The notes below the pieces were generated by a model. It worked only from the letters and a program-made list of their open reading frames with translations. It did no database searches and was not told the DNA's origin. A stretch of DNA of 64,000 nucleotides, from assembly GCA_015200345.1 (NCBI GenBank), contig CP054187.1:3084470-3148469 (forward strand). Reading direction: 5' to 3'. Positions 1-64,000 of the stretch are shown in pieces. A program made the translations under genes and the position numbers. How positions within the stretch are numbered: position 1 is the stretch's first letter; every line of letters starts with the position of its first letter. The stretch is from Planctomycetia bacterium (GTDB taxonomy: Bacteria; Planctomycetota; Phycisphaerae; UBA1845; UTPLA1).

Positions 1-693
1 GACGTCGATCCGATTGTCCAGCTGATCCCACTGCACCTTCAGTCCGCGAACCTTCTCGATGCGCGCGTCGGCGCTGTCCACCACGATGTCGCCTTCGGAC
101 ACCAGCTCGGCATCGTCCAGATCGAAGCGCGCCTCGCCCAGGCTGACGTGAATCAACTCGTCCGGGTGCGCGTCGCGCTCGGCTTTGTCCGGATTGGCCT
201 CACGCCAGGCGGCCGTTGTCCGATCCACGACGACCTTCACGTTGCCGCGCAGCCAGCCGCGCTTCGGTTCGATGCGGTCCTTGCTTTTGCGCGCGAGGGT
301 GACCTCCGCCTCGTCGCTGCTGATGTAGGTGATCTCGCCCTTGCTGGTGAAGATCTGCACGAGCAGTTTCTCGACGTGGAAGACCTGGTCGGCCGTCGGT
401 TCCCATTTCACGGCTTCGAACTGGTACTTCAACCGGCCCGTCACGTCGTCGTACACGCGCACGACCGTCTGATCGCCGGGGCTGAAGGCGAGCTGGTTTT
501 CGCTGAATTGCTCGGTCGCCTGGGTCGTGACCGGCTGGGAGACGAACTTGCGGACGACTTCGTCGGTGTTCTGCGAGCGCGTCTGCGTCACGCGCCGATC
601 GCCCATTGAGAACACAAAATACGAAGCCAGTCCCAGCAGGAACGTCGCCGCCGCGAGGATGATCTTTTTCCGTTTCGTGGAGTCCAATGGCAT
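1..693 (-). CDS. LptC-like LPS export periplasmic protein (3' end beyond window)
   Basis: The reverse strand is open from an ATG at 693 to the window edge, giving 231 residues with no stop. The protein begins with a short charged stretch (KRKK), one hydrophobic segment at about residues 10-28 (a membrane anchor or signal peptide), and then a polar, beta-rich periplasmic-looking part. That layout, together with the KdsC-type phosphatase gene directly upstream, fits LptC, the bitopic protein that passes lipopolysaccharide from the LptBFG transporter to LptA. Family members are weakly conserved, so the call rests mostly on architecture and neighbours. It follows kdsC by 43 nt and is probably cotranscribed with it. 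An LptA/OstA-like beta-jellyroll protein is the main alternative. Confidence 0.6.
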   Translation of the reverse strand, partial: MPLDSTKRKKIILAAATFLLGLASYFVFSMGDRRVTQTRSQNTDEVVRKFVSQPVTTQATEQFSENQLAFSPGDQTVVRVYDDVTGRLKYQFEAVKWEPTADQVFHVEKLLVQIFTSKGEITYISSDEAEVTLARKSKDRIEPKRGWLRGNVKVVVDRTTAAWREANPDKAERDAHPDELIHVSLGEARFDLDDAELVSEGDIVVDSADARIEKVRGLKVQWDQLDNRIDV

Positions 694-736
694 CGTCAGT
701 CCATTTAGCTGGTTCGACCGGCGGTCGCGACCGTGC

Positions 737-1234
737 CTACCGGTCGCCGCTCGCCCGGAGTCCGTTCCGATTCAATCGCATCAGCCGTTCCACTGCTTCA
801 AGCACGGCGCCGTCTCCGCCGGCGCGCCGCGTCACAAATCGCGCAAGCCGCTTCACCGCCGGCACCGCGTTCGCCACGGCGATCGGCACGGCGCAGCGCC
901 GCATCATCGGAATATCCAGTAAATCGTCTCCGACAACGGCCGTTGCGTCCGGCGATGCGCCCAACACCTTGCACGCTTCCAGAAACGGCTCCACCTTGTC
1001 GGCCACGCCCTGACGTACAAATGACACGCCCAGATCCGCCGCGCGCCGCGAGACCGCGGTCGAGCTGCGACCGCTGATGATGGCGGCGTGGTAACCGGCC
1101 TCGCGCCAGCGACGGATCGCGCTCCCGTCCAAAACGTAAAAGCGCTTGATCTCCTCGCCGCCCGGGCCGTACATCAGGTCACCGGGCGTCAGGACGCCGT
1201 CCACATCCAGTACCAGCAGGCGTATCTCGCTCAC
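737..1234 (-). CDS. kdsC: KdsC-type 3-deoxy-D-manno-octulosonate 8-phosphate phosphatase
   Basis: A HAD-superfamily phosphatase of 165 residues, the usual KdsC size. All four HAD motifs are visible: the nucleophile pair D10/D12 in DVDGVLT, S54 in IISGR, K80 in ADK, and the metal-binding GDD at 102-104 with D107. KdsC removes phosphate from KDO-8-phosphate in the cytoplasm, giving the KDO sugar of lipopolysaccharide inner core. The reading frame extends upstream into the preceding gene; the GTG at 1234 is chosen because homologous proteins begin just before the first catalytic Asp and because it lies 11 nt after the upstream stop. No clear Shine-Dalgarno is seen. The lptC-like gene follows on the same strand. 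Confidence 0.82.
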   Translation of the reverse strand: MSEIRLLVLDVDGVLTPGDLMYGPGGEEIKRFYVLDGSAIRRWREAGYHAAIISGRSSTAVSRRAADLGVSFVRQGVADKVEPFLEACKVLGASPDATAVVGDDLLDIPMMRRCAVPIAVANAVPAVKRLARFVTRRAGGDGAVLEAVERLMRLNRNGLRASGDR

Positions 1235-1245
1235 GAGAAGGAATC

Positions 1246-2400
1246 TTAGCCCAGCGCCTGATAAAGGTCTGCCTTCAAATCTTCCACCGATTCCAGGCCG
1301 ATGCTCAAACGGATCAGCCACGTCGGTCGGCCGCTTTGCGGATCGGGCACTTCGATCGGGATCGCGAGGCTCTCGTAGCCGCCCCAACTGACGCCGATGC
1401 AGAACAGGCGAAGGCGATTAATCACTTCAAACGTCCGCTCGCGGGTCGCTTCACGCAGGCGGAAGCTCATCATGCCGCTGTGGCCGCGCATCTGCCTCTT
1501 CGCCAGGGCGACCTGCGGGTGCGCTTCCAGACCGCTGTAATTCACCGCCGCCACCCGTCCGTCGGTCTCCAGCAACCGGGCGATTTCGCGGGCGCTGCGC
1601 TGATGCCGCTCCATGCGAAGCGCCAGCGTGCGCAGCCCGCGCAGCAGCAGCCAGCTCGCGAACGGATCGCACATGCCCCCCAGCAGCTCTCCCTCCTGTT
1701 TCGCCAGGTTGTCGATATACGCCCGCGATCCGACGACCAGCCCCGCGACCACGTCGCTGTGCCCGCCGATGTACTTCGTCGCCGAGTGCAGCACGATGTC
1801 CACCCCGAGCGCGAGCGGGTTCTGGAAGTATGGCGTGGCCGTTGAATTATCGCAAATTGTCGCAATGTTGCGCGATCGCGCCAGCGTCGCCACGGTCGCC
1901 AGGTCCTGCAACGCGAAGACGAGGCTCGATGGCGACTCCAGGTAGATCAATCGCGTGTTCGGACGAAGCGCGGTCTCGAAGTGCTCCACCTCCGTGCCGC
2001 GCACAAACGTCGTCTCGATCCCCAGCCGAGGCAGGTACTGCGACAGAAACTGCCGCGTCGGCCCGTACACGGATTCAATCGTGACGACGTGATCGCCGCG
2101 CTTGACGCAGGACAGAATCGCCGCCGACACCGCCGCCATGCCCGAGCCGAATGCGCGACAGGCCTCGCCGCGCTCAAGCTGGGCGACTTTTTTCTCAAGC
2201 AGCGTTGTCGTCGGATTCGAAACGCGCGAGTAGTCGAAGCGCGCGGAATCCTCGCGCCGTGCCACGAAACTCTCGGCATCCGGGTAAGTGAACGTCGAAC
2301 ACTGGTAAAGCGGCGGCGCGGCCGCGCCGTGGTTGATCTGCCGTTCTTCGGCGAAATGCACGCAGATGGTTTCAAAACCCGGCTCGCGGCTGGTTGTCAC
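1246..2400 (-). CDS. PLP-dependent transsulfuration enzyme (cystathionine gamma-synthase / O-acylhomoserine sulfhydrylase family)
   Basis: A 384-residue fold-type I PLP enzyme of the Cys/Met metabolism family. The PLP-binding lysine is K209 in SATKYIGGHSD, D184 (ICDNS) would hold the pyridine nitrogen, and YSRVSNPT near residues 57-64 is the conserved phosphate-binding stretch from the partner subunit. Members are cytoplasmic tetramers that either make or break cystathionine or incorporate sulfide into an activated homoserine. The sequence alone does not separate cystathionine gamma-synthase, gamma-lyase and O-acetylhomoserine sulfhydrylase. It is the first gene of a minus-strand cluster with kdsC and lptC-like genes; the functional link is not obvious. 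The gene opposite codes for an amidotransferase. Confidence 0.85.
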   Translation of the reverse strand: MTTSREPGFETICVHFAEERQINHGAAAPPLYQCSTFTYPDAESFVARREDSARFDYSRVSNPTTTLLEKKVAQLERGEACRAFGSGMAAVSAAILSCVKRGDHVVTIESVYGPTRQFLSQYLPRLGIETTFVRGTEVEHFETALRPNTRLIYLESPSSLVFALQDLATVATLARSRNIATICDNSTATPYFQNPLALGVDIVLHSATKYIGGHSDVVAGLVVGSRAYIDNLAKQEGELLGGMCDPFASWLLLRGLRTLALRMERHQRSAREIARLLETDGRVAAVNYSGLEAHPQVALAKRQMRGHSGMMSFRLREATRERTFEVINRLRLFCIGVSWGGYESLAIPIEVPDPQSGRPTWLIRLSIGLESVEDLKADLYQALG

Positions 2401-2522
2401 GTGGGCAGGCTCCTGTCCGGCGTCTATTCTAACCGCGAGCGCTTTCGCTGATAATGCGCGGCGCGGCCGTTCGAAAGCGGCTTGATCGGCTCGGATTGCA
2501 TTGGCGAAACAGGCGGTTCGGC

Positions 2523-3119
2523 GTGATCGTCATCATTGATAACTACGACTCGTTTACGTACAACCTTGTGCATCGCTTCGGCGAGATCGGGCTGGAGCAT
2601 CCCGCGCTGCGCCACGAGATCGTCGTCCATCGGAATGACGCGATCACGGTCGATCAGATCGAAGCCCTGCGGCCGACGCACATCGTTATCTCGCCGGGGC
2701 CGTGTACGCCGAACGAGAGCGGCATCAGCAATGACGTCATCCGGCACTTTCACACGCGTGTGCCGATTCTCGGCGTCTGCCTCGGCCATCAGTGCATCGG
2801 GCATGTCTTCGGCGCGACCGTGACCCGCGCCGAACGCATTATGCACGGCAAAACCAGCGACGTCTTTCACGATGGCCGGACGCTGTACGCGGGCCTGCCC
2901 AACCCTTTCACCGCGACGCGCTACCACTCGCTGGCCATCGTGCACAGTACGCTTCCGGATGATTTCGAGGTCTCGGCTTGGACGGAGCAGAACGAGTGCA
3001 TGGGGGTGCGGCACAAGGTTCACCCGCTGGAAGGCGTGCAGTTCCATCCCGAGAGCTTCCTGACCCCCTGCGGCACCCAACTGCTGGCCAACTTCCTTCG
3101 CAGAACCCCGGGCGGCTGA
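2523..3119 (+). CDS. trpG: Anthranilate / para-aminobenzoate synthase glutamine amidotransferase component (TrpG/PabA)
   Basis: A class I glutamine amidotransferase of 198 residues. The catalytic triad is complete: C86 in GVCLGHQ, and H175 and E177 in HPES. The N-terminal IIDNYDSFTYN and the oxyanion SPGPCTP stretch are characteristic of TrpG/PabA, which supplies ammonia to chorismate-using TrpE or PabB. The frame stays open upstream to 2454, but the GTG at 2523 places the start one residue before the conserved IVIIDNYDSF, so it is preferred. No trpE/pabB partner is in the window, so which of the two pathways it serves is undecided; one protein often serves both. It is divergent from the PLP enzyme and stands alone. 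Confidence 0.85.
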   Translation: MIVIIDNYDSFTYNLVHRFGEIGLEHPALRHEIVVHRNDAITVDQIEALRPTHIVISPGPCTPNESGISNDVIRHFHTRVPILGVCLGHQCIGHVFGATVTRAERIMHGKTSDVFHDGRTLYAGLPNPFTATRYHSLAIVHSTLPDDFEVSAWTEQNECMGVRHKVHPLEGVQFHPESFLTPCGTQLLANFLRRTPGG

Positions 3120-3339
3120 AGAATCGGTGATGGCAAGCCGAATGGACTTCCCGGACCTGTTTCGCCTGCAATCCGACTTGGTTAGCATGGGTATACGTCT
3201 ATGGTCCTGTTGCCGGAAGTGCGGTAACTAGTTGAGAGTGCAGCGGGAACCGCCTGTTTTTGCGTTGTTTTGCCGTAATTCTTGTTGACTGCTAGGCTTA
3301 GATGCCGATAGGGCCAACTGGCAGCCCCGTTTTTCGCTT

Positions 3340-4533
3340 ATGCCAAGCTTCACCTACACCGCCCGCACCGTGGAAGGCAAGACCGTGACCGGCATCGTCA
3401 CGGCCGACAGCCAGCAGCATGTGCTGCGCACGCTGGATGAGCAGGCGCTGTTTCCGGTGGAGGTGCGAGAGGGGGGCAAGGCAACGCGTGCCGGTGGATC
3501 GAAGAAGAAAGTATCACCGAGCCGGACGGCGGTGGTGTATTCGCAGTTCGCCGACCTGCTCCGCGCGGGCGTGCCGGCGTTGCGGTCGCTGGATGTGCTG
3601 TACCGCCTGCAATCGAACCCGGTGCTGAAGGAAGTGCTGAAGGAGGTGCGCGAGGATCTGTCGAGCGGGCAGACCCTCGCCGACGCGATGGAGAAGCACC
3701 CCAACGCCTTTAATCCGCTGCATGTGTCGATGATCCGCGCGGGCGAGAAGGGCGGGTTTCTTGAAGAAGTGCTCGGCCGCATCGCGATTTTTGTCGAGCG
3801 GCAGAACGAGCTGCGCAACAAGGTCATCGGTTCGATGGCGTACCCGGTGATTCTGATGACGGTCGGTACGGGCGTGGTCGTGTTTCTGTTGTTGGTGGTC
3901 GTGCCGAAGATTCGCAGTTTTCTGCGGGGTGATTTGCCGCTGTTGACGCAACTGGTCTTCGAAATGTGCGATCTCCTGCGCGATTACGGCCTGTGGATTG
4001 GCATCGCCGGAGCGGTCACGCTCGTCGGCCTGGTCGGGCTGTTCCGCAGCGAGAGCGGTCGCGCGTTTCTCGATCGCGCGCAGTTGAAAGTGCCCAAGCT
4101 CGGCAAGTTGCTCGTGCTGGTGGCCGTGTGCCGGTTCTGCCGCATTCTGGGCACGCTGCTGACGAACGGCGTACCGATTCTGCAATCGTTGAAGATCGCA
4201 CGGGATTCGGCCGGCAACCGCCTGTTGATGGCGACGATCGACGACGCGATCGAAGCGGTGCGCAAGGGGGCGTCGCTGGCGGCGCCGCTGGGTAAGAGCG
4301 GTTTTTTCCCGCTGGACATCGTGGACATCATTGCCGTTGGGGAGGAGAGCAACAACCTCGACAACGTGCTGATTACGGTGGCGGATTCGTACGAAGCGCG
4401 GACCGGCCGGGAGATTGATCTCGCCGTGCGGCTGCTCGAACCGGTGATGTTGATTATCATGGCGGTGGTGGTTGGCTTGATCGCGGCGGCGCTGTTGCTG
4501 CCGATTCTGAATATGAGCTCGGCGGCGGGTTAA
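3340..4533 (+). CDS. gspF: Type II secretion system inner-membrane platform protein GspF/PilC
   Basis: A 397-residue member of the GspF/PilC family at its usual length. The N-terminal part opens with PSFTYTARTVEGK, the typical GspF start. Two helical cytoplasmic domains (about 70-195 and 270-395) repeat the family pattern, and three hydrophobic segments are visible near residues 165-190, 215-235 and 370-392. GspF anchors the assembly ATPase to the pseudopilus-building machine in the inner membrane. It is followed by gspG and a gspH-like gene in the same direction, an operon-like arrangement, but no gspE ATPase or gspD secretin gene is present nearby. No Shine-Dalgarno precedes the ATG. Confidence 0.88.
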   Translation: MPSFTYTARTVEGKTVTGIVTADSQQHVLRTLDEQALFPVEVREGGKATRAGGSKKKVSPSRTAVVYSQFADLLRAGVPALRSLDVLYRLQSNPVLKEVLKEVREDLSSGQTLADAMEKHPNAFNPLHVSMIRAGEKGGFLEEVLGRIAIFVERQNELRNKVIGSMAYPVILMTVGTGVVVFLLLVVVPKIRSFLRGDLPLLTQLVFEMCDLLRDYGLWIGIAGAVTLVGLVGLFRSESGRAFLDRAQLKVPKLGKLLVLVAVCRFCRILGTLLTNGVPILQSLKIARDSAGNRLLMATIDDAIEAVRKGASLAAPLGKSGFFPLDIVDIIAVGEESNNLDNVLITVADSYEARTGREIDLAVRLLEPVMLIIMAVVVGLIAAALLLPILNMSSAAG

Positions 4534-4604
4534 GGCCCGGTCGGCGCGAGGAAGTGAAAAAGGGTCCGTGCTGCGGGCCGGACAAACCGTGAGGAGATGG
4601 TGAC

Positions 4605-5054
4605 ATGTGTAAGACATTGAAGAAGAACAATCGGCGGCGCGGTTTTACGCTGCTGGAAATCCTGCTGGTGGTCGGCCTGCTGGCCCTGCTTGCGGCGATT
4701 GCGATTCCGAACTTCATCGGCGCGGGCGAGAAGGCCAAGCAGAAGATGGTGCTCGGCGTCATCGGGCCGAACGGTACGCTGATGCGCGCCATCACGCAGT
4801 TCAAGTTTGATACGGGCCAGTTCCCCGAGAGCCTGAAGGATTTGATCGAAAAGCCCAGCGATGACGACATCGCCAAGAAGTGGACCGGGCCGTACATCCT
4901 CGACAAGTCCGGTCTGAAGGATCCGTGGGACCGCGAATACAAGTACAATCGGGAAGGCCAGCACAACGAAAACGGCGTCGATCTGTGGAGCGTCGGCCCT
5001 GACGGCAACGACGGCAGCGACGATGACATCGTGAACTGGGAAACCGACAAGTAA
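4605..5054 (+). CDS. gspG: Type II secretion major pseudopilin GspG
   Basis: A 149-residue pseudopilin. The class III signal is a short basic leader followed by G-FTLLEILLVV with Glu at mature position 5, where prepilin peptidase cuts and methylates. The C-terminal region has the GspG hallmark WGRxY-like core (DPWDREYKYN) and the calcium-binding loop ending in GPDGNDGSDDDIVNW. This protein polymerises into the periplasmic pseudopilus that pushes folded substrates through the secretin. A GAGGAG Shine-Dalgarno stands upstream of the ATG. The gene lies between gspF and the gspH-like gene, only 14 nt before the latter, so translation of the two is probably linked. Confidence 0.93.
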   Translation: MCKTLKKNNRRRGFTLLEILLVVGLLALLAAIAIPNFIGAGEKAKQKMVLGVIGPNGTLMRAITQFKFDTGQFPESLKDLIEKPSDDDIAKKWTGPYILDKSGLKDPWDREYKYNREGQHNENGVDLWSVGPDGNDGSDDDIVNWETDK

Positions 5055-5068
5055 GCTGGAACAGCGAA

Positions 5069-6280
5069 TTGCGAAGCGCGAAGAGCGAAAACGCAGGACA
5101 CGTCTGCGGCGCGGCGAGCAGCAATCGCCGCGGGCGGGGCCGCCGCGCGTTCACGCTGATCGAACTGGTCGTCGTGCTGACGCTGATCGTCGCGCTCTCG
5201 CTGCTGGCGATGCCGGCGATTGAGAACATCATGATCGGTTCGAACCTGCCCGAGTCGGCCGGTCGCGTGCGGTCGCTCCTGGCCATGGCGCGCAGCGGCG
5301 CGGTGAGCGAGGCCCGGCGCGTGCGCGTGCGGTTTCTCCCGAATCAGCAGCAGCCGATTGTCGAGATCGAACGCGATCCGATCTTCCAGCCCGGTCTCTA
5401 TGAGCAGATCACGGCCGCCTGGACCCAGGAGCCGATTTTGCTGGGCGATGTGCAGGTGCATTCCGTCGCGCTGGGCCGGCCGGAGTTCCTCAAGCCCGTT
5501 TCGGACGACGTGGACCCGCGGAGCGATGCGAGTGACACCGCCACCGACGGTGCGACGCAGGCCGATGTGGCGAACGTGCAGGAAACAGGCGAGACGCTCT
5601 CGCTTCGCACAGCGGTTGAAGAGGAAGAGGTTGACATCAATCGCCCGTCGATCATCTTCGAGCCGGATGGTTCGACCGATTGGGCGATGATCACGGTGTC
5701 ACAGGTCATGCCCGGCGAGGAGGTTCCCGACGGCGCGGATCAGCGATGGATCATCGTCGACGGACGCACGGGCATGATAACCGTTCGCACGGCGCTGTCG
5801 GCCGAGGAGTTGGCGGATCCCACTTTGTACGTTCAGCGCGAAAAGCTGGCGCTGCCGGATCTGGCGGAATTGACGGACAACCCGTTGAGCTTCGCCGGGC
5901 CGGGGTTGGGGATGCCGACCGACGAGACCGGCGCGACGGACGGCGCGGACCTGTTTGGCACGGGCGCCGGCGGGCTGGCCGGTGGATCGAGCGCCACCGG
6001 GTTTGGTTCGTCGAGCGGTGAAAGCAAGACAAAGGAGCCGCGGGCGGATTCTCGCGGGGGAGATCGTCCGGCGCGCGGCGCCCGACCGGGGTCCGACGGC
6101 CAAGTGGGCGATCTGCGTCCGTCGCGTCAGGAACGTCGCGGTGGAAACGCGACGAAGAACACGGGCAACACCGGCGATTCGCAGCAGCAACTCGACGAAA
6201 AGCTATCCAATAGCAATCTGACCGACGAAGAAAAAAAGAACATCCGTGACACGCTCGGCGGCGGCCGGCGCGGGCGATGA
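5069..6280 (+). CDS. GspH/FimT-like minor pseudopilin with a long C-terminal extension
   Basis: A 403-residue protein starting at a TTG 14 nt after the gspG stop. The prepilin motif RRAFTLIELVVVLTLIVAL lies at about residues 25-43 and is followed by a GspH-type segment (SGAVSEARRVRVRFL). GspH proteins are normally about 150-200 residues. Here the domain is interrupted by an acidic insert (about 150-200) and continues into a Gly/Ser/Arg/Asn/Gln-rich low-complexity tail from about residue 285 to the end. It would be a minor pseudopilin at or near the pseudopilus tip. The function of the extension is unknown. The start codon is the weakest point of the model; an upstream GGAAC may act as the ribosome site. 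Confidence 0.75.
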   Translation: MRSAKSENAGHVCGAASSNRRGRGRRAFTLIELVVVLTLIVALSLLAMPAIENIMIGSNLPESAGRVRSLLAMARSGAVSEARRVRVRFLPNQQQPIVEIERDPIFQPGLYEQITAAWTQEPILLGDVQVHSVALGRPEFLKPVSDDVDPRSDASDTATDGATQADVANVQETGETLSLRTAVEEEEVDINRPSIIFEPDGSTDWAMITVSQVMPGEEVPDGADQRWIIVDGRTGMITVRTALSAEELADPTLYVQREKLALPDLAELTDNPLSFAGPGLGMPTDETGATDGADLFGTGAGGLAGGSSATGFGSSSGESKTKEPRADSRGGDRPARGARPGSDGQVGDLRPSRQERRGGNATKNTGNTGDSQQQLDEKLSNSNLTDEEKKNIRDTLGGGRRGR

Positions 6281-6453
6281 CACGGGGTGGGCGCCGCCTA
6301 CCCTTTCTTTCCCCGGTTTCCACGGGCGGATCGGGCAACCGGCCCGGACGGCCCTTTTCGCCGCGTCTTTTCTGATTCCTTAAAGAACACATCACCAGAA
6401 CTTAACACCCGCGAAATGCGCCATTAACGGCCGGGGGGTAGTCTGCGCTGCGA

Positions 6454-7557
6454 GTGATGGGGGCGCAACAGCAAGTTTGCGCAGCACAGAGAGTGATGCA
6501 CATCATGAACGCCAAGAGAAACATGAACAAGACGAAACAAAAAGACACGCGGCTTGTAGCAATGAAGGAGGCGATGCGGTCGCGCGGGTTCACCTTGATT
6601 GAGCTATTGGTCTCCATCGCGATCATCGCGCTGCTCATCTCGATCCTCGCTCCGGCGCTCGGCTCGGCACGCAAGAGCGGCCAGGCCGTCAAGTGCATGG
6701 CGAACCTTCACCACGTCGGTCAGGCCATGGCGGGTTATCTCACCGATAGCGGTGGGGTTTATCCTGTTGCCTATGTGTATCCCTACGATTCGGCCGGCAA
6801 TTACGACCTGATGTCGCAGGAAACCGTCAACGATCACCCGAACGGTTACGTTCACTGGTCGCATTTCCTCTACAGCAACGGGCAGGCGCCGAAAGAGGCG
6901 TTCATGTGCCCTTCGATGAAGAACGGCGGATCGCCGCGCACCAATCCGGGATCGTCCGATTGGGAGATCGGCCAGGTGGATCAGAACGGATCCGGCGGTC
7001 CGAACCCGCTGGAAGACAAGCAGTCGCCGCGGATCGCGTACGGCGGCAACGCGGGTATCTTCCCGCGCAACAAGTTCACCACCACGATGTCAAACGGGCC
7101 GCGCATCAATCGCTTCGTGAATGAGAAGGAGATCAACACGGGGCGGACGATTCTCGTCGCCGAGTTCAACGACAACTGGAAGGTGCTCGGCGTGGAGGAG
7201 GGCGGCGGTGTTCTCTCGAAGAGCCACCGCTCGATCAACCCCTTCTGGAGCGCGACGAGTGGCTCGGATGAATATGCGACCGATCCGCAGTTCTCGGCGT
7301 TTACCTATCGGCCTGATGCGAACTACGGCCTGCGCAAACAGAGCGACGCGGCCGTGGGCTGGATCGACCAGCCGGGCGTGAGCGAGGTCAACGCGGTCGG
7401 TCGGCACCACCCCGGCGGTGACAAGTGGGGCGGAACGGCGAATTTTCTGTACGCCGATGGCCATGCCGAACGGCGCACGGTTCTCTCGACGTTGAAGGGC
7501 GCGGAGTGGGGCAACAAGTATCACGCGATCACGGGAGACAACCGCGTCGCGAATTGA
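6454..7557 (+). CDS. Prepilin-like protein with H-X9-DG C-terminal domain
   Basis: The frame encodes up to 367 residues. A prepilin cleavage signal (SRGFTLIELLVSIAIIALL) is followed by a large extracytoplasmic domain and ends in the planctomycete H-X9-DG signature, RHHPGGDKWGGTANFLYADG, near residues 310-330. Such proteins are abundant in planctomycetes and are thought to be pseudopilin-like surface or secretion proteins. Several in-frame ATGs exist (6454, 6496, 6505, 6562, 6574). A GGAGG stands only 2 nt before the last, so the true start is uncertain and the mature protein is unaffected. It is about 170 nt downstream of the gspH-like gene and may be transcribed separately. Confidence 0.82.
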   Translation: MMGAQQQVCAAQRVMHIMNAKRNMNKTKQKDTRLVAMKEAMRSRGFTLIELLVSIAIIALLISILAPALGSARKSGQAVKCMANLHHVGQAMAGYLTDSGGVYPVAYVYPYDSAGNYDLMSQETVNDHPNGYVHWSHFLYSNGQAPKEAFMCPSMKNGGSPRTNPGSSDWEIGQVDQNGSGGPNPLEDKQSPRIAYGGNAGIFPRNKFTTTMSNGPRINRFVNEKEINTGRTILVAEFNDNWKVLGVEEGGGVLSKSHRSINPFWSATSGSDEYATDPQFSAFTYRPDANYGLRKQSDAAVGWIDQPGVSEVNAVGRHHPGGDKWGGTANFLYADGHAERRTVLSTLKGAEWGNKYHAITGDNRVAN

Positions 7558-7734
7558 CGCGCGAGAACGAAGCAAACGGTGGGGGGCCAATCGCGCGGGG
7601 TGGGCGCGGACGAAAAAGCTAAACGCACAGGCAACGTGCGAGCGGAAGCGCCATGGACCGCGCACGCGCACAGTCCCCGCGCTCAACAAAGTGGGATGGA
7701 CGAAACCAGGGAACCCGAACACGGGAGGACGATC

Positions 7735-10700
7735 ATGAAGCGAAGCGGATGGAACTGGAATCGGCAGGTGGCGGCAACGCTGCTGGCCGCGGCACTGACG
7801 ACCGCGCTGGGTGCAGCGCGGGTGCTGGCGGATGCGTGTTGCATGCCGAACGGAACCTGTCAGACGGTTGTCGATCAGACGGCGTGCAATACGGCCGGTG
7901 GCTGCTGGCAGGGTTCGGGGTCGAGTTGCGTGGGACGGTTCTGCCCGGTGGTGGATGCCGTGAACGTCGGGGCATGCATCAACCCGTTCGGCGGTTGCAG
8001 CCTGGCCACGGAGTTGGACTGTCTGTGTCTGAACGGCGCAAACCTCGACAACGCCAACCAGAGCTTTTGGGCTGGTGCGGGGACCGATTGCGGAACGCTG
8101 CCCAGCGTGAACTTTGAGCAGGGTGGCGGCCAGATCAACATCAGCGGCGCGACGCTTTTCGCGCCCTTCTTCCAGAACGCCGCGACGACCAACGACTGGA
8201 TCAATCCCGACAATGACACGATACCGTGCAGCGGCGACGGCTGGAGCCAGTTCAAGGACACCAACTGCAACGGCAGCGTTGATTTCATCGGCGGGGACCG
8301 CTCGGATCAACTCTCTCGCGCGTACCAGTGCGGCCAGACTTGGTGGGGTTACTGGCTCGTGCAGTATCGCAGCGTCGGATCGGTGAACGGGTACACGGAG
8401 TTCATCGACTATCAATTGCTGAATCGCCTGCCGACGACCGTCCCGACGGAGATCGGCATCATCAATCGCTGCCAGTGGGCCAGCGGCGGCGCGAAAACCG
8501 GACCGTGCGCCGGCTGCGAGTCGTACTGCCTCGTGCCGACCGGATCGGGCGATATGAATTGCGATGGGAAGTTCAATGGGCAGGATGTCGATGGATTCCT
8601 GGAGCGGCTGTTGAGCGGCATTCAGCCGCCGTGCGCGCCGCCGGAGCGGGCCGACTTCAACGGTGACCTGGCGGTGACCATTGAGGATATTCCGGGATTT
8701 GTCTCGTGCATGTTGACGCTGGGCGGCTGCTACCAGAACAGTTCGGCCAGCGGCCAGACGGGCACGCCGGTCTGCCCGAACAGCATCGACCTCGCCTGTC
8801 TGGACGTACCGGGCAAGTGGGGCACCGTCGGCCCGGCGGGCACCGGCGCGTTTAACAAGCGACCGAACCAGCCGGGATACGGCCAGAACCCTGTGCCGTC
8901 TTCCACCGGGTTCATCAGCCAGCTCGCGTCCCTGACGCGGCAGGTGGACCCAAACAGCGCCCCCGTGTCGCTCAACTTCAATACGGTCAATCCCAACGGC
9001 AACACACTGTATGACACACCGGTGGCATTTGTGGCGGTCGTGCCCATCAGCACGCAGGGCACCGGCGTTCAAAAGGTCCGATTCACCGAATTGCAACACT
9101 TGCTGGTAACCGGGCGCATGCCAAACGGCGAAAACCTCGTTGGCACGACACGCGACGTCGGCTCCGGCACACGAAACGCCTGGTGCAATCCGCTCGGCAT
9201 CGACCCGGCTTGGGGCATGGGCGACAACGAGGGCAGCGAGATCTTCAACGAGAATCCCGACGCCCGAGGCCCCGGCGGCCACCTCGGTTACGTGATCGGC
9301 GGGACGAACAACGTCTTCCACTACTCCAACAACTGCGGTAGCTCCAGCATCAGCGAGCGCTGCACCCAGAACCGCCGCCTTGCGATCGGATACACCGGCC
9401 TGTTCGGCAACGGACGGGCCATCACCGATGCGGTCGCCGGCAACTATGAGATTCTCGATGTCTGCAAGGACATCGACGGCGATGGCGATGGATTCATCGA
9501 CAGTAACTGCACACCGCAGGTTTGCGACGCCGTGGCCAGTGATCCGCCGGGATGCAACGGCGGCATTCCGCCGTTCAGTCCGCCGGCCTCGTGGCGGCCT
9601 TCCAACGACGGTTTCGTGCGGCCAAGCGTGAACACGATTATCGACAACAGTCAGGCCGCGTGCGCCTACACCATCGGCGGATTCGCGACGTTTGTAAGCC
9701 GGGGCGATCCGGAGAGCGGCCGAAATGGCAACACGAATCCTGCGATGGCCAATCTGCGAGCGCGGGATTATCTGCGCAACATCAAGGACAGCATCGCGGC
9801 TTATGTGCTGAATCCAACCTTCCCGACGAACCAGCAGATGCCGGGTTCGTTCCTCGCATCGACGTTCACGCTGCCGGTCGGTTTGGACTACGTTCAGGAC
9901 CTGGACATTCCGACGAAGTTCGCGCCGAACACGGGATTGATCCAGCCCGTGCAGGATGCTATCCGCTGCACGACGACGCAGGTCACGCCGGCTTACGGCG
10001 TTAGCGTCGCCAACAAGACGCCGCAGCGCGTGAATCAGAACCCCGGCGGCGCGTACCCCGGTTATCCCGGTGGACCCGCCTACAGCGACGGCAGCATGAA
10101 CGGCCAGTACGCCTACAACGGCGCGACGTTCGCCGCGGCGCTGAAGATCGGCGGCAACGTGAACCTGAACGACCGCAACGAAGTCATGGGCGACTTTGAC
10201 GTGTCCGTCGGCCAGAAAAAGGTTCGCAACAGCAACGACATCGACGAGATGATGGTGGCCCTCTGCGATCCGCGCGCGTTTGAATTGGGCATCAATCACG
10301 GCGGGCCGACCGGCGCACTGGCGATCGACCACGTGATTCCCGAGATCATCGGCGACTTCACCGGAGACGGGAATTTCAACGCCGCCGACGCGCGATACTT
10401 CGCCGATGGTCTGGCCATCGATCCGATGACCGGCAAGCTCGATCGCAAGCTCGGCTTCACGCTCGTCGATCAGGGCTGGGCCGCGACGTCCTGCGGCGCC
10501 GGCAATCTCAACTACTTCGGCACGACGCTGAAGACCGCCAAGCCCTACGCACCGGGCGACAGCCGCGGCGATGTGGCCGGCAACGCTCCGGTGGCGGGTG
10601 CCAACCCGGTCGGTCACGACGGTTGCATCGATGCGGACGACATCGACTACCTCTGGTCGAACTTTACGACCAACTGGGCCGATCTGTCGCAATCGATCAA

Positions 10701-11007
10701 TACCGTGCTCAACCGCCGCAAGGACTTGAGCTGCGACATGGACGGCGATCTGGATGTCGATGCCGCGGATGTCACGGAGCTGGTTGAGACGATTCTTTGT
10801 ACAAAGGCCGGCGACGCCGACCTCGACGGCGACGTGGACGCTGCCGACCTCGCGATTGTGCAGGGCAACCTGGGCAACGTCGGAGGCTGGGCGGCGGGCG
10901 ACTTCAACGGCGACGGCTTGATCAACGCCGCCGACGAGTCGATCTGCATGTTGAATCAGGGCTTCACCAGTCCGTGTGCGCCGCTGACGGGCACGCCCTG
11001 TCCGTGA
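7735..11007 (+). CDS. Large secreted protein with periplasmic-binding-like domain and dockerin/EF-hand repeats
   Basis: A 1090-residue exported protein. The ATG at 7735 follows a GGGAGGACG ribosome site and gives a clean signal peptide ending near residue 34 (VLADA). A Cys-rich planctomycete module follows (CCMPNGTC...GGCW). The stretch INISGATLFAPFF and the later TRDVGSGTRNAW resemble the two phosphate-binding loops of PstS-type substrate-binding proteins. Dockerin-like EF-hand repeats occur twice near residue 270-335 (DMNCDGKFNGQD, DFNGDLAVTIED) and at least four times in the last 220 residues (DFTGDGNFNAAD, DMDGDLDVDAAD, DADLDGDVDAAD, DFNGDGLINAAD). Placement directly after pseudopilin genes suggests a secretion-machine substrate. 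The binding-domain call is tentative; export and calcium repeats are clear. Confidence 0.75.
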   Translation: MKRSGWNWNRQVAATLLAAALTTALGAARVLADACCMPNGTCQTVVDQTACNTAGGCWQGSGSSCVGRFCPVVDAVNVGACINPFGGCSLATELDCLCLNGANLDNANQSFWAGAGTDCGTLPSVNFEQGGGQINISGATLFAPFFQNAATTNDWINPDNDTIPCSGDGWSQFKDTNCNGSVDFIGGDRSDQLSRAYQCGQTWWGYWLVQYRSVGSVNGYTEFIDYQLLNRLPTTVPTEIGIINRCQWASGGAKTGPCAGCESYCLVPTGSGDMNCDGKFNGQDVDGFLERLLSGIQPPCAPPERADFNGDLAVTIEDIPGFVSCMLTLGGCYQNSSASGQTGTPVCPNSIDLACLDVPGKWGTVGPAGTGAFNKRPNQPGYGQNPVPSSTGFISQLASLTRQVDPNSAPVSLNFNTVNPNGNTLYDTPVAFVAVVPISTQGTGVQKVRFTELQHLLVTGRMPNGENLVGTTRDVGSGTRNAWCNPLGIDPAWGMGDNEGSEIFNENPDARGPGGHLGYVIGGTNNVFHYSNNCGSSSISERCTQNRRLAIGYTGLFGNGRAITDAVAGNYEILDVCKDIDGDGDGFIDSNCTPQVCDAVASDPPGCNGGIPPFSPPASWRPSNDGFVRPSVNTIIDNSQAACAYTIGGFATFVSRGDPESGRNGNTNPAMANLRARDYLRNIKDSIAAYVLNPTFPTNQQMPGSFLASTFTLPVGLDYVQDLDIPTKFAPNTGLIQPVQDAIRCTTTQVTPAYGVSVANKTPQRVNQNPGGAYPGYPGGPAYSDGSMNGQYAYNGATFAAALKIGGNVNLNDRNEVMGDFDVSVGQKKVRNSNDIDEMMVALCDPRAFELGINHGGPTGALAIDHVIPEIIGDFTGDGNFNAADARYFADGLAIDPMTGKLDRKLGFTLVDQGWAATSCGAGNLNYFGTTLKTAKPYAPGDSRGDVAGNAPVAGANPVGHDGCIDADDIDYLWSNFTTNWADLSQSINTVLNRRKDLSCDMDGDLDVDAADVTELVETILCTKAGDADLDGDVDAADLAIVQGNLGNVGGWAAGDFNGDGLINAADESICMLNQGFTSPCAPLTGTPCP

Positions 11008-11097
11008 TCACCACCCCATCGCGCCCGCGGCGGGTCGATCGGAGGGGATCGGCTTGCCGACGGGTGCGTCGGGAAGAACAAACCATCACTCCCTTGC

Positions 11098-11135
11098 TGC
11101 GCGGGTCGGGCATCTTGCCCGGCCCGTGCTCTTTT
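11098..11135 (+). terminator. Rho-independent terminator between convergent genes
   Basis: CGGGTCGGGC and GCCCGGCCCG form a ten-pair stem (one G-T pair) around a five-base loop, followed by TGCTCTTTT. It lies about 90 nt after the 1090-residue protein and just before the end of the convergent lipoprotein gene. Confidence 0.6.
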
Positions 11136-11155
11136 GTGTGGTGGGCTTGACGGCG

Positions 11156-12103
11156 TTACTCGACGGCGGCGGCCTCGGTCGACGGCGCGGAATACACGGC
11201 CAGCGTATGCACGGCCATGCTTAAGAAGGGTTTGTAAAGCGTCTTCACCGCGGCGCGATATTGATCGCTGTCAATTGTTTTGATGATTCCCGCGACCGGG
11301 AGGAAGTCTTCCTTGCTGACGACCTTTTCATCCGATAGCAGCGACCGCTCCGCGAAGTAATACCCGAACGCGTCGGCCTTGGTCACCCGCAGGATCGACC
11401 ATTTCTCCAGCGACGCGAACTGCCGATACACGCTCACGCGCACGCGGACGCGCACCGCGGCGTCGACGTCCAGTTCCTTCACGAGGTCCTGCTCCACTTG
11501 TTCGATCGTGCGCAGATCCGTCGTTCCGAGGATCACGTCGTACCCCGTGGCCGGCTCGACCACCAGCAGGCGCGGCACACCGACGTCTGTCCCCGCGACG
11601 TTGAACGCATGGCCCAAGTCAACATGCCCCGGCTTGCCGAGCTGGAGCTTCTTGAACGCCTCCGTCGCGCGAATCGATTCCATCGGTACCATCTGGAATC
11701 CTTCGGCCTGCATCTGCTCCAGGAAATGCTTGTGAAGCTCATCGGGAAATTCCTTGCGCATCGCCTCGTCGAGTTGAACGCGGATGCGCCCCGCGCCGGC
11801 CAGCGAGGTCGCCAGGCCGATCGGGATGAACTCGTGAATGACCACGCCCGGCTGATTGTCCGCCAGCGATTCCAGCTTCTCGGTCACGTATTCGACGGCG
11901 AACTCCACCAGCGCCACCTTGCGGAACCCGCGCACCGGCGGCTGATTCGGCTGCGGCTCCCAGTAGGACGCGGCTGCCGATTTCACCTTGGCCGGCTCGT
12001 CGAGACCGGCGTCGCTCAACTTGGACGGCGGCTGATGGCAGCCGATGGCGGTGACAAGTGACAGAGCAGCAAGGGTGAAGAGACAACACAACCGTACGGG
12101 CAT
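11156..12103 (-). CDS. Hypothetical lipoprotein
   Basis: A 315-residue protein with a lipoprotein signal peptide: a basic start, a hydrophobic core and the lipobox AIGC with Cys at residue 22. An AAAGGAG ribosome site stands 7 nt before the ATG. The rest is a soluble mixed alpha/beta sequence with VALVEFAVEYV early on and a RVRVRVSVYR strand near residue 225, without a family that I recognise. The VALVEF...YV opening is reminiscent of lipoproteins of the curli-assembly/GNA1162 type that contain a Rossmann-like nucleotide fold, but this is only a resemblance. It is convergent with the preceding gene and divergent from pheT. Probable location is the periplasmic face of a membrane. Confidence 0.7.
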   Translation of the reverse strand: MPVRLCCLFTLAALSLVTAIGCHQPPSKLSDAGLDEPAKVKSAAASYWEPQPNQPPVRGFRKVALVEFAVEYVTEKLESLADNQPGVVIHEFIPIGLATSLAGAGRIRVQLDEAMRKEFPDELHKHFLEQMQAEGFQMVPMESIRATEAFKKLQLGKPGHVDLGHAFNVAGTDVGVPRLLVVEPATGYDVILGTTDLRTIEQVEQDLVKELDVDAAVRVRVRVSVYRQFASLEKWSILRVTKADAFGYYFAERSLLSDEKVVSKEDFLPVAGIIKTIDSDQYRAAVKTLYKPFLSMAVHTLAVYSAPSTEAAAVE

Positions 12104-12297
12104 TCGAAAGCTCCTTTGAAATCAAGGGGGGCGTAGTCAATGCGGGGTCGCCCTCCGTGGCGTTGCACGGTCAGGGAACATAGCGTGGTAATCCGTGAAA
12201 AGCGAATCGCAATCGGCGGACGAAGGAAGTTCAGGCCAAACCGACGGGCGCAGGACCGCGTGAATTTCCATCGAGTTTGCGGTAGACTTCGCGGCCT

Positions 12298-14688
12298 ATG
12301 TTGATTTCGCTCAACTGGTTGCGCGATTTTGTGGATGTGCCGCATTCGGTCGATCCGAAGGAGCTGGCCCTTCAATTCACGATCACGACGGCCGAGGTCG
12401 AGGGCATCGAGCATTTGACGCCGAACTGGCAGGGGCTTGTCGCGGGGCGGATTGAATCGCTCGCGCCGATGCCCGGCGAAGCGAAGTTGCAAAACGTCAC
12501 GGTCCTGACCGATCGCGCGCATGAGACGTTGACGACCGCGCCGGGCTTGAAAGTTGGCGACGTGGTGGCGTTCGCGCCGCCGGGGGCAACCGTCGGCGGT
12601 CACGTCATCGGTACGAAAGACCCGCAAGGCCGCGCGGCCGAGGGGATGATTGTCGCGGGGCAGGCGGTGGGGTTGATGCAGATTGGCGCCAACGCGCTCT
12701 TCTGCCCGCCGGGGACCGCACCGGGTTCGCCGATTGATCCCGCGCCGTTTGACGACTGGATCATCGAAATCGACAACAAATCCATCACGCACCGGCCCGA
12801 CTGCTGGGGCCATTACGGCATCGCGCGCGAGGTGGCGGCGATGTTGTCGCTGCCGCTGCGACCGTATGACGTGACGCCGGGGATGCAACTGGCGTGCGGG
12901 CTTCCGGCGATCGCGATCGAGATCGACGACGCGGAGAAGTGCCCGCGGTACACGGGTCTTTTGATGAAGGGGCTTCGAGCACAGCCGTCGCCGCTGTGGA
13001 TGCAGGTGCGGCTGGCGCACTGCGGCATGCGGCCGATCGATCTGATCGTGGACCTGACGAATTACGTGATGTTGGAGCTGGGCCAGCCGATGCACGCCTT
13101 CGACGGGGAGAAGGTGACGAACATTCAGGTCGCGACGGCCCGAGCAGGGGACACATTCAAGACACTCGACGGCGTGACGCGCAAATTGCCCGACGGCACG
13201 CTGATGATTCAGTGCGGCCGCAGGAACGTCGCCATCGCGGGGGTGATGGGGGGGGCCGAGTCGGAGGTGAGCGCGACGACGCAGACCGTGCTGCTGGAAA
13301 GCGCGAACTTCGACGCGGCGACGATCCGTCGCGCGGCGACGGCGATGGGCCATCGCACCGAGGCCAGCGCGCGGTTCGAGAAATCGCTGGACCCGGCCAA
13401 CACGGTGCTGGGCATCGCGCGGTTTCACAAGCTGGCGGAAGCGCAACTGCCCGGGCTGACGCTGGCCAGTTCGTTGAGTGACTGCTACCCGCGCCCGCGC
13501 AAGATCCCCGTCATCACGCTGGACTGCGACTACGCATCGAAGCTGATCGGCCAGACGGTGACGCCGCAGCGCGTCACGGAGATTCTCACGAAGCTGGCGT
13601 TCAACTGCGGCCAGGATGGCTCCAAGGTTCACGTCACCCCGCCGAGCTGGCGCGCGACCAAGGACATCTCCATCGAAGCGGACGTGATCGAAGAGGTCGC
13701 ACGATTCGTCGGCTACAACAACATCGAACCGAAACTGCCCACGATGACGGCGCGCTACTTCGAGCCGTCTCCCGATCTGGCCCTGGAACATCGCACGCTC
13801 GATTATCTCTGCGTCGGCGGCGAGTTCAGCGAAGTGTTCAATTACATCTGGTACGAAGACCACTGGTGTCGGCGGATCGGCTTCGACGCGGGAGAGTGTA
13901 TCACGCTCCGGAATCCGGCGGCGGAAGGGTGCGCGCGGCTGCGTAAGACGCTCCTTCCCGGTCTGCTGGCGATGGCGGATCGCAATCGCCACCACTTCGC
14001 GCGGTTCAGCCTCTGCGAAATCGGCACTGTCTTCTTCCCGGGGCGCCAGGAAGTCGAAACCAGCCAGCAGCGAAATCTCGGTCTGATGGCGGCCGAGGCA
14101 GGCCGCAAAGCCGATGGCATCGTGTGGGATCGCCTCCGCACGGCGCTGGACGGCTGGGCACGCCAGGTGTTGGACACCTCGGTGGAGTTTCAAGCCGTGT
14201 CAGGCACCGCGCCCTGGGAAGACACCGATCGCACGGCGGCGATCTGCATCCGCGGCGAAGTCATCGGCCGCGTGTCGGTCGCGCCGCTGGCATGCCGGCT
14301 GAAGATGGACGAGCGGTTGAAAGCGTGGGCCTTCGCGACGGCGGAGCTGAACCTCTCGGCGGCGGCGGCGAAGCTGGAGCGACCCGCGAAGCTGCCGCCG
14401 GTGCCGCGTTTCCCGCAGGTAGAGCTGGATTTCAGCGTGCTGGCCGATGCGAAATCCCGCTGGGAGTCGGTGCGTACAAAACTCGGCGCGTTTCGGCATG
14501 TCTTGTTGCGGCGCGTGTCGTACGTGGAATCGTACGAGGGCGGGGCCATCCCCGCGGGCAAGCGAAGCCTGACGCTTCGCGCCCAGATCGGCCACGCCGA
14601 GCGCACGTTGACGGATGACGAAATTCAATCGTTCACCAGCGACTTCAAGGCGCATCTGTCTGCGAGCGGATTGACGCTTCGCGCCTGA
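12298..14688 (+). CDS. pheT: Phenylalanine--tRNA ligase beta subunit
   Basis: A 796-residue PheT of normal length. It starts with MLISLNWLRDFVDV, typical of the family, then shows the EMAP/tRNA-binding domain (about 40-150), the B3/B4 editing region (about 200-380, with HCGMRPIDLIVDLTNYVM), the B5 domain (about 400-480), the catalytic-like core, and the C-terminal ferredoxin-like anticodon-binding domain (about 700-796). It forms the alpha2-beta2 synthetase charging tRNA-Phe and edits Tyr-tRNA. The alpha-subunit gene pheS, normally just upstream, is not in this window, so the genes are separated here. There is no Shine-Dalgarno before the ATG. Confidence 0.95.
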   Translation: MLISLNWLRDFVDVPHSVDPKELALQFTITTAEVEGIEHLTPNWQGLVAGRIESLAPMPGEAKLQNVTVLTDRAHETLTTAPGLKVGDVVAFAPPGATVGGHVIGTKDPQGRAAEGMIVAGQAVGLMQIGANALFCPPGTAPGSPIDPAPFDDWIIEIDNKSITHRPDCWGHYGIAREVAAMLSLPLRPYDVTPGMQLACGLPAIAIEIDDAEKCPRYTGLLMKGLRAQPSPLWMQVRLAHCGMRPIDLIVDLTNYVMLELGQPMHAFDGEKVTNIQVATARAGDTFKTLDGVTRKLPDGTLMIQCGRRNVAIAGVMGGAESEVSATTQTVLLESANFDAATIRRAATAMGHRTEASARFEKSLDPANTVLGIARFHKLAEAQLPGLTLASSLSDCYPRPRKIPVITLDCDYASKLIGQTVTPQRVTEILTKLAFNCGQDGSKVHVTPPSWRATKDISIEADVIEEVARFVGYNNIEPKLPTMTARYFEPSPDLALEHRTLDYLCVGGEFSEVFNYIWYEDHWCRRIGFDAGECITLRNPAAEGCARLRKTLLPGLLAMADRNRHHFARFSLCEIGTVFFPGRQEVETSQQRNLGLMAAEAGRKADGIVWDRLRTALDGWARQVLDTSVEFQAVSGTAPWEDTDRTAAICIRGEVIGRVSVAPLACRLKMDERLKAWAFATAELNLSAAAAKLERPAKLPPVPRFPQVELDFSVLADAKSRWESVRTKLGAFRHVLLRRVSYVESYEGGAIPAGKRSLTLRAQIGHAERTLTDDEIQSFTSDFKAHLSASGLTLRA

Positions 14689-14753
14689 TGGCTGGCAGCT
14701 GTGCTGTGCGGGCGTCTTGTCAGCGCGGGGAAGAAATCTTCGGAGCAAGGTCC

Positions 14754-16427
14754 ATGGATCAGGGACGATCCAACAGCCGAACCGCATCATGGCGCGCAAC
14801 GCTTACTTGCGCCGGCGTTCTCATCTGCATGGGAACGTTGGCTCGGGGTGCGGACGCGCCGCCGCCCGACGCGCTGCGCGTGCGCGGCATTCTCGATCGC
14901 GACACCCTGTGGAGTGGGCATGTTCTGATCACCGATGACACGAGTGTTCTGGGCGCGACCCTGACCATTGCTGCCGGGACGTTCATCGAGTTCGCCGCTG
15001 CACCCAACCGCGCGCGCGGTCCCACGCTGACCATCGGGTCGCAGACCGGCCTGCCCGGCTGGCTCACCATCACCTCGACGCACGATCGGCCGATTGTGAT
15101 TCGCACGCGTGAGGGCCGACCGAACGGGGCGATGGTGATCCACGCGCGATCGCTCGATCAGCGTCGCCGTGCGGCGGGAACCGATGAGAATTCGTTCGGT
15201 TTGGAAATCGCACATTTCGCGTTCGAATGCTTGGGCAACGCAGACCGCCCGGCGGTCGAATTGATTCTGAACGACCCCGACAAGAGTGTTGAGGTCTATG
15301 ACTGTACATTCGATCAATGTGGGCGGTTTCGCGTCGTGACGATCGGCCCTGCCCTGGTGGATTTTTCCCACAATCGAATGACCCGGCCGGCGGGAGCCGT
15401 CGCGCTGGAGTTCGATCGTACCACGCGATACATTGCGGCGGCGACCCAAAGGCCCATGCTGGCCCAATCTGACGAATCCTCGTTGACGATCCATGAGAAT
15501 CATATCGCGGGCGTGATCCGCTGCGTCGGCGTGCCGATCGAAATTCGGGACAACGTGCTGATCGGCGCCAGCGCCGGCGTCTTGCTGGAGGGTGATTCCG
15601 GCGGCCGCGCGGTGCTGCAAAACAACTACGTTCATCGAACGTCGCAGCAAGTTTCGGATGGCGGATCCTGTCTCGACTGCCGCGATCCCTCGGCGAACAT
15701 TCTCAACAACGTTTTTCGAGGCGGGTCCGTCGTGGTCGCGCGGGGAAGCCGGTTCATGTCGAACAATGTCATGATCGCGGCGATGGAGATGACGACCGAG
15801 CAGGGCCGCCGCGTGCCCGCCCGGTCGCTCGTGGACCACCTGCCGGCCGGCGCGACGTTTGAATACAACCTGCTGATGGGCGAGGCCGATACGATGCTTC
15901 GCATCGGCCAACCTGCCGTCGCTCCGTACGGCGACGATCGAACGGACCGGCCCGGCGACGCCGGCGTGACGATCATCCGCAACAATACGTTTGACGGAGG
16001 ACCGATGGGTTCGCGGGGTGTCGTTCTTTCGGAGGCGGCGGTCTGCGAAGTGTATGACAACGTCTTTTCGTCCACGTTTCCCGCCGTGGTGGATGAAACA
16101 CTCGGCGCAGCCAAGATCCGGGTTCTGGACTTCAATGCCCGCGACGCGACGGCGGAGCGGGCCTATCGAAAAGTGCGTCTGCCCGATGGTGCGACGCCGG
16201 GGATCCGGGACGTGCAGATTGCTCCTGGAGCTTTCGCGAACAGATCGGGCCTGTTGCAGCACCTGGGCGAGCTTGAGAAGTCGCTCGCCGGTGAGCAGAT
16301 CGGCGCTGCGACGGCTTACATCCGGATTCGAGCCCGTTTTGCCCCGCCCCCCGGAAGCCCGGTGATTGCCGCCGGCCGGCCCGATGAGCGCGGCGCGCGC
16401 CGAACAATCGGCGCAATGGAGCCATAG
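14754..16427 (+). CDS. Secreted right-handed beta-helix protein
   Basis: A 557-residue exported protein. The ATG at 14754 is chosen because it follows GGAGCAAGG and begins a signal peptide ending near ARGAD (about residue 33); the frame itself runs back to overlap the pheT stop. From about residue 110 to 510 the sequence is a succession of short beta-strand turns with N-ladder-like phrases (IHENHIAGVIRCV, IRDNVLIGASAGVLL, LQNNYVHRTS, IRNNTFDGG), the pattern of parallel beta-helix (PbH1) proteins such as pectate lyase-like and carbohydrate-binding surface proteins. No catalytic signature is apparent. Role unknown, probably periplasmic or surface carbohydrate-related. Confidence 0.75.
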   Translation: MDQGRSNSRTASWRATLTCAGVLICMGTLARGADAPPPDALRVRGILDRDTLWSGHVLITDDTSVLGATLTIAAGTFIEFAAAPNRARGPTLTIGSQTGLPGWLTITSTHDRPIVIRTREGRPNGAMVIHARSLDQRRRAAGTDENSFGLEIAHFAFECLGNADRPAVELILNDPDKSVEVYDCTFDQCGRFRVVTIGPALVDFSHNRMTRPAGAVALEFDRTTRYIAAATQRPMLAQSDESSLTIHENHIAGVIRCVGVPIEIRDNVLIGASAGVLLEGDSGGRAVLQNNYVHRTSQQVSDGGSCLDCRDPSANILNNVFRGGSVVVARGSRFMSNNVMIAAMEMTTEQGRRVPARSLVDHLPAGATFEYNLLMGEADTMLRIGQPAVAPYGDDRTDRPGDAGVTIIRNNTFDGGPMGSRGVVLSEAAVCEVYDNVFSSTFPAVVDETLGAAKIRVLDFNARDATAERAYRKVRLPDGATPGIRDVQIAPGAFANRSGLLQHLGELEKSLAGEQIGAATAYIRIRARFAPPPGSPVIAAGRPDERGARRTIGAMEP

Positions 16428-16460
16428 CGTGAAGTAGCAGCAGCGAATCGAGGACGCGCC

Positions 16461-18410
16461 CTACGCCTGGGCCGGCAGCGAGGCTTCGCCTTCCTTGCGG
16501 TCGATCTTCGGCTTCTTCGTGTCGAACGGAATCGTCAGGTGGTACACTCCGTTCAACAGCTCGCTTTCGACTTTGAACCCGCACTTGTGAAAGACGCGCA
16601 GCATGCCCTGATTGCCGATCAGCACGTCGGCGGTCAGGCCGGCGATCCGCCGGGAACGCGCCACTTCGACCAGCGTGTTGAGCAGCGCCGTGCCGATGCC
16701 GCGACCCTGGTAGTCGTCTCGAATCAGAAACGCCGCGTCGGCGAAGTTCGTGCGCGGGTCTTTCGCATAGTGCGCGATCGCGATCATCTCGGCGTCTTCC
16801 TGCTGCGAATCGAGCACGACCAGCGCCATGTCGGCGTCGTAGTCCACCCGCAGGAACTCCTGCAACTTTTCATGAGGCATGGCTTTGATCATGCGGAAGA
16901 ACCGATAGTGAATCGACTCGGGCGAGAGCTTGTAGAACATCTCCCGCAGCTTCGGCTCGTCGGTCAGCTTCAGCGGACGCATGAACACGCGCTGACCGCC
17001 GCGCAGGTCGATCCACCGCTCCAGCTCCTCGGGATAGACCGGCATCTTGAACGGCATCTCGATCTGGTCGGCATAGATCAAATGCCGCGCTTTCGCCTCG
17101 GCCAGCAGCCACGGCCGGAATCGCGGATCGGCGATGTTGATGAGCGCCAGCGCACGTTCGCGCACGCTCTTGCCGTGCAGGAAGGCGATGCCGTGCTCGG
17201 TGACGACGTAGTGCACGTCGCCGCGGCTGGTGACCACGCCCGCGCCGGGCTTGAGGAACGGCACGATGCGCGAGACGCCACCGCCCGCCGCCGTCGAGGG
17301 AAGGGCGATGATCGGCTTGCCGCCCTTGGAGCGGGCCGCGCCGCGCGTGAAATCAACCTGCCCGCCGATGCCGCTGTAAAAGGTCGTGCCGATCGAGTCG
17401 GCGACGACCTGGCCGGTGAGATCGACCTCGATGGCGCCGTTGATGGTGATCATCTTGTCGTTCTTGGCGACAATGAACGGGTCGTTGACGTATTCGGTGG
17501 GGTGGAACTCGACGAGCGGGTTGTTGTCGATGAAATCGAACAGCTTCCGTGTGCCGAGGACGAAGCTGGCGATGATCTTGCCGCGATGCAGGGTCTTCTC
17601 CGCGTTGGTGATGACGCCCTTCTCCACGAGCGGGATGATGCCGTCGCTGAACATTTCAGTGTGGATGCCCAGATCGCGGAACTCGGTGAGAAAGTGCAGC
17701 ACGGCATCGGGGATCGCGCCGATTCCCAGTTGCAGCGTCGCCCCGTCTTCGATCAGATTGGCGATGTGCCGGGCGATCCGCCGGGAAAGTTCGTCGGGCT
17801 GGCCAAAGCGAATCTCCGGCAGGTCATGGCTGGTCGGCACGAGCACGTCGATGTCACGCACGTGGATGAAACAATCGCCCAGCGCGCGCGGCATGTTGGA
17901 GTTGACCTGCGCCACGACGATCTGCGCCGTCTCGGCCGCGGCCTTGATCACGTCGGTGGCGACGCCGTAGCTGCAATAGCCGTGTTCGTCGGGCGGGCTG
18001 ACGCTGATGAGCGCAACGTGGATCATCATCCGACCGGTGCGAAACAGCGACGGCACCTCGGAGAGAAAGATCGGCGTGTAATCGGCGAGACCCTCGTTGA
18101 CGGCGTCGCGGATGTTCGGCCCCATGAAGAGGGCGTTGTGCCGAAATCGCCCGGCCAGCGGGGCTTCGGCATAAGGTGCCTTGCCCAGCGTCATCAGGTG
18201 GACCAGCTCGACGTCGGTGATGTCATCGCGTTGGCACAACGCGCCGACCAGATCCAGCGGCACGGCGCAGCCCGAGCCGATGAAGACGCGATGGCCGTCC
18301 TTCACCACGCGGACGGCTTGCGCCGCGGTGGCGACTTTCTCGGCATATCGGGTTTGCCAGTCGGGTTGTTCGGTCACAGTGGACGACCTCGTGTCACAAA
18401 GAGCGGTCAT
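16461..18410 (-). CDS. Acetyl-CoA hydrolase/CoA-transferase fused to a GNAT acetyltransferase domain
   Basis: A 649-residue two-part protein. Residues about 15-440 form an acetyl-CoA hydrolase / 4-hydroxybutyrate CoA-transferase module; EMFSDGIIPLVEKGVITN contains the catalytic Glu that becomes a CoA thioester, and SGIGGQVDFTRGA is a conserved substrate loop. Residues about 475-625 are a GNAT N-acetyltransferase fold with the acetyl-CoA pyrophosphate loop DDYQGRGIGTALL. Such fusions occur in several environmental bacteria and join acyl-CoA handling with protein or small-molecule acetylation; the substrate cannot be read from sequence. It starts 4 nt after the murD stop, so it is the last gene of a purD-murD cluster. 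Confidence 0.88.
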   Translation of the reverse strand: MTALCDTRSSTVTEQPDWQTRYAEKVATAAQAVRVVKDGHRVFIGSGCAVPLDLVGALCQRDDITDVELVHLMTLGKAPYAEAPLAGRFRHNALFMGPNIRDAVNEGLADYTPIFLSEVPSLFRTGRMMIHVALISVSPPDEHGYCSYGVATDVIKAAAETAQIVVAQVNSNMPRALGDCFIHVRDIDVLVPTSHDLPEIRFGQPDELSRRIARHIANLIEDGATLQLGIGAIPDAVLHFLTEFRDLGIHTEMFSDGIIPLVEKGVITNAEKTLHRGKIIASFVLGTRKLFDFIDNNPLVEFHPTEYVNDPFIVAKNDKMITINGAIEVDLTGQVVADSIGTTFYSGIGGQVDFTRGAARSKGGKPIIALPSTAAGGGVSRIVPFLKPGAGVVTSRGDVHYVVTEHGIAFLHGKSVRERALALINIADPRFRPWLLAEAKARHLIYADQIEMPFKMPVYPEELERWIDLRGGQRVFMRPLKLTDEPKLREMFYKLSPESIHYRFFRMIKAMPHEKLQEFLRVDYDADMALVVLDSQQEDAEMIAIAHYAKDPRTNFADAAFLIRDDYQGRGIGTALLNTLVEVARSRRIAGLTADVLIGNQGMLRVFHKCGFKVESELLNGVYHLTIPFDTKKPKIDRKEGEASLPAQA

Positions 18411-18414
18411 GGCG

Positions 18415-19809
18415 TCAGGTCCAGCTTAGGACGATTCGTTTGAACGTCTCGCCGCGCTCCTCGTAGTTCTTGAACCAGTCGTAGCTGGCGCAACCGGGCG
18501 AGAGGAGCACGACATCGCCGGGCCGCGCCAGATCTCTTGCAAGATGAATGCCGCCGGCGAAGTCCGTCGCGACGTGCAGCGCGGGTGAGTCGGCAACTTG
18601 TTTGGCCTCAAGCAGTTGCGAGCGAATCGCTTCCTGGGTCTCCCCCATGCAGATAACGGCTCGGGCGCGACGGACCGCCTCGACGCACATGTCCGAAAAC
18701 GGAATGCCCTTGTCCGAACCGCCGGCCAAGAGAACCACCGGGCAGTCGAATGCCCGAAGCGACGTTGCCGCCGCCTGCGGCGTGGTGGCCTTTGAATCAT
18801 TGAAATACCGCACCCCGCGAAACGCGCGAACGAATTCGAGGCGATGCGCGAGTCCGCGGAATTCCGCAAGCGCGCGCGAAATCACGTCCGGCGACACCTG
18901 CAACAACTGCGCAACAGCCGACGCCATCGCCGCGTTCTGGAGATTGTGCGCCCCCGGAACCTGCAATCGTACCGGGAATTCAATCGGTGCGTCGACCGCG
19001 CTGCGACGCATTTGAACCCGGACGCGATCCGGTGGCGACGTGCCGGCGCGAATCAGCCCGCGGTGATCACGCCAGCCGTTGGGCAGGTGGCGGAGCTCGG
19101 CGTCGTCGACCGGGAGGATCAACCAATCGCCCTCACGCTGGTGCGCGTAGATTCCGGCCTTCGCGGCTGCGTAGTTGGCCATCGTGCCGTGTCGATCGAG
19201 GTGGTTCTCGCGCAGGTTTGTCAAGGCAGCGATGTGCGGGCTTCTGCGAATGCATTGCGCGTCTTCGAGCTGAAAGCTCGAAAGCTCCAGCACAACGAGA
19301 TCGGCCGGCGTCATCGCGGGCAGTTCGTCCAGCAGCGACTTGCCGATGTTGCCGCCAACCCAGACGCGCCCGTGCCGCCAGCCCGGCTCGCGCTCGGCGC
19401 GCTGGAGAATCTCCCCAAGCATCGCCGTCGTCGTGCTCTTGCCGACCGAGCCGGTGATGCCGACCAGCCGCGCGGGACAGCGCTCCAGAAACAGATTCAT
19501 CTCGCTGGTCCAGGGGATTCCCCGCCGGACCGCCGCCTGGTAAAACCCCGCCTTGCGCTTATCGACGGCCGGACTGACGACCAGCAGATCGCAGCCGTCC
19601 AAGTCGCGCTCATCGTGCCCGCCGAGACGGAACCGCACGTCGACATCGGCCAGCGCGGCGATGCCGGACTGAAGGTCCGCCTCGGATGCCATGTCAGTGA
19701 CACATACCCGCGCGCCCTGCCGCGCCAGCCAGCGCGTCACGCCGATGCCGCCGCCAAAGCGGCCCAGCCCCATGACGACGACCCGCAATCCCTGAAAACG
19801 CTCGATCAT
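18415..19809 (-). CDS. murD: UDP-N-acetylmuramoylalanine--D-glutamate ligase
   Basis: A 464-residue Mur ligase. The N-terminal Rossmann-like domain starts VVVMGLGRFGGG; the ATP-binding loop GITGSVGKSTTTA spans residues 117-129; the central domain carries the LELSSFQLE stretch and NLRENHLDRHG, both MurD markers; the C-terminal domain has FNDSKATTPQAA and LLAGGSDKG. MurD adds D-glutamate to UDP-MurNAc-L-Ala in the cytoplasm, so peptidoglycan synthesis is indicated. The start ATG overlaps the purD stop as ATGA, which suggests translational coupling. It is found here outside the usual dcw cluster, between purine and CoA-transferase genes. Confidence 0.93.
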   Translation of the reverse strand: MIERFQGLRVVVMGLGRFGGGIGVTRWLARQGARVCVTDMASEADLQSGIAALADVDVRFRLGGHDERDLDGCDLLVVSPAVDKRKAGFYQAAVRRGIPWTSEMNLFLERCPARLVGITGSVGKSTTTAMLGEILQRAEREPGWRHGRVWVGGNIGKSLLDELPAMTPADLVVLELSSFQLEDAQCIRRSPHIAALTNLRENHLDRHGTMANYAAAKAGIYAHQREGDWLILPVDDAELRHLPNGWRDHRGLIRAGTSPPDRVRVQMRRSAVDAPIEFPVRLQVPGAHNLQNAAMASAVAQLLQVSPDVISRALAEFRGLAHRLEFVRAFRGVRYFNDSKATTPQAAATSLRAFDCPVVLLAGGSDKGIPFSDMCVEAVRRARAVICMGETQEAIRSQLLEAKQVADSPALHVATDFAGGIHLARDLARPGDVVLLSPGCASYDWFKNYEERGETFKRIVLSWT

Positions 19810-21170
19810 CCCGGATGCTTGCCGCGCGAGGCGATGTCGCTCCGCATCATCGCGCCCTCGAATGAAATCCGCCGTGCGGCCGCGTAGGCACGTTCGCGCG
19901 CCGCCGCGAGATCATCCCCCAGCGCCGTCACGCCCAGCACGCGCCCGCCATTTGTGACGAGTTGCCCGCCTCGCAACGCCGTGCCTGCGTGAAAGACCTG
20001 CACGTCGGTCTCGCTCCCCGCGGCATCCAACCCCTCGATCACCTGCCCGCGCCGATACTCGCCAGGATACCCGCCCGCCGCCATCACCACGCACACCGCC
20101 GGCCGCGCGTCCCATTCCAACGTGACCTGATCCAGCCGGCCCTCCACCGTCGCCAGCATCGCTTCAAGCAGGTCGCTTTTCAATCGCATCATCAGCGGCT
20201 GCGTCTCCGGATCGCCGAATCGGCAGTTGAACTCCAGCACTTTCGGCCCCCCGGCCGTCAGCATGATCCCTGCATACAGCACGCCACGATAGGGAATCTC
20301 CTGCCCCGCGAGCGTGTCCAGCACGGGCACGAACACATCGCGCTCGATGATGCGCAGATCGGCCTCGGGGATCGGCGGCGCGGGGGAGAACGCACCCATG
20401 CCGCCGGTGTTCGGTCCGGTATCGCCATCGCCCGCGCGCTTGTAGTCCTGCGCCATTTCGAGGAGGTAGATCGTGCGGCCGTCGATCAGTGCCATGATGC
20501 TGACCTCGCGGCCCAGCAGCAGGTCCTCGATCACCACGCGCTCGCCCGCCGGCCCCAGTTCGCGATTCAGCATCAGCCTTTCGAGCGTCAGCAGGGCGTC
20601 GGCCGGATCGTGATGCACAAACACGCCCTTGCCCTTCGCGAGGCCCGCCGCCTTCACCACGACGCCCTCGTCGCGCGCGGAAACGTACTGCCGCGCCATG
20701 TCGTAGCCACGCTGAAACCACGCGGGGATCTGTTCGTCCTTGCTCGGTCGGTCGGCGCGGCCGGCCTGGCGCGCCTGGGCCAGCTCCTGATCGGTCGGGC
20801 CGAAGATGCGCGCTTCGGCCGTCGGCACGCCGGCTTCGCGCATGAGCTGCTTGGCGTAGGTCTTGTCGCCTTCGAGGCGGGCGGCGGATGCGCACGGGCC
20901 GAAGAGGAGCAGCCCCGCGGCGGCGAAGCGATCGGCGATGCCGGCGCAGAGCGGATCCTCCGGACCAACGACGGTGAGGTCGATTTTCTCGTCGCGCGCG
21001 AAGCGCAGCAGGGCGTCGAGGTCTTCAGCGGGGATGGGGACGTTCGTCGCGAGCGAAGCGGTCCCGGCGTTGCCCGGAGCGCAGAAGAGTTTGGGCCGAT
21101 GGGCTGATTGAGACAGTTTCCAGACGAGGGCGTGCTCACGCCCGCCGCTTCCGACGACGAGGACTTTCAT
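19806..21170 (-). CDS. purD: Phosphoribosylamine--glycine ligase
   Basis: A 454-residue GAR synthetase with the N-terminal MKVLVVGSGGREHAL, the ATP-grasp core and the C-terminal LEFNCRFGDPETQ metal-binding motif. It makes glycinamide ribonucleotide, the second step of purine synthesis. The ATG at 21170 is chosen, 7 nt after GGGAG, rather than the one five codons upstream. Two oddities are visible: between the PTAE motif (about residue 121) and the ATP-grasp lysine segment there are roughly 30 residues more than in the E. coli-type enzyme, and the usual KADGLAAGKGV reads KAAGLAKGKGV. The ATGA overlap with murD suggests one operon. Confidence 0.92.
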   Translation of the reverse strand: MKVLVVGSGGREHALVWKLSQSAHRPKLFCAPGNAGTASLATNVPIPAEDLDALLRFARDEKIDLTVVGPEDPLCAGIADRFAAAGLLLFGPCASAARLEGDKTYAKQLMREAGVPTAEARIFGPTDQELAQARQAGRADRPSKDEQIPAWFQRGYDMARQYVSARDEGVVVKAAGLAKGKGVFVHHDPADALLTLERLMLNRELGPAGERVVIEDLLLGREVSIMALIDGRTIYLLEMAQDYKRAGDGDTGPNTGGMGAFSPAPPIPEADLRIIERDVFVPVLDTLAGQEIPYRGVLYAGIMLTAGGPKVLEFNCRFGDPETQPLMMRLKSDLLEAMLATVEGRLDQVTLEWDARPAVCVVMAAGGYPGEYRRGQVIEGLDAAGSETDVQVFHAGTALRGGQLVTNGGRVLGVTALGDDLAAARERAYAAARRISFEGAMMRSDIASRGKHPG

Positions 21171-21283
21171 TCCATGCTCCCGCACGGTTGAGCGCTTGGT
21201 CGGCTCAATCGTCGCCGGGGCATTCTATCGTGGTTTACGACGTCATGTAGCGGTCGGCGTCCCTGCCCAACCGGGAGCAAATG

Positions 21284-21318
21284 AAAAGGCCGCACGGGGT
21301 TGAACCGCGCGGCCTTTG
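21284..21318 (-). terminator. Rho-independent terminator of the PEP-CTERM gene
   Basis: AAAGGCCGC pairs perfectly with GCGGCCTTT across a 15-base loop; on the minus strand it is followed by TTTTCATTT. It stands about 30 nt beyond the stop of the PEP-CTERM gene and separates it from the purD cluster. Confidence 0.7.
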
Positions 21319-21349
21319 GAGGGTCAGCTTGCGTCGGGCGTCGGTCGAG

Positions 21350-22753
21350 TCAGTTTGCCCGGCGCCGGCGGACGAGCGTGAGCATGCCCAGACCCAGCAG
21401 GGCGAGCGTGCTCGGCTCGGGTACCTGAATCCGCATGAACGCCTGACCGACGTTGGTGAACGGCGAGGCCGGCGTATTGCGCAGGTCAGCGAAGAAGTAC
21501 AGCCAGCCGTCGTTGGTCAGGAACATATCGTCGTTGTTGAAGACCGACAGGAAGACGTTGTCGTCCAGCAGACCGTTGCCGTCGAGATCGACCGGGTCGC
21601 CCTCGCGAAGGACAACGTTGGATGTGACGCCATCGCTCCAGACGAGAACGGCGTTGCGATCCAGGTCGGAGTTATCGGTGACGCCACCGTAGACGTAGTG
21701 GCCGACATCGTTGGCAGCCATGGCGAAATAGAGCGCCGCGAAGCTGGCATCGTCAAACCGCTCGCCGGGCAACCCGCCGGGAACGAGGTCGAAACCCTTG
21801 GAGACGACGTTGCCGTTGTAGACAACCCAGTCGTCATCGGGCGAACCATTAATCGTTCCGCGCGACATCCAGTCACCGCCGGGGAACATGAACGACTCGA
21901 CGAACGACAGGACGTTGCCGAGGCCCCCGCCGGGTGAGGATCCCTCGTTCAGCAGGACCTGGTTGTTCTTGGCGACGATGGCGTCGGTCGTGGTGGTGCC
22001 GTTCGTGTCACCCTGGGCAAACCAGTCGGAGGTCGTCGCATGGTAAAACGCATCGCCAGCGGCCAGCGTCTGCCAGAGGTTGCCTCCGGGCGTCGGCGGG
22101 TTCACGGCGGTGACGCCATACTGCATGGCGACGCTGTCCATGTCCTGAAGGAAGACGGCCGTCGTCTGGCCGGTTGGTGGTCCGGTGAGCGTCGAGCGGA
22201 ACGAGACCTTGTTGTTGTTGTCGATGCCGGGAGTGTCGAGCGTGGCGCCTAAGCTGGCGCCGGCGATCAACGGGCCGACTGCCGTGCCCTCGCGTGCCGC
22301 GATGGACAGGGTACCGCCAATGCTCTTGACGATGACTTCGTCATCCGTTGTCGCGCCACTCAAGTTACAGGTAAACGCGAAGTTGCCGGCGTCGTTGATC
22401 GAAACGCGCTGATCGATGGAAGCCGATTCACACGTCCGGCCGCCGTCCAGCGTCGTGACACCTTCCTGGAAGACCGTCATGCCGGTCGTGCCCGAGCCGA
22501 CGATGATGACTTCGTCTGTTGCGGTGTTACCCGTTTGGGCGAGCGCGGTAAGAATCCAGTAGTTTCCATCCGCGCTTCGGTAGGGACGGTCGAACTGGCT
22601 GGTCAAGCCGGGGTTGAACGATATCCCCAGTCCTGGAACGAGATTCGTCGGATGCCCGGCCAGGTTCGAGTAAATGCCCGTCGGCGGGAATGCCATCGCG
22701 CTGGCAGCCACCAGCGAGACAAGGATGCCCGCGATCAACAGTTGCTTCCTCAT
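21350..22753 (-). CDS. PEP-CTERM sorted exported protein
   Basis: A 467-residue protein with a signal peptide (MRKQLLIAGILVSLVAASAMA) and a C-terminal PEP-CTERM sorting tail: VPEPSTLALLGLGML followed by a basic cluster RRRR. Such tails are recognised by an exosortase that anchors or releases the protein at the envelope, often together with exopolysaccharide. The middle part is repetitive and mostly beta, with recurring phrases of the type T-DEVIV and DGVTTLDGG; no enzyme family is recognised. The ATG at 22753 follows GGAGGG by 6 nt. No exosortase gene is in the window. Confidence 0.85.
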   Translation of the reverse strand: MRKQLLIAGILVSLVAASAMAFPPTGIYSNLAGHPTNLVPGLGISFNPGLTSQFDRPYRSADGNYWILTALAQTGNTATDEVIIVGSGTTGMTVFQEGVTTLDGGRTCESASIDQRVSINDAGNFAFTCNLSGATTDDEVIVKSIGGTLSIAAREGTAVGPLIAGASLGATLDTPGIDNNNKVSFRSTLTGPPTGQTTAVFLQDMDSVAMQYGVTAVNPPTPGGNLWQTLAAGDAFYHATTSDWFAQGDTNGTTTTDAIVAKNNQVLLNEGSSPGGGLGNVLSFVESFMFPGGDWMSRGTINGSPDDDWVVYNGNVVSKGFDLVPGGLPGERFDDASFAALYFAMAANDVGHYVYGGVTDNSDLDRNAVLVWSDGVTSNVVLREGDPVDLDGNGLLDDNVFLSVFNNDDMFLTNDGWLYFFADLRNTPASPFTNVGQAFMRIQVPEPSTLALLGLGMLTLVRRRRAN

Positions 22754-23038
22754 GATAACCCTCCGCGTGCTTCTCATTCGGCCGCATTGAACGACGTTCA
22801 GTTCCTGGATCGCCTTCCCGATCACCGGGCCGGCTGGGATGCAAACCGCGAGACGGAGCGACCGCTCCGCGAGGCGCTTCACCACCCACCATGTTACCGT
22901 GAACAAAGGCCGGAATTCAACCTTTTCCTTCGAATCCATCGAGAACTATTGCACTTGCCGGCCGCCGCCCGGTGATTGCTAAGTACGGCTGCGACAAGGA
23001 GTTTGGAGGCGGCTGGTGGGTGGCGACGGCGGATTGCG
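22754..23038. other. Intergenic region without a recognised gene
   Basis: This stretch carries the upstream region of the minus-strand PEP-CTERM gene and leads into the tRNA-Gly promoter. No convincing reading frame, repeat or RNA structure is seen. Confidence 0.5.
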
Positions 23039-23067
23039 TTGAGCCGGTCAAAAAAAACAGCTACGAT
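23039..23067 (+). promoter_or_regulatory. Sigma70-type promoter of tRNA-Gly
   Basis: TTGAGC and TACGAT are separated by 17 nt that include an A-tract of eight. The -10 lies 14 nt before the first base of the tRNA, as expected for a promoter with a very short leader. Confidence 0.5.
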
Positions 23068-23081
23068 GGGCGCGTTCATTC

Positions 23082-23153
23082 GCGGGTGTAGCTCAATGGT
23101 AGAGCACCAGCCTTCCAAGCTGGACGTTGCCGGTTCGAGCCCGGTCGCCCGCT
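23082..23153 (+). tRNA. tRNA-Gly (anticodon TCC)
   Basis: A 72-nt cloverleaf: acceptor stem GCGGGTG with CGCCCGC (one T-G pair), D-arm GCTCAATGGTAGAGC, anticodon stem CCAGC/GCTGG around loop CTTCCAA (anticodon TCC, reads GGA/GGG), and T-arm with GGTTCGAGCC. No 3' CCA is encoded. It is a single tRNA gene between the PEP-CTERM gene and the Rrf2 regulator. Confidence 0.95.
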
Positions 23154-23347
23154 ATGAGGAACCGTCCTCCCCATCGATTTCGCCCATGCAGGAACGGTTC
23201 CAGTTCGAATTGCCTACGCCGGGCCGACTTCCTCATCGCGTCCTCGCGACAATTAACACAAAAGTATAAAACCGCGCTGCGGCCTGTGCCGGACGCCAGC
23301 CGTCGATGAACGCCGACCAGGGAACCAGCAAGCCGATCTTCGTGCGA

Positions 23348-23812
23348 CTACTCCCGATGCGCACGGGGTAGGCCCAGCTTGAGGGGCTTTTCCTCGGCGC
23401 AAAGGGGCGTGCTACGCCCGGGGGCCGAGAGCAGCTCGGCGATCGTGGTGGCGGCGAAGGTGTACTGGACCCTTTCAATCGCTTCGTCCAGTCGCTTGTG
23501 CATGGGGCAAAGGTTCGTGCCGTGCGATTCGATCCCGAGTGGGCAACAATCGATGCGCCGGATCGGATCAACGGCGTCGATGACTTGCAGCACGGTGATC
23601 TGATCGGCCGGCCGCGATAGAACAAACCCGCCACCGAGGCCACGTTTGGAGACGACAAGTCCGGCCTTGCGAAGCGTCTGGAGGACCTTTGGGAGGTAGC
23701 CGGGGGGAACTTTGGTCGTGCGTGCAAGGTTCGGGGTGACCACCGCTTGTCCCTTCGCCATGGCGATCGCGACAACGGCTCGCAAGGCATATTCAGCAGT
23801 AGGGGAAATCAC
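23348..23812 (-). CDS. Rrf2-family transcriptional regulator (NsrR-like)
   Basis: A 154-residue Rrf2 protein. The winged helix-turn-helix covers about residues 1-75 (AEYALRAVVAIA, the recognition-helix region PPGYLPKVLQTLRKAGLV, and GLGGGFVLSRP as wing). A cysteine region follows: C89, C90 and C102, with H105, in CCPLG...LCPMH. In NsrR and IscR three Cys in this place bind an iron-sulfur cluster sensing nitric oxide or oxidants. Here the middle cysteine of the NsrR pattern is missing, so cluster type is uncertain. The gene starts with GTG after AAGGATC. It is divergent from a nitric oxide reductase whose promoter holds a perfect palindrome, which suggests NO-responsive repression of that gene. 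Confidence 0.87.
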   Translation of the reverse strand: MISPTAEYALRAVVAIAMAKGQAVVTPNLARTTKVPPGYLPKVLQTLRKAGLVVSKRGLGGGFVLSRPADQITVLQVIDAVDPIRRIDCCPLGIESHGTNLCPMHKRLDEAIERVQYTFAATTIAELLSAPGRSTPLCAEEKPLKLGLPRAHRE

Positions 23813-23839
23813 GGGGGATCCTTTTTGGTTAATTGGACC

Positions 23840-23867
23840 TTGACATCCAGTTTAGCGGGACTATAGT
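23840..23867 (+). promoter_or_regulatory. Strong sigma70-type promoter of the nitric oxide reductase gene
   Basis: TTGACA and TATAGT are separated by 16 nt. Transcription would start near 23874, just before the 18-bp palindrome and about 50 nt before the ATG. Confidence 0.65.
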
Positions 23868-23882
23868 GGGGACGTAAAGAAT

Positions 23883-23900
23883 GTATTTGGACCCAAATAC
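23883..23900. promoter_or_regulatory. Perfect 18-bp palindromic operator (probable Rrf2 site)
   Basis: GTATTTGG and CCAAATAC are exact inverted repeats around AC. The site covers roughly +10 to +27 relative to the predicted start, so a bound dimer would block the polymerase. The size suits Rrf2 dimers, and the only regulator nearby is the divergent Rrf2 gene. Binding itself is inferred. Confidence 0.65.
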
Positions 23901-23925
23901 TATGTTTTAGCGGGAGTGGACTTCC

Positions 23926-26220
23926 ATGCACAACAAACGCCTGTGGCTGGCCTTCGGGAGCGTCGTGGTCGGGTCGTTCATGGTACTCGGGTACTTCGGA
24001 GTGGAGTTGTATCGCGCGGCGCCGCCGATCCCTTCGCGCGTGGTGACCACGAGCGGCGAGGTGCTGTTTACCGGGGCCGACATTCGCGATGGTCAGAACG
24101 TATGGCAGTCGATGGGTGGCCAGGAAGTTGGAAGCATCTGGGGTCACGGGGCGTACGTTGCGCCCGACTGGTCGGCCGATTGGTTGCATCGCGAGTGCGT
24201 GTGGTTGCTGGAGCATTGGGCGAGCCGGGATTATTCGACGACGTTCGATGCGTTGGCGGTCGAAGTTCAGGCGGCGCTCAAGCAGCGTTTGGCAACGGAG
24301 CTGCGCACGAACACATACGACCAGGCGCGCGATGAGCTCGTCGTCTCGCCGATTCGTGCGCAGGCGATCGCGGCCTTGAGCGCGCATTACGCATCGCTAT
24401 TTGGCGGTGCCCCGGAATTGGGCGAATTGCGCGAGGCCTATGCGATTCCCGCCAATGCGATCAAATCTCCGGAGCGCATGGAGAAGTTGAACGCATTCTT
24501 TTTTTGGGCCGCGTGGGCGTGCGGTACGAATCGGCCCGGAACGGATATTACGTACACAAATAACTGGCCGGCGGAGAGCCTGATCGGCAATCGGCCGACG
24601 GGGTCGATCGTGATCTGGTCGGTGGTGAGTTTCGTGTTGTTGCTGGCGGGCATCGCGGCGCTGGCGTGGTATTTCGCGTCGCAGCGTCAGAACGACCACG
24701 ACGACCATGCGGTGCCGGCGCGGGATCCGCTGCTGGCGCTCGATCCGACGCCGTCGATGCGTGCGACGCTGAAGTACTTCTGGACGGTGGCGGCATTGAT
24801 CGTGGCACAGGTGGGGCTGGGAGCGGTGACGGCGCACTACGGTGTGGAAGGGTCGGGGTTTTACGGATTCCCGCTGGCCGAGTACCTACCCTACGCGGTA
24901 ACGCGAACGTGGCACACTCAACTTGGGATTTTCTGGATCGCGACGGCTTGGCTGGCGACGGGATTGTTCATCGCGCCGGCCGTGTCGGGGCATGAGCCGC
25001 GTTTTCAAAAACTCGGCGTGAACGTCTTGTTTGTCTGCCTGCTGGTGATCGTCGTCGGATCGCTGGCGGGGCAATGGCTGGGCGTGCGGCAGCGGCTGGG
25101 GTACACGGCTAATTTCTGGTTCGGGCACCAGGGGCTGGAGTACGTGGATCTGGGTCGATTCTGGCAGTTGTTCCTGTTCGCGGGATTGTTTATCTGGCTG
25201 TTTCTGATGGGCCGTGCCATGTTACCGGCACTCAAGCGGCCCGGTGCAAACCGCAGCTTGCTGGGCATGTTCTTCCTGTCGTCGACGGCGATCGCGTTGT
25301 TCTACGGTGCGGGGTTGATGTGGGGCCGGCAGACCAATCTGGCGATCGTGGAGTACTGGCGATGGTGGGTCGTTCACCTGTGGGTCGAGGGCTTCTTTGA
25401 AGTCTTTGCCACCGTTGCCATCGCCTTTTTGTTCACGCGCATGGGTCTGCTTCGCGCTGCTACGGCCTCGGCGGCCGTCCTGTTCTCCAGCACGATTTTC
25501 TTGAGCGGGGGAATCATCGGAACGTTCCACCACCTGTACTTCACCGGAACGCCGACGGCCATTCTCGCGTTGGGCGCCACTTTCAGCGCACTGGAAGTCG
25601 TGCCGTTGGTGCTCATCGGCTTCGAGGCCTATGAAAACCTGACGTTGAGCCGCGCGCGACCTTGGGTGTCGGCCTATCGCTGGCCGATTTACTTCTTTGT
25701 CGCGGTGGCGTTCTGGAACCTGGTCGGCGCAGGGTTGTTCGGGTTTCTCATCAATCCGCCGATCGCGTTGTATTACATGCAGGGGCTGAACACGACGCCG
25801 GTGCACGGGCACACGGCGCTGTTCGGCGTGTACGGCATGCTGGGCATCGGGCTGATGCTGTTCTGTCTAAAAGGGCTGGCGACGCGGAAGGTCTGGAGGA
25901 CCGGTGTGCTGTCGTTCGCGTTCTGGTCGATCAACATCGGCTTGGCGTTGATGGTGCTGTTGAGCCTGTTGCCGGTCGGTCTGCTCCAGACCTGGGCGAG
26001 CGTCGACAAGGGGATGTGGTACGCGCGTTCGGCCGAATTCCTTCAGACGGATACGATGGAAACGTTTCGCTGGCTGCGCGTGATTGGTGATACCGTGTTC
26101 GCAGTGGGGGTCATGGCGCTGGGCTGGTTCGTGCTGGGCTTGAAGACCGGCTGGAGCCTGCGGGAGGAACTCGAAGCGACACTGGATGGGCTGCCGGCGC
26201 CGTCGCTGCCGGGGCGGTGA
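23926..26220 (+). CDS. norB: Quinol-dependent nitric oxide reductase (qNor, NorB/NorZ)
   Basis: A 764-residue single-subunit nitric oxide reductase reducing 2 NO to N2O in the membrane with electrons from quinol. The N-terminal segment (hydrophobic helix 8-28, then a periplasmic domain to about 220 with WQSMGGQEVGSIWGHGAYVAPDW) replaces the cytochrome c subunit of cNor. The catalytic heme-copper-oxidase-like part has about 12 further helices. Expected ligands are present: H330 (heme b), H484, H535 and H536 plus E488 (non-heme iron), H627 (heme b3) and H629 (heme b). It is monocistronic, ends at a strong terminator, and probably serves NO detoxification because no other denitrification gene is nearby. 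Confidence 0.95.
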   Translation: MHNKRLWLAFGSVVVGSFMVLGYFGVELYRAAPPIPSRVVTTSGEVLFTGADIRDGQNVWQSMGGQEVGSIWGHGAYVAPDWSADWLHRECVWLLEHWASRDYSTTFDALAVEVQAALKQRLATELRTNTYDQARDELVVSPIRAQAIAALSAHYASLFGGAPELGELREAYAIPANAIKSPERMEKLNAFFFWAAWACGTNRPGTDITYTNNWPAESLIGNRPTGSIVIWSVVSFVLLLAGIAALAWYFASQRQNDHDDHAVPARDPLLALDPTPSMRATLKYFWTVAALIVAQVGLGAVTAHYGVEGSGFYGFPLAEYLPYAVTRTWHTQLGIFWIATAWLATGLFIAPAVSGHEPRFQKLGVNVLFVCLLVIVVGSLAGQWLGVRQRLGYTANFWFGHQGLEYVDLGRFWQLFLFAGLFIWLFLMGRAMLPALKRPGANRSLLGMFFLSSTAIALFYGAGLMWGRQTNLAIVEYWRWWVVHLWVEGFFEVFATVAIAFLFTRMGLLRAATASAAVLFSSTIFLSGGIIGTFHHLYFTGTPTAILALGATFSALEVVPLVLIGFEAYENLTLSRARPWVSAYRWPIYFFVAVAFWNLVGAGLFGFLINPPIALYYMQGLNTTPVHGHTALFGVYGMLGIGLMLFCLKGLATRKVWRTGVLSFAFWSINIGLALMVLLSLLPVGLLQTWASVDKGMWYARSAEFLQTDTMETFRWLRVIGDTVFAVGVMALGWFVLGLKTGWSLREELEATLDGLPAPSLPGR

Positions 26221-26281
26221 ACCGGACTGATTCGTCGCGCGACCGCTGACTGGCGGCGCGATGACGCACCTGCTGAAAAAG

Positions 26282-26319
26282 AAACGGGGCGACGCGCTGG
26301 TTAGGCGGTCGCCCCGTTT
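26282..26319. terminator. Bidirectional Rho-independent terminator
   Basis: AAACGGGGCGAC pairs perfectly with GTCGCCCCGTTT over a 14-base loop, with A-rich and T-rich flanks on the two sides. It lies between the convergent norB and the HYR-repeat gene and can serve both. Confidence 0.8.
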
Positions 26320-26361
26320 TGAATCAATCCATTCCGCCGGTTGCTCGGCGGCGGGAAACGC

Positions 26362-28599
26362 TTACTCGTAGCAGCCCGGCGGGTCGCTGTTGCAATAAGC
26401 ATCCAGTTGATCCTTGAGGGCCAGCAGTTGGTTCTTGGTCGAACCCGTCGTGTTGCTGCCCGGCGGGTACTGGCACAGCTTCTGGTTCGCCGTGGTGACC
26501 ACGGAAGCGATGTTCCCGGGTTGCGAACCTTTGAGCAGGTTGAACTGGGTCGCAATGACGAACTTCGCCAGGTTGGTCGAAGCGTTGTTCGCGGCCTGTG
26601 TCCCGTTGGGGGTCTTGTTCGACAGGATATTCATGAGTTGCGTCTTGTTGTAGGTGACGCAACCGACCTGCAACGAATTCACTGGCCAGGCATTCGGATG
26701 GTTCTTCCAGTAGCCCGGTGTCTTGGGGCACGGACCGGCCGAGACGACGGTGATGCGCTGGGTGCACGTGACCTGGTTGCCGCAGCGGTCGCGGCTCTTC
26801 CAGGTGCGCGTGATGACCCGCGGGCAGCCGCAACTGTTCGACGAGTCGCAGTACGACAGCGTCGGGCACGGGTCGCAGTTGTCGCTGGTCGTGGCGTAGC
26901 CCGTGACGCACGGGTTCGTGCTCTGGCCGCAGGTCACGGTGATATCCGGCGGGCAGGTGATCGTCGGCGGTGTGTTGTCCACGATCGTGATGCGCTGCGT
27001 GCACGTGGTGGACATGCCGCAACTGTCGGTCGCACGCCAGACGCGATTGATGATCTTCGGGCAGTTGCCCGAGACAAAATCGCAGTAAGTCACGGCCGGG
27101 TTGGGGTCACAGGCGTCGTAGGCCGTGGCCGTGCCGGTGTTGCTGGGCGACGTGGACTGGCCGCACTGGAGCGTGACGTCCGGCGGACAAGTCAGCGTCG
27201 GCGCCGTGGCGTTGAGGATGACGATCAACTGCTCGCACTGCGAGGAGTTGCCGCACTCGTCGGTCGCGGTCCACGTTCGGGTGATCATGGCCAGCGCGGG
27301 GCAGGTGCCCTGGGACGGCTCGTCTTCGTAGGTCAGTTCCGGCGCGGCATCGCAGTTGTCGGCGATGGTCGGCGTGCCGGTGACGCTTGGATCCGTACTC
27401 TGGCCGCAGTTGACCACGGTCTCACCCGGACAAGTCAGGAACGTCGGGGCTACTTCATCGGTAATCGTGATGATCTGCGTGTTCGAAACGCTGTTGCCGC
27501 AGCCGTCGGCGGCCGTCCAGGTTCGCTCGATGACGCGATCGCCTGCGCACTCACCGGGGATTTCGTTATCAACGTAGGTGACGGTCGGAGCGGGGTCGCA
27601 ATCGTCATGTGCGCTGGCCTCGCCGGTGTGGGCCGGCAGGGTCGGCTCATCACACGAGAGATTGATATTGTCCGGGATCGACAGCGTCGGAGCATTCGAA
27701 TCGGTGATCGTGACGAGGGCCTCGCAAGTGGCGGGCGGAGAGACGCCGTCGCTGACCGACAGGAAAACGCTGCACGAGATGTTGCAGGTGCCTTGCGTGG
27801 TGATCGTGAGGGTCGGGTTGACGGCCGTTGGATCGCTGATGACCGCGTTGGGGCAGTCGGTGGACCAGGAGTAGGTCAACTGATCGGCATCGGGATCGTC
27901 CGACTGCGAGGCATCGAGCAGAATGGTTGTGACGCCGCCTGCACACTCGGCCTCGTAGGGGCCGTTGGCGGAGCAGAAGGGCGGTTGGTTGAGGCGCGGG
28001 ATCGGTGCGAGAAGGCCCTTGGCCTGGCCGTTGAAGTCCTGCTCGAAGGAGCCGACAAAGTTGGATTGCTCGGAGGTCAGGGTCACACCGATGTCCTTGT
28101 TGACAAAGAAGAGCGGTGCGAGCACGCCGCCGGTGACCTGGAATCGGAAGTCGAACTCGTCGGATGCCGTGCCGGTGTCCTGGTGGCCGAAGCCGAGGAC
28201 TTCGCCGGTCAGAAGGATGCCGGCGTAATCGACCGAACCGTTTCCATCGGCATCGACCTCGCCCTGGACGACGAGATCGTCACCGGGGATGCCGCTGGCG
28301 AGGTTGCCGAAGTTGTCGACCTGAATCGAGATCGAGAGGACCTCGTTCGGCGGCGAACCGGTCGGGTTGACCAGCCGCGGCGGGGTGGACGGCGAGAAGC
28401 GAATGGCGATCGGCGTCGAGACGACGCGGAAATTCTGACTGGCGGCGAAATACGATGTGGACGACGGCGCGGTCGAAACGTAGTTCAGCGAGGGAAATGA
28501 CCCGATCAGCGAGATGCCGAGCAAGGCCGCCAAACAGGCACTTGTGTAAAAGGCGCCGAGCAGCGCCGAGCCGACCGTTGTGCTTTTTCGAATACGCAT
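26362..28599 (-). CDS. Exported Cys-rich protein with PKD-like and four HYR-like tandem repeats
   Basis: A 745-residue exported protein; the ATG at 28599 follows AAGGAAAA and begins a hydrophobic signal segment (about 8-32). Domains in order: an N-terminal beta domain of unknown type (to about 200); a PKD-like domain with DASQSDDPDADQLTYSWS (about 215-305); four tandem repeats of about 75-80 residues, each with a CGQST-like opening, D-CDP or NCD centre, RTWTATD-CGN and a closing TQ-ITI strand (about 310-620), matching the HYR adhesion-type fold; and a C-terminal domain beginning TPGYWKNHPNAWP. The repeats carry six or so Cys each, probably disulfides. Likely surface or matrix protein. Confidence 0.8.
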   Translation of the reverse strand: MRIRKSTTVGSALLGAFYTSACLAALLGISLIGSFPSLNYVSTAPSSTSYFAASQNFRVVSTPIAIRFSPSTPPRLVNPTGSPPNEVLSISIQVDNFGNLASGIPGDDLVVQGEVDADGNGSVDYAGILLTGEVLGFGHQDTGTASDEFDFRFQVTGGVLAPLFFVNKDIGVTLTSEQSNFVGSFEQDFNGQAKGLLAPIPRLNQPPFCSANGPYEAECAGGVTTILLDASQSDDPDADQLTYSWSTDCPNAVISDPTAVNPTLTITTQGTCNISCSVFLSVSDGVSPPATCEALVTITDSNAPTLSIPDNINLSCDEPTLPAHTGEASAHDDCDPAPTVTYVDNEIPGECAGDRVIERTWTAADGCGNSVSNTQIITITDEVAPTFLTCPGETVVNCGQSTDPSVTGTPTIADNCDAAPELTYEDEPSQGTCPALAMITRTWTATDECGNSSQCEQLIVILNATAPTLTCPPDVTLQCGQSTSPSNTGTATAYDACDPNPAVTYCDFVSGNCPKIINRVWRATDSCGMSTTCTQRITIVDNTPPTITCPPDITVTCGQSTNPCVTGYATTSDNCDPCPTLSYCDSSNSCGCPRVITRTWKSRDRCGNQVTCTQRITVVSAGPCPKTPGYWKNHPNAWPVNSLQVGCVTYNKTQLMNILSNKTPNGTQAANNASTNLAKFVIATQFNLLKGSQPGNIASVVTTANQKLCQYPPGSNTTGSTKNQLLALKDQLDAYCNSDPPGCYE

Positions 28600-28778
28600 G
28601 TGTTTTTCCTTTTTTTTGTGCGCAGAGCGTGCGGAGTCAGACCGGCCGCGCGCGGGCGCGGACTCGTGCCTTTGATTCAACACAAATCAAGTCAGGTTTT
28701 CAGGCCCGTTTTTCTCCGGCCGGATATCCACCACGGCGTGCATGGTCCGCGGCGGACTCAACTCCAAGGCACCGTTGT

Positions 28779-29447
28779 TCAGTTCGCGGGAGATCGTCGT
28801 CGAACCAGAGCCAGCGCTGCCAGCCCGAAGAGGGCGAGCGCCGTCGGCTCGGGAATCGGCTTAATGTCAGATTGGCCGTTGCCAAATCCGGGGCCGAAGC
28901 CGCCGGTGTTGTCGAAGCTCGCGGCGAACGACCCGGTGAACGCGCCGCCGTAGTTGGCATCGAAGTCCAGGCCGATCAGCGTACCCGGTACGCCGTAGTA
29001 AGCCGGAATGGCCAGATCGCCGCCGGTCAGTTCAATCACGAATTCGAGGATATCGTAGTTCGCGGGCGTATCGCCAAAGCCAAAGGCCGCGACGGTCCCC
29101 GTGAGCAACGGATTGACCAGGCCGTACGTAATGCTGTTGAGCGTGACGCTGCCGGTGACGGAGAACGAGCCGCCCGGCGTGAGCACGCCGGTGTTGTCGA
29201 CCAACGCGCTCAAGAAGAAGTTGTAACCCGGGGCCAGGATGGGATTGTTCGGAACGATGCCGTCGTCCATCTGCTGCGCGAAACCCTGCGCCGAGAACGT
29301 TTGGGTGCCCGCGTTGTAATCCACGTCGATGAAGCCGACGGTGATATCCGGCGGCGGAAGGAACGTCAGACCGAGCAACGAGGCATTCGCCTCAATTGCA
29401 ATCGCCAGAACCAGAACAAAAGATGCAGCCCAATTGCGAACACGCAT
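28779..29447 (-). CDS. PEP-CTERM sorted exported protein
   Basis: A 222-residue exported protein. It has a signal peptide (MRVRNWAASFVLVLAIAIEANA) and ends with the sorting tail IPEPTALALFGLAALALV followed by RRR. The middle is a beta-rich domain with no enzyme motif. GAGGGGAAA before the ATG at 29447 is a good ribosome site, so this start is used rather than the one 14 codons upstream. This is the second PEP-CTERM protein of the window, encoded 180 nt downstream of the HYR-repeat gene start on the same strand. Confidence 0.85.
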   Translation of the reverse strand: MRVRNWAASFVLVLAIAIEANASLLGLTFLPPPDITVGFIDVDYNAGTQTFSAQGFAQQMDDGIVPNNPILAPGYNFFLSALVDNTGVLTPGGSFSVTGSVTLNSITYGLVNPLLTGTVAAFGFGDTPANYDILEFVIELTGGDLAIPAYYGVPGTLIGLDFDANYGGAFTGSFAASFDNTGGFGPGFGNGQSDIKPIPEPTALALFGLAALALVRRRSPAN

Positions 29448-29802
29448 TATCAGTTTCCCCTCTAATCGAAACCTGTTCCGTGCGGTCAACCGGCGACCTT
29501 GTGTCTGACCGGCACCGCTGTAAGTCTTTCCACTCCAACCTTACGCGAATTATCCTAATTCATTTCGGATACGGCTGTCAAGTCACACAAGGCAAGTTAT
29601 CTGGGCCGTCCGGCCGGATTCGCGTCACTGCCGGAGGTGGCTGGGTGTTGACACACAGAAACCATGGTATGTCCCTGTATGTGTATAATGAACATTAGAC
29701 TGATTTACTCGTCCTGTTCACATGATACGGCAGGATTTGAGCCGCGCAGTTTGTGCCGAATATCGGGCCTGGCGCGATCGATGCGACAGCCCATGGATCT
29801 GG
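29448..29802. other. Intergenic region, A+T-richer than its surroundings
   Basis: The stretch carries the upstream region of the PEP-CTERM gene. On the plus strand a TATAAT hexamer occurs at 29684-29689 without a well-placed -35. A short open frame from 29722 runs into the palindromic element at 29803; it has no recognisable product. Confidence 0.4.
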
Positions 29803-29910
29803 CTAAGTGAAGCCGAGATGAGCATTTACCTGCGGAACAGGCGTCTCGCCTGTGATTCACCCGCCGCGGCGGGTGCCACACCCTGTGAATCATTCTGCGG
29901 CTCCACTTAG
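29803..29910. repeat. MITE-like palindromic element, copy 1
   Basis: A 108-bp element whose ends are CTAAGTGAAGCCG and, on the other strand, CTAAGTGGAGCCG. Nearly the whole element is one imperfect palindrome, with inner hairpins ACAGGCG/CGCCTGT and CACCCGCCG/CGGCGGGTG. A second copy, about 90 percent identical by hand alignment, lies at 39503-39609. Both copies have TA just inside an outer C (left) and G (right), consistent with TA duplication at a CTAG target as in IS630-type transposition. The right border supplies the TAA stop of the adjacent minus-strand gene. Confidence 0.8.
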
Positions 29911-32900
29911 GGCAGCAGAAGGTCCACGAATGGCGGGATATCCGCTTCGGTGACCAGCCCGTCGCCCGTCAGATCGCCGGCGCAATAGGCCACTCCAGGT
30001 TGTCCGTCTCCCATGAGCAATTGCACGAACGCAGCGATGTCCAATCCGGTTACCGAATCATCGCCGTCAATATCACCGCTGCCGGTTGCGAAGACGGTGA
30101 CTTGAACGACGGCGCTCATCTCGGCACCGCACGCGCCAGTGACAACGCATTCGTAGTCGGCGGCTGTATCACCGGCCGTGGCGGGATTGATGGTCAAGGT
30201 GTCGGTGTCGGCGCCGGCGATGTTTCCGCCGTTCTGAATCGGCTCGCCGTTGCGCATCCATTGGAACGTCAGCGGCCCATCGCCGGTCGTGCTGGCGACG
30301 AGTTGGACGCTTGCACCGGCGCATGCAAGCGACTGTTCTGGTGCAACATCGACGGTCACGGGCGTCAACAAGTCGAGGGTCGCGGACGCGCTGATGAGGC
30401 TTCCGCAGGGGTTTGTAATCTCCACGTCGTAGTCGCCGGCATCGGCGGCGGTCACGGGATTCAGGACGAGCGCCGGCCCATGTTCGCCGGGAATGTTGAC
30501 GCCGCCCTTGCGCCATTTGTAGGACAACGGAGCCATGCCGATCGCCGTGACATTGAATTGCACGGAATCGCCCTCGCAGGCCGCGCTGCTCTGCGGCTGC
30601 TGCGTGATCGCGGGACCGGTTGAGGCCGGCTCGCAGGCGTCAAGAACACCGTTGGCGTTGCAATCGTGATCGCCGTAGGCAGTCGGACCGGTGATGCGAA
30701 GCTGGAACTCACCGGCGGACGTGCTCCATCCGGTGACGCGAATCCAATAGGCGGAGCCGGCCGTTACGTTGAGCGTGACTTGAGAACCGGAGCCGCCGCC
30801 GCAAAAGTCGTCGTCGCACACAAGTTCGTTCACCGTCGTTCCGGGGCAGCCGTCGTGAACGGACAGGATGCTGTCGTAGGTGCTGCCGCAAAGCGAGATC
30901 GTGGCCGCGCCATTGGATGCGGGGTCGTAGCGGAACCAGAGATCAGGCGGGGTCGCGCCGGTCTGATTGCAGGTGTCCTCGCCGTTGCTGGCAGCGCCGA
31001 TGGTTGAGCCGGTGTAGGTCACACCGGGCAGGACGCGCATGGCTTGTGGGCAGTCGTCGGCGGCGATGACGCCGGCGGCCAGGTCGCACGAGTCGATGAC
31101 GTTGTTGGCGTCGCAGTCCTGACCGGCGATTTCGCAGAGATCGACTACGCCGTTGACGTCGCAGTCGGTTCCGCCCGGTTCGCAGGTGTCCACGATGTTG
31201 TTGTTGTTGCAGTCTCGCTCGGGGTGGTCGATCAGCTCACACGCGTCGATTACGGTGTTATGGTTGCAGTCGTTGCCTTCCAGTTCGCAGGCGTCCAGCG
31301 TGTTGTTGCCGTTGCAGTCGAGCGCGGGGTTGGCGGCCAGTTCGCACACGTCGAGCAACTGATTGCCGTTGCAGTCGTTTCCTTCCAACTCCGTGATGTC
31401 CTCGACCATGTTGCCGTTGCAGTCGACGCCGGAGGGATCGATCGTGGCGGAAAACATGCCGCGGCCATGGGTGATGGCAATGAGCGTGTTGCTGCCCTTG
31501 AAGACCAGCTCGTCGACGGCGACGTTGGCCGGTCCGTCGTTGGAGCTGGACCACGTCTCGCCGTAATCGGTGGAAGCGAAGACGCCGATATCGGTGCCGA
31601 CGTAGAGCCAGCCGAGCAGGGCGGGGTGTAATACAATTGTATCAACCGGCGCGCGCGGCAGCGTCTGCGGGTCGCCCGGCTGGCCGGGGCCGGTGATCTT
31701 CGTCCAATTCGTGCCGCCGTCGGTGGTCTTCCACAGGTTGTCGGCCTCGTAGCCGGAGAAGCCGACATAGACGCGGTCGTGATTCGACGGGTCGATGGCA
31801 ATGCGCTTGCAGGTGCGGTTGGGGAGTTCGGGTGTGTTGGTATCGACGCGCGTCCAAGTGGGGCTGGCGTCGGTTCCGTTGGTGGTCTTGTACACGTTCC
31901 CGTTGTTGTGCCCGACCCAGATCAGGTCGGAGTTGCCCACGGCGACGGCAATGGCCGAGACGTTGCTGCCGATGGACGGCTTGATGATGAACCAATCCGG
32001 CGGGGAGTTCTTGACGTTGTTTGATCGCCAGAGATTGGCCGCGCCGCCCAGCAGCCGATCCGAGTTGTTCGGGTCGAGGATGAACGGCGCGATGAAGTTG
32101 GCCGCGCCGCTGCTGGCGTCGGTGAGCGGATTGGGTCCGCCGGCATAAATGGAACTGGACGAAAGACCGGCATTGGTGCTGCGGTGGATGCGTAGATACA
32201 CGTACTCGCCGTAGAAGTAATTCGGGTCGTTCTGATCCGCCGCGCAAAACCCGCCGTCGCCGCCGAACATGGCGGTCCAATTGAAGGAACCTGCCGTGCG
32301 GAGCGTGCCGTTGTCCTGCGTGCCGCCGACCAGGACGCCGGTGCTGTTGTTGACCGCGCCGCCGTAGAACTGGGTGATGGCGAGATTGTTGTTGAGGGCG
32401 ATCCAGCCGGTCGTGCCGGCGACGGTGTAGACGTTGTCGGTGCGATAGATGCCGCCGTCGTTTCCGAAATAGACGGTGCGATTGGACGTGCCGTTGAAGC
32501 CCGGATGCTCGACGATGACATGATGGTCGGCGTGCGCCGAGAGCGGCGCGCTGGCCCACTGGCTGATGCGCGTGAGGCTGCTGCCGCCGTTCGTGCTGCG
32601 CCAGGCATCGGGCCCGCCGCCGAGGACGATGGTGTTCGAATTGGTCGGATCGACCCAGATGGCGTTGTCGTACCAGCCCTGATTGCCGAGATAATTCGTC
32701 CCGGTGTTGCGCAGGGTGTAACTCTGTCCGCCGTTGGTGGATCGCCAGACTTCGCCGCCGTTGCGGTTGACGCTGGCGTAGACGGTGTTCGGCGAACCGC
32801 GCGCGTAGGCGACTTCGACGCGGCCGCCGCCGGACGTAATTCCCTGGGCTGTTTGCCAGGTCACGCCGCCGTCGGTGGAGTAGATCGCTGTTCCGGCGTT

Positions 32901-33803
32901 CGTGCCGGCGACGGCGCGGTTGCCGTCGGTCGGGTGAAAGCGCACGTCGTTGGTGCGATCGGGGAAGACCTCGGTCCAGCTTGTGCCGCCGTTGGTGGTG
33001 CGGAAGATTTTCTGTTTCGTGGCGACGAGCATGATCTGATTGCTCGCCGGGCTGATGGCGATGCGATTGACGTAGCCCCACGGGTCCTGCGTCGGGTCGG
33101 GGTTGGTGGGGATGGTGCTGGGAATCTGCGCCCACGTGACGCCGCCGTCGACGGATTTGAGAATGCCTGCACCGGGCAGCGAGTCGATGTTGCCGAAGCC
33201 CTCGCCCGTGCCGGCGTAGAGCACATCCGGGTCGGTCGGGTCCAGCGCCATGCAGCCGATCGGCAACGACGGGAGGAAGTCATCCATGAAATCCCAATGC
33301 GCGCCGGCATTGGTGGTCTTCCACACGCCGCCCGCCACGCCGCCGACCCACATGATCTCCGGCGTGGTCGGATGAATGAGTATGGAGCGGATGCGTCCGC
33401 CGATGTTGCCGGGGCCAAGTTCCGTCCAGCTCATGCTGTCGATGCCGGCGTTACGCGGCGCGCCGGCGAGTGAGCGACGTTTGTCTTCCACCGCACGGAG
33501 CAGGGCGTTGGGCGGAATCTTTCCGTTCTCGCTCAATCGCTCGCGATAGCGGAATTCCATCGCCTCGCCCGGGTGATCGGGCCGCTCGCCGACGACCTTC
33601 TTCACGCGCGGAATGCGCAGCGGCAATGCGTGCCCGGTTGGGTTCGCCGGGGCGACCGAATCAGCCGTGGCGAGTCGGGCGTCGACCGCCGCCGGTCCGC
33701 TTGGATCGGCCGAGGGCGCGCGCAGCGCGGCGCAGCCGGTGAGCACGGCCGGGATGAGGGCGAGAAGGACGGCAAGGCGCGAATCGGCCGGTCGATTCAT
33801 CAT
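29907..33803 (-). CDS. Giant lipoprotein with sortilin/BNR-like propeller, Cys-rich calcium repeats, Ig-like domains and dockerin-like end
   Basis: A 1298-residue protein from the paired ATGs at 33798-33803. The signal peptide ends in lipobox LTGC near residue 22. Residues about 95-790 contain many BNR/VPS10-type blades (repeated GGVWKTTNAG, ILKSVDGGVTW, IFRTTNGGTSW, LWKTTDGGTNW). Then come about seven Asp/Asn-rich repeats of the type DCNGN-x3-D-x-CEL (about 805-935), like thrombospondin type 3 calcium repeats; a domain with DDFCGGGSGSQVTLNV; two Ig-like domains opening with QQPQSSAACEGDSVQF; and a dockerin-like tail (DIDGDDSVTGLD, DLTGDGLVTEAD). Probably a surface protein acting on or binding polymers. 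Its TAA stop lies inside a MITE-like element. Confidence 0.85.
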   Translation of the reverse strand: MMNRPADSRLAVLLALIPAVLTGCAALRAPSADPSGPAAVDARLATADSVAPANPTGHALPLRIPRVKKVVGERPDHPGEAMEFRYRERLSENGKIPPNALLRAVEDKRRSLAGAPRNAGIDSMSWTELGPGNIGGRIRSILIHPTTPEIMWVGGVAGGVWKTTNAGAHWDFMDDFLPSLPIGCMALDPTDPDVLYAGTGEGFGNIDSLPGAGILKSVDGGVTWAQIPSTIPTNPDPTQDPWGYVNRIAISPASNQIMLVATKQKIFRTTNGGTSWTEVFPDRTNDVRFHPTDGNRAVAGTNAGTAIYSTDGGVTWQTAQGITSGGGRVEVAYARGSPNTVYASVNRNGGEVWRSTNGGQSYTLRNTGTNYLGNQGWYDNAIWVDPTNSNTIVLGGGPDAWRSTNGGSSLTRISQWASAPLSAHADHHVIVEHPGFNGTSNRTVYFGNDGGIYRTDNVYTVAGTTGWIALNNNLAITQFYGGAVNNSTGVLVGGTQDNGTLRTAGSFNWTAMFGGDGGFCAADQNDPNYFYGEYVYLRIHRSTNAGLSSSSIYAGGPNPLTDASSGAANFIAPFILDPNNSDRLLGGAANLWRSNNVKNSPPDWFIIKPSIGSNVSAIAVAVGNSDLIWVGHNNGNVYKTTNGTDASPTWTRVDTNTPELPNRTCKRIAIDPSNHDRVYVGFSGYEADNLWKTTDGGTNWTKITGPGQPGDPQTLPRAPVDTIVLHPALLGWLYVGTDIGVFASTDYGETWSSSNDGPANVAVDELVFKGSNTLIAITHGRGMFSATIDPSGVDCNGNMVEDITELEGNDCNGNQLLDVCELAANPALDCNGNNTLDACELEGNDCNHNTVIDACELIDHPERDCNNNNIVDTCEPGGTDCDVNGVVDLCEIAGQDCDANNVIDSCDLAAGVIAADDCPQAMRVLPGVTYTGSTIGAASNGEDTCNQTGATPPDLWFRYDPASNGAATISLCGSTYDSILSVHDGCPGTTVNELVCDDDFCGGGSGSQVTLNVTAGSAYWIRVTGWSTSAGEFQLRITGPTAYGDHDCNANGVLDACEPASTGPAITQQPQSSAACEGDSVQFNVTAIGMAPLSYKWRKGGVNIPGEHGPALVLNPVTAADAGDYDVEITNPCGSLISASATLDLLTPVTVDVAPEQSLACAGASVQLVASTTGDGPLTFQWMRNGEPIQNGGNIAGADTDTLTINPATAGDTAADYECVVTGACGAEMSAVVQVTVFATGSGDIDGDDSVTGLDIAAFVQLLMGDGQPGVAYCAGDLTGDGLVTEADIPPFVDLLLP

Positions 33804-33913
33804 CGGTGGGGTCCTGGGGGTCGTGCGATGGTCGCGGAAGGTCCACTCCACCCGCGAGGCGATCTGTCTGAATTGTACCACGAAAGGCGTGTCGAACGGA
33901 CACCGCGGTCAAC

Positions 33914-33946
33914 AAAAAAAGCCCCCGGCGGGCTACCGGGGGCTTT
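33914..33946 (-). terminator. Rho-independent terminator of the DUF1428 gene
   Basis: AAAGCCCCCGG pairs perfectly with CCGGGGGCTTT over a seven-base loop. Read on the minus strand it is followed by seven T, so it ends transcription of the DUF1428 gene before the giant lipoprotein gene. Confidence 0.85.
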
Positions 33947-33966
33947 GGCGATTGCCGCGTCGCCTC

Positions 33967-34326
33967 TTACGCCTGGACCAGCACCTCGAATCCGCCGCAG
34001 GACATGCGCTTGCAGTCGAACGGCATCTTCTTCGGGTCCATCATCTTGGCCAGGCGCGGGTCTTTCATCACCTTCGCGTTGACCTGGTCGCGATGCTTGC
34101 GCGACTTGTAGACAATCCACGAAAAGAAGATCGTCTCGCCGGCCTTGGGCTTGATCACCTTCGGAAACGGAATGCCCCACTTCACGTTCAGGTCTTCGCC
34201 GACGCACTCGCAGTAATCCAGCGCGCCGTGATCCTTCCACACCTTGCAGGCCAGCTTGGCGATCTTCTCATACGCCTTCACGTTCTTCTTCGGCACCGGC
34301 AGGACAAATCCATCGACGTACGGCAT
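33967..34326 (-). CDS. DUF1428 family protein
   Basis: A 119-residue protein matching the DUF1428 (YbaA-like) family through its whole length: MPYVDGFVLPVPKKN at the start, KVWKDHGALDYCE-CVGED in the first half and VMKDPRLAKMMDPKKMPFD near residues 87-105. The fold is a dimeric alpha/beta barrel; the biochemical role is not known. An AAGGAG ribosome site lies 9 nt before the ATG. It has its own terminator and is probably transcribed alone or with the pyrophosphohydrolase gene upstream. Confidence 0.9.
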   Translation of the reverse strand: MPYVDGFVLPVPKKNVKAYEKIAKLACKVWKDHGALDYCECVGEDLNVKWGIPFPKVIKPKAGETIFFSWIVYKSRKHRDQVNAKVMKDPRLAKMMDPKKMPFDCKRMSCGGFEVLVQA

Positions 34327-34392
34327 GGCGGGTGGCTCCTTTTTTACGGGTTGGTTGGTGTTTCAGGGTGCGTCGAGGACGCACTCTACGAT

Positions 34393-34740
34393 TCAGACTC
34401 CCAGCTTTCCGCGCACGCGGTCGGCGGGATACTTCACGGCGTTCTTGATCATCTTCTCGCGCACGGCGTCGGACACGTCGATGCCCATCGCGTTCGCGAA
34501 CGAGAGGGCGTAACAGAATATATCCGCCAGTTCCTCGCGGACGTTCTGCAGGTCGGCCTCGGACAGGTCGCGCGCGGCGGCGGGCGAGAGCCACTGAAAA
34601 TGCTCCATCAGCTCGGCCGTCTCGATGGCGATGGACATGGCGAGGTTCTTGGGCGTGTGAAACTGCTGCCAGTCGCGCTCGTCGACAAAGCGGCGAAGGG
34701 CGTCTCGCAGTTCAGCGACGGTTGTCGTTTTGTCGGGCAT
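34393..34740 (-). CDS. MazG-like nucleotide pyrophosphohydrolase (dCTPase/RS21-C6 type)
   Basis: A 115-residue all-alpha pyrophosphohydrolase. The metal-binding signature is ETAELMEHFQW (residues about 41-51) with a second EELADIFCY (about 69-77), giving the E-x2-E...E-x2-D set of the MazG superfamily. Members split non-canonical or excess (d)NTPs to monophosphate and pyrophosphate, a house-cleaning role in the cytoplasm. The protein is a single MazG domain like human DCTPP1. It lies about 65 nt upstream of the DUF1428 gene on the same strand. Confidence 0.88.
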   Translation of the reverse strand: MPDKTTTVAELRDALRRFVDERDWQQFHTPKNLAMSIAIETAELMEHFQWLSPAAARDLSEADLQNVREELADIFCYALSFANAMGIDVSDAVREKMIKNAVKYPADRVRGKLGV

Positions 34741-34952
34741 GGGCGGCTCCGGGCGGGTACGAGAGCAGTCTAACCCGTGGCCGCACCGGTTGGAAACCAG
34801 GTACTGGTAGCGAATGCGTTCCTATCCGAGCCGCAACCGTGAGGGAGCGGGTTTGGGACGGCCAAAAGTATGGAACCCGCTTGCTTACGCGCGCGACTCG
34901 GTTCAAACGCTACCAGCGGCGTAGGTCGGGTCAGCAGACCCGATTCCCAAAC

Positions 34953-36302
34953 TCACGGCACAAAATCCTCGCCGCGGGCTTCGATCAGCCGGCGATACAA
35001 GTCGGCCGATGCCTTCGGCGTCAGACCGCGCGAGGCCGGCTCGAATCCGAACAGGCCGAACTTCGGCCGATAGCCGTCCATCCATTCATAGTTGTCGCAC
35101 AGGCTCCAGAAGAAATAGCCGAACACGGGGTAGCCCCGGTCGATCGCCTCCTGCACGGCTGCGAGATGCGTCACGAGATAAACGGGCCGGCGGTCATCGC
35201 GGTCATCGGCGATGCCGTTCTCCATGATGGCCATTGGCTTGCCGTAGCGAGCGAACATCTCGGCGAGCGCCTCGGTGAGACCTTGCGGATAAATCTCGAT
35301 GCCCAGGTCGCTGTAACCGGAGGACGCGCCCGGCTCGCGATTGGCCGCGCCTTCGACGGTGGCCTGCTGGCGGCCGTAGTAGGTGAAGCCGACGATATCG
35401 ACTTCGTCCACGACGCCGTCGAGATGGGCGTAGCTTCCTTCGCGGAGGAAGTTCACGAACAGGCCCAGCGGGTCGAGCGGGCTTTGATGCCAGGCTGTGC
35501 GGATGTCGATGCTGATGATCCGTGCGGCCGGGGCGGCAGGGGCGGCGTGTGTCGCGTGAATGGCACGGATGATCCGCACGGCGACGAGAAAGGCGTCGAT
35601 GGTGGCGGCGCGGTTGGCGTCGTTCAGATCAAACCGCCATTCGGCGAAGGGGGGGAAATCGCCCACGACGAACCCCGCGAGTGACTGAATATTCGGCTCG
35701 TTCATCGGCGCGAAGAGATTGCAGTGCGGCGCGAGCGCGGCGGCCAGACGCGAAACGTACTCCACCCAGTGCGTCGCGGCATCGGGGTGCAGCCAGCCGT
35801 GCCGCTCGGGACGGTCCAGGTCGGTGAGCCAGTCGGGGAACGTCCAGTGCCACAAGCAAGGCACCGGCTCGATGCCGGCCTCGCGCAGCCGGCGGGCGAA
35901 GTCGGCGTAGTGGTCGATGGCGGCCTGGTTGAACGCGCCGGGCCGCGGCTCGACGCGCGCCCACTCGATGCCGAAGCGGTAGTGCGTCGCGCCCAGCCAG
36001 GTCAACGCGTCGATGTCGCGCTGTGTCTCACTGAAAGCATAGGCCGCGTCGCCCTTGGCGTGCGGAATCCTGCCGGCCTCGAAGGCGAGATCCCAGTCGG
36101 TGCGAAAGCAGTCGGCGGCGAGCGGCTCGCAGGCGGGGTCTTCGTTCTGGTAGGCGGCCGTGGAGACGCCGTAGGCGATGTCGGGCACGCGCAGGCTGGC
36201 GGGCATCGGCGGCAGCACCGCCGGCGGCGCGGGGGCGCAGGCGGCCAGAGCAAGGCAGGACAGGAACGCCACGAATAGTTGAGGCAGGTTTCGCTTGATC
36301 AT
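34953..36302 (-). CDS. Glycoside hydrolase family 1 lipoprotein
   Basis: A 449-residue GH1 (beta-glucosidase-like) protein. From the ATG at 36302 it has a lipoprotein signal with lipobox LAAC (Cys 22). Conserved GH1 elements are present: GVSTAAYQNE near residue 45, RFGIEWARVEP near 109, the acid/base E202 in MNEPN, and the nucleophile E361 in IMENG, followed by GYFFWSLCDNYEW. GH1 enzymes retain configuration and split beta-glycosides; a lipid anchor puts it in the periplasm or outer membrane. It is unusual in being shorter and envelope-anchored. An in-frame ATG nine codons upstream is possible, but there is no Shine-Dalgarno at either. Confidence 0.88.
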   Translation of the reverse strand: MIKRNLPQLFVAFLSCLALAACAPAPPAVLPPMPASLRVPDIAYGVSTAAYQNEDPACEPLAADCFRTDWDLAFEAGRIPHAKGDAAYAFSETQRDIDALTWLGATHYRFGIEWARVEPRPGAFNQAAIDHYADFARRLREAGIEPVPCLWHWTFPDWLTDLDRPERHGWLHPDAATHWVEYVSRLAAALAPHCNLFAPMNEPNIQSLAGFVVGDFPPFAEWRFDLNDANRAATIDAFLVAVRIIRAIHATHAAPAAPAARIISIDIRTAWHQSPLDPLGLFVNFLREGSYAHLDGVVDEVDIVGFTYYGRQQATVEGAANREPGASSGYSDLGIEIYPQGLTEALAEMFARYGKPMAIMENGIADDRDDRRPVYLVTHLAAVQEAIDRGYPVFGYFFWSLCDNYEWMDGYRPKFGLFGFEPASRGLTPKASADLYRRLIEARGEDFVP

Positions 36303-36387
36303 GAAGAATTGCGTCGTTATGCTACACATCGGGTCGTGGAATCTCGGGCGGAAGGTTGGTCGCGCGCCGTTTGTTCGGCACCGGGCC

Positions 36388-36415
36388 GGACATTGTATCA
36401 GCGAACATTGTATCA
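36388..36415. repeat. Tandem 15-bp direct repeat upstream of the TolB-like gene
   Basis: ACATTGTATCAGC occurs twice with a period of 15 bp in the divergent promoter region, about 55-80 nt before the ATG of the TolB-like lipoprotein. It may be a binding site for a regulator or simply a local duplication. Confidence 0.6.
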
Positions 36416-36470
36416 GCATTGAATCGGAGATTCAGTCGGGCCTTCTCAAACACTTTCAAAGGAGTTGCGC

Positions 36471-37532
36471 ATGGCACGCGGTTTGGTTCAGTGGGCATCC
36501 TTGTTGACGCTGGGAATGCTGGTGGTTGGGTGCTCGGAATACCGAACGGTGGACATCCACGATGTCCAGATCGTCATGACAGAAGACGGCAGGGTCGTAC
36601 GTGTCGTTGGTAAAGGTTTTACAGCCTATCAGGAAGTCATCGAACGATCACCCAACGTTAAGTCGGTTACGCGCATGACCGACTTAAAGGGTGACCGTGA
36701 GCCAAACGAGTTCTCGATCTCGCCCGACGGCCAATCGCTTGTGTACGCCGCTATGGAGTTGAAGTCTCGTCCGTACTATTGGAATCTGTATCGGATTTCA
36801 ACAAGCGGTAGTGCTGGTGTCACCAACGTCACGAACGGGCGCTATTATGACCTCCAGCCAACATTTGATCCTACCGGACAATTCGTTTTCTTTGCCAGCA
36901 ACCGCAGTTCGCCGCTCTTAAAAGTTTGCCGGGTCGCGTTGACGGGGGCGGGCGGAATTACACGAATCACGCAGTCGGATTCCGACGATCGCTGGCCAGA
37001 CGTGACCCCTGACGGGAAGGAGATTTATTACAGCTCGCGCCCGATGAATGCAATGGATATGCAAATTTGGCGGGCAACCATCGTCGGAAACCTCCCGACG
37101 CAGCTTCGCGAAGGGTGGCGTCCACGTCTCTCGCCAGACGGCAGCAAAGTCCTTTATTGTGCAAAAGACCTAAAATCGGAATTGTCGAAGATATGGGTTA
37201 TGGGTGTGGATGGTACGAATCAAACTGAATTCATCGCCGACCCCAAGGCAGACGAACGCGATCCTGCCTGGTCCCCGGACGGCTCGAAGATCGTCTTCGC
37301 CTCCAACGCCGGCAAAGACTCTAATGGCTGGAAGAATTACGACATCTGGATCATGAACGCGGACGGGTCGAGCATCACGCAATTGACCACGAACGGGTCG
37401 GCCGATCTCGCGCCGGAGTTCAGTCCTGATGGAAAGCACATCTACTTCCTTTCCAATCGCGGGTTCTTCTGGGATATCTGGCGAATGGAGATTGCAGAGG
37501 ATCCTGCTTCAGCCGCATCCCCCCAGGCATGA
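36471..37532 (+). CDS. TolB-like beta-propeller lipoprotein
   Basis: A 353-residue lipoprotein, lipobox LVVGC with Cys near residue 21, after an ideal AAAGGAG site 6 nt before the ATG. The rest is a TolB/WD40-type propeller with recurring blades: FSISPDGQSLVYAA, PTFDPTGQFVFFASN, DVTPDGKEIYYSS, RLSPDGSKVLY, AWSPDGSKIVFASN and EFSPDGKHIYFLSN. Such proteins act as envelope scaffolds or sensors. TolB itself works with Pal at the outer membrane, but no tol-pal genes are adjacent. By eye the first two thirds are less G+C-rich than the neighbours, which could reflect transfer or a different evolutionary rate. Confidence 0.85.
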   Translation: MARGLVQWASLLTLGMLVVGCSEYRTVDIHDVQIVMTEDGRVVRVVGKGFTAYQEVIERSPNVKSVTRMTDLKGDREPNEFSISPDGQSLVYAAMELKSRPYYWNLYRISTSGSAGVTNVTNGRYYDLQPTFDPTGQFVFFASNRSSPLLKVCRVALTGAGGITRITQSDSDDRWPDVTPDGKEIYYSSRPMNAMDMQIWRATIVGNLPTQLREGWRPRLSPDGSKVLYCAKDLKSELSKIWVMGVDGTNQTEFIADPKADERDPAWSPDGSKIVFASNAGKDSNGWKNYDIWIMNADGSSITQLTTNGSADLAPEFSPDGKHIYFLSNRGFFWDIWRMEIAEDPASAASPQA

Positions 37533-37556
37533 CGCCGCGTTCAATCTACGGGGCAC

Positions 37557-38390
37557 TTACGTTCGCCCGGCGGCTTTGATGAACGCCGCGACGCGCGCCC
37601 GGTCCAGCGGCGCGGTTGTGCGACCGCCCTTTTTCAGCGCCGTGCCGACGATCACCGCGTCGGCGGCGCGGAGCGATTCGCGCACGGTGGCGGCCGTGAC
37701 GCCGGAGCCGATCCAGATCGGCAGGCCGTGGGCGGCTTCGCGAACGCGACGAAGGGCGGCGAGGTCGGTCGGCTTGCCCGTGCCCGAGCCGCTCAAGATG
37801 ATCGCATCGGCCCCGGCGCGGGTTGCGGTCTCCTCGACGGCCAGCGCGAGATCGGGCTGGCTGATCGGCGTCGCGTGCTTGACATGCACATCGGCGGCGA
37901 TGGCGACATGCGGCGCGACGGCCGCGCGGCGCGCGAGCAATTCGTTCGCGTTGCCGGTGATGATGCCCTGATCGGTCGCGTAAGCCCCGCTCAACACATT
38001 GACGCGAATGAAAGCGGCGCCGGTGACGGCGGCGACGGCCAGCGCGCCCAGCCCGTCGTTTCGCAGGACGTTCACACCAACGGGGACCTTCACGGCGCGG
38101 ACGACGTGATCGACCACGGCGGCCATCGCCGCGATCGTCTCGGGCGGAACCCGCGAGGCGGCGAAAGGCGCATCGCCGAAGTTCTCGACGATGAGGGCGT
38201 CAAACCCGGCGCGGGCCAGGCGCGTCGCCTCGGCGATGGCATGTCTGATCATCGCGTCGAGCGGTCGCGCCGCGCTGCGCGGCGTCACCCCGTAACCGGC
38301 CGATCCCGGCAGCGGGGGCAGGTGAACCATGCCGATCAATCGCAGCTTGCGCAGTGCGGCGGTGGGGGAGTCAGTCTTTTGATTTGGCAT
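37557..38390 (-). CDS. BtpA/SgcQ family TIM-barrel protein
   Basis: A 277-residue BtpA-family protein with the signature LIGMVHLPPLPGSAGYG (residues about 17-33), DALIVENFGDAPF near 65 and ADVHVKHATPI near 165, and a phosphate-binding-like end IWIGSGVTAATV. BtpA was first linked to photosystem I stability in cyanobacteria, while most bacterial members such as SgcQ are of unknown sugar-related function. No photosynthesis is indicated here. Its start overlaps the end of the nuclease-like gene by 20 nt, so the two are probably cotranscribed. Confidence 0.88.
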   Translation of the reverse strand: MPNQKTDSPTAALRKLRLIGMVHLPPLPGSAGYGVTPRSAARPLDAMIRHAIAEATRLARAGFDALIVENFGDAPFAASRVPPETIAAMAAVVDHVVRAVKVPVGVNVLRNDGLGALAVAAVTGAAFIRVNVLSGAYATDQGIITGNANELLARRAAVAPHVAIAADVHVKHATPISQPDLALAVEETATRAGADAIILSGSGTGKPTDLAALRRVREAAHGLPIWIGSGVTAATVRESLRAADAVIVGTALKKGGRTTAPLDRARVAAFIKAAGRT

Positions 38391-39444
38391 GTCGATTTGC
38401 GGGTTCGCGGGATTGGGTGCCTTTGGCGGCGGTCTCGGTTTTGCGTGCGGTGGCGGTGACGGGCGGGCCTGCGCGATAAAAGCAGCACGGGGCGAGTCGC
38501 CGGGCCTTGGCCTCGTTCACGGTGATTTCGCTCGGCTCGTTCAGATGCACTTCGTGCGGACAATCGGTCGGATGATAGTGCCGGGCGTATTGACCAGTCA
38601 GCACGCGCGCCTGCCCGGCCAGACCGTCCAGACGCCGCCAGATGCCGCGGCCTTCGCTCCAGGCGAGGTGCTCGCGCGCGAGATAGTCATCTGTCTTGGT
38701 GCAGGGTCGGTCCCGGTCGACCCACGCCAGCCCCTTTTCAATCAGCTCGCCTCCGAGGTCGATGCGATTCGGCCCGGCCGCGACGTAGAGCAGCAACTGT
38801 CCGTTCTCGTTGCGAAGCTCGGGCCGGCTGGCGGGGCCGTCCCACGATTGCTCGCACTTGCGGGATTTGACAAGTTTCTCAATATGCGCGACGGCTTCGG
38901 CCGCCAGCGGTTGCCGATCCTCCGGGCAGCAGACGCCCAGCAGGTGGACCTTCTCGCCGTCGTCCAGCACCATCGCTCCGCCGGGCAGAACCTGGCGCAC
39001 CGTCATCTGCCGCACCGGGTCGATCAACGAGCGCGCCCCGTCGCTTGTTGATTTGCCATTCCGCGACCGGTCGGCCGGCTGACTGGCGGCGTTCTTCCCG
39101 CGGCCCGATTTCTTCTCGTGCGCAGGTTCGTCCTTCGGCGACGGCGGTAGGGGGGCCGTGGCATCCTTCTCCTCGCGCGCTTTGCCGGCGGCCATGCGTC
39201 GCTCGCACGTTCTGCACAGGCGGCGACCCTGCTCCTCGGCGTCGGCGGCGGACTTAAAGGGAATGCGGTTTTCGGCGATGATCTTTTTCCCGGAGGGGCA
39301 GGCCGCGTCGGTGTGGAAAACCTTGCTGTCTTTGGATCCGTAACACGTGCCCTCCTCGGCGTGCGCGACGAGCGGGAACAGGCCGAGCGATCCGAGCAGG
39401 ATCACGAGTGCATTGCGCGTGATAACAGGGCTTCGACGTGGCAC
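38371..39444 (-). CDS. Exported thermonuclease (SNase)-like protein with flanking Cys-rich modules
   Basis: A 357-residue exported protein (signal peptide to about residue 29, AHA). A small metal-binding-like module follows (H44, C49, C77, C80 in VFHTDAACPSG and LCRTCERR), then a charged linker, then a staphylococcal-nuclease-like OB domain at about 140-275 (VHLLGVCCPED, LLLYVA, GGELIEKGLAWVDRDRPC, LAREHLAWSEGRGIW), then a second Cys/His module (YHPTDCPHEV...ARRLAPCCF). In classical SNase, Arg/Glu/Arg form the active site; DR-x-C replaces part of that here, so activity is uncertain. It may bind or cut nucleic acid in the periplasm. It overlaps the btpA-like gene. Confidence 0.75.
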   Translation of the reverse strand: MPRRSPVITRNALVILLGSLGLFPLVAHAEEGTCYGSKDSKVFHTDAACPSGKKIIAENRIPFKSAADAEEQGRRLCRTCERRMAAGKAREEKDATAPLPPSPKDEPAHEKKSGRGKNAASQPADRSRNGKSTSDGARSLIDPVRQMTVRQVLPGGAMVLDDGEKVHLLGVCCPEDRQPLAAEAVAHIEKLVKSRKCEQSWDGPASRPELRNENGQLLLYVAAGPNRIDLGGELIEKGLAWVDRDRPCTKTDDYLAREHLAWSEGRGIWRRLDGLAGQARVLTGQYARHYHPTDCPHEVHLNEPSEITVNEAKARRLAPCCFYRAGPPVTATARKTETAAKGTQSREPANRHAKSKD

Positions 39445-39502
39445 GCGCGGCAGTGTATCACGAGGATGCCGCAGGAATCAATCGGGTCAGCGACCGCGCC
39501 GA

Positions 39503-39609
39503 CTAAGTGAAGCCGCCATGAGCATTCACCTGTGGCACCGGCGTCTCACCTGTGATTCGCCCGCCGCGGCGGGTGCCACACCGATGAATCATTCTGCGGC
39601 TCCACTTAG
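39503..39609. repeat. MITE-like palindromic element, copy 2
   Basis: A 107-bp second copy of the element at 29803-29910, in the same orientation relative to the adjacent minus-strand gene. Left end CTAAGTGAAGCCG and right end CGGCTCCACTTAG are identical to copy 1. Arms TGTGGCACC and GGTGCCACA extend the palindrome further inward than in copy 1. The right end provides the TAA stop of the groES-like gene. Confidence 0.8.
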
Positions 39610-39932
39610 CTTCCCGCCTTGCGAAAAACGGCGACCACGTCCTCGACCGGCACGACGTAGAGCTGATTGTCCCCCTCGAAATCGACCGGAATCGCGTGTT
39701 TCGGGTTGAACAGCACCTTGTCGTATTGCTTGATGGGATAATCGTTGTCGGCGGCGACTTGTGCCGAGATCGCGACGATCCGCCCGGTGATCGTCGGTAT
39801 CTCGATGTTGTCGGGCAACTGGATGCCGCCCTTGGTGGTCTTTTTGTCGGCGTCCTTGCGGATGAGCACCCGCTTGCCCATCGGCTCGACGGTTTCGAGT
39901 TTCACGCGCGAAGCGGCTTTGGCGTCACTCAT
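39606..39932 (-). CDS. groES: GroES-family co-chaperonin
   Basis: A 108-residue Cpn10 protein with the expected order: PMGKRVLIRKDADKKTTKGG (start of the barrel and mobile loop, where GG-I-L contacts GroEL), GRIVAIS, QYDKVLFNPKHAIPVDFEG, and the C-terminal strand VVPVEDVVAVF. It caps the GroEL folding chamber. groEL is not next to it; a ferritin-like gene lies upstream on the same strand, 36 nt away. The mobile loop is rather short of the usual hydrophobic IVL tripeptide (IQL here). The stop codon is part of the MITE-like element. Confidence 0.88.
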   Translation of the reverse strand: MSDAKAASRVKLETVEPMGKRVLIRKDADKKTTKGGIQLPDNIEIPTITGRIVAISAQVAADNDYPIKQYDKVLFNPKHAIPVDFEGDNQLYVVPVEDVVAVFRKAGS

Positions 39933-39968
39933 GTTTTTCTCGCTGGCTCGGGACCGGAACCGCGCGGG

Positions 39969-40418
39969 TTATTTCGTGTACTCCCGCAGGAAGCCCTCAA
40001 ACGCCCGGCGGTGTTCCTCTTCGTCTCCCATGATCGTGATCGCGAGGTCTTGCGTCACGTAGTCGCGCTCTTCGCAGAGCTTGATGATCTCCAGGTACAG
40101 ATTGCAGGCGTCGTTCTCCGCCTGGATCACGCCCTTGATCACGCTGACGACGTCCGTCGTATCGGCCGGGGGCTGCATGTACGATTGCTTGAACTTCAAC
40201 TCGAGCGAGCCGGGAACCTTGCCGCCGATCGTCTTGATCCGGTTGCCCAGCAGGGTGCCGTGGTTCAGCTCCTCGGTGATATCAGCCTTCAACGCCTCTT
40301 TGATCTTCTCGGCGCGGACGCCGTCAAGGTGGATGCTGTTGGCGACGTAGTTCAGAACGGTCTCCATCTCCTTGGTGTAGGCCAGTTGCAGCTTCTCGAT
40401 GATGTCGTGGTTGGACAT
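39969..40418 (-). CDS. Ferritin-like (bacterioferritin/DUF892-like) four-helix protein
   Basis: A 149-residue four-helix bundle. The ATG at 40418 follows GGGAG and begins MSNHDIIEKLQLAYTKEM. Candidate di-iron ligands fit the ferritin-like E...ExxH pattern: E17/E19 in helix 1, E50-x2-H53 (EELNH) in helix 2, E103 (QAENDACN) in helix 3, and E132/E133-x-H (DEEEHRRAF) in helix 4. It could be a mini-ferritin, a bacterioferritin-like store or a Dps-like oxidant protection protein. It lies just upstream of groES on the same strand, consistent with a small stress operon. Confidence 0.8.
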   Translation of the reverse strand: MSNHDIIEKLQLAYTKEMETVLNYVANSIHLDGVRAEKIKEALKADITEELNHGTLLGNRIKTIGGKVPGSLELKFKQSYMQPPADTTDVVSVIKGVIQAENDACNLYLEIIKLCEERDYVTQDLAITIMGDEEEHRRAFEGFLREYTK

Positions 40419-40722
40419 GGCGATGGCTCCCTTCTTGTTGTGCAACCCTTCCTGCGGCCGATTCGAATGGCGCTTCAGCGAGATTGTAAGTACGCCGGAA
40501 GGAGGTGGCAATAATGTCGCGCCGCGCGGGCGTCCGTGAATCAATTCGCTCCGACCCGTGCCGGCGGTGTTGGGCAAAAAGAAATAGCAACTGTGTGATT
40601 TCAATCCGATATTCGATTCGGCTGGAGCAGGTTCCGCGCGGACGTCTCGCGCGGATAAGGGGAGGCTCAACCGCTTCGCGCGGTGGGCGCGCGCCGCCGC
40701 GCGCAAGCAGGGGGGATGTGCC
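40419..40722. other. Intergenic region between divergent genes
   Basis: This 304-bp stretch separates the ferritin-like gene from the PilZ gene and should carry both promoters. I see no clear -35/-10 pair, RNA structure or reading frame in it. Confidence 0.4.
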
Positions 40723-41226
40723 ATGTTGTTTGACGAACCCATTCCGCTGGATGACTCGGACGATCCGAACGCACCCATCCCGCTCGAAGATGCGCCCGAG
40801 CATTCCGCGATCATCGTGCCCGAATCGAAGCGCGCCACATCGGTGCGCTGCCGTCGACGCGATGTACGACGCAGCCAGGGAAGCGCGATGCTTTGCTTCT
40901 CACATGAAACCGGCAGCGGCCGCGTCGATAACGCCGAGTGCCCCGTGCTGAACATCTCCAAGACCGGCGTCGCCATTGTCTTCGATCACGATGTCTGCGT
41001 GGGCACCTCGGCCTCGATCGCCTACCGCAGCATCAGCGGCCGACCGGTTCATCGCGGCGTGACGGTGCGACAGTGCCGGCCGCGCGACGACGGATATTTC
41101 GAGCTGGGGCTGCAATTCGACCGACCGCTGCAATTTGATGAAGCACGTCCCGCACGTCACGGACCGGGCCGTGAAGTCGCGCCGGGAATCCGGGCACGCA
41201 AGCTCAAACCATCGTCGGGCGATTGA
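40723..41226 (+). CDS. PilZ domain protein
   Basis: A 167-residue protein with an acidic, proline-rich N-terminal leader (about 1-38) and one PilZ domain. The two c-di-GMP contacts are present: the arginine pair in RRRDVRR (about residues 44-50) and the N-x-S-x2-G motif in LNISKTGVAI (about 76-85). It is likely a cytoplasmic c-di-GMP receptor; the effector is unknown. It precedes the UbiA-type prenyltransferase gene by 60 nt on the same strand. A second, unrelated PilZ gene sits at the other end of this gene block. Confidence 0.82.
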   Translation: MLFDEPIPLDDSDDPNAPIPLEDAPEHSAIIVPESKRATSVRCRRRDVRRSQGSAMLCFSHETGSGRVDNAECPVLNISKTGVAIVFDHDVCVGTSASIAYRSISGRPVHRGVTVRQCRPRDDGYFELGLQFDRPLQFDEARPARHGPGREVAPGIRARKLKPSSGD

Positions 41227-41286
41227 CGACCGCCCGGACCCTGCGTACCGTGTGGGCCGCGGTGTCTGGCGCGGGAGACCCAGGAC

Positions 41287-42249
41287 TTGATTAGAAAGTT
41301 CAGTGCGGCCGTCCGGTTGATGCGGCCTGCGCAATGGATCAAGAACGTGTTCGTCTTCGGCGCGCTGGTGTTTGGTCCGCGCCGGAACGATCCGCAGGCG
41401 ATTTTGCTGGCCTGCGCGGCCTTCGGCATTTTTTGTCTGCTTGCGGCATCCGTTTACGCCCTGAATGATCTTCTGGATCGGCGCGAGGATGCGGTGCACC
41501 CGACCAAACGCAATCGCCCGATTGCCAGCGGCGCGCTGTCACCGGTGGAAGGGGGCTTGTTTGCGATTCTGCTCGCGGCCGGGGGCGTCGCGGCGGCGCT
41601 GCAACTGCCGCGCGGCTTCGCGCTCACGGCCTGCCTCTACGTCGCGCTCAATCTGTTCTATTCCCTCTGGGCCAAGCACGTTGTGCTGATGGACGTGATC
41701 CTGATCGCCATCGGTTTCGTGCTGCGCGCGCTGGCCGGCGCGCAGGCCATCGATGTCGAAGTGTCGGCTTGGCTCGTCGTCTGCACGTTTACGCTTTGCC
41801 TGTTTCTCGGCTTCGGCAAGCGACGGTGTGAACTGGCCGTCATGAACACGGGCGATGCACACGCTCATCGCAAATCGCTGGTCGGTTACACACCCGAGCT
41901 GCTCGCGCACCTGTTGTCGGTCACGGGCGGCATCGCCGTCATCACGTTCCTCCTGTATACGCTCGATCCGAATACACCTTCCCCTAAATCGCTCGTCTTC
42001 ACCACCCCGCTGGTCTTCTACGCCATCTTTCGCTACGCATCGGTCATCGAACAGGGCCAACGCACCGGGCCGACCGACGTGCTGATCAAGGACCGGCCCT
42101 TTCTCGTTACCGCCATCCTGTGGACGGTCATGACGCTGGGGTTGATCGTCTTAGGCCCGGCCGTCGAAAAACACCTTCCCCGCTTGCGCTATCCGGGAAT
42201 GCCCCCGGCGACGCAACCCACGACCGGCGGCCAATCATCCGGCGGCTAA
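41287..42249 (+). CDS. UbiA-superfamily prenyltransferase (decaprenyl-phosphate phosphoribosyltransferase-like)
   Basis: A 320-residue integral membrane protein with about eight to nine helices. The first Asp-rich motif N60-D61-x2-D64-x3-D68 followed by HPTKRNRPIASG, and the second region LGFGKRRCEL, resemble DPPR synthase (UbiA family) more than menaquinone- or heme-directed members. DPPR synthase puts phosphoribose on polyprenyl phosphate for arabinose-type wall sugars; whether that reaction occurs here is unknown. The TTG start at 41287 is used because RLMRPAQWIKN normally follows about ten residues after the start. The tail after residue 300 is Pro/Thr/Gly-rich. Confidence 0.8.
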   Translation: MIRKFSAAVRLMRPAQWIKNVFVFGALVFGPRRNDPQAILLACAAFGIFCLLAASVYALNDLLDRREDAVHPTKRNRPIASGALSPVEGGLFAILLAAGGVAAALQLPRGFALTACLYVALNLFYSLWAKHVVLMDVILIAIGFVLRALAGAQAIDVEVSAWLVVCTFTLCLFLGFGKRRCELAVMNTGDAHAHRKSLVGYTPELLAHLLSVTGGIAVITFLLYTLDPNTPSPKSLVFTTPLVFYAIFRYASVIEQGQRTGPTDVLIKDRPFLVTAILWTVMTLGLIVLGPAVEKHLPRLRYPGMPPATQPTTGGQSSGG

Positions 42250-42388
42250 GTGCCTGTCATCGCCTCGGTTACAATCAATTGCCCCCGGCGCGAAGCGGTT
42301 GGAAAGAGAACCGGGCAGCGCTTCCGTTCATATTTATGACAGGAAGACCGTACGGTCTTCGTCTGAATCAGGTTGAGTGGACGCAATC

Positions 42389-42952
42389 ATGACGGTGGGT
42401 ATCAACGACGACGACCAGGCGTTGATCGTCGCGGCGCAGCAGGGTTCGCGCACGGCGCTGGACGCGCTGATTCGCCGTCATGATCGCTGGGTTCGCCACG
42501 TTGTGTACCGCGCGCTGGGCAACGCTTCGGCGGTCGAAGACGTCGCCCAGCAGGTCTGGACGACGGTCTGGCAGCAGATCGGGACGCTGGTTGATCCGTC
42601 GGCGTGGCGGGCGTGGTTGTATCGCACGGCGCGGAACGCCGCGATCGACGCGAGCCAGAAGTCGTCGCGCGAACGCCGGCGGCGTGCCCCGGTGGACGAG
42701 CAGACGCTGCCCGATCGCGACGGTTCGCCGGCGCTGCGGCTCGTCCGGGATGAAGAACACCGTCGAATGCTCGCGGCGATCAATGGGTTACCCGCGATTT
42801 ATCGCGAGCCGTTTGTATTGAAGCATCTGGAAGATTGGTCGTACGCGCAGATCGGCGAGGCCCTGGGGCTGCCGGTTGATACGGTGGAGACGCGGCTCGT
42901 TCGGGCACGGCGGCTGTTGCGGTCGGCCCTGAATGGATCGGCGAATCCGTAG
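42389..42952 (+). CDS. ECF-type RNA polymerase sigma factor
   Basis: A 187-residue sigma-70 family protein of ECF size. Region 2 lies at about residues 10-80 (AVEDVAQQVWTTVWQ and WLYRTARNAAID) and region 4 at about 120-175 (LPAIYREPFVLKHLEDWSYAQIGEALGLP, the recognition helix-turn-helix, then VETRLVRARRLL). The ATG at 42389 is preferred over a GTG four codons earlier because GAGTGGA is at a suitable distance. It is followed 39 nt later by a single-pass membrane protein gene with anti-sigma architecture and then by an exported PDZ protein. Confidence 0.9.
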   Translation: MTVGINDDDQALIVAAQQGSRTALDALIRRHDRWVRHVVYRALGNASAVEDVAQQVWTTVWQQIGTLVDPSAWRAWLYRTARNAAIDASQKSSRERRRRAPVDEQTLPDRDGSPALRLVRDEEHRRMLAAINGLPAIYREPFVLKHLEDWSYAQIGEALGLPVDTVETRLVRARRLLRSALNGSANP

Positions 42953-42991
42953 CCGCCGCAGCGGAAATGGACGCGGCGAGGTGGGTGTCGG

Positions 42992-43606
42992 ATGGACAGG
43001 CAAATGACGGACAAGCGAGACTGGACAGACGAGTCGGAGGCGGACTCGCCGATCGGCCTGGCGGTCGATGCGCGCGTGGAGCGGCTGATCGTGCGCCATC
43101 TTGACGGGGAGATCAGCCCGGCGGAGCAGCGCGAACTGGACGCGGTCTTGCAGTCGGATGCCGCCGCCCGCGAATTGCTGAACGAGTATCGCAGGTTGGA
43201 CGTTCTGGCGAAGCGCACGCTCCGTGCCGACTTTGCCGGTACGAGGACGGCGGCCGCGCCGCGGCATGTCAGCGGTTTTCGGCTCGCCACCGTCAGCATG
43301 TTGGCGACCGCGGCTGCCGTCGTCGTATTCTCGTTCCTGCCGGATTTGTGGCGCGGCGGTGAGCCGGATTCGCGCACAGCGGCGCGCCCGGCGCAGCCGC
43401 GCGCGGCCCGGTTGGCGCCTCCGCCGATGCAGGGTGCAGCGCCGGCGTACGTGGAATACCGCAATGATGATTTTCTGCCGAAGCGGCGCCAGCGCGACGT
43501 GATGCGCGACGTGATCGGCATTCGCGGCGACGACCCGAACGTGATCTACATTTTCGAGCGGAATACGCGCGCGACGCGGGTCGAGCCGATCGTGGCGGAT
43601 TTTTGA
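42992..43606 (+). CDS. Probable membrane-bound anti-sigma factor
   Basis: A 204-residue protein encoded directly after the ECF sigma gene. A cytoplasmic N-terminal part has VERLIVRHLDGEISPAEQRELDAVL (about residues 27-51), the anti-sigma-like helical segment found in many RsiW/ZAS proteins but without the zinc-binding HxxxCxxC. One transmembrane helix follows at about 98-118 (LATVSMLATAAAVVVFSFL), and the C-terminal about 85 residues would be periplasmic. Its function is inferred from gene order and layout. The end overlaps the start region of the next frame, so the PDZ gene probably belongs to the same transcript. Confidence 0.7.
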   Translation: MDRQMTDKRDWTDESEADSPIGLAVDARVERLIVRHLDGEISPAEQRELDAVLQSDAAARELLNEYRRLDVLAKRTLRADFAGTRTAAAPRHVSGFRLATVSMLATAAAVVVFSFLPDLWRGGEPDSRTAARPAQPRAARLAPPPMQGAAPAYVEYRNDDFLPKRRQRDVMRDVIGIRGDDPNVIYIFERNTRATRVEPIVADF

Positions 43607-43728
43607 CAGGCAGCCGGGTGCGTCGCCCGTCTTGGGAATTGAGTACACGAAAGAGCGAGCCGAATACCCATCGCGCAGCGCAAGAGGCGCTCGCGAACGC
43701 TAAGAAGAAGGAAAAAGGAGTGATCCCT

Positions 43729-45153
43729 ATGCGATCCATTCGTTGGTTGGCGGTGTTGTGTTGTGCGGCCATCGCGTCAAGCTCGGCGCTGGCCGCGATC
43801 GAAGAGCCGGCCGCACAGCCGGCGAAGGTCGAGTGCCAGGCGGTCGCCAGCGTGCGAATCGTGGCGGGGGACGAAAACTGCGATCCCGTCGTGCTCGAAG
43901 CCTTTGGTGACGGCGACGGCACCTGGGTGACCGAGGACGGCGACCATCTCACGCTGGCGTTTGTCGGGGCGGGCGACCCGACCGATGCCAACGGCGGTCA
44001 GAAGCTAGTGCAAAAGCTCCGCATCGCCGGCGATCCCGACGATCCCACCAGTCAGCCGAAGGTGCTGGCGTTTGTTGGGAACGATGATTCAGGTCTGAAG
44101 GCCGGTGGTCCGTGGCTGGGGGTGCAGTTTTCGCCGCTGCCCAAACCGCTGGCGGCGCAGTTGAAGATCGAGAGCGGCATCGGCCTGATGATCAGCAACG
44201 TGTATGAAGGTTCGCCCGCCGACGCGGCCGGTCTTCAGCAGTACGACGTGATTACCGCCGTGGACGGGCAGAAAGTGACGAACAACATTGGCGAGTTTCT
44301 TGAAAAGGTGAAGGTCTTCCAGCCCGGCGAGGCCCACGCGTTCTCGGTGGTGCGCGGCGGCCAGCCGATCACGGCGAACATCACGATCGGCACGCGCCCG
44401 GCGATGGACCAGATGCCCAAGGCCAAGTACGAGCCGGACGGAGAGGAAATGGTCGGCGGAAACGTGTTCGGCCGCGGCGGTATGTTGCAGAAGGATGCGA
44501 CGGGCAACTGGACGTTCAAGGGGTTCAACCTTCCGGACGTGCCGGATGTGATGAAGATGATTCCCGACGTGTCCGACTTGGATTTCAAGTTTAACCTGGC
44601 CGTGCCCGGCCCCGGTTCGCATCAGGTCTACGTCGGCAAGAGCCAGGGCAAGTCGATTCGCGTCGAAAAGCAGAACGACGGCCCGTTCACCGTGACGACC
44701 ACCGAAACCGTCAACGGTAACACGAACAGCACGACCAAGACGTACGCCACCGAGGAGGAGTTGAAGGCGGGCGATCCCGAGGCGCACAAGCTGCTTCAGA
44801 ACGGTCCATCGGTGCATTTCTTCGGCAAGCCGCTGGACGGCAACAAGTTTGAATGGCGATTCGATGGCGACTTCATGAAGAATCACGAGGAAGCCATGAA
44901 GCGCGTCGAGGAGACCATGAAGAAGCTGCACGAGAACCAGGGCGGCGTTTTCGGATTCGCCCCGGGCGCGCACGCCGGCGTGATTCTCCAACGCGCCAAG
45001 ACCAGCTTCGAGACCCTGCCCGACGGCAAGCTGCGCGTCACCCTGCGCTCCGGCGAGGATGAACTGGTCGACGTGTATGAAAACGCCGACGCGCTGAAGG
45101 CGGCGCGGCCGGAGTTGTACGAAAAATACCAGTCGCTTCAGTCGCAGAAGTAA
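43729..45153 (+). CDS. Exported PDZ domain protein
   Basis: A 474-residue protein; the ATG at 43729 follows AAAAAGGAG and starts a signal peptide ending near ALAA (residue 23). A PDZ domain at about 128-222 has WLGVQF, the SPADAAGLQQYDVITAVDGQ ligand-groove motif and FSVVRGGQPI. There is no Ser-protease domain, so this is a stand-alone periplasmic PDZ protein rather than a DegP-like protease. The remaining 250 residues are charged and contain VKVFQ, KRVEETMKKLHENQ helices and beta strands. Located after the sigma/anti-sigma pair, it may be a target or a sensor of that envelope-stress system. Confidence 0.82.
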   Translation: MRSIRWLAVLCCAAIASSSALAAIEEPAAQPAKVECQAVASVRIVAGDENCDPVVLEAFGDGDGTWVTEDGDHLTLAFVGAGDPTDANGGQKLVQKLRIAGDPDDPTSQPKVLAFVGNDDSGLKAGGPWLGVQFSPLPKPLAAQLKIESGIGLMISNVYEGSPADAAGLQQYDVITAVDGQKVTNNIGEFLEKVKVFQPGEAHAFSVVRGGQPITANITIGTRPAMDQMPKAKYEPDGEEMVGGNVFGRGGMLQKDATGNWTFKGFNLPDVPDVMKMIPDVSDLDFKFNLAVPGPGSHQVYVGKSQGKSIRVEKQNDGPFTVTTTETVNGNTNSTTKTYATEEELKAGDPEAHKLLQNGPSVHFFGKPLDGNKFEWRFDGDFMKNHEEAMKRVEETMKKLHENQGGVFGFAPGAHAGVILQRAKTSFETLPDGKLRVTLRSGEDELVDVYENADALKAARPELYEKYQSLQSQK

Positions 45154-45237
45154 GGCGACGGAGCGGCGGGGCTTAACCTGCTCCACTCCACCCTTCCCTG
45201 TCGCGGCGTCCTGCAAAGGGCGCTTCGACGGCGGAGC

Positions 45238-45297
45238 AAAACCGCGGTTCTGGCCGGCTCGGTTGCACGACCCCGAGCAGCCCGGGCCGCGGTTTTT
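45238..45297 (+). terminator. Rho-independent terminator after the PDZ gene
   Basis: AAAACCGCGG pairs perfectly with CCGCGGTTTT, followed by a further T, across a 39-base loop that can itself form CTCGG/CCGAG. It ends the sigma/anti-sigma/PDZ operon and precedes metK. The remaining parts of the 302-bp gap (45154-45455) show no known riboswitch. Confidence 0.7.
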
Positions 45298-45455
45298 CGC
45301 ATTTCCCGGGTTACGATGCGCGCGGAACGACGCGTGCGATTGGCTTGCTCCGCTGCGCCCCCACGATTAGAATGCCCGGCTCGATTGACCGAACCGATCC
45401 TTCCCGTTTCACAATCGGCGGAGCGGCAACCCGTTAATACCAGAGGAGCGCGTAC

Positions 45456-46691
45456 GTGGGCAAGAATGGAAAAGCGGCCAACGGCCAACATGTTTTCACC
45501 TCCGAATCCGTCAGCATGGGCCATCCCGACAAAGTGGCCGATCAGATCTCCGACACGGTGCTGGACGCCCTGCTCGCCAAAGACCCCGACGCGCGCGTGG
45601 CATGTGAAACGCTCGTGACCACCGGTCTCGTCGTCGTCGCCGGCGAGATCACCGTCCACAACAAGGCCGCCGAGCTGGCGCTCAACAACATTGAGAACGA
45701 CATTCGTAACACGATCCGCGACATCGGCTACACCGATCCGGCTTGCCAGTTCGACCACAAGAGCTGCGCCGTCATTCGCACGATCCACAGCCAGTCCGCG
45801 GACATCAGCCAGGGCGTCACGGCGAGGAAGGGCAAGGCCCAGGGCGCCGGCGACCAGGGACTGATGTTCGGCTTCGCCTGCCGCGAGACCCGCGCGCTCA
45901 TGCCGCTGCCGATTCACCTGTCGCATCGGCTGGTCGAACGGCTGGCGAACGTGCGCGAATCGGGCGAGATTCCGTGGCTGCGGCCCGACTCGAAAAGCCA
46001 GGTCACGATCGAGTATCAGGGCAACACCCCGGTCCGCCTGCGGACGATTGTCATCTCCACGCAGCATCAGGATCGGCCAGAGCTGCTCGACCGCAGCGGC
46101 AACGTGAACGACAAATTCAAAAAGACAATCATTGACAAAGTGGTCAAGCCGGTCTGCCTCGCCGAATGCCCGAAGCTCTGGAACAACCGGATCACGTTCC
46201 ACGTCAACCCCACGGGGCGGTTCGTCATCGGCGGTCCGCACGGCGACACGGGCCTGACCGGTCGCAAGATCATCGTGGACAGCTATGGCGGACGCGGGGC
46301 GCACGGCGGCGGCGCCTTCAGCGGAAAGGACCCGTCGAAGGTCGACCGCTCGGCGACCTACATGGCACGCTACGTCGCGAAGAACATCGTCGCGGCCGGA
46401 CTGGCCGACATCTGCGAGGTGCAGTTGGCGTACGCGATCGGCGTGGCCGATCCGGTCAGCGTGCTGGTCGACACCGAGGGCACGGCGCGCGTGCCGGAGC
46501 ACATCATTGAGAAGCTGGTGCGCGATCACTTCCCGCTGACCCCGGGCGGAATCATCAGCCATCTGAAGCTGAAGCGCCCGATCTATCGCAAGACGGCGGC
46601 GCACGGCCATTTCGGCCGCGCGGGCTTCAGCTGGGAGAAGACGGACATCGCCCCGGCGCTGAAGAAAGCCGCGGCGAGGTGGATGAAGTAA
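45456..46691 (+). CDS. metK: S-adenosylmethionine synthetase
   Basis: A 411-residue MetK, slightly longer than the 384 of E. coli. It has the ATP-binding start [17 protein letters not shown] (H23), [12 protein letters not shown], and the tripolyphosphatase signature [18 protein letters not shown]. The enzyme makes AdoMet from methionine and ATP. The GTG start at 45456 follows AGAGGAG at 8 nt. It is monocistronic with a terminator at its end. No S-box-type leader was found in front of it. Confidence 0.95.
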
Positions 46692-46730
46692 CCTCCCGGC
46701 GTCGGGCAGCACTGGGCATTGCATTGCTTC

Positions 46731-46771
46731 ATAAAAAAGCCGGCGGTCTACGATCCGTCGGCTTCTTTTTT
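46731..46771. terminator. Bidirectional Rho-independent terminator
   Basis: AAGCCGGCGG pairs with CCGTCGGCTT (one G-T pair) across an eight-base loop, followed by CTTTTTTT on the plus strand and preceded by A6 for the minus strand. It lies between convergent metK and the FabZ-like gene. Confidence 0.8.
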
Positions 46772-46799
46772 TCTGCGCTCCCGGATGCCTCGCGTGGCG

Positions 46800-47330
46800 C
46801 TATAACTTCAACTGAATTCCTGCAATGACTCCTTCGAACACCATCGCACCATCCACGTAGGCCTGGGTTGCGCAGATGAATTTGCGCGGACGAGGATCGA
46901 CCGCCTTGTTGACCAGTATGATTCGTGCCGGGGGGATCACCGCGCCGCGAAACTTCGCGCCGTCGATGCCGCCGAAGCCCATGATTGCGCCGGGAAGGGG
47001 CACGAAAATGTGCTGGGCGAAGGCGGCCAATTGCGCCGCCGTCTCCATCATGAGCACACCGGGAAAAATCGGGCTGCCAGGCATGTGGCCGCGACACCAC
47101 CATTCGTCGGGGCGAACGTCGCGATAGCCCGCCATGATCATGTTGGCGCGATCGACATGGATAATCCCGTCGAGTTGCGACATTTCGTGGCGTTGCGGGA
47201 GGAAGGAATAAATCTCCTCACGGCTGTGAAGAACACTGCCGCAATCCAGCGTGGCGAGATCAAGGATCGGTGGCGGAGGCATGAAGAGGGGCTTTCTGGT
47301 GCGGGCCATGCGACCGGCGGGGTGATTCAT
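46800..47330 (-). CDS. FabZ-like (3R)-hydroxyacyl-ACP dehydratase
   Basis: A 176-residue hot-dog protein. The catalytic histidine is in GHMPGSPIFPGVLMME (HFPGxPxxPG in FabZ) and the Glu is in METAAQ two turns later; HVDRANMIMAGYRD upstream and KFRGAVIPPARI downstream fit FabZ topology. It would remove water from 3-hydroxyacyl-ACP in fatty acid elongation. The neighbourhood has no lpxD/lpxA genes, and the sequence is a divergent member, so a role in a specialised acyl pathway is possible. Three in-frame starts (47330, 47309, 47282) are possible; the longest is given because GGGGG stands before it. Confidence 0.78.
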   Translation of the reverse strand: MNHPAGRMARTRKPLFMPPPPILDLATLDCGSVLHSREEIYSFLPQRHEMSQLDGIIHVDRANMIMAGYRDVRPDEWWCRGHMPGSPIFPGVLMMETAAQLAAFAQHIFVPLPGAIMGFGGIDGAKFRGAVIPPARIILVNKAVDPRPRKFICATQAYVDGAMVFEGVIAGIQLKL

Positions 47331-47422
47331 CCCCCAGCCTGCCGGGCGCGTAAAAATGAGCCGACCGCGCTACTCGGCCCGAGCGGGACCGAGCGCGCGG
47401 CTCAAAAACGTGCATCAGCCGG

Positions 47423-47605
47423 CTAGCTGGGCGTGTCGGATGAGCGGACTTCGAGAATCTTCTTCCGCACTGTCTGCGCGGCGTTCTTGATGTCCTGCAT
47501 GGCCTTGCGGACGCGCGTGCCGGCCGCCTTGTTGCCGCCTTCGGCTTTGGCCACGTCGTCCGCGCACGATTCCACAAGCTGCTTCAATTGCTCGTACTCT
47601 TGCAT
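47423..47605 (-). CDS. Histone H1-like DNA-binding protein
   Basis: A 60-residue basic helical protein: a coiled N-terminal helix (EQLKQLVESCADDVAKAE) and the stretch GGNKAAGTRVRKAMQD followed by IKNAAQTVRKKILEVR. This matches the small histone H1-like proteins that are frequent in planctomycetes and related to the Chlamydia Hc1 core. It probably binds DNA non-specifically. GGGAG precedes the ATG. The protein is below the length usually scanned, and the gene stands alone between the FabZ-like gene and a 570-bp gap. Confidence 0.72.
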   Translation of the reverse strand: MQEYEQLKQLVESCADDVAKAEGGNKAAGTRVRKAMQDIKNAAQTVRKKILEVRSSDTPS

Positions 47606-48177
47606 GGTTCAAGTCTCCCAGTCGTTGCCCGGCCCCGCCGCGCGGGGGCCTTTGTGTGTTGTCACATCCGAGTCGCTTTGGCTCGGTGAGTCGTGTCCGC
47701 TCTTTTTGGCCTACTTGGAACGGGTCGCCGCAGTCTATCGCCCTCCAGAGCGGATTTCAAAGCGCCCATCGCGGTTTGCGACATAGTGTGTCATATTTGT
47801 CAGGCTCAACTGGTCGAACCCGCGAATCGTCGCTTAGGAAGGGTCCAAATAGCGTTTTACGTACCGTTCCAGCCGCGATTGTCTCGACCAAAGGATAGGC
47901 GGGTTATTTGCCGTCAGGGAATGTGAATCAGCCCGCCAAAAGGCCGATCTTTGACCTGCTGGACGTTCGCGGCGCTGTCCATACGCTATTGGCCCCATTA
48001 ATGCCGCGCCCTTGCGACTAACCCGTGAGCCGGGTTACACTGCTTGGCTCGGCCCTGACTGACTTGAGGTTGTGGCTTGAGTCCTTTGACGCGATGCACT
48101 TCCTCGGCACAATGCGGGTTGGTGTGGTTCGCGAAGTATGATTGCTGAAGGCTGGAGACGGTTTTCGGAGGTTTGAC
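47606..48177. other. Long intergenic region upstream of rpmH
   Basis: 572 bp without a convincing gene. It contains a hairpin GGCCCCGC/GCGGGGGCC near 47631-47650, a six-pair hairpin AACCCG/CGGGTT at 48020-48036 and a possible rpmH promoter. It is less G+C-rich than the coding neighbourhood. No clustered DnaA boxes were seen. Confidence 0.4.
48086..48113 (+). promoter_or_regulatory. Possible promoter of rpmH
   Basis: TTGACG and CACAAT are separated by 16 nt; transcription would begin about 60 nt before the rpmH start. The -10 is a poor match, so this is tentative. Confidence 0.3.
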
Positions 48178-48321
48178 ATGCATTATCCCCATCGCAAGAG
48201 CTATCGGAAACGCGCCCGCAAGCACGGCTTCCGCGCCCGCATGCGCACCCCCGGCGGCCGCAAAGTCATCGCCCGCAAGCGAAGGATCGGGCGCAAGGTC
48301 AACATCCGCGCCAAGTATTGA
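48178..48321 (+). CDS. rpmH: 50S ribosomal protein L34
   Basis: A 47-residue very basic protein: [18 protein letters not shown] then [18 protein letters not shown]. The core [20 protein letters not shown] aligns with the L34 signature (HGFRARM-T-xGRxVLxxRR). A GGAGG ribosome site lies 6 nt before the ATG. L34 sits near the exit tunnel of the large subunit. In most bacteria rpmH is followed by rnpA and yidC and lies close to dnaA; here the next gene is an unrelated deacetylase on the other strand, so it has been separated from that cluster. It is too short for most gene finders' default cut-offs. Confidence 0.9.
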
Positions 48322-48415
48322 TTCGACCCGGCTTCGAAACTGAAGTTTGAAATCCAAGCTCTGAATCTCTGTTGATCCTGGCTTGAAATTTCAAACATGA
48401 ACTGGCTTCGTCATC

Positions 48416-49174
48416 TCAAAATCGCGGCGTGTCGATAATCGACGGCACGGGCCATTTCCCGAATTGCGCCGCCAGGTCGCTCACGCCGATGGGGCGCGGG
48501 ACGGCAAAGAGTTCCCCATACCGGTACCCGCAACCTCCGCCTTCGTAGCCGCCGACCGAGCGGATGTAGTGAATTAGATTCTCCAGCCGGCCGGGCGGGA
48601 ACTGTGATGCGTAGCAAGACACGGACGCGATCTTCTGATCGATCGTGTCGGTGATGTCCACGACCAGTTGCGACGGATAGTGATGCCCCTCGGCCGAGCG
48701 CGGGATCGGTCGATAGAGCAGGTGATCGACCGCGTGCGGCGCCGTGCCGCCGAAGCGGTCGTCCCACTTGGTGAGCTGCGAATAAAACCGCGCGGCTTCG
48801 ATGATGAGCTGCGATTGATAGTGATCGGGCGAGGCGGCGACGGTGCGGCCGGCGATTCCGACGACGATGCGCGGCTTGTATTTGCGAATGACGGTCGCCA
48901 GCGCGTAGCGCGGCTCCGGTCCGTCCATCAGCACGCGATTGGGCAGACCGAGCATTTCAAGCACCTGCACGCCGAGCGTATCGGCGGCGGCTTTCATCTC
49001 TTTCATGCGCGTTTCGGGTGAGCCGTGCGGCGTGGGTTCTCCGTTGGTGAGATGGACCATGCCAACGCGGTGGCCCTGTTTGACGAGCTTGGCGATGGTG
49101 CCGCCGCAGCCGATTTCGAGATCATCGGGATGGGGCGCGGTGAAAAGGACGTCGAGTGTGGCGGGTGCGGCCAT
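48416..49174 (-). CDS. PIG-L/LmbE-family deacetylase (BshB1-like)
   Basis: A 252-residue zinc deacetylase of the LmbE fold. The metal motif APHPDDLEIGCGG holds H15 and D17/D18, and SPDHYQSQ near residue 115 provides a further His ligand. Relatives remove acetyl groups from GlcNAc-linked thiols (bacillithiol and mycothiol synthesis) or from GlcNAc-inositol and antibiotics. The opening LDVLFTAPHPDDLEIGCGGT is typical of BshB1, so bacillithiol synthesis is a plausible role, but no bshA or bshC gene is close. It stands alone between rpmH and a secreted protein. Confidence 0.85.
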   Translation of the reverse strand: MAAPATLDVLFTAPHPDDLEIGCGGTIAKLVKQGHRVGMVHLTNGEPTPHGSPETRMKEMKAAADTLGVQVLEMLGLPNRVLMDGPEPRYALATVIRKYKPRIVVGIAGRTVAASPDHYQSQLIIEAARFYSQLTKWDDRFGGTAPHAVDHLLYRPIPRSAEGHHYPSQLVVDITDTIDQKIASVSCYASQFPPGRLENLIHYIRSVGGYEGGGCGYRYGELFAVPRPIGVSDLAAQFGKWPVPSIIDTPRF

Positions 49175-49243
49175 TCAGCGGACCTTCGTATCAGGATGGC
49201 TGGCTTTCAAACGGACGAATTGTAGAGAGAAGACCGACGCAGG

Positions 49244-50113
49244 TCATCCGCCGGCTCGGGGCTTTCCACGGCCGCCCTGTTGAGTGGGCGGCGGGGCGGT
49301 CCGCGTCTGCGCGGCTTGCGGAGCCGTGCGCGGTCCGGGTCGGCGCAGGTTCACGATCATGCCCTCGGCGGAACGGTTGAAAATGATCGTGGCGTCGACG
49401 GACTGCTCGGGTTCGAAATCGGCGATATCCAATGCTTCGTCGTTCGGGTTGGTAAACGACGTGACCTCCGGGATGGTGCGCAACTTGAGCTTGCGCATCG
49501 CCGGGGGTTTGTCGTTTTGGGAGGCGGAGTTGTCCGTGCCGGGCCAGTCGCCGGATTTGGGTTTGGCCTTGAGGACGATGAGGTCATCGGCGATGGATTC
49601 AATGCTGCCCTCGACGTCGATGGCGTCGAACTTGAGCGTTCTCAATTCGCGTTTGGCTGATTTATCCTTGCCGTCGCGGTTGACGCCCCATTCGACGGAG
49701 CAGTACAACCCCTTGCGGAACAAATCCTGGGCCTCCTCGACGCTCAACTCGCGATTGGCCAGCGAGAGTTTCACATCCTCCACGCGGTGGACGGCGAGCT
49801 TCAGCGTGCGCCCATTTTTTTCGATCGGCTTGATTTTCAGGTAGCCCACCAGTTCCTCGTTGCCCGACTTGGCGGGTGTGAAACCAAGGATGAATCCGGG
49901 AAGCGAGCCTTCCAGCTCGGCACTGGCCGGCGGTGTGTTGGGCTGCGGCGCGCGCGGACCGGTCGGCCTGGCGCCTCGTGCACCGCCGCCCCCGCCACGA
50001 CGACCGGCGCCGGGCTGCCCGAAGGCGTCAGCGCTGACCACAAGCGCGCAACCGAGGGCGACCAGCGCGGCGAAGCGGGAGAAACCGAACCATTTGTGTG
50101 CGAACGAAAGCAT
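49244..50113 (-). CDS. Hypothetical exported protein
   Basis: A 289-residue exported protein. The ATG at 50113 follows GGAGTG and begins a signal peptide ending near SADAFG (about residue 32). A Gly/Arg/Pro-rich linker follows (about 35-65), then a domain of about 190 residues with VGYLKIKPIEKNGRTLKLAV, FKKGLYC-like helices and DATIIFNRSAEGMIVNLR, and a Pro/Thr/Gln/Gly-rich tail. I do not recognise the domain. The low-complexity ends suggest a surface or matrix role. It has a probable sigma70 promoter about 105-135 nt upstream. Confidence 0.7.
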   Translation of the reverse strand: MLSFAHKWFGFSRFAALVALGCALVVSADAFGQPGAGRRGGGGGARGARPTGPRAPQPNTPPASAELEGSLPGFILGFTPAKSGNEELVGYLKIKPIEKNGRTLKLAVHRVEDVKLSLANRELSVEEAQDLFRKGLYCSVEWGVNRDGKDKSAKRELRTLKFDAIDVEGSIESIADDLIVLKAKPKSGDWPGTDNSASQNDKPPAMRKLKLRTIPEVTSFTNPNDEALDIADFEPEQSVDATIIFNRSAEGMIVNLRRPGPRTAPQAAQTRTAPPPTQQGGRGKPRAGG

Positions 50114-50594
50114 GCGATGCACTCCAGTTTCGCGGGCATGGGCGTGGGCCGGACCCGGAAGGGACCGACAACGGCGGCTTGCGCTGCGGAGCGAAGCTGG
50201 GTCGCTCCTGTACACTGGATTGTATATGGGGATGGTCGGATAGTTCAAATGCCCGGAAAAACGGTAACGGTCATGGCTTGGTGCGGCACGGGCTGAACGC
50301 CTGTGCCTGTCAAAGCGAAGCGCCGGTGAATGGAAATGGCAAACTTCGCCCGAATTCCCCATTGTGTTCGACTGGGTCGTACGGTGGTTTTCCGCTGTGG
50401 CGTGCGAACGGACCCACCCGGGAGTTGCCGGCGCGGAAATCCCGCGGAATTCCGGCTTCGGAGGGGTTGGGCTTCCGCGGGCGCCGCCGACCGGTGCGGC
50501 GTGACGATGCCTTCAAACGCCGATACACTCATTGATGCTGGTTATGCGAAATGCATCCAATGCGGCACGATACGCTTGGCAAGGATTGCCCTGA
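50114..50594. other. Intergenic region between divergent genes
   Basis: 481 bp without a recognised gene; it holds the minus-strand promoter at 50219-50248. A plus-strand reading frame from about 50330 overlaps the hydrolase gene in another phase and has no recognisable product, so it is not called. No strong RNA structure is seen. Confidence 0.4.
50219..50248 (-). promoter_or_regulatory. Sigma70-type promoter of the exported protein gene
   Basis: On the minus strand TTGAAC and TACAAT are separated by 18 nt. Transcription would begin near 50212, leaving a leader of about 100 nt. Confidence 0.45.
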
Positions 50595-51704
50595 ATGCGG
50601 ACGGAACGACGGCTGACGGTTGCGCTGCTGGCCTGGATGTGTCTGGTGACGCTGGCGCCGCGCACCTGCGCGTGGCAATCGCTGGTCCAGGACGGTCGAA
50701 GCAGCCCGGCGGCGACCGTACCGACGGCACTGCCGCGAGGATTTTTCCAGCATACGCTCGAGCTTCCGGAAGACGGCTCGCGCAAATACGCCGTCTACGT
50801 TCCCCCGCAATACTTCACCGAAGCGGATCACAAATGGCCGCTGCTCGTCGTGCTGCACGGCAGCGGAGAGATCGGCACCGATGGCGTTGCGCCGACGCAG
50901 GTGGGGATGGGGCCGTACATCGCGGGCCGGCCCAAGCGGTTCCCGTTCATCGCGGTCTTTCCGCAGGCGCATGCGATGTGGTACCGGGGGGTGGAAGAAA
51001 TCGCCGTTTATCAGATTATTGAAGACGTTTGTAAAGAATACCGCGTCGACCGTGACCGCATCTATCTGACGGGCTTCTCGATGGGCGGGTTCGGGACGTG
51101 GGAGCTGGGCATCCGCCGGCCGGACCTGTTCGCGGCGCTGGTGCCGATCTGCGGCGCGGCGCCGATGGACTACGTGGGCAATCTGGTGAACCTGCCGGTG
51201 TGGGTGTTTCACGGGGCGAAGGATGCCAATGTGAAGGTGGAAGGGTCCCGCGACGCGGTGGCGCGGCTCAAATCGCTGGGCGGATCGCCCCTTTACACCG
51301 AGTTCCCGCAGATCGGGCACAATTCGTGGGACACGGCCTATCACACGCCGGCGCTGTACAAATGGCTCCTCGCGCAGCGCCGCGTGGCGCATCCAAAGAC
51401 AATTGACTACACTTTCCCGGGCGGCGCCATCCAGGTCTGGTGGCTGGCGATGGAGAGCGAACCGAATCGCAAGGCGCCGGCGCACATTCGAGCGACGATC
51501 AGCAACGACGGCGAGGTGATCGTCGAGAGCGAAGGCGTTGCCAGTTTCGCGATTCTGTCCAAATCCGAGCCGATCAGGGTCGGGCAGGACGTGCTGGTGA
51601 AATGGAACGGCGCAGTTGTTTACAAAGGTCGATATGAAGGGCCGGTGGTCGTGCGACCGAACCGCGACGCGGCCCCCGCCGGGCCAGCGACGTCCACCCC
51701 TTGA
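50595..51704 (+). CDS. Exported alpha/beta hydrolase (esterase/PHB-depolymerase-like)
   Basis: A 369-residue exported hydrolase. A signal peptide ends near residue 27. The alpha/beta-hydrolase core contains LLVVLHGSGEIG (oxyanion hole), the nucleophile S162 in GFSMGGFGTWE, a probable acid D210 in HGAKD, and H242 in QIGHNSWD. The layout resembles carbohydrate/feruloyl esterases or prolyl-oligopeptidase-type peptidases of the LpqC/PHB depolymerase group, frequent in polysaccharide-degrading planctomycetes. The last 100 residues form a beta domain, perhaps an accessory or binding module. The substrate cannot be assigned. Confidence 0.85.
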   Translation: MRTERRLTVALLAWMCLVTLAPRTCAWQSLVQDGRSSPAATVPTALPRGFFQHTLELPEDGSRKYAVYVPPQYFTEADHKWPLLVVLHGSGEIGTDGVAPTQVGMGPYIAGRPKRFPFIAVFPQAHAMWYRGVEEIAVYQIIEDVCKEYRVDRDRIYLTGFSMGGFGTWELGIRRPDLFAALVPICGAAPMDYVGNLVNLPVWVFHGAKDANVKVEGSRDAVARLKSLGGSPLYTEFPQIGHNSWDTAYHTPALYKWLLAQRRVAHPKTIDYTFPGGAIQVWWLAMESEPNRKAPAHIRATISNDGEVIVESEGVASFAILSKSEPIRVGQDVLVKWNGAVVYKGRYEGPVVVRPNRDAAPAGPATSTP

Positions 51705-51746
51705 CTGCGCCGGATTGCACGCTTGCCCGGCCGGCCCCCACGGGCG

Positions 51747-52193
51747 TTATCCATACCACGATTCGACGGCCGACGCGACGCGATCGCATAAACTGGGATC
51801 GTCCAGCAGGAATTCCGCGCCGACATAGAATCCCTGTGCCCGAATCTCGGTATGGCGGACGATCGCCGGCACGCGCGCCGCGTGCGGATCGGCCCAGAAG
51901 AGCTTGACCGCCAGCAGCGAGCCGACCGGAAAGGCCGTCTCGGCGAGGAAGCCGATGCCCGTTGCGGAAACGTTGTCGAGCGTGACGCGATGGTCGTCGA
52001 CGCTTTGCGCGTCGAGGTTCGCGACAAAGATCGGCACCGAGCGGTGGAAACGCACGGCTTGGCGTCGCTCGCGGTAGAGCACCGGCTTGCCCGGCCGCGT
52101 GTTCTCCAGGAAGCGGCGAATCTCACGCTCAAAGACGTATGTCGTGTTGATCGGGTGGGCCGTGGACGAAGGCACGGCAACGGGTTGGTTCAT
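51747..52193 (-). CDS. PilZ domain protein
   Basis: A 148-residue PilZ protein. The ATG at 52193 follows AGGAG at 8 nt. The c-di-GMP-binding arginines are in YRERRQAVRFHRSVPIF (about residues 40-56; RRQAVR fits RxxxR) and the D/N-x-S-x2-G motif is in LDNVSATGIGF (about 71-81). A probable c-di-GMP receptor. It is the last resident gene before tRNA-Arg and the integrated element. Confidence 0.82.
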   Translation of the reverse strand: MNQPVAVPSSTAHPINTTYVFEREIRRFLENTRPGKPVLYRERRQAVRFHRSVPIFVANLDAQSVDDHRVTLDNVSATGIGFLAETAFPVGSLLAVKLFWADPHAARVPAIVRHTEIRAQGFYVGAEFLLDDPSLCDRVASAVESWYG

Positions 52194-52429
52194 CGGGATG
52201 GCTCCTGTCGTGGCATGGTTGCCTTGCGCGGGGCGTCGACCGCGCGGCAAAGTCCGTATTGGCTGGTTGATTTTGCGTTCGCGGACAAAGCGTACAATTC
52301 AGGAACGAATCAGGGCGTGTCTGAATTAACGCAGGGCCGTGGCGAAAACCGCATGGGACTGGGTTTCCGGACGGTCGCTGGCTGGAATCGACCTGCACCG
52401 GATAAAATGTGCGGCGGACAGACAATCGT

Positions 52430-52503
52430 GCGCCCGTAGCTCAGCAGGATAGAGCAGCGGTTTCCTAAACCGCAGGTCGGAGGTTCGAATCCTCTCGGGC
52501 GCG
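52430..52503 (+). tRNA. tRNA-Arg (anticodon CCT), integration site of the element
   Basis: A 74-nt cloverleaf: acceptor stem GCGCCCG/CGGGCGC, D-arm GCTCAGCAGGATAGAGC, anticodon stem GCGGT/ACCGC around loop TTCCTAA (anticodon CCT, reads AGG), T-arm GGAGGTTCGAATCCTC and discriminator G. No CCA is encoded. An integrase gene begins 119 nt after its 3' end, the standard sign of site-specific integration into a tRNA gene; the tRNA is intact, so the element restores its 3' end. Confidence 0.95.
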
Positions 52504-52621
52504 TTTAAACTAAACCTCGCCGACCCCAAGAGTTGTGGGGACCTGCCGACGGTCGGCAGCGCGGCTCAAGACGCAAATTCGCGCGGTGTTACACCGCGCA
52601 AGCGTTAAGGAGCCACGCATC

Positions 52622-53980
52622 ATGCCGAAATCTCGCTTATCAACAGCTAAGACCCCCTCGTACCGTCACCGCCCCGGCTACGACCAAGCCCTTGTCACGT
52701 TGACGGATGCCGTGACGCGCCGGCGTCGTGATTACTGGCTCGGCGAGGCCGGCACGCGCGAAAGCCGCGAACTGTACCATCGCGTCATCGCGGCATGGGA
52801 GGCAAACGACCGCCGCCTGCCGCGGCACCCGCGCGATGAAGGCACCGAGCGCGCCCAGGATGGCCCCGTCATCATCGAGGTTATCCGCGACTTCCTGAAA
52901 TGGGCCAGAGTATCGGTCGACACTGGCGAGCTGCGTTCCTATGTGATCGTGCTGGCCCTGCTTCGCCGATATGCAGGCCGCATGCCCGCCAGCCAATTCG
53001 GGCCAAAGATGATGCGGCTCATTCGAGATGAGATGATTCGCGGCGACGCGATCAGCGATCCGCCGCGACGTTCCTGGTCGCGCAAGTACATCAACGCCCA
53101 GGTCCAACGCCTCCGCCGCGTCTTCAAGTGGGCGGCCGCGCATGAGCTGGCACCCGTGACGGTCTATCAGTCATTGAGCACGCTCGAGCCCCTGCGGCGC
53201 GGGCGGTCCGCCGCGCGAGAGACCGACAAGGTCGGCCCTGTCTCGCAACAGTTGCTCGACGCCACGACGAAGTTTCTTAGCCCGACGCTACAAGTACTGG
53301 TCGAACTGCAATTGCGAACCGGCGCCCGAGCCGGCGAGTTGCTCATGCTCCGCCCGATGGACCTTGTTGAAGATGCCAAATTATGCATCTGGGTATTCCG
53401 TCCCTGCTCCCACAAGACTTCGTACCGGGGCATGAATCGCGCCATTTACATCGGACCAAAGGCGCAAGGCCTGCTCGCGCCGCTGCTTGAGAGTTGCGCC
53501 CAAGATGAGTACGTCTTTGATCCGCGCAAGTCCGAGGCGGCCAGACTCTACCAGCGGCACGCAGCGCGGAAGACGCCCTTGTCTTGTGGAAACCGCCCCG
53601 GTTCAAACCGCAAAGACGCTCCATCTCGAACACCGGGCGGCCGGTATTCGACGGCGGCATACTGCCGGGCGGTTCACCGTGCCTGCGAAGCTGCCTTCCC
53701 ACCGCCTCCGCCGCTTGGTCAACAGCCGGGCGAAACACGGGCCGACTGGCGGCAACGAATCAAACGCGAGCAGATGCAAGACGAGCTGCGACAGTGGCGA
53801 CGCGCGCACAGTTGGCACCCGCACCAGCTCCGCCACAACGCCGCCACGAACCTGCGCCGCGAGTTCGGCCTGGAGGCCGCCCAGCTCGCCCTGGGCCACG
53901 CCAGCGCCCAGATCACCGACGCGGTGTATGCGGAACGCGACCACGCCAAGGTCGTGGATATCATGCGGAAGATCGGATAG
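52622..53980 (+). CDS. Tyrosine recombinase / integrase
   Basis: A 452-residue phage-type integrase. The catalytic set is visible: R236 in RTGARAGELL, H401 and R404 in HPHQLRHNAATN, H426 in LGHASAQ, and the nucleophile Y436 in AVYAERD; K265 (SHKTSY) is a candidate lysine. The N-terminal part includes a core-binding helical domain (about 80-185). Compared with typical integrases there is a long insert between residues about 300 and 390, rich in Arg and Pro. It starts at an ATG after AAGGAG and reads away from tRNA-Arg. It would carry out integration and, with a directionality factor, excision. Confidence 0.92.
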   Translation: MPKSRLSTAKTPSYRHRPGYDQALVTLTDAVTRRRRDYWLGEAGTRESRELYHRVIAAWEANDRRLPRHPRDEGTERAQDGPVIIEVIRDFLKWARVSVDTGELRSYVIVLALLRRYAGRMPASQFGPKMMRLIRDEMIRGDAISDPPRRSWSRKYINAQVQRLRRVFKWAAAHELAPVTVYQSLSTLEPLRRGRSAARETDKVGPVSQQLLDATTKFLSPTLQVLVELQLRTGARAGELLMLRPMDLVEDAKLCIWVFRPCSHKTSYRGMNRAIYIGPKAQGLLAPLLESCAQDEYVFDPRKSEAARLYQRHAARKTPLSCGNRPGSNRKDAPSRTPGGRYSTAAYCRAVHRACEAAFPPPPPLGQQPGETRADWRQRIKREQMQDELRQWRRAHSWHPHQLRHNAATNLRREFGLEAAQLALGHASAQITDAVYAERDHAKVVDIMRKIG

Positions 53981-54014
53981 CCTTCCGAGCGTTTACGTGC
54001 TACGGAGTTGGCTC

Positions 54015-54590
54015 GTGGTGCTCAAGGAACTCGTCGACGCCTCGCTGGGGTGCTTTCACTTTGGAGCGTACCATGCATCATTCCTGCTTGCCCTTTGCGC
54101 GACCGACGCCACGGCTAAGAAGCGCTTCCCGAATGAGTGCTCGGTGGGTCGCCGATTTAAGGATTTCGTTCAAGCGCACATGCCGCAGCTCTTTGGAGCG
54201 CAGAACTTCTGGGTTGCCGTCGACATGCCGGAGGATCGATCCGCATTCCCACTCGACGCAAACGGAGTGCACAATCTTCCACAGGTTGGTGATGATTTCA
54301 ACCGCGATAAAGGGAAGCCTCGTTTGGTGCTCATGCAAGGCGTGCTCTACCACGCATTTCGTTGCGCCCTTAGCCATGAAGCAGATCTGCCCGATGTCGA
54401 GCTGCTTCCACCAACGCCAAATGGGGCTGTGGCCGTGAAGGTAGACACCAAGGTTCGAATCTCTGCTGACATCATAGGTCGTCTCCTCTTCGCGGTGGTA
54501 CATGCTCAGGAGAATCAGGGTCTCTTTGGGACGCAGGAAGGCGCAATTCAGGCAGCCGCTACTCCGAAAGGTGCCGCGAGTCTGCCATAG
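54015..54590 (+). CDS. Hypothetical cargo protein
   Basis: A 191-residue protein from tandem GTG codons at 54015/54018, after CGGAG. Its codons are less G+C-rich than those of the flanking recombination genes, and it is followed by a strong terminator, so it forms its own small unit between the integrase and the rest of the element. The sequence (LVDASLGCFHFGAYHASFLLALCATDATAKKRF at the start is split here by a helix boundary) is soluble and mixed alpha/beta; no family is recognised. Position and composition suggest a moron-type accessory gene, possibly defence or host fitness related, without direct evidence. Confidence 0.6.
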   Translation: MVLKELVDASLGCFHFGAYHASFLLALCATDATAKKRFPNECSVGRRFKDFVQAHMPQLFGAQNFWVAVDMPEDRSAFPLDANGVHNLPQVGDDFNRDKGKPRLVLMQGVLYHAFRCALSHEADLPDVELLPPTPNGAVAVKVDTKVRISADIIGRLLFAVVHAQENQGLFGTQEGAIQAAATPKGAASLP

Positions 54591-54625
54591 CTCACGCGGC
54601 TAGGGCGGCAGTGCAACTGGCATAT

Positions 54626-54657
54626 CCGAGTTACCGAAGCCGGTAACTCGGTTTTTT
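54626..54657 (+). terminator. Rho-independent terminator with GAGTTACC stem
   Basis: CCGAGTTACC pairs perfectly with GGTAACTCGG across GAAGCC, followed by six T. The stem contains the octamer GAGTTACC that recurs in the operator-like array about 90 bp downstream. Confidence 0.88.
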
Positions 54658-54731
54658 CTTTGAATTTCTTTCGATGCAGCAACTTCCATCAAGCCCGGCG
54701 TTTGTGCGCTGTCGGCCCACGCCCGCCGCCT

Positions 54732-54755
54732 GGTAACTCGAGTTACCGAGTTACC
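54732..54755. promoter_or_regulatory. GAGTTACC operator-like array before the DUF1580-like gene
   Basis: GGTAACTC, GAGTTACC and GAGTTACC follow one another without spacing: an inverted pair forming a perfect 16-bp palindrome and a third direct copy. It lies 65 bp before the DUF1580-like gene, where a regulator of the element's main operon would be expected. Confidence 0.65.
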
Positions 54756-54819
54756 GCCCGGATTCGTGTTGTAAATCACCTGCATGGAACGAAGCACCGG
54801 CAATGGCCGGGAGGTTCAC

Positions 54820-55206
54820 ATGCAGGAACACGCAGCCGCGACAAGTGAATACATCACGCTGACCGAGGCGGCCAAGATTGCTCCGGGGCGGCCGTCAACC
54901 AACTGCGTCTGGCGGTGGTGCCGGCGGGGTGTTCTCGCCCGCGGCGGCGAGCGCGTCCGACTCCAGCACGCCCGCGTCGGCGGCATGATCTACACGACGG
55001 CCGCCTGGCTGGGGGAGTTCGGCCGAAAGCTCGCCGAGGCCGACGAGAAGTATTTCGATCTTTGTGAAGCCGCCACACAGGCCGCGCGGGCTTCGGATGC
55101 CTCGGTCGCCCGTCGCCGGCGGCGCGCTGCCCTACCACATGCTCAGGATCAACGACGGCGCGACTTGGATGCGCTCGACCGCGAGCTGGCTGCGGAGGGG
55201 CTGTGA
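54820..55206 (+). CDS. DUF1580-like DNA-binding protein
   Basis: A 128-residue protein. GGGAGG lies 6 nt before the ATG at 54820. The core LTEAAKIAPGRPSTNCVWRW followed by RRGVLARGGERVRLQ and RVGGMIYTTAAWLGEFG matches the DUF1580 pattern common in planctomycete mobile elements and reads as a MerR/excisionase-like winged helix-turn-helix. The C-terminal third is basic (RRRRRAALPHAQDQRRR). It is the first gene of the element's long operon, directly behind the GAGTTACC array, and could be a repressor or recombination directionality factor. Confidence 0.7.
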   Translation: MQEHAAATSEYITLTEAAKIAPGRPSTNCVWRWCRRGVLARGGERVRLQHARVGGMIYTTAAWLGEFGRKLAEADEKYFDLCEAATQAARASDASVARRRRRAALPHAQDQRRRDLDALDRELAAEGL

Positions 55207-55493
55207 TGCGCTACTCGGACGACACCGAACTACGAGACATCCGTCTGCAAATTATGCACACGGGCATCATGAGCGATTACCAGTTGCACGTCGGCGAATG
55301 GGACGAGCGATTTCGGATCGAGACGACGCGGGCGCTGACGGATGGCGTGGCCGTGCGGTCGAGGGGCGATCAGCAGGACTTGTTCAATAGGGGAACTCGC
55401 AGCCGCAACGGGCGCCACAGGTCCCGCGCGGCCGGCAAACGTGACGGCGGTCCCGTGAAGGCTCAACCCAGCGAGCGGAAGGTGCAACGATGA
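55206..55493 (+). CDS. Hypothetical small protein
   Basis: A 95-residue protein whose ATG overlaps the preceding stop (TGATG) and whose own stop overlaps the next start, so it is part of a translationally coupled chain. The first 60 residues (RYSDDTELRDIRLQIMHTGI, VGEWDERFRIETTRALTDG) look folded; the rest is basic and low-complexity. I recognise no family. Confidence 0.6.
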   Translation: MRYSDDTELRDIRLQIMHTGIMSDYQLHVGEWDERFRIETTRALTDGVAVRSRGDQQDLFNRGTRSRNGRHRSRAAGKRDGGPVKAQPSERKVQR

Positions 55494-56305
55494 ATGACCA
55501 CGACTTCGACCTGCGATTCCTGATCCGCGAGCCGGCGGAGGTGTATCACGCCCGCAGCAAAGACCACGTGACGGCCCATGCGCTCAGCGACTTTCGGCGC
55601 TGCCCGGTGCTGTATCGCAGGAAGGAACTGGGCCTGGTGCCGCAGCGCGACAGCCAAGCGTTTCTCGTCGGCCGGGCGGCGCACACGCTCATTCTCGAAG
55701 GGCGGCAGCGTTACGAGCGCGAGTACGCGGTCGGCGGGCCGATCAACCCTCGCACCGGCCAGCCGTTCGGCCCGCAGACTAAGGCCTTCGCCGAGTGGGC
55801 CGAGCGGCAGAGCCGGCCGGTGCTTGGCGACGCGCAGGCGGCGATGGTCGAGCAGATGGCGTCGGTGGTGGGCGAGCACCTGTTCGCCCGCGAACTGTTC
55901 CGCTGCGGTGTGGCCGAGGGCGTGGTGCGCTGCGAGTACGCCGGACAACGCTGCCAGGCGCGAATCGACTGGATCAATCCCATCGAAGGCCGCGGCCTCG
56001 TCGATCTCAAGACCGCCGACGAACTGGACTCGTTCGAGCCGGCCATGCGGGCCTTCGGCTACCTGCACCAGGTCGCGTTCTATCGCGCGGTCGTCGCCAT
56101 CGCCTCGGGCCGCGTCCTACCCGTCCACATTGTCGCCGTCGAGAAGCGCGAACCGTTTCGCTGCGGCGTGTGGCAGATCGCGCCGGCGGTGCTCGACCAG
56201 GCGCAGCGCGACAACGAGGAGGCGATGGCCGATCTGCGGCGCTGCCGCGAGACCGGCAACTGGTTCACGAGATTCGAATCGCTGCGGCTGGTCGATCGGC
56301 TGTGA
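55490..56305 (+). CDS. PD-(D/E)XK exonuclease (RecE/DUF3799-like)
   Basis: A 271-residue nuclease. The opening ALSDFRRCPVLYRRKELG is the helix found in phage exonucleases of the RecE C-terminal/DUF3799 type. The catalytic core is D160 in ARIDW, D172-x-K174 in LVDLKTAD, and Q194-x3-Y198 in YLHQVAFYR. Such enzymes chew 5' strands to give 3' overhangs for annealing. It overlaps the preceding gene as ATGA and precedes the Sak4-like and DUF669 genes, making a phage recombination module. Confidence 0.85.
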   Translation: MNDHDFDLRFLIREPAEVYHARSKDHVTAHALSDFRRCPVLYRRKELGLVPQRDSQAFLVGRAAHTLILEGRQRYEREYAVGGPINPRTGQPFGPQTKAFAEWAERQSRPVLGDAQAAMVEQMASVVGEHLFARELFRCGVAEGVVRCEYAGQRCQARIDWINPIEGRGLVDLKTADELDSFEPAMRAFGYLHQVAFYRAVVAIASGRVLPVHIVAVEKREPFRCGVWQIAPAVLDQAQRDNEEAMADLRRCRETGNWFTRFESLRLVDRL

Positions 56306-56358
56306 GGGCCGGGTCTGCTGCAGGCACAGGACAACCCACGCATCGTCAGGAGGTCACC

Positions 56359-57231
56359 ATGAAGTTGCTCGAACAGATTCAGCGCGGCGTGCAGCCGGCC
56401 CCGCGGCGGGTGCTGCTGTATGGAACTCACGGGGTTGGCAAATCGACATTCGGCTCAATGGCCGAGCGGCCGATCTTCATTCAGACCGAAGATGGCCTGG
56501 GGATGATCGACTGCGAGCGCTTCCCGCTGGCGACGCGCTACGGCGAGGTCATCGCCGCCCTGGCAGCCCTCTACACCGAGCCGCACGAGTACCGCAGCCT
56601 GGTGCTCGACAGCCTCGACTGGCTGGAGCGGCTGATCTGGCGGGAGGTCTGCGAGAAGCGCGGCGTCGAGAACATCGAAGACATCGGCTATGCCAAGGGC
56701 TACACCTTCGCCCTGACCCAGTGGCGCGAAGTGCTCGGCGGCCTCGATGCCCTGCGCAACGAGCGCGGCATGCAGATCATCCTGATCGCCCACGCCCAGA
56801 TCGAGAAGTTCGCCAACCCCGAGACCGACACCTACGACCGTTACAGCCCGCGGCTTCAGAAGCAGGCCTCGGCCTTGATCCAGGAATGGTGCGACGAGAT
56901 TCTCTTCGCCACCTACAAGGTTCACACCAAGACGATCAACGAGGGCTTCGACCGCAAGCGCGTCCAGGGCATCGGTACCGGCGAGCGGATTCTTCGCACC
57001 ACCGAGCGGCCGGCCCACGTGGCCAAGAACCGGCTGAACCTGCCCGAGGAACTCCCGCTCGACTATCGCATCTATGCCGCGACCGTGCGCGGCGAGAACC
57101 CGATGGCGACCCAGCCGCCGGCCGATTCGCCGCCGCAGGATGAGGCACCTGAACACCAGGGCAGCGCACCGGGCGCCAAGCCGCGCCGCGGGCGCCGGCC
57201 TTCCGAGACTGCGGAGCCGGCCGCGGGTTGA
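56359..57231 (+). CDS. Phage-type RecA-like ATPase (Sak4-like)
   Basis: A 290-residue ATPase with Walker A GTHGVGKST at residues 22-30, IFIQTEDGL next to it, a Walker B-like RSLVLDSLDW near residue 77, and a QIILIAHAQIEKF strand near 132. This is the pattern of AAA/RecA-like phage proteins including Sak4 single-strand annealing proteins. The last 40 residues are a Pro/Ala/Arg-rich tail. AGGAGG lies 5 nt before the ATG at 56359. Between an exonuclease and a DUF669 protein, it probably promotes strand annealing or exchange during element replication. Confidence 0.82.
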   Translation: MKLLEQIQRGVQPAPRRVLLYGTHGVGKSTFGSMAERPIFIQTEDGLGMIDCERFPLATRYGEVIAALAALYTEPHEYRSLVLDSLDWLERLIWREVCEKRGVENIEDIGYAKGYTFALTQWREVLGGLDALRNERGMQIILIAHAQIEKFANPETDTYDRYSPRLQKQASALIQEWCDEILFATYKVHTKTINEGFDRKRVQGIGTGERILRTTERPAHVAKNRLNLPEELPLDYRIYAATVRGENPMATQPPADSPPQDEAPEHQGSAPGAKPRRGRRPSETAEPAAG

Positions 57232-57284
57232 ACCGGGCCTCCGCTTGATGACTGACCCATTCACAATCAACAGGAGTAACGCAC

Positions 57285-57755
57285 ATGGCAAACCTTGGAA
57301 ACTTCAACGCAACCGACGTGGACCCGAACTTCTCCTTCGAGCCGGTGCCGCAGGGCAAGTACCTGGCGGTCATTACCGACAGCGAGATGAAGGAGACCAA
57401 GAACCGCGATGGCCGCTACCTCGAGCTGACCTTTCAGATCATCGAGGGTGATCACCGCGAGCGGATGCTCTGGTCGCGGCTGAATCTGGAAAACGCCAAC
57501 GCGACGGCGGTCAAGATCGCCCGGGCCGAGCTGTCGGCCATCTGCCGGTCCGTCGGCGTGCTGGCGCCCAAGGACTCGGTCGAGCTGCACAACGTCCCGC
57601 TGGTCATCACCGTCGGCCACAAGAAACGCGACGACAACGGCGAGCTGACCAACGTGATCAAGGGCTACGAGCGCAAGGGCGCGGCGAGCGCTGCCGCCCC
57701 GCGCCCGGCCGCTGCCGCCACCGCCGGCAACGGCAAGGCCCCGTGGCAGCGGTGA
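57285..57755 (+). CDS. DUF669 single-strand-binding-like protein
   Basis: A 156-residue DUF669 protein: NATDVDPNFSFEPVPQGKYL at the start, IIEGDHRERMLWSRLNLEN in the middle, and a VPLVITVGHKKRDDNGE strand pair, the layout of an OB-like single-stranded-DNA-binding companion in phage recombination modules. The C-terminal 25 residues are Ala/Pro-rich and end in a tail with GKAPWQR, which could act like the acidic tail of SSB proteins. GGAG lies in front of the ATG. It follows the Sak4-like gene and is followed by the RusA gene 5 nt later. Confidence 0.85.
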   Translation: MANLGNFNATDVDPNFSFEPVPQGKYLAVITDSEMKETKNRDGRYLELTFQIIEGDHRERMLWSRLNLENANATAVKIARAELSAICRSVGVLAPKDSVELHNVPLVITVGHKKRDDNGELTNVIKGYERKGAASAAAPRPAAAATAGNGKAPWQR

Positions 57756-57760
57756 GGCCG

Positions 57761-58126
57761 ATGGCTGCGACGCCGGACGTGAGGAGGGTCGAGCTGCCCT
57801 GGCCGCCATCGGTCAATCGCCTGTGGCGCAGCGTGGGTGGACGGACGCTGCTTAGCCGCGAGGGCCGGCGCTATCGCAGGGAGGTGATGGCCCGCCTCGC
57901 GGCGGCACGCGCGCGGCCGATGGTGGGCCGGTTGAGCGTGTCTCTTTGGCTGCATCCGCCCGACCGGCGCCGTCGCGATATCGACAATCCACAGAAAGCC
58001 CTCCTTGACGCGATGCAGGACGCGGGGCTGTTCGAGGATGACAGCCAGATCGACGAGCGGCACACCCGGCGGATGGCGGTCGTGCCTGGCGGCTGCGTCA
58101 TCGTGGAGATCGCGGAGCAAGTGTAG
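57761..58126 (+). CDS. rusA: RusA-family Holliday junction resolvase
   Basis: A 121-residue RusA endonuclease. The catalytic pattern D73-x-D75-N followed by K79 and D83 is in RRDIDNPQKALLDAM, with D93/D94 in FEDDSQI; LPWPPSVNRLWR is the typical N-terminal motif. It cuts four-way junctions symmetrically, finishing recombination or resolving branched replication products. The ATG at 57761 lies 5 nt after the DUF669 stop, and the TAG stop directly precedes the helicase ATG, so it is in the same transcript. Confidence 0.9.
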   Translation: MAATPDVRRVELPWPPSVNRLWRSVGGRTLLSREGRRYRREVMARLAAARARPMVGRLSVSLWLHPPDRRRRDIDNPQKALLDAMQDAGLFEDDSQIDERHTRRMAVVPGGCVIVEIAEQV

Positions 58127-59803
58127 ATGGAGCTGCGACCCTACCAGCGCGAGGCCGTCGAGGCGGTGTACGAGCACCTGCGCACGCGGGATGACAACCC
58201 GTGCGTGGTGATCCCAACAGCCGGCGGAAAAACGCCCTGTCTTTCCACGATCTGCCGCGACGCGGTGCAGCGCTGGGCCGGCCGCGTGCTGATCCTCGCG
58301 CACGTCCGCGAACTGCTCGAGCAGGCGGCCGAGAAGCTGCATCTGGTCGCGCCGGACCTGCCGGTGGGCATCTACTCGGCGGGCTTGAAGCGCCGCGACC
58401 TGGGCTACGCCATCACCATCGCCGGCATCCAGTCCATCTATGAGAAGGCGTGCGACGTCGCGGCTGTGGACCTGGTGATCGTCGACGAATGTCATCTCAT
58501 CCCCGAAGACGGCGAGGGCATGTACCGCACGTTCCTGGCGGACATGAAGAAGATCAACCCCGCAGTCCGCGTCATCGGCATGACGGCCACGCCGTTCCGC
58601 ATGAAGTCGGGCACGATCTGCGCGCCGGACAACATCCTCAACGCGGTGTGCTTCGAGATCGGCGTCCGCGAGCTGATCGTGCAGGGCTACCTGTGCCCGC
58701 TGCGGACCAAGGCTGGCAGGCTCAAGCCCGACACCGGCAAGCTGCACGTCCGCGGCGGCGAATACATCGCCGGCGAGGTTGAGGACCTCATGGACGAGGA
58801 CAACCTCGTCGCGTCCGCCTGCGCCGAGATCGTCGAGCACACCCAGGCCCGAAAGAGCGTGCTGATCTTCGCGTCGGGCGTCCGGCACGGCCAGCACGTC
58901 TGCCGCGTGATGGCCGAGCGGCACCAGGTCGAGTGCGGCTTCATCTGCGGTGAGACGCTGCCGTTCGAGCGCGACAGTCTGCTGAAGCGGTTCCGCGAGG
59001 GCGCGCTGAAATACCTCTGCAACGTCAACGTCCTGACCACGGGGTTCGATGCGCCGAACATCGACTGCGTGGCGATGGTGCGCCCGACGCTCTCGCCGGG
59101 CCTGTATTACCAGATGGTCGGACGCGGCTTCCGGCTGCATCCGGGCAAGACCGACTGCCTCGTGCTGGACTTCGGCGGCAACGTCCTGCGGCACGGGCCG
59201 GTCGACCAGCTCCGCGTCTGCGCTGCCGGCTCGAACGGCGATGGTGATCCGCCGGCCAAGGAGTGCCCGAAGTGCCACGCCGTCATCGCCACGGGCTACG
59301 CGACCTGTCCCGAGTGCGGCCACATCTTCCCACCGCCGGAGCGCCGCCACCACGAGCCGACGGCCAGCAGCGAAGGGATTCTGTCCGACCAGGTGATGCG
59401 CGCCGAGTACGACGTCACCGACGTGTATTACACCCTGCACGTTAAGCGCGATGCGCCGCCCGATGCGCCGCGCACGATGCGGGTCGACTACCGCGTCGGG
59501 TTCAACGAGTACGTCAGCGAGTGGGTCTGCTTCGAGCACTCCGGCTTCGCATTGGAAAAGGCTCGGCGCTGGTGGCGCGCCCGCTCCAGCGAGCCGGTGC
59601 CGCAATCGAGCGACGAAGCCGTCGATCTGGCCAACGCCGGTGCGCTGGCGCTGACGCGGTCGATCACCGTCGAGCGCAAGGCCGGCGAGCGGTTCGACCG
59701 TGTCGTCAAGTACCGTCTGGGCGACAAGCCCCCACGGCTGGATTCCGAGGAAGGTCTGCCGCAGTTCGCGCCGGCTATCGATGATGACTCGATTCCGTTT
59801 TGA
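58127..59803 (+). CDS. SF2 DEAD/DEAH-type helicase with C-terminal zinc ribbon
   Basis: A 558-residue helicase. Motifs: PTAGGKT (residues 30-36, Walker A), LILAHVREL (Ia), DECH (120-123, Walker B), TATP (153-156, motif III), TGFDAPN (motif V) and QMVGRGFRLHPG (motif VI). A zinc ribbon CPKCHAVIATGYATCPECG lies near residues 378-398, and a C-terminal domain of about 150 residues follows. This type, related to UvrB/ERCC-like and phage replication helicases, would unwind DNA at the element's origin. It is directly adjacent to the RusA and primase genes. Confidence 0.88.
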   Translation: MELRPYQREAVEAVYEHLRTRDDNPCVVIPTAGGKTPCLSTICRDAVQRWAGRVLILAHVRELLEQAAEKLHLVAPDLPVGIYSAGLKRRDLGYAITIAGIQSIYEKACDVAAVDLVIVDECHLIPEDGEGMYRTFLADMKKINPAVRVIGMTATPFRMKSGTICAPDNILNAVCFEIGVRELIVQGYLCPLRTKAGRLKPDTGKLHVRGGEYIAGEVEDLMDEDNLVASACAEIVEHTQARKSVLIFASGVRHGQHVCRVMAERHQVECGFICGETLPFERDSLLKRFREGALKYLCNVNVLTTGFDAPNIDCVAMVRPTLSPGLYYQMVGRGFRLHPGKTDCLVLDFGGNVLRHGPVDQLRVCAAGSNGDGDPPAKECPKCHAVIATGYATCPECGHIFPPPERRHHEPTASSEGILSDQVMRAEYDVTDVYYTLHVKRDAPPDAPRTMRVDYRVGFNEYVSEWVCFEHSGFALEKARRWWRARSSEPVPQSSDEAVDLANAGALALTRSITVERKAGERFDRVVKYRLGDKPPRLDSEEGLPQFAPAIDDDSIPF

Positions 59804-59808
59804 GGAGC

Positions 59809-61665
59809 ATGCAGGCCGTGGAATCCGACAACGCGATGCTCCAGGCTGCACGGTGGTACGCCGAACTCGGCTACGCGGTCTTTCCCTGCGCGCCCGGGCG
59901 CAAAACGCCGCTGACCGAACATGGCCTGCTCGATGCCACGACCGACGCCGAGCAGATCGCGGCCTGGTGGATGCAGCATCCCCGCTCGAACATCGCCATC
60001 CGAACCGACGGCCTGGTCATCATCGACGTTGACGGCGAGGGCAATACCTGGCTCACCGACGAGCCCGCGAAGCTTGCTGAACTCGACGTCGCGCCGCTGT
60101 CACTCACGCCGCGCGGCGGGCGGCACTACATCTTCCGTCAGCCCGAGGGACGTGCGTGGCGCAATTCGACCAGCCGGCTCGCACCGCGCGTCGACACGCG
60201 AGCCAACGGCGGCTACGTGCTGATAGCTCCATCGGTCGTCGAAGGCCGGGCCTACCGCTGGGCTAACGAGCGCGGGCTGGCCGTCGCGCCGCACCGCCTG
60301 CCGGAGCCGCCCGCGTGGTTGATCGACATGCTCGACGCGCTGGCGGGATCGAACAGCGCTGTCGCGCAGGCCACGCCGGGCAACGCGATTCCAAAGGGTC
60401 AGCGCAACGGCACGATGGCTCGGTTGGGCGGCGCCATGCGCCGCGTGGGCATGTCGCAGGCCGAGATACTCGCTGCGCTCCAGCAGGTCAACGCTGACCG
60501 CTGCGCGCCGCCGCTGGCCCTGCCCGAAGTCGAGCGCATCGCGTCGAGCATCGCCCGCTATGAACCCGACGCCGTCTCGGTGGCGCTGACCGAGGACCAT
60601 TGGGCGCAGGATCACGGCCCACCGGCCCAACCCGCGCCGTTGAGCGTGCGCGAGTTGATGGCCACGCATCGAATGCTGCGGGCGCCGGTCATCCACGGCC
60701 TGCTGCGACGCGGCGAGACGATGAACGTGATCGCGTCGCCGAAGACCGGCAAATCATGGCTCGTGCTGGCCCTGGCGATGGCCGTTGCCACCGGCCGCCA
60801 TTGGCTCGACGCGTTCGAGACCGTGCCCGGGCGCGTGCTGATCATCGACAACGAACTGCACCCCGAGACACTGGCCCACCGCATCCCGCAGGTCGCCGAG
60901 TGCCTCCATATCGGCATGAACGAGATCGCCGAGACGATCAGCGTGCAGAGCCTGCGCGGCCAGCTCCGCGACATCTTCTCGCTGGGGAAGTACTTCGAGT
61001 CCGTCGAGCCGGGCACCTACGCGCTCGTCGTGCTCGATGCCTTCTATCGCTTCATGCCGCGCGACATGGACGAGAACGACAACGGCACGATGGCCGGCAT
61101 CTACAACCACGTCGATGCCCTGGCCGACCGGGTGGGCTGCTCGTTCGTGCTGATCCATCACGCGACCAAGGGCAATCAGTCGGCCAAGTCGGTCACCGAC
61201 GTTGGCGCGGGCGCTGGCAGCCAGAGCCGCGCGACCGACACGCATCTGGTCCTTCGGCCGCACGAGCAGCCCGGCGCGGTGGTGCTCGAAGCGGCGGTTC
61301 GGTCGTGGCCGCCGGTCGAACCGATGGCCCTGCGCTGGTTGTTCCCGCTGTGGAAGTCAGCGCCGGACCTCGACCCGGCGATGCTGCGCAGCGAGAAGGC
61401 CAAGCGAGCCAAACCGGCCGAGGAAGTGATGCCCGAGCCGCCGGCATGGAGCGTCGAGCGATTCGTCGAGGAATTCCTGTCGGAGCAGCCTGCAACCAGG
61501 TCGGAGATTCGCGAGCGGGCGACCGGCAAGCCCGGGCTTTCCTGGCGGCGGGTCAGCGACTTCCTCGACATCGCCGAGCATCGCGGGCTGATCCAGCGCA
61601 TCAAGCTCCCCGGCCAAGGCGGGCCAGTGGGGTTTGCGAAGCGTGACAAGGAGGTGTCGCTATGA
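59809..61665 (+). CDS. Bifunctional primase-polymerase with RepA-like ATPase domain
   Basis: A 618-residue protein. Residues about 5-185 form an AEP-type primase-polymerase domain (AARWYAELGYAVFPCAPGRKTPL, IIDVDGEGNTW with the catalytic Asp pair, LTPRGGRHYIFRQP). A helical primase C-terminal part follows, then an AAA/RepA-like ATPase (about 285-500) with Walker A SPKTGKSW, LIIDNE and VLIHHATKG. A winged-helix tail ends the protein. Such primase-helicase fusions start replication of mobile elements and phages. The ATG at 59809 is probable; a GTG at 59818 is an alternative. It belongs to the same operon as the helicase. Confidence 0.85.
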   Translation: MQAVESDNAMLQAARWYAELGYAVFPCAPGRKTPLTEHGLLDATTDAEQIAAWWMQHPRSNIAIRTDGLVIIDVDGEGNTWLTDEPAKLAELDVAPLSLTPRGGRHYIFRQPEGRAWRNSTSRLAPRVDTRANGGYVLIAPSVVEGRAYRWANERGLAVAPHRLPEPPAWLIDMLDALAGSNSAVAQATPGNAIPKGQRNGTMARLGGAMRRVGMSQAEILAALQQVNADRCAPPLALPEVERIASSIARYEPDAVSVALTEDHWAQDHGPPAQPAPLSVRELMATHRMLRAPVIHGLLRRGETMNVIASPKTGKSWLVLALAMAVATGRHWLDAFETVPGRVLIIDNELHPETLAHRIPQVAECLHIGMNEIAETISVQSLRGQLRDIFSLGKYFESVEPGTYALVVLDAFYRFMPRDMDENDNGTMAGIYNHVDALADRVGCSFVLIHHATKGNQSAKSVTDVGAGAGSQSRATDTHLVLRPHEQPGAVVLEAAVRSWPPVEPMALRWLFPLWKSAPDLDPAMLRSEKAKRAKPAEEVMPEPPAWSVERFVEEFLSEQPATRSEIRERATGKPGLSWRRVSDFLDIAEHRGLIQRIKLPGQGGPVGFAKRDKEVSL

Positions 61666-62213
61666 GGCAGAACCCGAAGCGCGAGCGAAGTCGAAGCGCT
61701 CAAAGTTCGCGCGCGCTTCGAAAAATGTTAGCGGTAAACCCGAAGCGCGCGCACCCCCCCATACCCCCCCTGCGGGTGCGCCGCAACTTCGCGGCGACCC
61801 GCGAACCCGAAGCGCGCGCGCTTCAGGTTTGCGCACGAGGTTTGGGTCCTACCTGCCAGATTGGCAGTTCTTGGGCCGCGTGGTCAAGTCCGAACCAGGA
61901 CACAGTTTGTTGCGCTTGTCCGACTCGGCGAAGCGGCCGGTCAGGCCGTTGGGCGACGTCGCGCCGCAACGCATGGGGCCGGTGGGCATCGGCGTCGGCC
62001 ACGTCGCGCCGGGCGGCCACGGGGCGGCCCCCGTTGGCCCAGGGGCGACGCGGCGCCGGCGGTTGGACCGAGTGTCGGCAATCTGGCTCCATCGCGCCAC
62101 AACGCGACGGGTCGCCTGGAACGGCCAATCGCAAGGCGGCAAACGCCATGCAACGAAAGCAACGCGGTGCACGACCTGCAAGGGCTGCAATGCGATCCAA
62201 GACATTCGACTAA
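61662..62213 (+). CDS. Doubtful frame behind an ideal ribosome site
   Basis: An AAGGAGGTG site lies 7 nt before an ATG that overlaps the primase stop, so translation could well start here. The 183-residue product is Arg/Ala/Ser-rich with no recognisable fold, and the underlying DNA is a set of repeats. Two other frames are open too. A very short coupled peptide or an eroded gene is as likely as a functional protein. Confidence 0.25.
   Translation: MRQNPKRERSRSAQSSRALRKMLAVNPKRAHPPIPPLRVRRNFAATREPEARALQVCARGLGPTCQIGSSWAAWSSPNQDTVCCACPTRRSGRSGRWATSRRNAWGRWASASATSRRAATGRPPLAQGRRGAGGWTECRQSGSIAPQRDGSPGTANRKAANAMQRKQRGARPARAAMRSKTFD
61671..61820. repeat. Iteron-like direct repeats behind the primase gene
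   Basis: AACCCGAAGCGCG occurs at 61671, 61737 and 61804, with spacings of 66 and 67 bp. A nine-pair inverted repeat TCGAAGCGC/GCGCTTCGA at 61691-61721 and a palindrome CTGCCA/TGGCAG at about 61853-61868 lie within or near. Further short repeats (CAACGCGGTG, ATGCGAT and ATGCAACGA, each twice) follow up to 62256. The place next to helicase and primase genes suggests a replication origin. Confidence 0.55.
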
Positions 62214-62269
62214 CACAACGCGGTGAATGACATGCGATGGATGCAACGACTCGACAGGGAGGTTCAGGC

Positions 62270-63631
62270 ATGAAGATCGAACAGCGGCCGCTGGGCCGGA
62301 TCAAACCGTATGAGAAGAATCCGCGGATCAACGATGCGGCGGTCGATGCTGTCGCCGAGTCGATTCAGCGGTTCGGGTTCCGCCAGCCGATCGTGGTGGA
62401 CGGCGAGGGCGTCATTGTCTGCGGGCACACGCGGTGGCGCGCTGCGCAGAAGCTCGGCCTGGACAAGGTGCCGGTCCATGTCGCCCGCGACATGACGCCC
62501 GAGCAGATTCGGGCCTACCGCATCGCCGACAACAAGACCGCCGAACTGGCCGAGTGGAACCTCGAACTGCTGAACATCGAGCTGGGCGAACTCAAAGATG
62601 CCGGAATCGACTGGTCGCTGCTGGGCTTCGACGCCGACGAGCTGGCCAAGCTGCTGGGCAGCGAAATCAAGTCGGGCCTGACTGATCCCGACGACGTGCC
62701 CGAGCCGCCGGACAACGCCATCACCCAGCCCGGCGATCTGTGGGTGCTCGGCGAGCATCGCTTGCTCTGTGGCGACAGTGCGTCGACGGCCGACGTCGAT
62801 CGGTTGCTCGACGGCGCGGCGATTCACTTGGTCAACACCGACCCGCCGTACAACGTGAAGGTCGAGCCGCGTTCGAACAACGCCATCGCCGCCGGCATGT
62901 CTTCGTTCCCTTCGACCGATGCTGCCCGACGCGACAAGAAGCTCACCCACCATCAAGGGTTCGATGTCGCCCGACAGGGGCCGAAGAAGGCGACGACGAA
63001 GAAGTTGCGGGCCAAGGACCGGCCGCTGGCCAATGACTTCGTCAGCGACGATGAGTTCGATAGATTGCTAAATGCGTGGTTCGGCAACATCACCCGCGTG
63101 CTCGCGCCCGGGCGGGGCTTCTACATCTGGGGCGGCTACGCGAACTGCGCCAACTACCCACCGGTGCTCAAGGCGTGCGAACTGTACTTCTCGCAGGCGA
63201 TCATCTGGGTCAAGGAGCATCCGGTGCTCACGCGCAAGGACTTCATGGGGAACCACGAGTGGTGCTTTTACGGCTGGCGCGAGGGCGCTGCGCACGTGTA
63301 CCTCGGCCCGAACAACGTGCCGGATGTCTGGAGCATCAAGAAGGTCAACCCGCAGTCGATGATCCACCTGACCGAGAAGCCGGTCGAGCTGGCCGTCCGG
63401 GCGAATCAGTATTCGTCGCGTCCCGGCGAGAACGTACTCGACCTGTTCGGCGGCAGTGGCTCGACTCTGATCGCCGCCGAGCAGACCGGGCGTCGGGCAT
63501 TCCTGATGGAACTCGACCCGCTGTATTGCGATGTGATCGTGCAGCGGTGGGAGAAGTTCACGGGGCGCCATGCCAGCCGGCAGGCAGGGAAGGCAAAGCG
63601 GCGTTCACTGGACCCGGCGGCAACGGCCTGA
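62270..63631 (+). CDS. ParB-domain DNA methyltransferase (N6-adenine/N4-cytosine, beta class)
   Basis: A 453-residue protein. Residues about 1-130 are a ParB/Srx-like N-terminal domain (RIKPYEKNPRIND, VVDGEGVIVCGHTRWRAAQK at 42-61). The methyltransferase follows, with motif IV DPPY at 191-194 before motif I DLFGGSGST at 391-399, the order of beta-class enzymes, and EKPVEL as motif X region. GGGAGG lies 8 nt before the ATG. No restriction enzyme is next to it, so it is probably an orphan modification enzyme protecting the element or regulating it. Its stop abuts that of the convergent Fic gene. Confidence 0.92.
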   Translation: MKIEQRPLGRIKPYEKNPRINDAAVDAVAESIQRFGFRQPIVVDGEGVIVCGHTRWRAAQKLGLDKVPVHVARDMTPEQIRAYRIADNKTAELAEWNLELLNIELGELKDAGIDWSLLGFDADELAKLLGSEIKSGLTDPDDVPEPPDNAITQPGDLWVLGEHRLLCGDSASTADVDRLLDGAAIHLVNTDPPYNVKVEPRSNNAIAAGMSSFPSTDAARRDKKLTHHQGFDVARQGPKKATTKKLRAKDRPLANDFVSDDEFDRLLNAWFGNITRVLAPGRGFYIWGGYANCANYPPVLKACELYFSQAIIWVKEHPVLTRKDFMGNHEWCFYGWREGAAHVYLGPNNVPDVWSIKKVNPQSMIHLTEKPVELAVRANQYSSRPGENVLDLFGGSGSTLIAAEQTGRRAFLMELDPLYCDVIVQRWEKFTGRHASRQAGKAKRRSLDPAATA

Positions 63632-64000
63632 TCAGGCATCGTCGCCCGTCAGGATGCGGAGGTATTCATGGTACGCATACACCCGATCGCGTTGCTTGCC
63701 CGACGTCTCGCGCAGGATGCCGAGGCGCTGAAGCAGCTCCATCGCCTTGCGAACCGGCGGTGCCGTCAACCGCAGCACCTCGGCGGCGCGCGGCACAGTC
63801 AACAGCGGATGCGTCGGAAGTTGATCAAGCAACTGAACGGCCGCGACCGTCGCTCGTTTGTGACCGACAAGCCGTTCGCGGTCGCGCCCGAGCAACGCGT
63901 GCAGCGCCTGGGCAACGCGCACGCCGTCGTCGGCAGCCTCGCGCACACAGTCGAGGAAAAACGTCGTCCACCCTTCCCAGTCGCCCTCGGTCCGAACACT
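63632..64000 (-). CDS. Fic-family protein, C-terminal part (5' end beyond window)
   Basis: 122 residues of an open minus-strand frame that runs to the window edge. The visible part matches the C-terminus of Fic/Fido proteins: VRTEGDWEGWTTFFLDCVREAA, the helix after the Fic core, then a winged helix-turn-helix (LLTVPRAAEVLRLTAPPVRKAMELL) and an end like KQRDRVYAYHEYLRIL. Fic proteins transfer AMP to target proteins, and this type may act as a toxin or a regulator. The catalytic HxFx(D/E)GN motif lies outside the window. It is the only minus-strand gene of the element seen here and might be an independently expressed defence or stability gene. Confidence 0.8.
   Translation of the reverse strand, partial: SVRTEGDWEGWTTFFLDCVREAADDGVRVAQALHALLGRDRERLVGHKRATVAAVQLLDQLPTHPLLTVPRAAEVLRLTAPPVRKAMELLQRLGILRETSGKQRDRVYAYHEYLRILTGDDA

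Follow-up and report, generated by a model that had tools for sequence, protein, structure and literature searches.

The palindromic sequence at positions 29803 to 29910 of the window (the whole 64-kb stretch of DNA analysed here, positions 3,084,470–3,148,469 of a single 3.88-Mb contig) is very probably a MITE, a non-autonomous element derived from IS630 of the Tc1/mariner superfamily. It is 108 bp long, lacks a transposase gene, is bounded by terminal inverted repeats and occurs in many dispersed copies, all of which are features of MITEs. Below, G000 denotes the genome under study, G001 a genome of the same genus, and G002, G008 and G016 genomes of the same family. The features in the window are as follows.

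29803–29910, plus strand: MITE copy 1 (L001), 108 bp including the outer C and G and both TA dinucleotides; the empty site in G001 is CTAG
29803–29815, plus strand: left terminal inverted repeat CTAAGTGAAGCCG, in which the C and TA are target
29830–29880, plus strand: REP-like double-hairpin core of the TGTGG...CCACA type, which occurs without MITE ends in relatives
29858–29875, plus strand: second core hairpin CACCCGCCG/CGGCGGGTG
29898–29910, plus strand: right terminal inverted repeat CGGCTCCACTTAG, in which the TA and G are target
29907–33881, minus strand: 1324-aa open reading frame whose TAA stop (29907–29909) comes from the MITE edge; the G001 orthologue has TAG at the empty CTAG
39503–39609, plus strand: MITE copy 2 (L007), 107 bp; the empty site in G001 is CTAG
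39606–39932, minus strand: GroES-like gene of 108 aa whose TAA stop (39606–39608) comes from the MITE edge; the G001 orthologue has TAG

Both window copies are present with the ends that an earlier, sequence-only reading had quoted, and their identity of 90% agrees with its hand estimate of about 90 percent. That reading took the element to be present in two copies, which is wrong: a search of the whole genome places it at 26–27 positions, with 27 BLAST matches and, under a covariance model based on 18 copies, 26 listed places of which about 24 span the full 108 positions (the inventory is based on genome searches together with targeted stretches). The lowest full-length identity to copy 1 is 74%, which indicates an ageing family rather than a recent burst. 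The exact-end pattern has no match outside G000 in collections of genome contigs and viral contigs, since the ends differ from one genome to another; plasmids and phages searched with the element likewise gave no match.

Evidence for insertion comes from comparison with G001, in which the flanks of 16 copies were located at 78–95% identity. The orthologous site is readable for seven of the 16, the other nine having diverged or rearranged flanks. In five cases (L001, L005, L006, L007 and L009, thus including both window copies) the G001 site is empty and reads exactly CTAG, and the other two are empty sites departing from it by one base, CTAA for L016 and TTAG for L021. Each of the five clean sites has one TA when empty and two when filled, which is the pattern left by insertion of IS630/Tc1/mariner elements, as established for ISY100 of Synechocystis, a member of that group that inserts at TA and duplicates it (PMC2170065). 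The suggestion, made from the window alone, of insertion into CTAG with duplication of the TA is thus supported by the empty sites, and the TA directly inside the outer C and G is seen in both window copies as described. CTA...TAG is retained at both ends in 11 aligned copies, and other copies have changed bases there. For example, L009 reads ATAAGTG and has lost the outer C, although its empty site in G001 is CTAG; since the outer base has changed in a copy whose empty site has the C, the outer C belongs to the target and not to the element. IS630 prefers the TA of 5′-CTAG-3′ (Tenzen and Ohtsubo 1991, as cited in PMC2170065). We note also that IS630 elements of other subgroups in this order (L160, L161, L165, L175 and L176) have C/TA...TA/G borders and ends starting with GTG; CTAG targeting seems to be common in the order.

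Searches with DDE_3 and with transposases found no IS630 transposase or remnant in G000 or G001, and the unpaired TIR-like matches in G000 that we inspected as candidates for an autonomous copy are ordinary sequence. The expected IS630-type transposase, flanked by similar terminal repeats, is thus missing from G000 in these searches but present in related genomes of the same family. IS630 transposase is present in G002, G008, G014 (where it is decayed) and G016, and the IS630 copies of G008, G002 and G016 have ends that begin with CTAAGT, sit in CTAG, and agree with the right end of the MITE at 16–20 of 24 bases. IS630 copies lie at many contig ends in G008 (3′ ends CTAAGTAGAGCCGCAGAATCTTTCATG, 5′ ends CTAAGTAGCACCGCAGAATGATTCATT), and the family-consensus MITE right end CTAAGTGGAGCCGCAGAATGATTCATA matches the 3′ and the 5′ ends at 20 of 24 positions each, counted beyond the CTA; all ten of the G008 ends found via the protein are in a CTAG half-site. 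The corresponding values for G002 and G016 are 16–18 of 24. The MITE left end is less similar to the IS630 ends (only 8–14 of 24, ungapped), and for IS630 elements from the order's other subgroups the match to the MITE end is 0–7 of 23 positions. There are three complete IS630 copies in G002, 1173–1176 bp long, with ends CTAAGTAGAAACGCAAAATGATTTACC and CTAAGTAGAAACGCAGAATCC (the autonomous ends in this genome are also quoted as CTAAGTAGAAACGC), one of which, L209, has a single 363-aa frame with HTH and DDE_3 and matches IS630 in NCBIfam with an E value of 3.9e-69. Groups of the IS5 family, such as the IS427 type, likewise use TA or YTAR targets, and the target would therefore also suit an IS5-family element; we give this very little credence, however, because the MITE ends match elements that encode this IS630 transposase. 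In L211 and L213 of G002, and in L150 of G028, the IS630 reading frame is broken near an A-run that separates the HTH segment from the DDE segment, which may reflect either a sequencing error or programmed frameshifting. A scan with the G016 transposase returned records from Phycisphaerae and other planctomycete MAGs (e.g. CP030884 and JAJDEC010000642).

Elements of the same build, with CTAAGT...ACTTAG-type ends around a double-hairpin core, are found in G016, G014, G006, G015 and G001. There are more than 20 full-length MITE places in G016, a genome that carries both IS630 and MITEs, and their ends agree at 19 of 24 positions; the same private bases occur in the MITE end CTAAGTTGAAATGCAGAAT and in the IS630 end CTAAGTTGACCTGCAGAAT of that genome, which is what one would expect of a MITE that follows its own transposase. 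Such pairing of MITE and IS ends across genomes makes it possible to test directly which repeat is moved by which transposase. G008 contains an element of about 116 bp that has both IS ends and lacks the core, and which, from its sequence, looks like a simple internal deletion. The sister MITE of G001 is a single-copy element (L139/L179, G001:C1:1397663–1397790) that lies some 100 bp away from the L006 empty site; its core is different (ACCGGCTAATAGCCGGT / ACAGGCTATTAGCCTGT).

We propose that the parent belonged to an IS630 subgroup with ends CTA/AGT...ACT/TAG, and that an IS630 transposase acting in trans would have recognised ends of about 25 bp and inserted the element at the TA within CTAG, with duplication of that TA. 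The core would have been carried as cargo, being a separate double-hairpin repeat. The source of transposase has presumably since been lost from G000, whose approximately 25 copies would now be decaying. With neither transposase nor remnant found in G000 or G001, present mobility is impossible from the genome alone. MITEs can outlive their source transposase, and a resident source is thus common but not strictly defining for them.

Our literature search, whose coverage left out most subscription journals, found no description of a planctomycete MITE of this kind; the present family is an IS630 MITE in the planctomycete group with likely source elements in related genomes and a target backed by empty sites. 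Judged by description, the closest known kind is RUP, which the part of PMC3049150 consulted gives as a sequence of about 107 bp with many copies and IS630-Spn1-like terminal repeats, thought to be moved in trans; the likeness is in size, copy number and IS630-type ends. According to the same part of that account, RUP differs in being pneumococcal and AT-rich, with a base composition unlike that of the MITE, and in having a resident IS source where G000 has none, and it describes no placement that preserves stop codons, which is a feature of this MITE (PMC3049150). IS630 (Tenzen and Ohtsubo 1991, as cited in PMC2170065) is likened by target alone, having the same CTAG preference but being a full autonomous element, unlike the 108-bp MITE. 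The likeness to ISY100 is one of mechanism, since its transposase binds to the terminal repeats and insertion at TA duplicates that dinucleotide, although ISY100 too is autonomous (PMC2170065).

The core (element positions 28–78, about 50 bp) is a separate unit that is also found without MITE ends. It has 124 matches in G011, counted over both strands, with other flanks, and CTAAGT-type ends flank it in G000, G001, G006, G014, G015 and G016. The different repeated contexts of the G011 cores (L288–L297, L329–L368) number at least four or five, for example CGGCCTCACGCTCC/GGCAAACGTGA, GCGGCC..AACCAAAA/GTTTTCTTCGCG, CTGCGGGTT..AACCCGCAG and CCTATCCC..GGGATAGG. A preference for palindrome tips in that genome is unsupported (6 of 43, versus 6.8% for permuted flanks). 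Two cores in G000 are without IS630 ends, at G000:C1:2149313–2149416 (L027/L299) and 2376658–2376709 (L026), and neither has CTAG/TA borders; at both sites the core and some adjacent bases are absent in G001, which points to the gain or loss of a segment longer than the core. It is conceivable, though we regard it as rather doubtful, that the core is a module in its own right, one that inserts repeatedly into unrelated miniature elements or is captured by them. If so, it would be a repeat nested within others, either selfish or functional, and would have a mover of its own. That several miniature elements share the core prompts the question of how a second repeat comes to spread within them.

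A REP/BIME-type palindrome mobilised by a RAYT (REP-associated tyrosine transposase, Y1_Tnp) has to be considered, since the core looks like two inverted REPs and each of the 21 genomes searched, G000 included, encodes Y1_Tnp proteins. Against this, a search of the surroundings of 20 Y1_Tnp loci found no paired core motif, which leaves a RAYT unsupported as mover of the core, and for the element as a whole neither the CTAG empty sites, in which a single TA corresponds to two in the filled site, nor the match of the ends to IS630 fits such an origin; we consider it highly improbable for the whole element, though it may apply to the core. The GTAG/CGTC-tagged REPs, which are short palindromes that have been reported from the Planctomycetes-Verrucomicrobia group among others, resemble only the core and not the whole element (PMC3733652), and the core differs from them in having no adjoining RAYT gene and no GTAG or CGTC tag at its edge, the edges being TGTGG and CCACA in the copies read.

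The 13-bp terminal arms are complementary at 92%, and folding greatly exceeds that of shuffled sequences in strength, with a z of −4.9 for copy 1 as DNA and of −6.3 for copy 2 as RNA. The shape is not, as had been described, nearly one long imperfect hairpin, but a terminal stem closing on internal hairpins. The covariation term is +0.69, with double changes in one of 32 pairs; compensatory changes thus do not maintain the base pairs, and the palindrome has the look of a transposon, not of an RNA under selection. There is no match to Rfam over the part of the window searched. Although the strong hairpin and the location of six copies exactly on stop codons might recommend a conserved, non-mobile host structure at gene ends (a terminator or RNA element), that origin is refuted, with scarcely any probability left to it, by the absence of the element at orthologous G001 sites that read CTAG, the lack of compensatory pairing and the lack of an Rfam match. 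A secondary effect of the hairpin on transcript ends is possible.

The six copies concerned (L001, L005, L007, L009, L016 and L021) provide the stop of the neighbouring gene, as TAA, and the G001 genes end in TAG at the same codon in alignments read by hand. As the element begins with A, any insertion into a C/TAG stop gives C/TAA, and a gene hit there would keep its last amino acid and its stop. CTAG is strongly under-represented in the window (five observed, against 33 predicted by trinucleotide frequencies and 213 by base composition), and none of these five sites is a stop. Insertions are tolerated because there are few CTAG sites inside genes and TAG becomes TAA at stops, which shows how an element that targets CTAG can be nearly harmless.

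Follow-up and report, generated by a model that had tools for sequence, protein, structure and literature searches.

The locus raises the question why one octamer, GAGTTACC, should form both arms of a predicted terminator stem and, further downstream, a triple array ahead of an operon, and which protein would read it. Exact copies in the window (the whole stretch of DNA that was analysed, 64,000 nucleotides) were located at 54628–54635 (+), 54642–54649 (−), 54732–54739 (−), 54740–54747 (+) and 54748–54755 (+). The count of five given in the preliminary description was thereby confirmed: five of five copies stood at their places within 54628–54755, and none was found elsewhere in the 64-kb window. 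Dinucleotide shuffles of the window (100): mean 0.53 copies, maximum 4, five reached in 0 of 100; host genome (3.88 Mb): 30 copies of the octamer vs 87 of the reversed control word. Because the word is that rare genome-wide, a chance cluster of five octamers in ca. 123 bp at the genome background rate has P ≈ 3e-18 (Poisson). A motif of a host-wide regulator was considered and rejected, the word being rare in the genome and the array unique there.

The element that carries these copies is, as read from its sequence, a tailed-phage-like prophage of ca. 66 kb at a tRNA-Arg gene. The tRNA-Arg(CCT) was placed by ARAGORN at 52429–52504 (+); its 3' part, from 52462, opens the left-bounding direct repeat of 157 bp (52462–52618), which has 87.9% identity with a copy about 66 kb downstream (window coordinate ca. 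118708–118863). The tyrosine integrase gene (52535–53980, +; PF00589, E 2.3e-15; phrog_1) is followed by an uncharacterised ORF (54018–54590, +) in a cargo slot between integrase and control region; the length of this slot varies among relatives, and the part 54021/54024–54590 gave no match in Pfam, PHROG, NCBIfam or PADLOC. The control region lies between these two genes and the early operon. The first gene of the latter (54820–55206, +; PF07618) encodes a DUF1580-like protein, predicted to be a winged helix, which is the proposed regulator; the operon continues at 55203–63631 (+) with a small ORF, RecE-like exonuclease, DUF669 SSB-like protein, RusA, RadD-like helicase, primase and a ParB-N/methylase. 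Further prophage genes encode terminase, portal, head protease and head decoration proteins.

Three side observations were made on the element. The right-end repeat (L003 14708–14863; L113 178–333) comprises the 3' part of tRNA-Arg and a stretch matching the leader of the window integrase, and looks as if a decayed related element had once been its tandem neighbour; the same strand of L113 showed no ORF for a related integrase. Type I restriction-modification genes (S fragment, M, S, R) lie within the prophage (L002 15346–18650, L003 1791–5018; window ca. 99346–109018). Amid them, the start of the ORF 102647–103996 resembles a serine/threonine protein kinase (by eye).

The segment 54626–54657 (+) has, by sequence pattern, the GC-rich perfect stem, short loop and T-run of an intrinsic terminator: a perfect 11-bp stem with 7 GC pairs and a 4-nt loop (54626–54651), then TTTTTT (54652–54657). 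The inverted octamers 54628–54635 and 54642–54649 are the arms of this stem, as had been described, and the predicted fold of the hairpin (−16.4 kcal/mol, z −5.1) agrees with the pattern. The same segment is the putative distal operator pair, with counterparts in the related elements G431, G599 and G457.

The proximal triple array (54732–54755, +) is conserved in relatives and consists of an inverted and two direct units, GGTAACTC GAGTTACC GAGTTACC, at a spacing of 8 bp; units 1 and 2 together make the perfect 16-bp palindrome GGTAACTCGAGTTACC. Its place before a DUF1580-like first gene of the operon held as described; the start of that gene was refined from 54784 to ATG 54820 (after GGGAGG), the most likely start because relatives begin at the aligned residue. 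A putative −10 element, GTAAAT (54771–54776, +), stands 15 bp 3' of the array and was read by eye from 21 loci; window-like relatives have an A-rich nTAAAA-like hexamer at the same offset (by eye). With this A-rich hexamer taken as the −10, unit 3 of the array would occupy the −35 position. The promoter scan of the control region, distal site included, gave no match to a consensus sigma-70 promoter.

Related elements were searched with the array pattern (up to 2 mismatches in 20 defined bases): class genomes, 14 matches in 13 of 397 (9 of the 14 exact; reversed control, 3 matches); phylum sample, 3 of 392 genomes, all three in the class of the window; order sample, no additional loci; IMG/VR viral contigs, 2 exact matches, 1 match for a variant pattern and no match for the GTTAGC array. 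The conserved core of the lined-up array loci was GGTAAC-N4-GTTACC-N2-GTTACC; the real unit is therefore nearer GTTACC than the octamer. Every one of the 14 arrays precedes DUF1580-like sequence: 12 an intact ORF, one (G540) a truncated copy with the intact copy 585 bp from the array, and one (G746a) a broken remnant. Most array loci (nearly all of those with enough sequence) have, upstream and in the same orientation, an integrase ORF followed by a variable cargo slot. By sequence, the closest named relatives of the host genome were Phycisphaerales/Phycisphaerae MAGs; G536 and G502 match contigs of these and fall in the same taxonomic order. Since two different replication modules were found downstream of it, the control cassette is the part that stays constant. 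Conservation in related elements, on which the preliminary description had made its reading depend, was found: array, distal site and DUF1580-like gene recur together there. That reading as a whole is partly upheld, conservation being its firm part and the binder plausible.

Two elements (L005 3240–5345 and L049 8062–9047) have, next after the array, a DUF1580-like copy that is truncated or broken, and further downstream an intact one; this order of copies suggests that insertion, or an exchange of modules, has happened repeatedly at the gene. Tandem CGATTCGCGAA-like repeats were seen at L005 4642–4680, directly 3' of the gene that precedes the intact copy.

Twenty-one loci were lined up, a set chosen because the loci bear the array and including two near-identical pairs (G689/G737 and G368/IMGVR_UViG_2747843214); 18 of them had a distal unit ca. 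90 or 104 bp 5' of the array: exactly at −90 in 10 of the 21; forward unit at −102 to −106 in 8 of the 21; at 119 bp in G463; no exact distal unit in G653 and G701. In the window, G431 and G599, the forward unit (−104, −104 and −103, respectively) and the inverted unit (−90, −90 and −89) form together with a T-run a predicted terminator, and the terminator of G457 is of similar type. The unit of G526 contributes to one arm of a terminator of different build, that of G487 lies in the upper part of a terminator hairpin, and in the −90 group (e.g. G368) a GC-rich hairpin of other sequence is found just 5' of the array. Distal inverted pairs are accompanied by a T-run in 4 elements and lack one in 4 others (G710, G337 and the viral loci L100 and L102); the word, which resembles a protein site, is therefore the constant component, and only some elements have a terminator built on it. 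The earlier suggestion that the terminator may have been made out of an operator gains support from the four pairs that lack a T-run and from the stem of G599, which shifts together with its array.

In six loci (G536, G502, G463, G688, G653 and G599), GTTAGC replaces GTTACC at every unit found. GTTACC/GGTAAC was absent from the 400 bp 5' of the gene in G536, G463, G688, G653 and G599, and from the array region in each of the six loci; the second gene copy of G502 was likewise preceded by 400 bp free of it. G502 carries its array and a distal GAGTTAGC before a broken first gene copy, with the intact copy 1.7 kb further on; its standing as an exception to the switch was dismissed since the array belongs to the broken first copy. 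In G536, GAGTTAGC is identical at the distal site and in the array and has lost complementarity to the inverted unit ACTTACTC; identity kept with complementarity lost favours a site read by protein over one acting through RNA pairing. The terminator stem of G599 is made of the new word (GAGTTAGC), GGAGTTAGC / GCTAACTCC with T8, and has changed together with the array. On the integrase tree the switch to GTTAGC took 2 changes, on the DUF1580 tree 3. The GTTAGC loci did not form one clade on either tree; grouping them as one gave borderline p-AU values of 0.0345 (integrase) and 0.0467 (DUF1580), with 5 of the 6 loci in the trees. With both words, GTTACC and GTTAGC, occurring naturally, recognition can be tested directly by exchange of protein and site.

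On a slight balance of probability, the GTTACC units constitute a two-part operator of the early-operon promoter, bound by one sequence-specific protein, most likely the DUF1580-like product as an autoregulator. The marks of a phage multi-unit operator can be read from the sequence: words repeated ahead of an early operon, conserved, and changing together in relatives. The operator of this family of Phycisphaerae prophages would comprise the triple array, placed at the −35 of the promoter that serves the early replication operon, and the distal site, about 90–105 bp upstream. In the window, the transcript of the distal inverted pair would also form the terminator hairpin that parts the integrase/cargo transcript from the early operon, and the distal site would insulate the operon by termination. 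The DUF1580-like protein, encoded first in the operon, would act at the array as a cooperative autoregulator or repressor, with the distal site as partner of the array and possible bridging of the two by a DNA loop. Distances of 90 or 104 bp are within the range of known repression loops; neither clearly puts the two sites on one face of the helix, which counts against the proposed reading. Conservation, position, the joint change of the units and the anatomy of the terminator were seen in the sequences; we infer the promoter at the array, the sign of control and DNA looping.

The candidate binder was characterised by profile and model. PF07618 (cut-off 24.4 bits): window protein, 21.7; homologues at L046, L052, L092 and L056, 26.9–27.9, above the cut-off; L005, 23.2, below it. 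The window protein is the only DUF1580 match in the host genome, and it is matched by a single such array. The AF2 model has a winged helix followed by long C-terminal helices (mean pLDDT 81.8; 91–94 in residues 11–70). Nearest solved folds (VIA), all with Z below 8: Pukovnik Xis, Z 5.8; BldC-DNA, 5.7 (50–53 residues); RdfS, 5.3; a phage-packaging DNA-binding domain and HiNmlR (MerR) were further neighbours at Z 5.3–5.8. Foldseek with the model gave nothing at E ≤ 0.001; HTH_17 matched the window protein weakly (E 0.0097, below the cut-off); the profile search of solved structures gave a best E of 0.49, and no BldC chain was matched by sequence. The protein was not found by tblastn in 50,697 phage records; in viral contigs, the alignment-based DUF1580 scan gave 13 loci and the single-protein scan 0. 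The literature search for DUF1580 returned no text match. From its model, the protein is predicted to be an Xis/BldC/MerR-like winged helix, and we infer it to be the most likely binder.

An unbiased check was carried out on the 280 bp 5' of DUF1580-like genes in 41 regions, the motif not being supplied; L072 and L080 among them are possibly misplaced (poor translation at the assumed frame), and L063 represents the second of the two G502 gene copies. The top 7-mer was of the GTTAC/GTTAG/CTTAC kind in 25 of the 41; 16 regions had no such top word, which counts against the proposed reading. The repeat count exceeded that of shuffles at p < 0.02 in 13 of the 41, G698 among them, and the rest showed little. 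In G698 (L077), ACTCGTC occurs four times at a spacing of about 10–12 bp, about 150–115 bp 5' of the gene match, and may represent a third specificity. A homologue from outside the class (L014, 36% identity) has AGTTACA four times at −105 to −71, downstream of an integrase; the other 18 of the 19 more distant homologues had no array-like word, which again counts against that reading.

The same two-part operator might instead have as its binder the integrase, a host factor or some unrecognised repressor of the element; the DUF1580-like gene would then be merely the first one controlled. This is regarded as unlikely. Array and DUF1580-like gene are linked, and therefore their co-occurrence cannot name the binder; an integrase ORF, too, precedes almost all arrays whose loci offer enough sequence, and integrase columns also track the operator class. 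Columns separating the word classes numbered 7 in the integrase (null 2–9) and 1 in DUF1580 (alternative groupings 0–3); protein–DNA covariation was rejected as a means of naming the binder, as reassigned leaf classes give as many columns. Binding of the units by the integrase as att arm sites is disfavoured: GTTACC/GGTAAC was absent from 51900–53000 and 118100–119400, and in the relatives examined no unit was found in up to 500 bp 5' of int, bar the single unit inside the int ORF of L089. A recombination role for the GTTACC word is therefore unlikely, and an att-arm or excisionase site was rejected for it; sites at the attachment sites, the mark of a recombination directionality factor, were not found for this word. 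Against a host factor speaks the lack of a second array in the host genome, and against another regulator of the element the ORFs of its scanned part, in which no CI-like repressor or other regulator domain was detected.

An antitermination switch, in which a protein at the distal site loads on RNA polymerase and lets integrase-side transcription pass the terminator, is quite improbable. Lambda Q loads on RNA polymerase at its promoter, and the distal unit stands upstream of or inside the predicted terminator wherever one was seen; the proximal array, however, lies downstream of the terminator. AlpA of P. aeruginosa, a predicted winged-helix protein, is described as a DNA-binding antiterminator (PMC7969949), but its site lies between −35 and −10, whereas no promoter was recognised at the distal site here. 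Still less credence is given to the array as a prophage replication origin of iterons ahead of the replication operon: the tandem units do stand beside a T/A-rich stretch and replication genes, but they are only three and short, an A-rich −10-like hexamer keeps a fixed offset from them, and the same cassette precedes two different replication modules. Equally remote is an attenuator at the RNA level, with units pairing in the transcript to set the terminator against alternative hairpins. The units are perfectly complementary in the window, and the predicted fold of the region has a z of −4.6; where relatives carry but one distal unit, however, they keep no unit hairpin there, and G536 and G502 keep identity and lose complementarity to the inverted unit. 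An RNA pairing switch was disfavoured on account of the relatives that lack the hairpin.

The proposed two-part operator was compared with known systems. Lambda-like operator regions have several operator units at an early promoter and a distant second operator group; the likeness lies in the multiple units at a putative early promoter with a second group upstream, the difference in that no CI-like repressor is found in the scanned part and that the words are conserved across genera. BldC is described as a MerR-like winged helix-turn-helix protein forming cooperative head-to-tail multimers on 9-bp direct repeats (PMC5859096); the DUF1580-like protein is likewise a small predicted winged helix-turn-helix protein with tandem direct units in a putative promoter. 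Unlike BldC, its unit is 8 bp, the first unit is inverted, the model has long C-terminal helices, the recognition word is different, and there is no sequence match. RdfS is described (PMC11963761) as the product of the gene that opens a transfer operon; it binds both attP and the promoter of its own gene, with no consensus motif. RdfS and phage Xis are fold neighbours of the winged helix-turn-helix kind, and the position of the gene is that of rdfS in its operon; unlike RdfS, the word here is strict and no units lie near att. For the stoperators of cluster A mycobacteriophages, operator words at promoters are described as also stopping transcription, the bound repressor being proposed to halt polymerase at sites dispersed over the genome (PMC9283540). 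Operator words are tied to both promoter and transcription stop here as well; in contrast, one distal site is itself a predicted intrinsic terminator hairpin, and all five octamers of the element are confined to 130 bp, not dispersed over many sites. AlpA shares the predicted winged helix and a terminator ahead of the first gene, and its element lies within the promoter upstream of that terminator (PMC7969949); the distal site here has no recognised promoter, and the two are likened by description.

Phage multi-unit operators are already known; what would set this one apart is that the operator is also a terminator and that the DUF1580 family is unstudied. It is tentatively suggested that one word has two readers, a DNA-binding protein that takes it as operator and RNA polymerase that meets it as terminator hairpin. 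A protein bound to the distal pair, by itself or in a loop with the array, would then set the entry of integrase-side transcription into the early operon. Among the papers listed by the literature search on operator-terminators none dealt with such a system, and the listed matches to the octamer letters were incidental by title. A stem that changes together with the operator is unusual in that one sequence would be under constraint at the DNA and the RNA level at once. If the suggestion is true, the word can change with both functions kept, as in G599, and its reader would belong to the unstudied DUF1580 family. For this family the array offers a concrete regulatory target, and for planctomycete prophages a candidate control switch.
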